Part shown: one piece after another, positions 1 through 17,702 of the stretch
How positions within the stretch are numbered: the stretch's first letter is position 1
Layout of the letters: every line of letters starts with the position of its first letter
Source of the DNA: Deltaproteobacteria bacterium RIFOXYA12_FULL_61_11
Lineage (GTDB): Bacteria; Bdellovibrionota_F; JAHFAK01; YA12-FULL-61-11
DNA length: 17,702 bases
Assembly (NCBI GenBank): GCA_001799195.1
Contig: MGSU01000040.1
Span: forward strand, 1-17,702
Direction of reading: 5' to 3'
Notes under the pieces: generated by a model
What the model was told of the DNA's origin: nothing
Seen by the model: the letters and a program-made list of their open reading frames with translations, nothing else
Database searches by the model: none
Program-made: the position numbers and the translations under genes

Positions 1-528
1 GTCCTCCCGGTCACGGATGCGACCCAAGACAAGGCCCTTTCCGAGGCAGCCAACGAGGCTGCTAATGCCAAGGGCAATGCCAGCGCGCGCGCCACGGCCC
101 GGGAACACCTCTCGTATGCCCTGCTCCAAGACAATGTGAGCTATCAGCGATTGTTCAATACCTATGAACTCCATGTCGGCAAGAGCATCCAACCCGGCGA
201 GAACACCGTCGAACCCTTCCCGCCGAACGCCCTCGAGGCCACGGCCAAGGGCAAGCGCTCCGACGCCATGCTCGCTCGACTGCGCGGACAAACCTTCTAC
301 CGGGTCAAGGGAGAAGCCATCTACTCGGCCACACCGACCGAGGTCGGGCAATACCTTCCCCTCGCCCAGCGCAAAGCCTACCAACAAGCCTTGATGCAGG
401 CCGTAGAGGCTTTCGCCGCCGCGACCAAGATTACCTCGGGAACCATGACGGTAGGTCAGATCGTGACCGACGTCTGCGAGGATGGTACCTGCCGGGTCGA
501 ACTGGCTGTGGCAGTCAGCGCTCTCTGA
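1..528 (+). CDS. Partial secreted/lipoprotein-like protein, LPP20/FlgT-N-like (5' end outside window)
   Basis: The reading frame is open from base 1 to a TGA at 526-528, so the start lies upstream and 175 residues are visible. The first part is Ala/Asn/Lys-rich and probably helical. The C-terminal half (after a Phe-Tyr-Arg-Val segment) has an Ala-rich helix around AQRKAYQQALMQAVEAF, then alternating strand-like residues ending in ELAVAVSAL. This helix-then-strand layout resembles the small domain of LPP20 and FlgT N-terminal lipoproteins; that is a pattern impression, not a proven homology. A GTG at 136 could be taken as a start but would cut an uninterrupted frame. The Cys-repeat gene starts 25 bases downstream on the same strand, so the two may be co-transcribed. 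The function is unknown. Confidence 0.6.
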   Translation, partial: VLPVTDATQDKALSEAANEAANAKGNASARATAREHLSYALLQDNVSYQRLFNTYELHVGKSIQPGENTVEPFPPNALEATAKGKRSDAMLARLRGQTFYRVKGEAIYSATPTEVGQYLPLAQRKAYQQALMQAVEAFAAATKITSGTMTVGQIVTDVCEDGTCRVELAVAVSAL

Positions 529-553
529 TCTTCTTCCCTCCCGAGGAGCCGGT

Positions 554-913
554 ATGAGCAAAGAGAAACCGCCCTACGAACCGCCACGGGCCGTGGTTTT
601 CGCCTCCCCAGCCTCGTCGAGTGCCTCCAAGAAATGCACCACCGGTGGTTCTGCCGACCAGAGCTGCACCGCGGGGAACGCCGCCAATAACGGCTGCACC
701 ACGGGTAACGCCGCCTCGGGTTCGAATTGCCTCAGCGGGGGCAGCGCCAACAACAAGTGCACCACCGGCTCCGCTGCGGGACACACCTGCACCAGCGGGG
801 GGCAAGCGTCGGCCGCCGATGGCAAGTGCATGACCGGCAGCGCGGCGACCAAGTTCTGCGTCACCGGCTCCGCTGCCAGACAATCCTGCACTTCCGGTGG
901 CGCGGCTTCGTAA
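554..913 (+). CDS. Cys-repeat small protein, candidate RiPP precursor
   Basis: The 119-residue protein starts at an ATG preceded by GAGGAGCC. Residues 1-27 form a leader-like part containing PPYEPPRAVVF, which fits the Tyr-x-x-Pro pattern used by RRE/PqqD-recognised RiPP leaders. From residue 28 there are nine repeats of the type C-[TLMV]-[TSA]-G-x-[AS]-[AS]-x-x-x, with cysteines at 28, 38, 48, 59, 69, 79, 92, 102 and 112. Spacing is 10 residues except two longer steps of 11 and 13. There are no other cysteines, no hydrophobic signal peptide and almost no large residues in the repeats. Small Cys/Gly/Ala/Ser/Thr repeats behind a leader are typical of modified peptides such as radical-SAM thioether products. 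No modifying enzyme lies inside the window. Alternatives are a metal-binding or structural repeat protein. The reading frame and repeats are seen directly; the RiPP role is inferred. Confidence 0.75.
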   Translation: MSKEKPPYEPPRAVVFASPASSSASKKCTTGGSADQSCTAGNAANNGCTTGNAASGSNCLSGGSANNKCTTGSAAGHTCTSGGQASAADGKCMTGSAATKFCVTGSAARQSCTSGGAAS

Positions 914-919
914 CCACCG

Positions 920-1375
920 TCAGGCTTTCCTCTTACCGCCGAGCACTTTACGCCCAACCGCCTCGAGAACGCCGAAAAGACCAAGAACCATACTGCCAAC
1001 CACCACACCCTTGATACCACGATCTGCCGGCCCCACTTTTCGCACCGAGCCCGTGGGACTGCGCAGGCCGACCACGCGCCAACGTAGCTCCCGGGCATGA
1101 GCCACTTCGTACCACCGCGAACCATCTCCGCGGTGGATGATCCAGCGCCACCGGGCAAGCCCGAACCCTCCGACCAGGCGATGACAGACCGAGCTCTGCC
1201 CTTCGAGCACAACGAGCTCGCCCCTTCGAACCCGTCCCGGCTCCACCGGCTCCACCAACACGCTCCATCCCGGGCGCACGGTCGGGGTCATGCTGCGACC
1301 AACCAGGAGGAAGGCTCTCGGCCGCTCGGGAGGATCCCCATCCCTGGGCAGTGATTTGCGTTTGCCTCTGACCAT
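920..1375 (-). CDS. S24/S26-family peptidase, SipW-like (Ser/His) small signal peptidase
   Basis: This 151-residue protein has the S26 box GRSMTPTVRPG with the nucleophile Ser28. The block RRGELVVLEG follows, and then CHRLVGG with His65 where SipW/archaeal-type signal peptidases carry His instead of the general-base Lys. It lacks the N-terminal membrane anchor of housekeeping LepB but has one hydrophobic, Gly-rich segment near residues 118-142 close to the C-terminus. S24/S26 peptidases of this compact kind are often found beside PqqD/RiPP genes, where they may cut leaders. Here the gene is convergent with the Cys-repeat gene, with 6 bases between the stops. The ATG at 1375 has no clear Shine-Dalgarno, so the exact start is uncertain. 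It is divergent from the carboxypeptidase gene, with 68 bases between the starts. Confidence 0.72.
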   Translation of the reverse strand: MVRGKRKSLPRDGDPPERPRAFLLVGRSMTPTVRPGWSVLVEPVEPGRVRRGELVVLEGQSSVCHRLVGGFGLARWRWIIHRGDGSRWYEVAHARELRWRVVGLRSPTGSVRKVGPADRGIKGVVVGSMVLGLFGVLEAVGRKVLGGKRKA

Positions 1376-1390
1376 GATCCATGCTACAAC
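1362..1390 (+). promoter_or_regulatory. Candidate promoter of the M14 carboxypeptidase gene
   Basis: A TTGCCT at 1362-1367 and a TACAAC at 1385-1390 are separated by 17 bases. The -10 is preceded by TGC, giving an extended -10 form. Each hexamer matches four of six sigma-70 consensus positions. The predicted transcript would start near 1397, giving a leader of about 47 bases before the ATG at 1444. It overlaps the first codons of the divergent peptidase gene. This is a sequence match only. Confidence 0.35.
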
Positions 1391-1443
1391 ATGCCGGTTC
1401 GAAAATGCATCCGAGTTCTCACAGCGTAGAAAAAGGAGGGGGG

Positions 1444-2889
1444 ATGAAACGTTTCACGACACTCCTGGTGATCGGAGTCCTGATCGCCGGCACGGTTTCC
1501 TCGACCATTGACGACGGCCATGAGCAAACCTACCTGATCCGCGTGACCGCCAAGGATCTCCCGGCCACGGCCACCATGTTGCAACGGCTCGACTTCGACC
1601 TGACCGGCGTCGACCCCGAGGCCTCCACCCTCGACGCGATCACCGATGACGCTGGATTGACCCTGCTCGAACAACGCGGGATCCCCTACATCATCGTCAC
1701 CGAGTACAGCGCGATCAGCTCGAAAGACATCTCCCAATATCTCGATCCCAAAGAAGGCGAGCAGAAGCTCAAGCAACTCGCCCACACCTATCCCACGCTC
1801 ACCAACCTGGTCCAGGTCGGCCTCAGTCTCGAGAAACGGCCCATCCTTGCGCTCAAGATCTCGGACAACGCCGCCCTCCGCGAAGACGAGCCAAGCGTGC
1901 TGTTCAACGGCATGCATCACGCTCGCGAAGTAATGACCGCGGAGGTCGTCTTCGACACCGCCGAGTTCCTCCTCTCCCGTTACGGCAAAGATCCCAAGGT
2001 TACCCAATGGGTGGACTCCATCGAAATCTGGATCATGCCGCACGTCAATCCGGACGGGAATCAGGCCGTCTTCGACGGAAACCGCTGGTGGCGCAAGAAT
2101 CGCCGAGTCGTCTCGGAGAAAATTACGGGAGTCGACCTCAACCGGAACTATCCGTTCTGGTGGGCTGCCTGCGGCGGTTCCAGCAGCTCTCCCAACAGTG
2201 AGACCTATCACGGTACCGGTCCGGCCTCGGAACCCGAAGCCTCGGCCGTGGTCACTCTCGCCCGGGAGATTCGCCCCGTCCTCGACATTTCCTATCATTC
2301 CTATAGCGAGTTGATCCTCTACCCCTATGGTTGCCAGGGGAAGAAATCGGGCGAGCATGCCATGCTGAAAGACCTCGGCGATGCCATGTCCGCGGTGACC
2401 GTCACCGACAGTGGAACGGGTCGCTACCGTTCCGGGCTCCCCTGGGAAATCCTCTACGGGGTGGCCGGCGACGATTTGAGTTGGATGCACGCCGAACTGG
2501 GCACCCTGGCCTACGTCTTCGAGCTGAACGGCTCCTCTCAGGGCTTCCAACCCGACTACGACAAATGGCGCACCAGCACGATAGAACGGATGCGGCCGGC
2601 CTGGAGTCTGATGCTCGACCGTCTTGACGGTCCGATGTTGACCGGCCATGTCACCGATGCCTCGAACGGCAAGCCCCTGGTCGCAGCCGTGACGATCAGC
2701 GCTTTCGCTCTGACCAACGCGGAACCGGCAAGAACCACCGAACCGCGCTTCGGCCGATACTTCCGGCCGGTACTGCCCGGTACTTACGAGGTCATTTTCT
2801 CGGCGCCAGGGTATCTCCCCGTAACAAAGCAGGTTGCGGTCGGCAAGACCCCGTTGCTCCTCGATATTTCCCTGCAACCCCAGGGATGA
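1444..2889 (+). CDS. Secreted M14 zinc carboxypeptidase with C-terminal regulatory-like domain
   Basis: The start is the ATG at 1444 because AAAGGAGGGG lies just upstream and the protein then begins with a classical signal peptide (MKRFTTLLVIGVLIAGTVSS). An in-frame upstream start at 1381 would bury it. The 481-residue protein has a propeptide-like region (about 21-100) and then the M14 catalytic fold. Zinc ligands are His159 and Glu162 in GMHHAREV and His285 in DISYHSYSE. DLNRNYPFWW at 231-240 gives the substrate-binding Asn/Arg pair, and Glu360 in FELNG is the catalytic glutamate. Residues from about 398 form a beta-sandwich CarboxypepD_reg-like domain (TGHVTDASNGKPL). It should cleave C-terminal residues from peptides outside the cytoplasm. 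Whether it has any link to the neighbouring Cys-repeat peptide is unknown. Confidence 0.93.
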   Translation: MKRFTTLLVIGVLIAGTVSSTIDDGHEQTYLIRVTAKDLPATATMLQRLDFDLTGVDPEASTLDAITDDAGLTLLEQRGIPYIIVTEYSAISSKDISQYLDPKEGEQKLKQLAHTYPTLTNLVQVGLSLEKRPILALKISDNAALREDEPSVLFNGMHHAREVMTAEVVFDTAEFLLSRYGKDPKVTQWVDSIEIWIMPHVNPDGNQAVFDGNRWWRKNRRVVSEKITGVDLNRNYPFWWAACGGSSSSPNSETYHGTGPASEPEASAVVTLAREIRPVLDISYHSYSELILYPYGCQGKKSGEHAMLKDLGDAMSAVTVTDSGTGRYRSGLPWEILYGVAGDDLSWMHAELGTLAYVFELNGSSQGFQPDYDKWRTSTIERMRPAWSLMLDRLDGPMLTGHVTDASNGKPLVAAVTISAFALTNAEPARTTEPRFGRYFRPVLPGTYEVIFSAPGYLPVTKQVAVGKTPLLLDISLQPQG

Positions 2890-2931
2890 CCCCAAGTCGA
2901 GTTCCCTTCTGCTTTTCAGATTGATTGCCGC

Positions 2932-4203
2932 TCAACCACGCATGAACAGCGCGTTTCGCTCACCAACACGCCCGTAATTCAGCTTAGGTGCGAGCCCGTA
3001 ATACATGCCCCGGGTAAGATTGGTCCATCGCAGGCACCAAGGATCCAGCGGCCGATGAAAATTGTACTGGACACTGTGCTCGTACACCGTGACCAACCCA
3101 TACCCGCAGGGATAGTCCTTGCATGCAGGTAGGGCGACCTGAGGGATTATTCGCCCACCATTCCCGAGAAGCGTCAGATCAGCCCCATGGACATGCCCGC
3201 ACAACATCAGCCAGGGGTTTCCCTCCCGGAGGAGCACGTCGATCAACCGATCGGCATCCCCGGTGTCGGCCCAATCGATGGGACGTCGCCGCGACAACAA
3301 CTGATGATGGTTGATAACGAACGTCGGCCGATCGGCGTACTTCTTGAGATCATCGGAAAAACGCCGTAAATCTTCGGTTCTGACCTTGGCCCTACCGGTT
3401 TTGCTGGTCCGGTCGATGAAATCGGGGAGCAGGAACGCCACCTCTCCCACCGGGAAGGCTTGGAAACTCTCCTCGAGACCAAATCCTTTCTTGAAATTGT
3501 CCTCCGCGGTCTGGGCATGAGGAATATCGTGATTGCCACGTGCATAGAACACCGGAAAGGCCGGTCGTAGGTCCTCGAGAAGGGTCCGGACGAGGCGATA
3601 CTCTTCCGGTTTATCGTGGGTGGAGAGATCTCCGGCAAACACGAGAAGATCGGGCCCTAGAGCGTTGATCTCCTCGAGACAGGCTCGCAAGGTGAAACGC
3701 CAATGGGGATTGTTGGGATCCCAGCTCTTGTAGCCTTTGGTGAAGCTGAAATCCGGAAACCCAATGTGACCGGCTTCCATCTCTCCCACGTGAGGATCCG
3801 CGATCACGGCGAAACGCGCCAGACGTTTACCCTCCGCGGCCGGTAAGGTACGGAACCGGCCCTCGTACCATACCTGTCCATTCGTCGGTGAGAGAAGTTG
3901 GAAGCGATAGTCGGTAGAAGCTCGCAAACCCGTGACGGCCAAACCGTGGTCTTCGACCACCTCGGCACTCTCGAAGTGACTCTTACTTCCATCAGGGCTC
4001 AACACTTGGAGCAGGGAAGGACAGGGTTGCCGGGTTTGCCACGTGATCACGGAACCCACTTGGGTAACGGTTGGTACCTCGACCGCTCGCACTCCTTTGG
4101 ATCCGAGCCAGAGCCACTCCTCGGCTCGATCATCGACCATCACCGCCCCCGAGGCCAATCCCAGACGCCGCAAGAACTCGCGTCGATCCATCGCACCCTC
4201 CAT
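2932..4203 (-). CDS. Calcineurin-like metallophosphoesterase with Tat-type signal
   Basis: The 423-residue protein begins with a twin-arginine-like stretch, DRREFLRRLGLASG, pointing to export by Tat, though no clear AxA cleavage site is visible. Residues about 45-120 look like the fibronectin-like N-terminal domain of purple-acid-phosphatase relatives. The metallophosphoesterase motifs follow in order: ADPH (Asp136, His138), AGDLSTHD (Asp192), GNHD (223-226), NHH (298-300) and GHVHG (336-340), so all metal ligands are present. The substrate is unknown. Two starts are possible. The ATG at 4203 has AAAGGA 6 bases upstream, and the ATG at 4191 has GGAGG 5 bases upstream and places the twin arginines nearer the N-terminus. 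The gene is convergent with the carboxypeptidase gene and has its own AT-rich upstream control region. Confidence 0.9.
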   Translation of the reverse strand: MEGAMDRREFLRRLGLASGAVMVDDRAEEWLWLGSKGVRAVEVPTVTQVGSVITWQTRQPCPSLLQVLSPDGSKSHFESAEVVEDHGLAVTGLRASTDYRFQLLSPTNGQVWYEGRFRTLPAAEGKRLARFAVIADPHVGEMEAGHIGFPDFSFTKGYKSWDPNNPHWRFTLRACLEEINALGPDLLVFAGDLSTHDKPEEYRLVRTLLEDLRPAFPVFYARGNHDIPHAQTAEDNFKKGFGLEESFQAFPVGEVAFLLPDFIDRTSKTGRAKVRTEDLRRFSDDLKKYADRPTFVINHHQLLSRRRPIDWADTGDADRLIDVLLREGNPWLMLCGHVHGADLTLLGNGGRIIPQVALPACKDYPCGYGLVTVYEHSVQYNFHRPLDPWCLRWTNLTRGMYYGLAPKLNYGRVGERNALFMRG

Positions 4204-4239
4204 CTCGGATCCTTTCCCCTAGCACACAGGATGTTTTTT

Positions 4240-4272
4240 GTAAACAATTACCTTGAAAGTGTAATCATTTAC
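4240..4272. promoter_or_regulatory. Paired palindromic operator, two GTAA-N4-TTAC sites
   Basis: Two 12-base perfect palindromes of the form GTAA-N4-TTAC lie at 4240-4251 and 4261-4272, with centres 21 bases (two helical turns) apart. The pair also forms one larger imperfect inverted repeat (TGTAAACAATTAC / GTAATCATTTACA, 11 of 13 positions). They sit 37 bases upstream of the phosphoesterase start in an AT-rich patch unlike its GC-rich surroundings. The arrangement suits two dimers of a repressor or activator. I cannot name the regulator. Confidence 0.6.
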
Positions 4273-4274
4273 AA
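4247..4274 (-). promoter_or_regulatory. Candidate promoter of the metallophosphoesterase gene
   Basis: On the minus strand a TTGTAA (4274-4269) and a GGTAAT (4252-4247) are 16 bases apart, each matching four of six sigma-70 positions. Each hexamer overlaps one of the two GTAA-N4-TTAC palindromes, so a bound regulator would block polymerase. The leader would be about 37 bases. Support is from sequence match and position only. Confidence 0.35.
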
Positions 4275-4381
4275 TAATATACAGATTATCTCACACCGAG
4301 CACGTTCAATGAGTACACATTCTAGTTGTGCTCTCGCTATCGGGGAACTGAGAAGAGCGGGTTGTAAAAAAATGGAGAGGG

Positions 4382-5371
4382 TCAGGGCTTCGCAGGTACG
4401 GAGGGAGGTGTCCCAGGAGCCGGCGCCGCGGCTGGAGCAGACTCAACCGCTGGAGCGGGAGCAGGCGTAGGGGCCGGAGCAGGTGCCGGGGCAGGCTCTG
4501 GGGCTGGAGCAGGTGCCGGGGCAGGAGTAGGTGCCGGGGCAGGTGTTGGTGCAGGAACCGGTGCAGGTGCCGGTGCAGGTGCCGGGGCAGGGGCCGGTGC
4601 AGGTGCCGGGGCAGGAGTGGGTGCCGGGGCAGGTTTATCCCCCTTGCCCTTGCCCTTGCCTTTACCCTTACCCTTGCTCGGTTCCGGAGCGACCGGAGGA
4701 GGCGTGGGTTGTTCCTCGGGGGTTGGAGCGACTTCCGGTTCAACGGGCTTAGCCGGAACCATACTGGGTCCGACGACCTTATTGACCTTCACCTCCCTGC
4801 TCTCCTCTTCCCGGGTGAAACCGCCGATAATTTCCAGGCGGGTCCCTTCGCCGACCAGGTCGCTCACCGTGATCGGCTTGCCTTCCTTCAACGGACAGGC
4901 AACAACGGTAGCCACCACCTTGCCGGCATAATAGAATTTATCCTTGAGCATGATGCGGTCCTCGACAATGGAATCCGCACCGGCTTCGTCGAGCCGAACC
5001 AGAATTCGGTAGTCGGCCTCGGGAGGCAGCAGAGTGACCACTCCATCGGTTGCTACCTGCATGCCATACGGCAGCACAAAAATCCCCTGACCGGCGAGTT
5101 GAGCCTCGACCACAAAACGCACATACTTATCATACGCCGCCCCGGTCGCCAGAGCTCCTGCGACATCGACAAAGACGGTCTTGCCCTTGAGTTCGGGCAA
5201 CTCCAACTTCTCAAAAGCCTTCCGAACGGCGCTGGATACCGTTTCCTGTTGTGCGGGGATTGCCACACTGTAGGCCCCGGGAGTGACCGGCAAGTAGCGG
5301 CCCTCCTTCGCGCATCCCATCATCCAGGCAGCGGCGAACAACCCGCTAACCACGAGCAACATCTTCATCAT
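4382..5371 (-). CDS. Paralogous lipoprotein 4 of the cassette, with Lys-Gly and Ala-Pro tail
   Basis: The start is the ATG at 5371 because GGGAGGAC lies 7 bases upstream; a TTG at 5389 overlaps that ribosome site and is less likely. The 329-residue protein has a lipoprotein signal with Cys20 in AWMMGC, followed by ERYLP-like residues shared with the next gene. The folded part (about 38-200) carries the cassette's family pattern: PAQQETVSSAV, LKGKTVFVDVAG, EAQLAGQGIFVLP and YRILVRLDEAGAD. After residue 205 come a Pro/Glu-rich linker, a KG dipeptide tract (233-245) and a long Ala-Pro tract (from 247). Such extended tails in anchored lipoproteins can span the periplasm or peptidoglycan. The family looks loosely like DUF6655 lipoproteins; its function is not known. 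It is the last gene of the cassette, 86 bases after its neighbour. Confidence 0.85.
   Translation of the reverse strand: MMKMLLVVSGLFAAAWMMGCAKEGRYLPVTPGAYSVAIPAQQETVSSAVRKAFEKLELPELKGKTVFVDVAGALATGAAYDKYVRFVVEAQLAGQGIFVLPYGMQVATDGVVTLLPPEADYRILVRLDEAGADSIVEDRIMLKDKFYYAGKVVATVVACPLKEGKPITVSDLVGEGTRLEIIGGFTREEESREVKVNKVVGPSMVPAKPVEPEVAPTPEEQPTPPPVAPEPSKGKGKGKGKGKGDKPAPAPTPAPAPAPAPAPAPAPAPAPVPAPTPAPAPTPAPAPAPAPEPAPAPAPAPTPAPAPAVESAPAAAPAPGTPPSVPAKP
4440..4680 (-). repeat. Low-complexity tandem repeats encoding Ala-Pro and Lys-Gly tracts
   Basis: The plus strand shows many imperfect copies of units such as GGTGCAGGTGCCGGGGCAG (about 4450-4635). These are followed by hexamer repeats of the CCCTTG/CCCTTA type (about 4635-4680). 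They encode the Ala-Pro and Lys-Gly tracts of the lipoprotein tail. Repeats of this kind change length easily by slippage. Confidence 0.85.
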
Positions 5372-5457
5372 GCCAAGGTCCTCCCTCAATGACCCATTCT
5401 CTTACATCTGAACAACGAGGCTCTGAAGCGTCCTTCGATCATACGTTCCGCCAGGAT

Positions 5458-6270
5458 TCACTTTTTCGGTACACTATCTGCTTCGGTCTCGGCGGTCTGG
5501 CCACCGGTACCATAGATAACCGGAGCATAGCCCTGCGTGAAGTAGCCGGTATCGGCTGCTCCGTCTTTCTTCTTGGCGGAATAGACTCGCGGGGTCGAGC
5601 TACCGACATACCCATAATACTCCTCGACTTGTACATCGGCGAAGGTCCCCGTTTTCAGCACCTCGTGGTAAATCCAATTCTTCCCCTCGTCCGGCGGAGG
5701 CAGAAAACTGGCTTCACCGCCTTGGAGAAGAGGGAGCACCGCCACGCGCGCATCCACCTTTCCGACCAGGGAACGCGAATCCGCGCTGGTCTCGTCATCC
5801 GCGCCGGCAGCATCGAGGAAAAGCACGATGCGATACGTAGGTGCAGGATCGGTCGGGTATTGCCGGGTCACGGGTTCTACCCCCTGGTGAGCCACCACGG
5901 TCCACGATCCGGCCTCTCCCTTGTCGATACCCGCAGGGGCTCTACCAATCTTCCGTAAAGGAGTCAACAGCTTGACCCCTGGCCTGGTTTGGAGCAACCT
6001 CGTCTCCAACCTAGCACGAGCCAAGCCCTCGATGGCGGGATCGAGCAGACACCCTGCGACATCGATCACCACCGTCGCTCCTTCGAGGTGTACGAGCGGA
6101 GAGAAATCGAGCTGATCGAAGGCCTTGTCGAGCGCTTCGACGATCATCATCTGTTGCGCCGGAACCGGTATATTCGCCGATACTGTGGCGAGTGGTAGGT
6201 AGCGTCGTTCGCTGGCGCACCCCCCGAGGAACATCGCAACGGCTAGAAGAGCAACAACAGTGCTGCGCAT
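5458..6270 (-). CDS. Paralogous lipoprotein 3 of the cassette
   Basis: The protein has 270 residues. The ATG at 6270 is preceded by GAGGAGGG at about 8 bases. The signal MRSTVVALLAVAMFLGGC gives a lipobox with Cys18. Family features are PVPAQQMMIVEALDKAF, LEGATVVIDVAG, ARLETRLLQTRPG and YRIVLFLDAAGAD. It differs from its siblings by an insertion of about 35 residues between the last two motifs (around PAGIDKGEAGSWTVV) and by a C-terminal extension rich in Tyr, Gly and Thr ending in ADSVPKK. It starts 3 bases after the stop of the upstream gene, so the two are surely co-transcribed. It is predicted to be anchored in a membrane facing the periplasm. The role is unknown. Confidence 0.85.
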   Translation of the reverse strand: MRSTVVALLAVAMFLGGCASERRYLPLATVSANIPVPAQQMMIVEALDKAFDQLDFSPLVHLEGATVVIDVAGCLLDPAIEGLARARLETRLLQTRPGVKLLTPLRKIGRAPAGIDKGEAGSWTVVAHQGVEPVTRQYPTDPAPTYRIVLFLDAAGADDETSADSRSLVGKVDARVAVLPLLQGGEASFLPPPDEGKNWIYHEVLKTGTFADVQVEEYYGYVGSSTPRVYSAKKKDGAADTGYFTQGYAPVIYGTGGQTAETEADSVPKK

Positions 6271-6273
6271 GAA

Positions 6274-6849
6274 TCAGCCCTCCTCGTACTCATAGACATA
6301 GCCATCACGGATGATGACTTCCTTGCTCTCGCCCTGAATCTTCTGGGGCCACGTCTTGCCGGTGGCGAGTTCGTGCACCAAAACCTGCAAGGTACAGACT
6401 CCCTTGTAAGTAACCCGTTCGTTCGACTTGCTGCCCATGAATTCGCTGTACTTGGTATAGAGGTTCGAGCCGAGTCGATCGACACTGACGAGGACGCGGA
6501 AGAGCGAGGCTTCGACCGGGAAGGTCTCGACCTGTGTATCGCCATACTGTTTCCTCTCGGTGGGCAACACCACCACCCCCTCACGGGCAAGGGTATACTC
6601 CACCACACCGCGCACGTACTCGGTCACATTGCCGAGACCACCGATAACCTCGACGAAGGCTGTCTTGCCCTTGACCGCGGCGACGAGGGTCGGATCGAGA
6701 GTCCCGAGAGCACGACTCACCGCCTGGGCCAAGGTGTCTTGCTGGATGGGAATACCGACCGGTGCAATCCGGTCCCGGATGGGTACATAGCGGCTTGTCG
6801 AGCAACCACACAGGGCCACGCCGAGCACGATGCAGAGTAACCTGGTCAT
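6274..6849 (-). CDS. Paralogous lipoprotein 2 of the cassette
   Basis: The protein has 191 residues. The ATG at 6849 is chosen over a GTG at 6852 because the GGAGGT ribosome site, inside the end of the upstream gene, is 5 bases from the ATG and only 2 from the GTG. Stop and start share one base (TGATG). The signal MTRLLCIVLGVALCGC has a lipobox with Cys16, followed by STSRYVP, matching the RYLP of the next two proteins. Family motifs are IPIQQDTLAQAVSRAL, VKGKTAFVEVIGG, EYTLAREGVVVLP and FRVLVSVDRLGSN. It ends soon after the core, without the tails of the later genes. The function is unknown. Confidence 0.85.
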   Translation of the reverse strand: MTRLLCIVLGVALCGCSTSRYVPIRDRIAPVGIPIQQDTLAQAVSRALGTLDPTLVAAVKGKTAFVEVIGGLGNVTEYVRGVVEYTLAREGVVVLPTERKQYGDTQVETFPVEASLFRVLVSVDRLGSNLYTKYSEFMGSKSNERVTYKGVCTLQVLVHELATGKTWPQKIQGESKEVIIRDGYVYEYEEG

Positions 6850-7403
6850 CACTCACCTCCGGTGTAAACGGTGGTCAGATCAACAACAGTGGCTTTGCCC
6901 GACAACTCGTACGGCACCACGTCCCCGGTCGCAGCGACCAAGGGATAGGCAACCACGTTCAGTCGCACCTTGCCCTCGAAGGAACCCTTGCGCAACATGG
7001 TGAAGCCGAAGAATTCCTTGTAACTATCGATGAGATCGGCCCCTGCGACATCGACCACGGCCAAGACTCGATACGCGGTCTCGGCGTTCCGAACGGGATG
7101 AACGAACATCCCCTGCCCGATCAGGCGAGTCTCGAGGGCTCGGCCGATGTAACCGAGCACATCGTCGGCACAATACAGCCCAACCACCTCGATATAGCCA
7201 CTCTTTCCAGCCAACACTTTGAAATCAACGATTTCAAGGGCATTGGAGACCGCTTCGCTCAACATCTGTTGCTGTCGCGCGATGGGTACCTCGTCGGGAT
7301 AGGGGACCTGATGAATCCGACGTCCGCGCGTCGCCCCCCCTCCACAGCCGAGCGCGAAAAGCAGGGCCAGTGCCACTGCCGCTCGAACATACTGCCTACT
7401 CAT
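6849..7403 (-). CDS. Paralogous lipoprotein 1, first gene of the cassette
   Basis: The protein has 184 residues. The ATG at 7403 follows a GGAGGAGG ribosome site at 6 bases; a frame open further upstream to 7619 includes no comparable start. The signal MSRQYVRAAVALALLFALGC has a lipobox with Cys20. The mature core shows the family pattern PIARQQQMLSEAVSNALEI, LAGKSGYIEVVG, ALETRLIGQGMFVHP and YRVLAVVDVAGAD, then FEGKVRLNVVAYPL. The alternating helix, strand, helix, strand layout is roughly that of DUF6655/LPP20-like lipoproteins; this comparison is from memory and weak. It leads a four-gene minus-strand unit with a possible promoter near 7519-7547. Confidence 0.83.
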   Translation of the reverse strand: MSRQYVRAAVALALLFALGCGGGATRGRRIHQVPYPDEVPIARQQQMLSEAVSNALEIVDFKVLAGKSGYIEVVGLYCADDVLGYIGRALETRLIGQGMFVHPVRNAETAYRVLAVVDVAGADLIDSYKEFFGFTMLRKGSFEGKVRLNVVAYPLVAATGDVVPYELSGKATVVDLTTVYTGGE

Positions 7404-7518
7404 GTTCCGCCTCCTCCTACCTCGTGGTTGGGACCTCATCTCGCGAGGACCTTCTTCACGCTGTACGATCCGTGGTTTTCCAATGTAGTACATCGATATC
7501 ATTAGAACAGCGGGTCTG

Positions 7519-7547
7519 AGTGTTCTCCCCTGGACGCTGCTTGTCAA
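7519..7547 (-). promoter_or_regulatory. Candidate promoter of the lipoprotein cassette
   Basis: On the minus strand a perfect -35 hexamer TTGACA (7547-7542) is followed after 17 bases by AACACT (7524-7519), a poor -10. It lies 116 bases upstream of the first lipoprotein start and next to the end of a MITE-like repeat. The weak -10 keeps confidence low. Confidence 0.3.
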
Positions 7548-7565
7548 GGGCAATCCGCACAACCC

Positions 7566-7698
7566 TTCAGTCTTGTTTGGGTAAGGGGTCCTGTCGCCTC
7601 TCACCCCCACCATGCTCATGCTTGCGCGTGGCGGGGGTCCCCCGTCGGCGCCACCCCAATGTTGTGACGAACAACCTGCAGTTCACCCCAAGACTGAA
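7566..7698 (+). mobile_element. MITE-like element, copy 1
   Basis: This 133 bp element is bounded by inverted TTCAGTCTTG / CAAGACTGAA ends. A 73 bp core (7585-7657) matches the core of a second copy at 9912-9984 (opposite strand) at 68 of 73 positions. The core includes a hairpin with GTGGCG / CGCCAC arms enclosing GGGGTCCCC. It has no transposase and no convincing target duplication. Together with the candidate cassette promoter it makes up most of the 330-base gap between the lipoprotein cassette (start 7403) and the next gene (stop 7734). Confidence 0.7.
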
Positions 7699-7733
7699 GA
7701 AATACAGTCCGACCGTATTCTATCGGGCGGAAC

Positions 7734-8270
7734 TTACTCGTCACCGTCTTCTTCCTCGTCTTCTTCGTCAGCATCTTCTCCATCGTCGACCGCGCCATCT
7801 CTGCCGAAATTATCGGGCATGGAGGGTTCGACCCCGAAAAGCCATTTATAGAGGCGCCCCACCGCCTTTTTATCCGCTTTTGCCTTGTCGAAGAAGATGC
7901 GTCGGACAAAATCCCTGTTGGACTGCCGGAAGAGCCGGACATTCTCCTCGAACATCTCGAATTCCTCGGCATCGATCTTGAGCATGTAACGATAGAATTC
8001 GAAACCCTCGATCTTCTGCGCTTGAGGGCTCTTCATGATCAGGTCGATGACGGGTCTGTGTTCCCAGAAATACTTGGGATCCCAGCGGGTAGCATCGAAG
8101 TAGAGATAGGTATACCCCTTGTGCTCCGCCGGTTTCTCCACGACGACGAAGTCCTCGACGACCTCGACGAAAAGATTGTGGTACATCCAGAACAACCCAC
8201 CCACAATGGCCAGGAACCCGAGCGAGAAAAAGAGTTTGACGACCACTCCGCCGCGTCGATCGAGCAGCAT
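7734..8270 (-). CDS. Hypothetical single-pass membrane protein with acidic C-terminus
   Basis: The 178-residue protein starts at an ATG preceded by GGAGG at 6 bases. Residues about 10-29 (VVVKLFFSLGFLAIVGGLFWM) form one membrane segment, probably an uncleaved anchor. The rest is soluble, rich in aromatic and charged residues (YLYFDATRWDPKYFWEH, EEFEMFEENVRLFRQ), with no catalytic motif I recognise. The last 25 residues are almost all Asp and Glu. The acidic tail could bind cations or basic partners, but that is speculation. It lies between a MITE-like repeat and a tRNA-Arg gene and probably has its own extended -10 promoter. Confidence 0.75.
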   Translation of the reverse strand: MLLDRRGGVVVKLFFSLGFLAIVGGLFWMYHNLFVEVVEDFVVVEKPAEHKGYTYLYFDATRWDPKYFWEHRPVIDLIMKSPQAQKIEGFEFYRYMLKIDAEEFEMFEENVRLFRQSNRDFVRRIFFDKAKADKKAVGRLYKWLFGVEPSMPDNFGRDGAVDDGEDADEEDEEEDGDE

Positions 8271-8299
8271 ATCGTTCCTCCGATCGGTGAACAGGGGCT

Positions 8300-8308
8300 A
8301 GTATACCA
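8300..8308 (-). promoter_or_regulatory. Extended -10 promoter of the hypothetical membrane protein
   Basis: TGGTATACT on the minus strand fits the TG-N-TATAAT extended -10 form, with five of six matches in the hexamer. No good -35 is visible, as is common for extended -10 promoters. The start of transcription would fall near 8293, about 23 bases before the ATG at 8270. Confidence 0.4.
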
Positions 8309-8373
8309 GAGGCCGGTGAGAGCTCCAGGCAGGATGGTCAAGTGCTCAGGAGGTCACAAGGACAGAAGAAGAA

Positions 8374-8447
8374 TGCATCCGCCGGGACTCGAACCCGGAA
8401 CCTTTGGAATCGGAATCCAACACTCTATCCAATTGAGCTACAGATGC
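8374..8447 (-). tRNA. tRNA-Arg, anticodon CCG
   Basis: The 74-base minus-strand sequence folds as a full cloverleaf. It has a 7 bp acceptor stem (GCATCTG with CGGATGC, one G-U pair), a D arm GCTC/GAGT, an anticodon stem TTGGA/TCCAA with loop TTCCGAT, and a T arm CCGGG-TTCGAGT-CCCGG. The anticodon CCG reads the Arg codon CGG. The discriminator base is A. The following bases are TTCTTC, so the 3' CCA is not encoded and must be added after transcription. Confidence 0.95.
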
Positions 8448-8457
8448 ATCGCCGCTG

Positions 8458-8486
8458 ATCCTGGGTTATCGGTCCGAGAATGTCAA
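8458..8486 (-). promoter_or_regulatory. Candidate promoter of tRNA-Arg
   Basis: A perfect TTGACA (8486-8481) and a weaker CAGGAT (8463-8458) are separated by 17 bases, with the tRNA 5' end 10 bases after the -10. Spacing and position suit a tRNA promoter with a very short leader. Confidence 0.45.
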
Positions 8487-8507
8487 GGGAATTGAGCCCC
8501 TTTGCCC

Positions 8508-9788
8508 TCATGATCCCTCCCGACTACCCGCCGCGAAGAGATTGTACCGTCTGATCACCGCATGTACCGCGGCCAGCCAAAGGCCCGCGAGGACGAGCTT
8601 GAGAATGAAGTTGCCGACCACCTCGACACCCAGGACCTGCATCCCGAGGATGAGCACCGAAGCCATGAGGCTACCTCCCCGGTACACAAAGGTGTCGATG
8701 AACGATTTGACCCGGTATTTCACCCTCACTTCGGTGGGGATATAGAGCAATTCCTTCGCCGAGCGATCCAAGGAATAGGTGAGCCCGGACATGACCACCC
8801 CGCCGACCATGATCAAGGCGAACCAATCAACGAGGAGGAACCACGACAGGGCAACGACCAAGAGGGGTAGCGCGCTCAAACTGCGCTGCAGGGAATAGCG
8901 TCGCAGCATGTAGGGAGTCACGAACAAGTTGATCCCAAGGGCCAAGACATTGACCGATAGGAACACCAAATTGTTGAGTTGGGTGTAGAACCCCTTGTCA
9001 ACATTGCGCTGTAGAGTCGAATAGAACTCATAATGGAACACGGTGCCAGAGAGGATTTTGAGGAACATGACCGCCGCGATGAGCAACAGGTAACGATCTC
9101 GCCGCAGCAGGTCGAACACCTCCCCCAGCGCCGATTTGCCCTTCTTCTCCCCAGGAGGTACTCCGGTCTCCGTGGTAATTCGATCCTGCTCGGCCATGAT
9201 GATCACACTGGGGAGCACGATACAACACAGATAGAAGGGTATGCACACGAGAATCATCTCCCGCGGCGGCACCTCGAGGTGGGTATAGAGGAACCAGGAA
9301 ACCAACCCAGCGACGATGCCCCCGGCAATCCCCCCCGCACCGATAAAACCGTAATCCCGTCGGGCGAGGCTTGTCGGATAGACCTCGTTGGTAATGGACC
9401 AGAACAGGGACACCGAAAACAAATTGAATATGTTGAGCCAGATATAGAACAGCGCCACGATCCGGCTGAACATCTGGGGTTGGCGGCCGAAGGCGTCCTC
9501 GAAGTGGAAGGCCAACCCGAAGAGCACGAGGAAACCGAACAACAACGCATTGACCTGCAGCATGAACAGCAACCGGGAGAACCGCCGGTGGAGATGGTTG
9601 TAAACCATACCGAAGAGCCAGATTCCGGCCAGGGTCAGGATATTGACCACGGGAATATCCGTGCTGGAATACCGCTCCAGGAAGATGCCCTCGCGGAGCG
9701 GTTTGATGAGGTAATAGCTGAAAATGACGAAGAAGAAGTACCCCGCGAACATCAGGGTCCTCTTACGCTCTTGGGACAGAACGCTCAC
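8508..9788 (-). CDS. ATP/ADP translocase-like (NTT/MFS-hybrid) transporter
   Basis: The 426-residue protein has about twelve hydrophobic segments. The first contains FSYYLIKPLREGIFLERY, matching the conserved YYllKplRe start of the nucleotide-transporter (NTT/TLC) superfamily. Late in the protein, TYSLDRSAKELLYIPTEVRVKYRVKSFIDTFVYRGG (quoted here only as landmarks SLDRSAKELLYIPT and KSFIDTFVYR) is another family hallmark. A charged cytoplasmic loop with GEKKGK splits it into two halves of six segments. Members in free-living bacteria are of unproven substrate; nucleotide exchange is proven mainly in intracellular bacteria and plastids. The start is a GTG at 9788 with GGGAGG just upstream. It is divergent from the large glycosyltransferase gene, with a MITE-like element between. 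Confidence 0.85.
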   Translation of the reverse strand: MSVLSQERKRTLMFAGYFFFVIFSYYLIKPLREGIFLERYSSTDIPVVNILTLAGIWLFGMVYNHLHRRFSRLLFMLQVNALLFGFLVLFGLAFHFEDAFGRQPQMFSRIVALFYIWLNIFNLFSVSLFWSITNEVYPTSLARRDYGFIGAGGIAGGIVAGLVSWFLYTHLEVPPREMILVCIPFYLCCIVLPSVIIMAEQDRITTETGVPPGEKKGKSALGEVFDLLRRDRYLLLIAAVMFLKILSGTVFHYEFYSTLQRNVDKGFYTQLNNLVFLSVNVLALGINLFVTPYMLRRYSLQRSLSALPLLVVALSWFLLVDWFALIMVGGVVMSGLTYSLDRSAKELLYIPTEVRVKYRVKSFIDTFVYRGGSLMASVLILGMQVLGVEVVGNFILKLVLAGLWLAAVHAVIRRYNLFAAGSREGS

Positions 9789-9868
9789 CTGACCTCCCTA
9801 CACCAATGCCGGGCCAGAACGAGACCAACGCAGGTTCTTCCCTCTCCTCCAGTAAGCCTTCGGTGAAG

Positions 9869-10004
9869 TTCAGTTTTGGGTGAATTGCACGTGAGTGACC
9901 ACTCCATCGATGGGGTGGCACCGATGGGGGTCCCCCGCCACGCGCAAGGATGAGCATGGTGGGGGTGAGAGGTGACAGGACCCCTCGAAGCACCCAAAAC
10001 TGAA
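9869..10004 (-). mobile_element. MITE-like element, copy 2
   Basis: This 136 bp element is bounded by perfect 14-base inverted repeats TTCAGTTTTGGGTG / CACCCAAAACTGAA. Its core (9912-9984) is the reverse complement of the copy-1 core with five mismatches, and it keeps the same internal hairpin. No transposase and no clear target duplication are seen. It fills much of the 322-base gap between the transporter start (9788) and the glycosyltransferase start (10111). The rest of that gap holds only a weak plus-strand promoter match, TCGACA at 10048 and TACCCT at 10072. Confidence 0.75.
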
Positions 10005-10110
10005 ATCCACTTTCCACTGCGGGGTTGCTCTCCTCCACCGATTGCGCTCGACAAAGAAGGAGTCGTCCCGCTACCCTGTAGACGAGACCCACCCCCGAGA
10101 CAAGAGCAAA

Positions 10111-12354
10111 ATGACAACCGCGCCGACCCTCGTCCTCCTCTCCTCGGATCCGACCCGAGCAATGCTGCTCTCCTCAGCAACCCCGGACCTCAAGGTTGCG
10201 GAGGTCCTCGATATCAGAGCCTCCGATCTGAGGCAACAACTCACCGAGCTGGCCTCATTGCCGCCGGGAGCAATCCTGCTCTTCGCGACCTCAGGCGTAA
10301 CCTTGGGACCTTCGACTCTCGACCTCGTCCAGCAGACCCTTGCAGCTCCAACCGTCGGGCTGGTCGGCCCCTGGGGCCATACCAACCTCGGGGAATTGGT
10401 CCAGTGCTATCGAGTGGGCGACCAACGGGTTCACTCCGGACCCGGGGTACCTCACGAGGTGCAAGTCGTGTTCGGTCGATTCTTCGGTTTCTCTTCGGGG
10501 TTGCTCGCCCGGGCTCTGGCTCGGGGTCTCACGACAAAACCTGCACTCCTGTGCGAGGAACTCTGTCTCCACGCCCTCGAAGAAGGGCTGCAAAACCTCG
10601 TCGCCGATCTGGACGTGAGCTTCACCCCCGAACCTGCAGCCTCCCCGGTGGAACAAGCTCGTTTGGTGGAACTCCAGAGAACGTGGTGCCCCCGCCGCTC
10701 GCCGGTGTTCCTGCGAGGCTACACCCTGACCCGAACAGTACCTCCGAGAGCGCACCCCCCCGGCGTCGGCCGCAGGATCTTCGGTTCTCTCAACTCCTTC
10801 CTCCTACCGCGACAGGCCGACAACGTGGCCGGTCTGAACCAAGCCAATCTCGCTTTCTTCCAGCAACTCGTCCAGCTCGATGCCTTCGACGAATACCATC
10901 TCTTCCTCGATGACCCGGAGCTCCTCACCCGGGTTCGCCACGCTGCCGATCAACTCCTGCCACCGGCGATCAAGAACAAAGTCCGGCTCTTCGATCGTCT
11001 GGACCTCCCTACCCAACTGGCCACAACCCAGTACCACGTCTTCCACCACGCCGACCCCTATCCCGGCACGCTCCTGTCCTTGCGCGGCCGATACTCCCGA
11101 CAGGCCTTCCCGGTCACGGCCGTGACGCACACCATCAGCAACCCCGGACTCTATGCCGGGTACCTCACGACCTTGATCTCTCCCCACGGACCGCGCGACC
11201 GCATCGTCTGCACCAGTACCTGTGCTCTGCAGGTACTCGGTACCATCTATAACGACCTCAACGCGGCAACCGGGCTCACCCCTCCTCGGCTCACCCACCT
11301 ACCGCTCGGGGTCGACCAGGTCCGCTTCGTCCCCCGTGACCGCCATGCTGCCAGGCAAACCCTGGGGCTACCTCAGGATCGGCCGATCGTCCTGTCCCTC
11401 GGCCGCTTCTCCCCGCAGACCAAGATGGACCTCGTCCCTCTGCTCCACCTGCTACCTTCCCTGCGCAGCTCACCCGGGCTGGATGGTCTCCTGGTGATCC
11501 TGGCCGGTAGCTCGAGCGACGAAAGTTATCTCACCACCTTGCGCCAGGGCATCGCCTCCCTCGGTCTCGAGGCCACGGTCTCCCTGGTCCTCAACCCGAC
11601 CGAACAGGCGAAACCCTTGCTCTACAATGCGGCTGATGTCTTCCTCTCTCTCTCCGACAACGTGCAGGAGACCTTCGGCCTGACCATCCTCGAAGCCCTG
11701 GCCTCGGGGCTCCCGGTCGTAGCCTCGGACTGGAACGGGTATCGCGATCTGGTTCGCGACGGCCAGGAAGGCTTTCTGATTCCCACCCTGTGGGACAACA
11801 GCGGAGCCCCACTCTCTCCTCTCACGACGGTCAGCTCTCGAGCCTGTTTCCAACTCGCCCAGAGCACGGTCGTCGACCTCTCCGTCTGTGCGCAGCACCT
11901 CCGTACCCTGCTTGGCAACCAGACCTTCCGTCACGAGCTGGGGTACTCCGCCAGACAGCGGGTAGAGGACCACTTCACGTGGGGCATCGTCGCGACAAAG
12001 TATCTCGAACTCTGGGAGGCCCTGTGGCGAGAACCCGAACCACCTTCGAGAACCTCACCGGACGTGAGTTACCTCGATCTCCAGCGGGTGTTTTCCCACT
12101 ACCCCAGCGTCGCCGGGTTGGACCCAGGCCGGACCGTGGTCTTGACCGACTTCGGCCGGACCTGCCTTACTACCGGCGCCGAGCTCGATGCCTATCTGGA
12201 GTTGGCTGCCCTGCTCGATCTCGGGATGATCCAAACCCTGCTCTCGCGGGCAGGGTCGACCGTCGGGACCCTGCTTCGTCTCCCAGGCGATCCCGCCCGG
12301 CTTCGCTTCAATCTGCTCTGGTTGTTGAAGAATCACTATCTCGAGTTGAGCTGA
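10111..12354 (+). CDS. Large two-part glycosyltransferase with C-terminal GT4 (GT-B) domain
   Basis: The ATG at 10111 gives 747 residues; no strong ribosome site is visible and the frame stays open upstream to 10042. The C-terminal catalytic part (about 330-670) is GT4-like: THLPLGVDQVRF, LSLGRFSPQTKMD, and QETFGLTILEALASGLPVVASDWNG with the E-x7-E pair, followed by GYRDLVRDG. The N-terminal 180 residues look like a degenerate GT2-type fold: LLFATSGVTLGPSTL sits where a DxD loop would be, then TVGLVGPWG, FGRFFGFSSGLL and LLCEELCLHALEEG. No DxD motif is present. A further helical tail (about 670-747) has no match I recognise. It is probably a sugar transferase for a surface glycan, convergent with the polysaccharide block. 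Confidence 0.85.
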   Translation: MTTAPTLVLLSSDPTRAMLLSSATPDLKVAEVLDIRASDLRQQLTELASLPPGAILLFATSGVTLGPSTLDLVQQTLAAPTVGLVGPWGHTNLGELVQCYRVGDQRVHSGPGVPHEVQVVFGRFFGFSSGLLARALARGLTTKPALLCEELCLHALEEGLQNLVADLDVSFTPEPAASPVEQARLVELQRTWCPRRSPVFLRGYTLTRTVPPRAHPPGVGRRIFGSLNSFLLPRQADNVAGLNQANLAFFQQLVQLDAFDEYHLFLDDPELLTRVRHAADQLLPPAIKNKVRLFDRLDLPTQLATTQYHVFHHADPYPGTLLSLRGRYSRQAFPVTAVTHTISNPGLYAGYLTTLISPHGPRDRIVCTSTCALQVLGTIYNDLNAATGLTPPRLTHLPLGVDQVRFVPRDRHAARQTLGLPQDRPIVLSLGRFSPQTKMDLVPLLHLLPSLRSSPGLDGLLVILAGSSSDESYLTTLRQGIASLGLEATVSLVLNPTEQAKPLLYNAADVFLSLSDNVQETFGLTILEALASGLPVVASDWNGYRDLVRDGQEGFLIPTLWDNSGAPLSPLTTVSSRACFQLAQSTVVDLSVCAQHLRTLLGNQTFRHELGYSARQRVEDHFTWGIVATKYLELWEALWREPEPPSRTSPDVSYLDLQRVFSHYPSVAGLDPGRTVVLTDFGRTCLTTGAELDAYLELAALLDLGMIQTLLSRAGSTVGTLLRLPGDPARLRFNLLWLLKNHYLELS

Positions 12355-12366
12355 CGAAAACCCCGT

Positions 12367-13464
12367 TCAGGGACTTCCGAATTCCGCGTCTTCGTCGAGT
12401 TGTTGCTCACAAGACCATACGCCATTGTTATTTATCAAAAATTTGCACGACCAGTGGCCAGGTCCACCATGATAGAAAAGGTAGGCCGACGCGGCGATAT
12501 TCGCCTCCGGATCGAAGATGCTGGCTCCGGGGAACCCGGCCTTGCTGGCCCGTCCATCCCAGTACTGGGGCATGTGCTGGAAGAGCCCCGAGGCCCCGGA
12601 CGAAGAGTTCTTCGCATTGGGATTTCCCCCGCTCTCGCACTTCATGACCCGCATCGCCCACGCTACATCCTCGGGTTTGAAATACTGCTCCACCAGCGGA
12701 CGCCAAGCCTCAACGCCGAGCGTATGCCAATCCCCGACCACCTCTTCGTCCTCGGCCAGGGTATCGGGAAGACACACTCCGATACGGGTGACGGCAGACC
12801 CACTCTGACGGCGTTGGGCGCAGCGATACCCCGACCGGCAGCCGCTGCCGGGGTACACGCCGGTATCGCAGCGGGCGAGGCATAAACCGCTGTCATGGGA
12901 ACTGATCTCCCCACCGTCGATACAAGCCGTACCAACATATTTGGTATCGACCGCGGCCGGGCAGACCGAGGTGCAGGCTCTCGAGCACGTCCCCTGGGGA
13001 TACCCCTCTTGCTCTCGCAGACAATAGGCCAGCTCATAGCGACACGAGCTGTTGTCCTGACAGGGCGCACCGACCCAACCGGCATTGACGAGGTCCCGAG
13101 CGGGCAACGGCTCCGCTCCGGCAGTAGCAGGGGCGGAGCCGGTACCGGAGGCCTCGGGCAGGAGTGGAGAAAGAGCGGGAGGAGGTTGCTGGATCGGCGC
13201 GCTAGGAAGATTTCCGGATCCTGCGGTGGGCGTCGTCGCCGCGGGCGCACTCGAACCAACGGGCACGGTCAGGCCTGGGCGTTCGGGATCGCCCCCTTGC
13301 TCGGGGTCCTGGAGCTCGATGTACTCCCCGTCACCCGCCTCAGGGGTAGGTCCACAGGCCAGGAGCAGACCTAGCCAAGCAGAGAGTACCGCCCCTGCCA
13401 GATCGCTCTTCGTGCGCCTTCCAAGAACTCGGTGCATACCCAAACCCGATCGTCGTCCATCCAT
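12367..13464 (-). CDS. Cys-rich lipoprotein with lytic transglycosylase (SLT) domain
   Basis: The ATG at 13464 is preferred because GGGGAAGG lies just upstream. The longer frame to 13509 begins inside a palindromic repeat, and a later ATG at 13437 is also possible. The 365-residue protein has a basic N-terminus and a lipobox ending LLLAC (Cys37). A Pro/Ala/Gly/Ser-rich linker follows, then a region with twelve cysteines in about 100 residues. The last 120 residues are an SLT/lysozyme-like domain with the catalytic Glu277 in KCESGGNPNAK, then SGASGLFQHMPQYWDGR and IAASAYLFYHGGPGHWSC. It should cleave peptidoglycan glycan strands from the envelope side, perhaps making room for the export complex. 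It lies 12 bases from the stop of the convergent glycosyltransferase gene. Confidence 0.88.
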   Translation of the reverse strand: MDGRRSGLGMHRVLGRRTKSDLAGAVLSAWLGLLLACGPTPEAGDGEYIELQDPEQGGDPERPGLTVPVGSSAPAATTPTAGSGNLPSAPIQQPPPALSPLLPEASGTGSAPATAGAEPLPARDLVNAGWVGAPCQDNSSCRYELAYCLREQEGYPQGTCSRACTSVCPAAVDTKYVGTACIDGGEISSHDSGLCLARCDTGVYPGSGCRSGYRCAQRRQSGSAVTRIGVCLPDTLAEDEEVVGDWHTLGVEAWRPLVEQYFKPEDVAWAMRVMKCESGGNPNAKNSSSGASGLFQHMPQYWDGRASKAGFPGASIFDPEANIAASAYLFYHGGPGHWSCKFLINNNGVWSCEQQLDEDAEFGSP

Positions 13465-13487
13465 TGCCTTCCCCAGCATACCACAGG

Positions 13488-13548
13488 GGAACCCGTAGGG
13501 GCACGGCATGCAAACAGGGGCACGGCAGGCCCTGCCCCTATGGGTTCC
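13488..13548. repeat. 61 bp palindromic repeat (GGGGCA type)
   Basis: Ends GGAACCCGTAGGGGCA and TGCCCCTATGGGTTCC are inverted repeats with one mismatch. Inside, AGGGGCACGGCA occurs twice in direct orientation, the second copy forming a hairpin with TGCCCCT. Short GTAGGGGCA-type palindromes are dispersed in many genomes. It lies between the WbqC-like and transglycosylase genes and reaches into the former. Confidence 0.7.
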
Positions 13549-14248
13549 GCCGGCCTGACAAGAGGACCTCGCGGCTTCGTTCCGCTCCGACGTTCAGGAG
13601 AAGATCGATCACGGCAAGGTGCGATACGAACGCATCCCAGCGCTGTGGATAGACCGGGTGTTCGTACTCGTGGAACAGCACGGCCAGCCCGGCCTCGGTA
13701 AAACGGTCGAGGTCGAGATAGTCTCGGCCCGCGGGCCCTGAAAGATAATGCGTGGCCTGAACGGCGAGGCACAAGTCGATCAGCCGGGTCGTCGGCCCTT
13801 CCCGCTTCTCGATGGTCGAGGAGCGCAGCCTCGGGGGCGCCGGTCCGAGGAAGCCGAGCAGGACCTCGGTCAATTCGATGCACAACTCGGCCAAGAGAGG
13901 ATGCGGTCTTCGCACGACTTCCTCGACCGCGGGATACACCTCGTCGAAGGAGGGACAACGTCCGTAGTACGTTTTCAGAGCCTGGCAATGCCGACGGCCG
14001 AAATCGGGGTCGGCGATGGTGACCTCGCGGATCGTCTGACCGAAACGATAGTTGACTGGTACGGTCAACCAGGTCGTGCCGGTCGTGATCTTGATCTTGT
14101 TCCGGTTCTTCCACTCGTTCTTCACGTACTGCACGTCATCGAGGTACACGAACACGTCTGCGGCCAGGAGTTTGTCGAAGTAGCCCAGCCAGGGCAGGTA
14201 CTGGGGCTGGTGGATGGCTGCTACCCGGCGTTCAGCGACAGCGATCAT
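13538..14248 (-). CDS. WbqC-like family protein
   Basis: The protein has 236 residues. The N-terminal signature AAIHQPQYLPWLGYFDKL, then YLDDVQYVKNEWKNRNKI and TVPVNYRFGQ, is that of the WbqC family. Its genes lie in O-antigen and capsule loci; the biochemical step is not firmly established, and a role in making modified amino-sugars has been proposed. Further landmarks are STIEKREGPTTRLIDLC and YLSGPAGRDYLD. The length is normal for the family. It overlaps the upstream GT4 gene by 17 bases. The ATG at 14248 has GGAGG about 13 bases away, which is rather far. The last three residues (RNP) and the TAG stop lie in a palindromic repeat, so the C-terminal end may be a replaced one. Confidence 0.9.
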   Translation of the reverse strand: MIAVAERRVAAIHQPQYLPWLGYFDKLLAADVFVYLDDVQYVKNEWKNRNKIKITTGTTWLTVPVNYRFGQTIREVTIADPDFGRRHCQALKTYYGRCPSFDEVYPAVEEVVRRPHPLLAELCIELTEVLLGFLGPAPPRLRSSTIEKREGPTTRLIDLCLAVQATHYLSGPAGRDYLDLDRFTEAGLAVLFHEYEHPVYPQRWDAFVSHLAVIDLLLNVGAERSREVLLSGRRNP

Positions 14249-15299
14249 AGAGCGCTTCTATCCTCCGGGCATGGAGGCGGATGTCATAGTCCCGCCTGGC
14301 CACACGTTGACCATGCTCGCCCAACCGTCTCCTCTCCACCGGGGAAGAGAGCAACCCGAGCACGGCCTCGGCCATGCTCTCCAGGTCGTCGGGATCCACG
14401 AGCAGCCCGGTTTCTCCCGGGAGTACGGTTTCCATGACTCCGCCCGACGCGAAGGCCACCACGGGGATTCCCATGGCCATGGCCTCGATGACGACTCGAC
14501 CGAAGGGTTCTTCGAGGGAGGTGAAGAGCACCACGTCGGCCAAGGCCATGAGCTCAGGGACATCGCGTCGAGCTCCCAGGAAGAGGATGCGATCACCGAG
14601 GTCTGCGGCTTGCCGCTGTAACTCCTCCAGGAGAGGTCCCTCGCCCGCGAGCAAGAACCGGGTCATGGGCATCCGCCGCACCACTCGACGAGCGACCTCA
14701 ATGAAGCGATCGAGTCCCTTGAAGGCGACACAACGGGCTACATTCAGCACAATCCTTTCGTGGGGTCCCAGACCTAACTCGGCGGCCAACTCCGGCCTTG
14801 GGGTTCGTGGCCGGAAGAGCGCCAGATCGACCCCGTTGGGAATAACCTCGGTCTGAAACCCAGGGAACCGCTTCGCGACGAAGCACGAGTTGACCACCAC
14901 GGTCGAGGCGAGCCGTTGCAGTAGCCAGTCTAGAGCCGGATCAGGGTCATTGATGCGCACGTGCCATACGACCGGTAACCCGCACAACCTCGCGACTGTA
15001 CCGGCATACAGCATACACCTCGACCCGTTGGCATGGACGAGCTCGATGCCGTGTCGCCGGAACACTGCGGCCAAACGGATGCCCGCATGGATCCAGCCAA
15101 AGGGAGCACTGTTGCGCAAACTCGGCATCGGCACCACCACCACTCGGGCGCGTTGGGCCGCTGCGTCCGCGAAACTGCCCCACGCCGGCACGACGACCAA
15201 GGGCTCGATGGCCTGGGAGAACGCGCCGAGGAGTTGCAGGAAGCTGTGTTGCCCCCCGCCGAAGAGGTTACCGCTGTTCTCGACCAGAGCGACCCTCAT
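14232..15299 (-). CDS. Family 4 glycosyltransferase
   Basis: This 355-residue protein has a GT-B fold. The N-terminal half starts MRVALVENSGNLFGGGQHS with the Gly-rich acceptor loop and contains ELVHANGSRCMLYAG. The C-terminal half has VIPNGVDLALFRP, NVARCVAFKGLDRFIE, FLLAGEGPLLEEL, and EEPFGRVVIEAMAMGIPVVAF with the donor-binding E-x7-E pair. It should add a sugar from a nucleotide donor to a lipid-linked glycan at the inner membrane; the sugar cannot be told. Its ATG overlaps the stop of the Wza-like gene by four bases (ATGA), and its own end overlaps the WbqC-like gene by 17 bases, so translation is probably coupled. Confidence 0.92.
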   Translation of the reverse strand: MRVALVENSGNLFGGGQHSFLQLLGAFSQAIEPLVVVPAWGSFADAAAQRARVVVVPMPSLRNSAPFGWIHAGIRLAAVFRRHGIELVHANGSRCMLYAGTVARLCGLPVVWHVRINDPDPALDWLLQRLASTVVVNSCFVAKRFPGFQTEVIPNGVDLALFRPRTPRPELAAELGLGPHERIVLNVARCVAFKGLDRFIEVARRVVRRMPMTRFLLAGEGPLLEELQRQAADLGDRILFLGARRDVPELMALADVVLFTSLEEPFGRVVIEAMAMGIPVVAFASGGVMETVLPGETGLLVDPDDLESMAEAVLGLLSSPVERRRLGEHGQRVARRDYDIRLHARRIEALYDRCR

Positions 15300-15886
15300 G
15301 GGACGACGATCAGGTCCCCGGCGGTGAGGGAATAGTCCTGACCGAGGTTCTCACCGCTGAGGAACGCATTGAAATCGAAATGAATGCGTCGAACCGTGCC
15401 CTCTCGAGAACGCTGGATGAAGATCCTGGCGGTATCGGCGTATTCCGTAAAACCCCCGGCGAGAGCGATGCCTTCGAGCACGGTCAGATCCTTGTAGAGC
15501 GTAAACCGTCCCGGAGTTTTGACGTTTCCCGCAACGGTGAAAGCCAAACTCTTGATGTCCTTCACAATAACCGACACTTTAGGAGCCTTGATGAAACGCG
15601 ACAGCGCGGTGGTGATTTCTTGCTCTATCTCGCCCGGCGTACGGTCGAGGACCATGATTTCACCAAGCAAGGGCACCGAGATACGTCCGTCGGGACGCAC
15701 CACGACCTCGGTGCTGAGTTCCTCGTTCTGCCATACCACCACGCCGAGGGTATCGTACAACCCGACCTTGTAGAGATAGACCGCGCTCTGTTCGACCTTC
15801 CCCGGTGCCGGTTCCAACCGTCCTATCGGAACACAACCGGAGAAGCCCACCACCCCGAGCAAGACGCAGGAAGGGAACAGGCGCAT
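15296..15886 (-). CDS. Wza-like polysaccharide export lipoprotein (short)
   Basis: The start is the ATG at 15886, which has GGAGG 7 bases upstream and begins a lipoprotein signal, MRLFPSCVLLGVVGFSGC (Cys18). A frame open to 16159 is only upstream sequence. The 196-residue protein has the Poly_export domain (about 28-110, YKVGLYDTLGVVVWQNEELS, VVRPDGRISVPLLGEI) and one SLBB domain (about 118-190, FTVAGNVKTPGRF, LTVLEGIALAGGFTEYAD). It is much shorter than Escherichia coli Wza and lacks its C-terminal helix, so the outer-membrane pore may need a partner. It is predicted to help polysaccharide leave the cell. It shares one base with the upstream gene (TGATG). Confidence 0.93.
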   Translation of the reverse strand: MRLFPSCVLLGVVGFSGCVPIGRLEPAPGKVEQSAVYLYKVGLYDTLGVVVWQNEELSTEVVVRPDGRISVPLLGEIMVLDRTPGEIEQEITTALSRFIKAPKVSVIVKDIKSLAFTVAGNVKTPGRFTLYKDLTVLEGIALAGGFTEYADTARIFIQRSREGTVRRIHFDFNAFLSGENLGQDYSLTAGDLIVVP

Positions 15887-17082
15887 CAGGATACCTCCTC
15901 GACCGAGCCTCCGGCCCGTCGCTCTCCCTTCTTCCCGAGCTGGTTCCCCGCGTGCTCGAGGATGGTCACGATGACCAGGAAACCCAAAAACTGGAACCAC
16001 AACAACAGGCTCTCCACCAACGTGGTACCGCGCAACAAGACCGCATTGACCCCAAGACAGGCATTGAGCAGGAGGATGAAGAGCACGCTCTTCTTCTTGC
16101 TGCCGAGCAAGGCCTCGAAGCGATGGTGAATATGGTCCCTCCCTGCATAGGAGAGCCACTCGCCGATGGTTCGCACGCTACCCGAGGCAATACGCATGAC
16201 GGTGATGTGGGTCATGTCGTAAATCGGTATTCCGAACACCAGCAACGGGGCGATCAGCGCTACCCAGGGACGGTCGTTCGACCAATTGCCTTCGATGGCG
16301 ATATAGGCCAGGGTGAACCCGATGAACGTGCTGCCGGTGTCGCCGAGGAAAATCGCCGCCTCCCGGCGCAGTCGGAAGTTAAAGGGCAGAAAACCGAGGC
16401 ACGCCCCCATCATCCCGATACAGATCCAGCCGAGGAGTGGCTGGGCGTTCTGAAAGCTGACCACACCGACCAGGAAAGAGATCAAAGCTCCGAGCCCGGC
16501 TCCGAGCCCATCCATCCCATCGAGGAAATTGATCGCATTGATGATACCGACGATCCACACGAAGGTCAGCACAACATTGCCGAAATGGAAGCTCCATTGC
16601 CAAATCGGGGCAAGCATGGGCAGATCGACGGGTAGGAGCTTGATGACGACCCCCGAGAGCACGACCGCTGCGGCGCACGCGAGTTGCACCATGAGCTTGG
16701 GCAAGGCCGGCAATGGCCTACAATCATCGAAGAGGCTGACGAGCAACAAGCCTGAGGCTGCCGAGAGAAACACCACGAGTTTCTCGGTCAAGATGAAATT
16801 CAACAGTAGGGGTATCAGCACGGCGAGGAAGAGAGCGACCCCGCCGAGTAAAGGAGTCGGTTTTCCATGCTGCTTACGACCATGAGGCCGGTCAAGGATC
16901 CTGAAGCGGTGCGAGAGCCAGATCATGGGAGGCATCAAGGTCACTGCGAGGACGAAGGAGAAGAGTCCTATCATCAGCCAGCGCAACCCCTGCAGGAAGA
17001 GCCACGCTCGCACCTGCGGCAGGGTCAGGATCACCGAGAGACCGACGCAAAGGAGATAGAAGCTCCGGGTAAGAACGATCAT
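15886..17082 (-). CDS. Undecaprenyl-phosphate phosphosugar transferase, WecA/MraY family
   Basis: The ATG at 17082 is chosen because it has GAGGTGG just upstream and overlaps the aminotransferase stop by four bases (ATGA). A frame extends to 17178 but reads as the other gene's shadow. The 398-residue protein has about ten or eleven membrane segments. Family motifs are DRPHGRKQHGKPTPLLGG, the Asp-Asp pair in LFDDCRPLP, NAINFLDGMDGLGAG, FLGDTGSTFIG and AGRDHIHHRF. It should transfer a sugar-1-phosphate from a UDP-sugar to undecaprenyl phosphate, the first membrane step of the polysaccharide made here. An N-terminal membrane segment precedes the usual start region. Confidence 0.92.
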   Translation of the reverse strand: MIVLTRSFYLLCVGLSVILTLPQVRAWLFLQGLRWLMIGLFSFVLAVTLMPPMIWLSHRFRILDRPHGRKQHGKPTPLLGGVALFLAVLIPLLLNFILTEKLVVFLSAASGLLLVSLFDDCRPLPALPKLMVQLACAAAVVLSGVVIKLLPVDLPMLAPIWQWSFHFGNVVLTFVWIVGIINAINFLDGMDGLGAGLGALISFLVGVVSFQNAQPLLGWICIGMMGACLGFLPFNFRLRREAAIFLGDTGSTFIGFTLAYIAIEGNWSNDRPWVALIAPLLVFGIPIYDMTHITVMRIASGSVRTIGEWLSYAGRDHIHHRFEALLGSKKKSVLFILLLNACLGVNAVLLRGTTLVESLLLWFQFLGFLVIVTILEHAGNQLGKKGERRAGGSVEEVS

Positions 17083-17702
17083 CGTGCCACCTCGGACAGA
17101 ATCTCCTGCACCCTCTCGAGCTCCTGCTCCTCGAGCGCAGGATACAGCGGCACCGAGAAAAGATGTTCGTGCAACCATGCACTCCCGGGTAAAGGGCTAC
17201 TCCCGGGAAGTTCTTGCCACAGCGGATGGTAGATCGGCCGCTCCACAAGGATCCCCTTCTCCCGGAAACACCTGCGCATTTCCTCCACCAGGCCTTCGGC
17301 TTCGACCAGACAGAACCGGAACACGACCTCCCTGGCATCGCCCGGCGGGAACAGAGGACGAACCCTTGTTCCGCCCATGAGGGCCTGACGATAGCGTGCG
17401 GCAATGGCCCGTCGACGATCCAAGAACAAGTTCAGTCTGTCGAGCTGGACCAAACCCACACTTGCGGCCAAATCACTCATTTTATAGTTAAATCGAATTC
17501 CCGGGCCCTCCCGGTGATCACACGAACGAAGGTCGCGCAAACGCGCTGCCAGGGCGACATCCGAACAGGCGATCAGCCCGCCTTCGCCACAGGTCACGAG
17601 CTTGGTAGCATAGAGCGACGTCACGGCAAGGGTGCCAAAGCGTCCGGCAGGCCCTCCGGCGATCCAACCTCCGGTACAATGGGCACAATCCTCGACCAAC
17701 GT
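17079..17702 (-). CDS. DegT/DnrJ/EryC1/StrS aminotransferase (partial, 5' end outside window)
   Basis: The frame runs off the right edge, so only the C-terminal 207 residues are seen; the codon at 17699 is TTG (Leu) inside the gene, not a start. The fragment opens at TLVEDCAH, whose Asp contacts the pyridine nitrogen of PLP. It then has SLYATKLVTCGEGG, with the Schiff-base Lys at fragment residue 34. RFNYKMSDLAASVGLVQLDRL is the substrate and dimer region (landmarks FNYKMSDL and VGLVQL). It should make an amino-sugar nucleotide used by the polysaccharide locus. It overlaps the WecA-like gene by four bases. Confidence 0.92.
   Translation of the reverse strand, partial: TLVEDCAHCTGGWIAGGPAGRFGTLAVTSLYATKLVTCGEGGLIACSDVALAARLRDLRSCDHREGPGIRFNYKMSDLAASVGLVQLDRLNLFLDRRRAIAARYRQALMGGTRVRPLFPPGDAREVVFRFCLVEAEGLVEEMRRCFREKGILVERPIYHPLWQELPGSSPLPGSAWLHEHLFSVPLYPALEEQELERVQEILSEVAR

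Follow-up and report, generated by a model that had tools for sequence, protein, structure and literature searches.

A nine-repeat Cys-x-x-Gly peptide, probably the precursor of a SynChlorMet-like radical-SAM-modified RiPP, encoded apart from its candidate enzymes

The gene at positions 554-913 of the window (the whole 17,702-nucleotide stretch analyzed here, which is the entire contig C40 of genome G000) probably encodes the precursor of a radical-SAM-modified RiPP of the SynChlorMet (Scm) type, with the maturation proposed below taken as a whole. Three lines of evidence lead to this reading, i.e., the architecture of the peptide, its co-occurrence at the genome level with a ScmE-like/ScmF-like pair of enzymes, and an adjacent S24/S26 peptidase of the type found in Scm cassettes. 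That the peptide is a RiPP precursor acted on by its genome's own ScmE-like/ScmF-like pair is, judging from sequence comparisons, very probable; the individual steps of maturation are graded below.

The precursor gene and its repeats

The initial annotation, made from the letters alone, described nine cysteines, one per repeat, at a 10-residue spacing with steps of 11 and 13, behind a 27-residue leader with Tyr-x-x-Pro and with no cysteine elsewhere. The open reading frame reproduces this description exactly: the cysteines stand at residues 28, 38, 48, 59, 69, 79, 92, 102, and 112 (steps of 10, 10, 11, 10, 10, 13, 10, and 10), the leader motif is YEPP, and the 119-aa product contains no other cysteine. 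Features of the gene and its neighbor are collected in Table 1.

Table 1. Coordinates of the precursor gene, its parts, and the neighboring peptidase gene in the window
Feature	Position	Strand	Basis
ScmA-like precursor peptide gene, 119 aa	554..913	+	ORF and relatives; the genome's only convincing one found
Shine-Dalgarno-like GAGGAG, ending 5 nt 5' of the ATG (554)	543..548	+	Sequence
Leader, 27 residues, MSKEKPPYEPPRAVVFASPASSSASKK	554..634	+	Alignment with relatives
YEPP (residues 8-11), a [YW]xxP motif; proposed PqqD-type RRE recognition site	575..586	+	Near-invariant in 44 relatives
Core, nine C-x-x-G units	635..910	+	Units start at nt 635, 665, 695, 728, 758, 788, 827, 857, 887
S24/S26 (signal-peptidase/LexA fold) peptidase-like protein, 151 aa; proposed leader peptidase	920..1375	-	HMM, alignment, model

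Every cysteine of the window peptide is followed by a glycine at +3 (9/9 C-x-x-G), in repeats that are low in complexity and rich in small residues. When the core was shuffled 200,000 times, no shuffle produced nine CxxG motifs (the maximum was seven), and none produced six steps of 10 between cysteines. Tandem Repeats Finder made no call for the CxxG repeat in the window, the DNA units being too diverged, and while all nine cysteines are encoded by TGC, the glycines are encoded by GGT, GGG, and GGC three times each. Because the Gly codons vary and the DNA units have diverged, the CxxG pattern appears to be held at the protein level rather than to stem from recent DNA duplication.

A peptidase-like gene beside the peptide gene

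The gene on the opposite strand is convergent with the peptide gene and lies six bases from its stop codon. Its product gave weak NCBIfam and Pfam matches to signal peptidase and S24 models, those in Pfam falling under the cut-off, and an iterated HMM placed it in the cassette-linked peptidase family. In an alignment of this protein with 19 others from Scm-type loci (20 aligned), Ser28-Met29 and His65 are invariant. Its AlphaFold model (mean pLDDT 78) matched the LexA C-domain (Z 11.2, rmsd 3.1, 96 aligned) and the E. coli signal peptidase (Z 10.3, rmsd 3.0, 96 aligned), structure matches overall having Z scores of about 9-11, and Foldseek ranked signal peptidases first, with weak E-values. 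The protein thus has both the fold and the Ser-containing active-site motif by which S24/S26 peptidases are defined. Leader removal by an S24/S26 enzyme is a somewhat favored prediction. In a review of RiPP leader proteases, S24, S26, and signal peptidase go unmentioned (PMC10885120).

The adjacent M14 carboxypeptidase gene at 1444-2889, considered as the source of a maturation enzyme, found no support among relatives; a relative of this gene lies at G000:C153:5287-5742 (68-72% DNA identity). Elsewhere in the window, 4382-7619 (-) holds four tandem, apparently paralogous lipoprotein-like ORFs, one of which (4382-5389) has a long Pro-Ala repeat at its end. The product of window 12367-13509 (-) and that of 13501-14001 (-) in locus L015, on a different contig, share a similar C-terminal lytic-transglycosylase-like stretch (ESGG...SSGASGLFQ.MPQYWD).

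Relatives adjoin radical SAM/SPASM enzymes

Searching with the window peptide retrieved two similar peptides in genome G031, which alone stood clearly above the noise; viral contigs, scanned for the protein pattern of the window peptide, yielded no relative, and NCBIfam and Pfam gave no match to it. Single-sequence searches with such a peptide are too weak because the core is of low complexity. The G031 operon that encodes the two peptides also codes for an HPrK-like protein and an S24/S26-PqqD fusion, besides two radical SAM/SPASM proteins, the first of which has a PqqD domain. Of these two enzymes, the one with PqqD finds its best NCBIfam model in ScmE (376 bits) and the other in ScmF (325 bits), each short of the cut-off of 400. 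Both models belong to the Scm cassette named in silico in NCBIfam (ScmA, TIGR04252; ScmD, ScmC, ScmE, and ScmF, TIGR04248-04251), which was reportedly described by Haft and Basu in 2011.

Seeding of genome contigs with an ScmF alignment yielded 80 loci, 50 of the ScmF type and 30 that surround other radical SAM enzymes. At least 35 of the former encode peptides in which a [YW]xxP leader is joined to C-x-x-G motifs. When a minimum of four CxxG is demanded, a stricter criterion, 26 of the 50 are positive and none of the 30. The surroundings of ScmF-type loci encode radical SAM/SPASM proteins, often PqqD, HPrK-like proteins, S24/S26 peptidases, and NTP_transf_5 nucleotidyltransferases, with S24/S26-like peptidases in 28 of the 50. 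The Chlorobiaceae locus L047 exceeds the cut-offs for ScmC, ScmD, ScmE, and ScmF (577 bits for the last). Locus L009 has a ScmF-like protein (325 bits to TIGR04251) and, at 6375-7250, an S24/S26 peptidase with a fused C-terminal PqqD domain, a fusion that ties the peptidase to leader binding. On a Nitrospirae contig (L022, 5184-12635) two Scm-like enzyme sets adjoin, with one CxxG peptide between them. Similar sets of enzymes and peptides are found in many anaerobic bacteria and archaea.

The initial annotation had taken the peptide for a RiPP precursor, and the relatives bear this out, given that CxxG/[YW]xxP peptides adjoin radical SAM/SPASM enzymes, often with PqqD. Its worry that no RiPP enzyme might lie near any homologue was answered by the at least 35 positive ScmF-type loci, many of which also encode PqqD (RRE) and an S24/S26 peptidase. 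The repeat itself had gone unrecognized; this stands for the window peptide, which no model matches, but not for the kind of precursor, which had already been named ScmA (TIGR04252). That model matches 11 of 44 relatives and gave no match to the window peptide at E<=1.

Of 386 sampled genomes, 10 gave a match to the peptide model and 13 to the ScmF model, and all 10 are among the 13. Chance alone would produce such co-occurrence with a probability of about 1.6e-17, or of 5e-13 once the three genomes known to have contributed to the model are set aside; both figures overstate the independence of the test, since further genomes in the sample may be related to the training loci or overlap with them.

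The enzymes of the source genome lie on another contig

Since the window is a whole contig, the modifying enzymes were sought elsewhere in the genome, which is fragmented (342 contigs, 87% complete) and has only one relative of its class among the sampled genomes. Contig C338 encodes an NTP_transf_5 protein, a PqqD-radical SAM-SPASM protein (ScmE-like), and a ScmF-like protein. For the ScmE-like protein the best of all models is TIGR04250 (95 bits) and for the ScmF-like protein TIGR04251 (288 bits), both under the cut-off of 400. Run against the whole genome, the ScmF alignment gave the C338 protein 709 bits and the next match 84, and the peptide alignment gave the window peptide as the sole convincing match. 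The PqqD domain is N-terminal in the ScmE-like enzyme (25.3 bits, Pfam cut-off 23.4), for which TIGR04248 was not reached or not listed, and both radical SAM enzymes carry CxxxCxxC. As for ScmC (HPrK-like), the only match in this 87% complete genome is a weak one on contig C73 (19.8 bits, cut-off 125). The genome therefore has a leader-core precursor, an RRE, and modifying enzymes, the general set for a radical-SAM-modified RiPP.

The Scm genes are not clustered in this genome. Because the peptide is on C40 and the enzymes are on C338, with their cluster well inside that 24-kb contig, peptide and enzymes are not neighbors, unlike in most relatives. The two contigs share an interspersed repeat present in dozens of copies genome-wide, and for this reason we assign them to one genome. 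The repeat, about 75-120 bp long, lies at 7584-7658 and 9911-9985 of the window as inverted copies and at G000:C338:13404-13521; its copies mostly have 84-97% identity to the window copy, at about 40 places among the matches listed. Rfam gave no match for it, and as single-stranded DNA it does not fold strongly.

Two other loci in the genome were considered as partners and set aside. The C73 locus has PqqD, an HPrK-like protein, and another SPASM-type enzyme but no ScmE/ScmF, and the C7 PqqD locus has no ScmE/ScmF and no radical SAM enzyme among the ORFs listed. The former, L014 (G000:C73:7000-14596), is a second RiPP-like locus with PqqD, an HPrK-like protein, several radical SAM proteins, and an S24/S26-like match; a short ORF at its contig end (MTLTDRDRPEDKPLYTPPAILRTYTQEELRELQ...) is free of repeats, the C73 short peptide having YTPP.

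Conserved features of the repeats and leaders

Repeat statistics were taken from 239 cysteines located after the leader motif in 44 aligned precursors from bacteria of anaerobic lineages and from methanogens. Glycine stands at +3 of 213 of the 239 cysteines; of the remaining 26, 19 have it at +4, which brings those with glycine at one or the other position to 232. This fraction is inflated by the selection of the peptides, which demanded C-x(1-3)-G or C-x-x-G, although the way in which a later, looser set was chosen gave +3 no advantage over +2 or +4. The 19 cases at +4 indicate that the glycine is retained even where the distance changes. Ala or Pro occupies +6 in 65% of units; besides Cys and Gly, no position is close to invariant, and no acidic residue is conserved. 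The simplest reading of this conservation is that Cys and Gly would be the reacting pair, since no other position is close to fixed and Gly is kept at +3/+4. Variable cysteine positions combined with an export signal, which the initial annotation had named as a sign of a structural protein, are not what the relatives present: the motif is C-x-x-G, the repeats are spaced mostly 9-13 residues apart, and no Sec-like signal was found in the leaders.

Between the leader motif and the core, A-x-G occurs in 22 of the 44 leaders; the number expected from shuffling is 6.6 (SD 2.2), and not one of 5000 shuffles matched the observed count. The A-x-G/A-x-A type of site fits the -3/-1 rule of signal peptidases. 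The window leader has no A-x-G, offering only small-x-Ala sites such as S-S-A, and for this reason the proposed cleavage site is drawn from the relatives. Double-glycine cleavage by a C39-type exporter was rejected, as GG is not enriched in the leaders (3 of 44, with 6.0 expected) and the three cassette ABC exporters checked have no C39 peptidase domain.

Proposed pathway and alternatives

In the pathway that we propose, the PqqD domain of the ScmE-like enzyme would bind the Tyr-Glu-Pro-Pro leader and the two SPASM enzymes would work along the core, linking the sulfur of each Cys to the alpha carbon of the Gly at +3. Every repeat would thereby gain one small sactionine ring, unnested, with up to nine in all; the S24/S26 enzyme would then cut the leader after a site of the Ala-x-Gly/Ala type, and the cleaved product would be exported. 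For a Cys-to-Gly thioether in each repeat, suggested by analogy, we hold the case to be evenly poised; the glycine may be kept for turn geometry and not as a reaction partner. The complete picture, a poly-sactionine ladder of at most nine unnested four-residue Cys-to-Gly rings, which a SPASM pair would build on a precursor whose gene lies elsewhere in the genome and which an S24/S26 Ser-His leader protease would release at Ala-x-Gly/Ala, is tentative and, with all its parts required at once, rather doubtful.

The strongest competitor keeps the same enzymes and the RiPP precursor but puts another modification on each repeat, whether a ranthipeptide-type thioether to the beta or gamma carbon of another residue, epimerization of the conserved +6 Ala, a C-C cross-link, or two different marks, placed by the two enzymes. 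We give this an appreciable, though clearly lesser, chance. Each cassette has two SPASM enzymes, and the Scm-maturation reading does not account for what the second of them does; a Cys-Gly ring alone does not account for the Ala/Pro preference at +6; and ScmE and ScmF also weakly match the PapB and StsB models, which disagree on chemistry. Cys-to-Gly linkage is favored over it by the fact that only Cys and Gly are close to invariant, the Gly being kept with +3/+4 spacing.

The separate contigs, the divergent ScmE-like enzyme (95 bits), and the failure to find ScmC count against the Scm-maturation reading and would suit a stranded relic, i.e., a former cassette precursor that is now unlinked and no longer matured. 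We consider a relic improbable, given that the frame is intact with a good Shine-Dalgarno sequence, that nine perfect CxxG are kept with varied synonymous codons, that CxxxCxxC is present in both enzymes and Ser and His in the peptidase, and that another genome, G287, also has precursors on contigs without a ScmF match. More improbable still is an unmodified secreted, structural, or metal-binding Cys-rich repeat protein: low-complexity repeats of small residues do look structural and the genome's own enzymes are not adjacent, but the leader has a conserved YxxP and nothing Sec-like, relatives adjoin rSAM, PqqD, and peptidase genes, and in the 386-genome sample the peptide is confined to genomes with ScmF. 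A Scm-type RiPP precursor thus remains the reading that we prefer.

Comparison with known systems

Our literature search found no paper mentioning SynChlorMet or its TIGR accessions and no report of the Scm enzymes' action on each Cys-Gly unit. The kind of precursor is already known; an unlinked nine-repeat member that is matched by no model is new. The alignment of the 44 precursors gives the repeat unit as C-x-x-G with Ala/Pro at +6 and mostly 9-13 residues between repeats, and it also yields the leader motif and a probable site of cleavage; the co-occurrence of peptide and ScmF offers a rule for finding unlinked precursors of the Scm-like kind.

The YxxPxL motif has been examined in a lasso peptide, that of the Bradymonas cluster bsf, which encodes a YxxPxL precursor, a PqqD-type RRE, a kinase, and a nucleotidyltransferase (PMC10368454). 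Its leader motif is related to [YW]xxP and its accessory genes are of the same types as in Scm-like loci, but the product is a lasso macrolactam, the protease is different, and the gene list has no radical SAM enzyme. In TvgA/TvgB, a radical SAM enzyme repeatedly modifies a TVGG-repeat peptide (PMC9062424). The likeness lies in a short repeating motif that is modified repeatedly; there, however, a C-C bond converts Val to cyclopropylglycine, and the TVGG motif contains no Cys. The PapA motif is repeated. PapB-type ranthipeptides carry radical SAM thioether cross-links from Cys to Asp/Glu (PMC9413430), an acceptor that sets them apart from window-type peptides, in which no acidic residue is conserved. 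The SPASM enzyme GggB makes the alpha-thioethers Cys31-Gly34 and Cys25-Ser28 of streptosactin, two unnested four-residue rings (PMC8172795; one sentence of this review prints Cys15, its detailed section Cys25). Streptosactin (GggA/GggB) is similar in being a sactipeptide whose SPASM-made rings correspond to C-x-x-[GS], and different in having two rings in a 14-residue product and another enzyme family, leader, and protease.

The closest system is SynChlorMet itself, in that the relatives' precursors adjoin two SPASM enzymes, one near the ScmE model and one near the ScmF model. The window peptide differs in its nine repeats, in having no TIGR04252 match, and in being unlinked, with its own ScmE and ScmF under the cut-offs and ScmC not found. 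Judged strictly it is no member, because the ScmA model, the cut-offs for ScmE and ScmF, ScmC, and clustering all speak against it; "SynChlorMet-like" is the best name. There is nevertheless a strong case, drawn from sequence, that the window gene would work like a Scm precursor and that its product would be acted on by the enzymes on C338.
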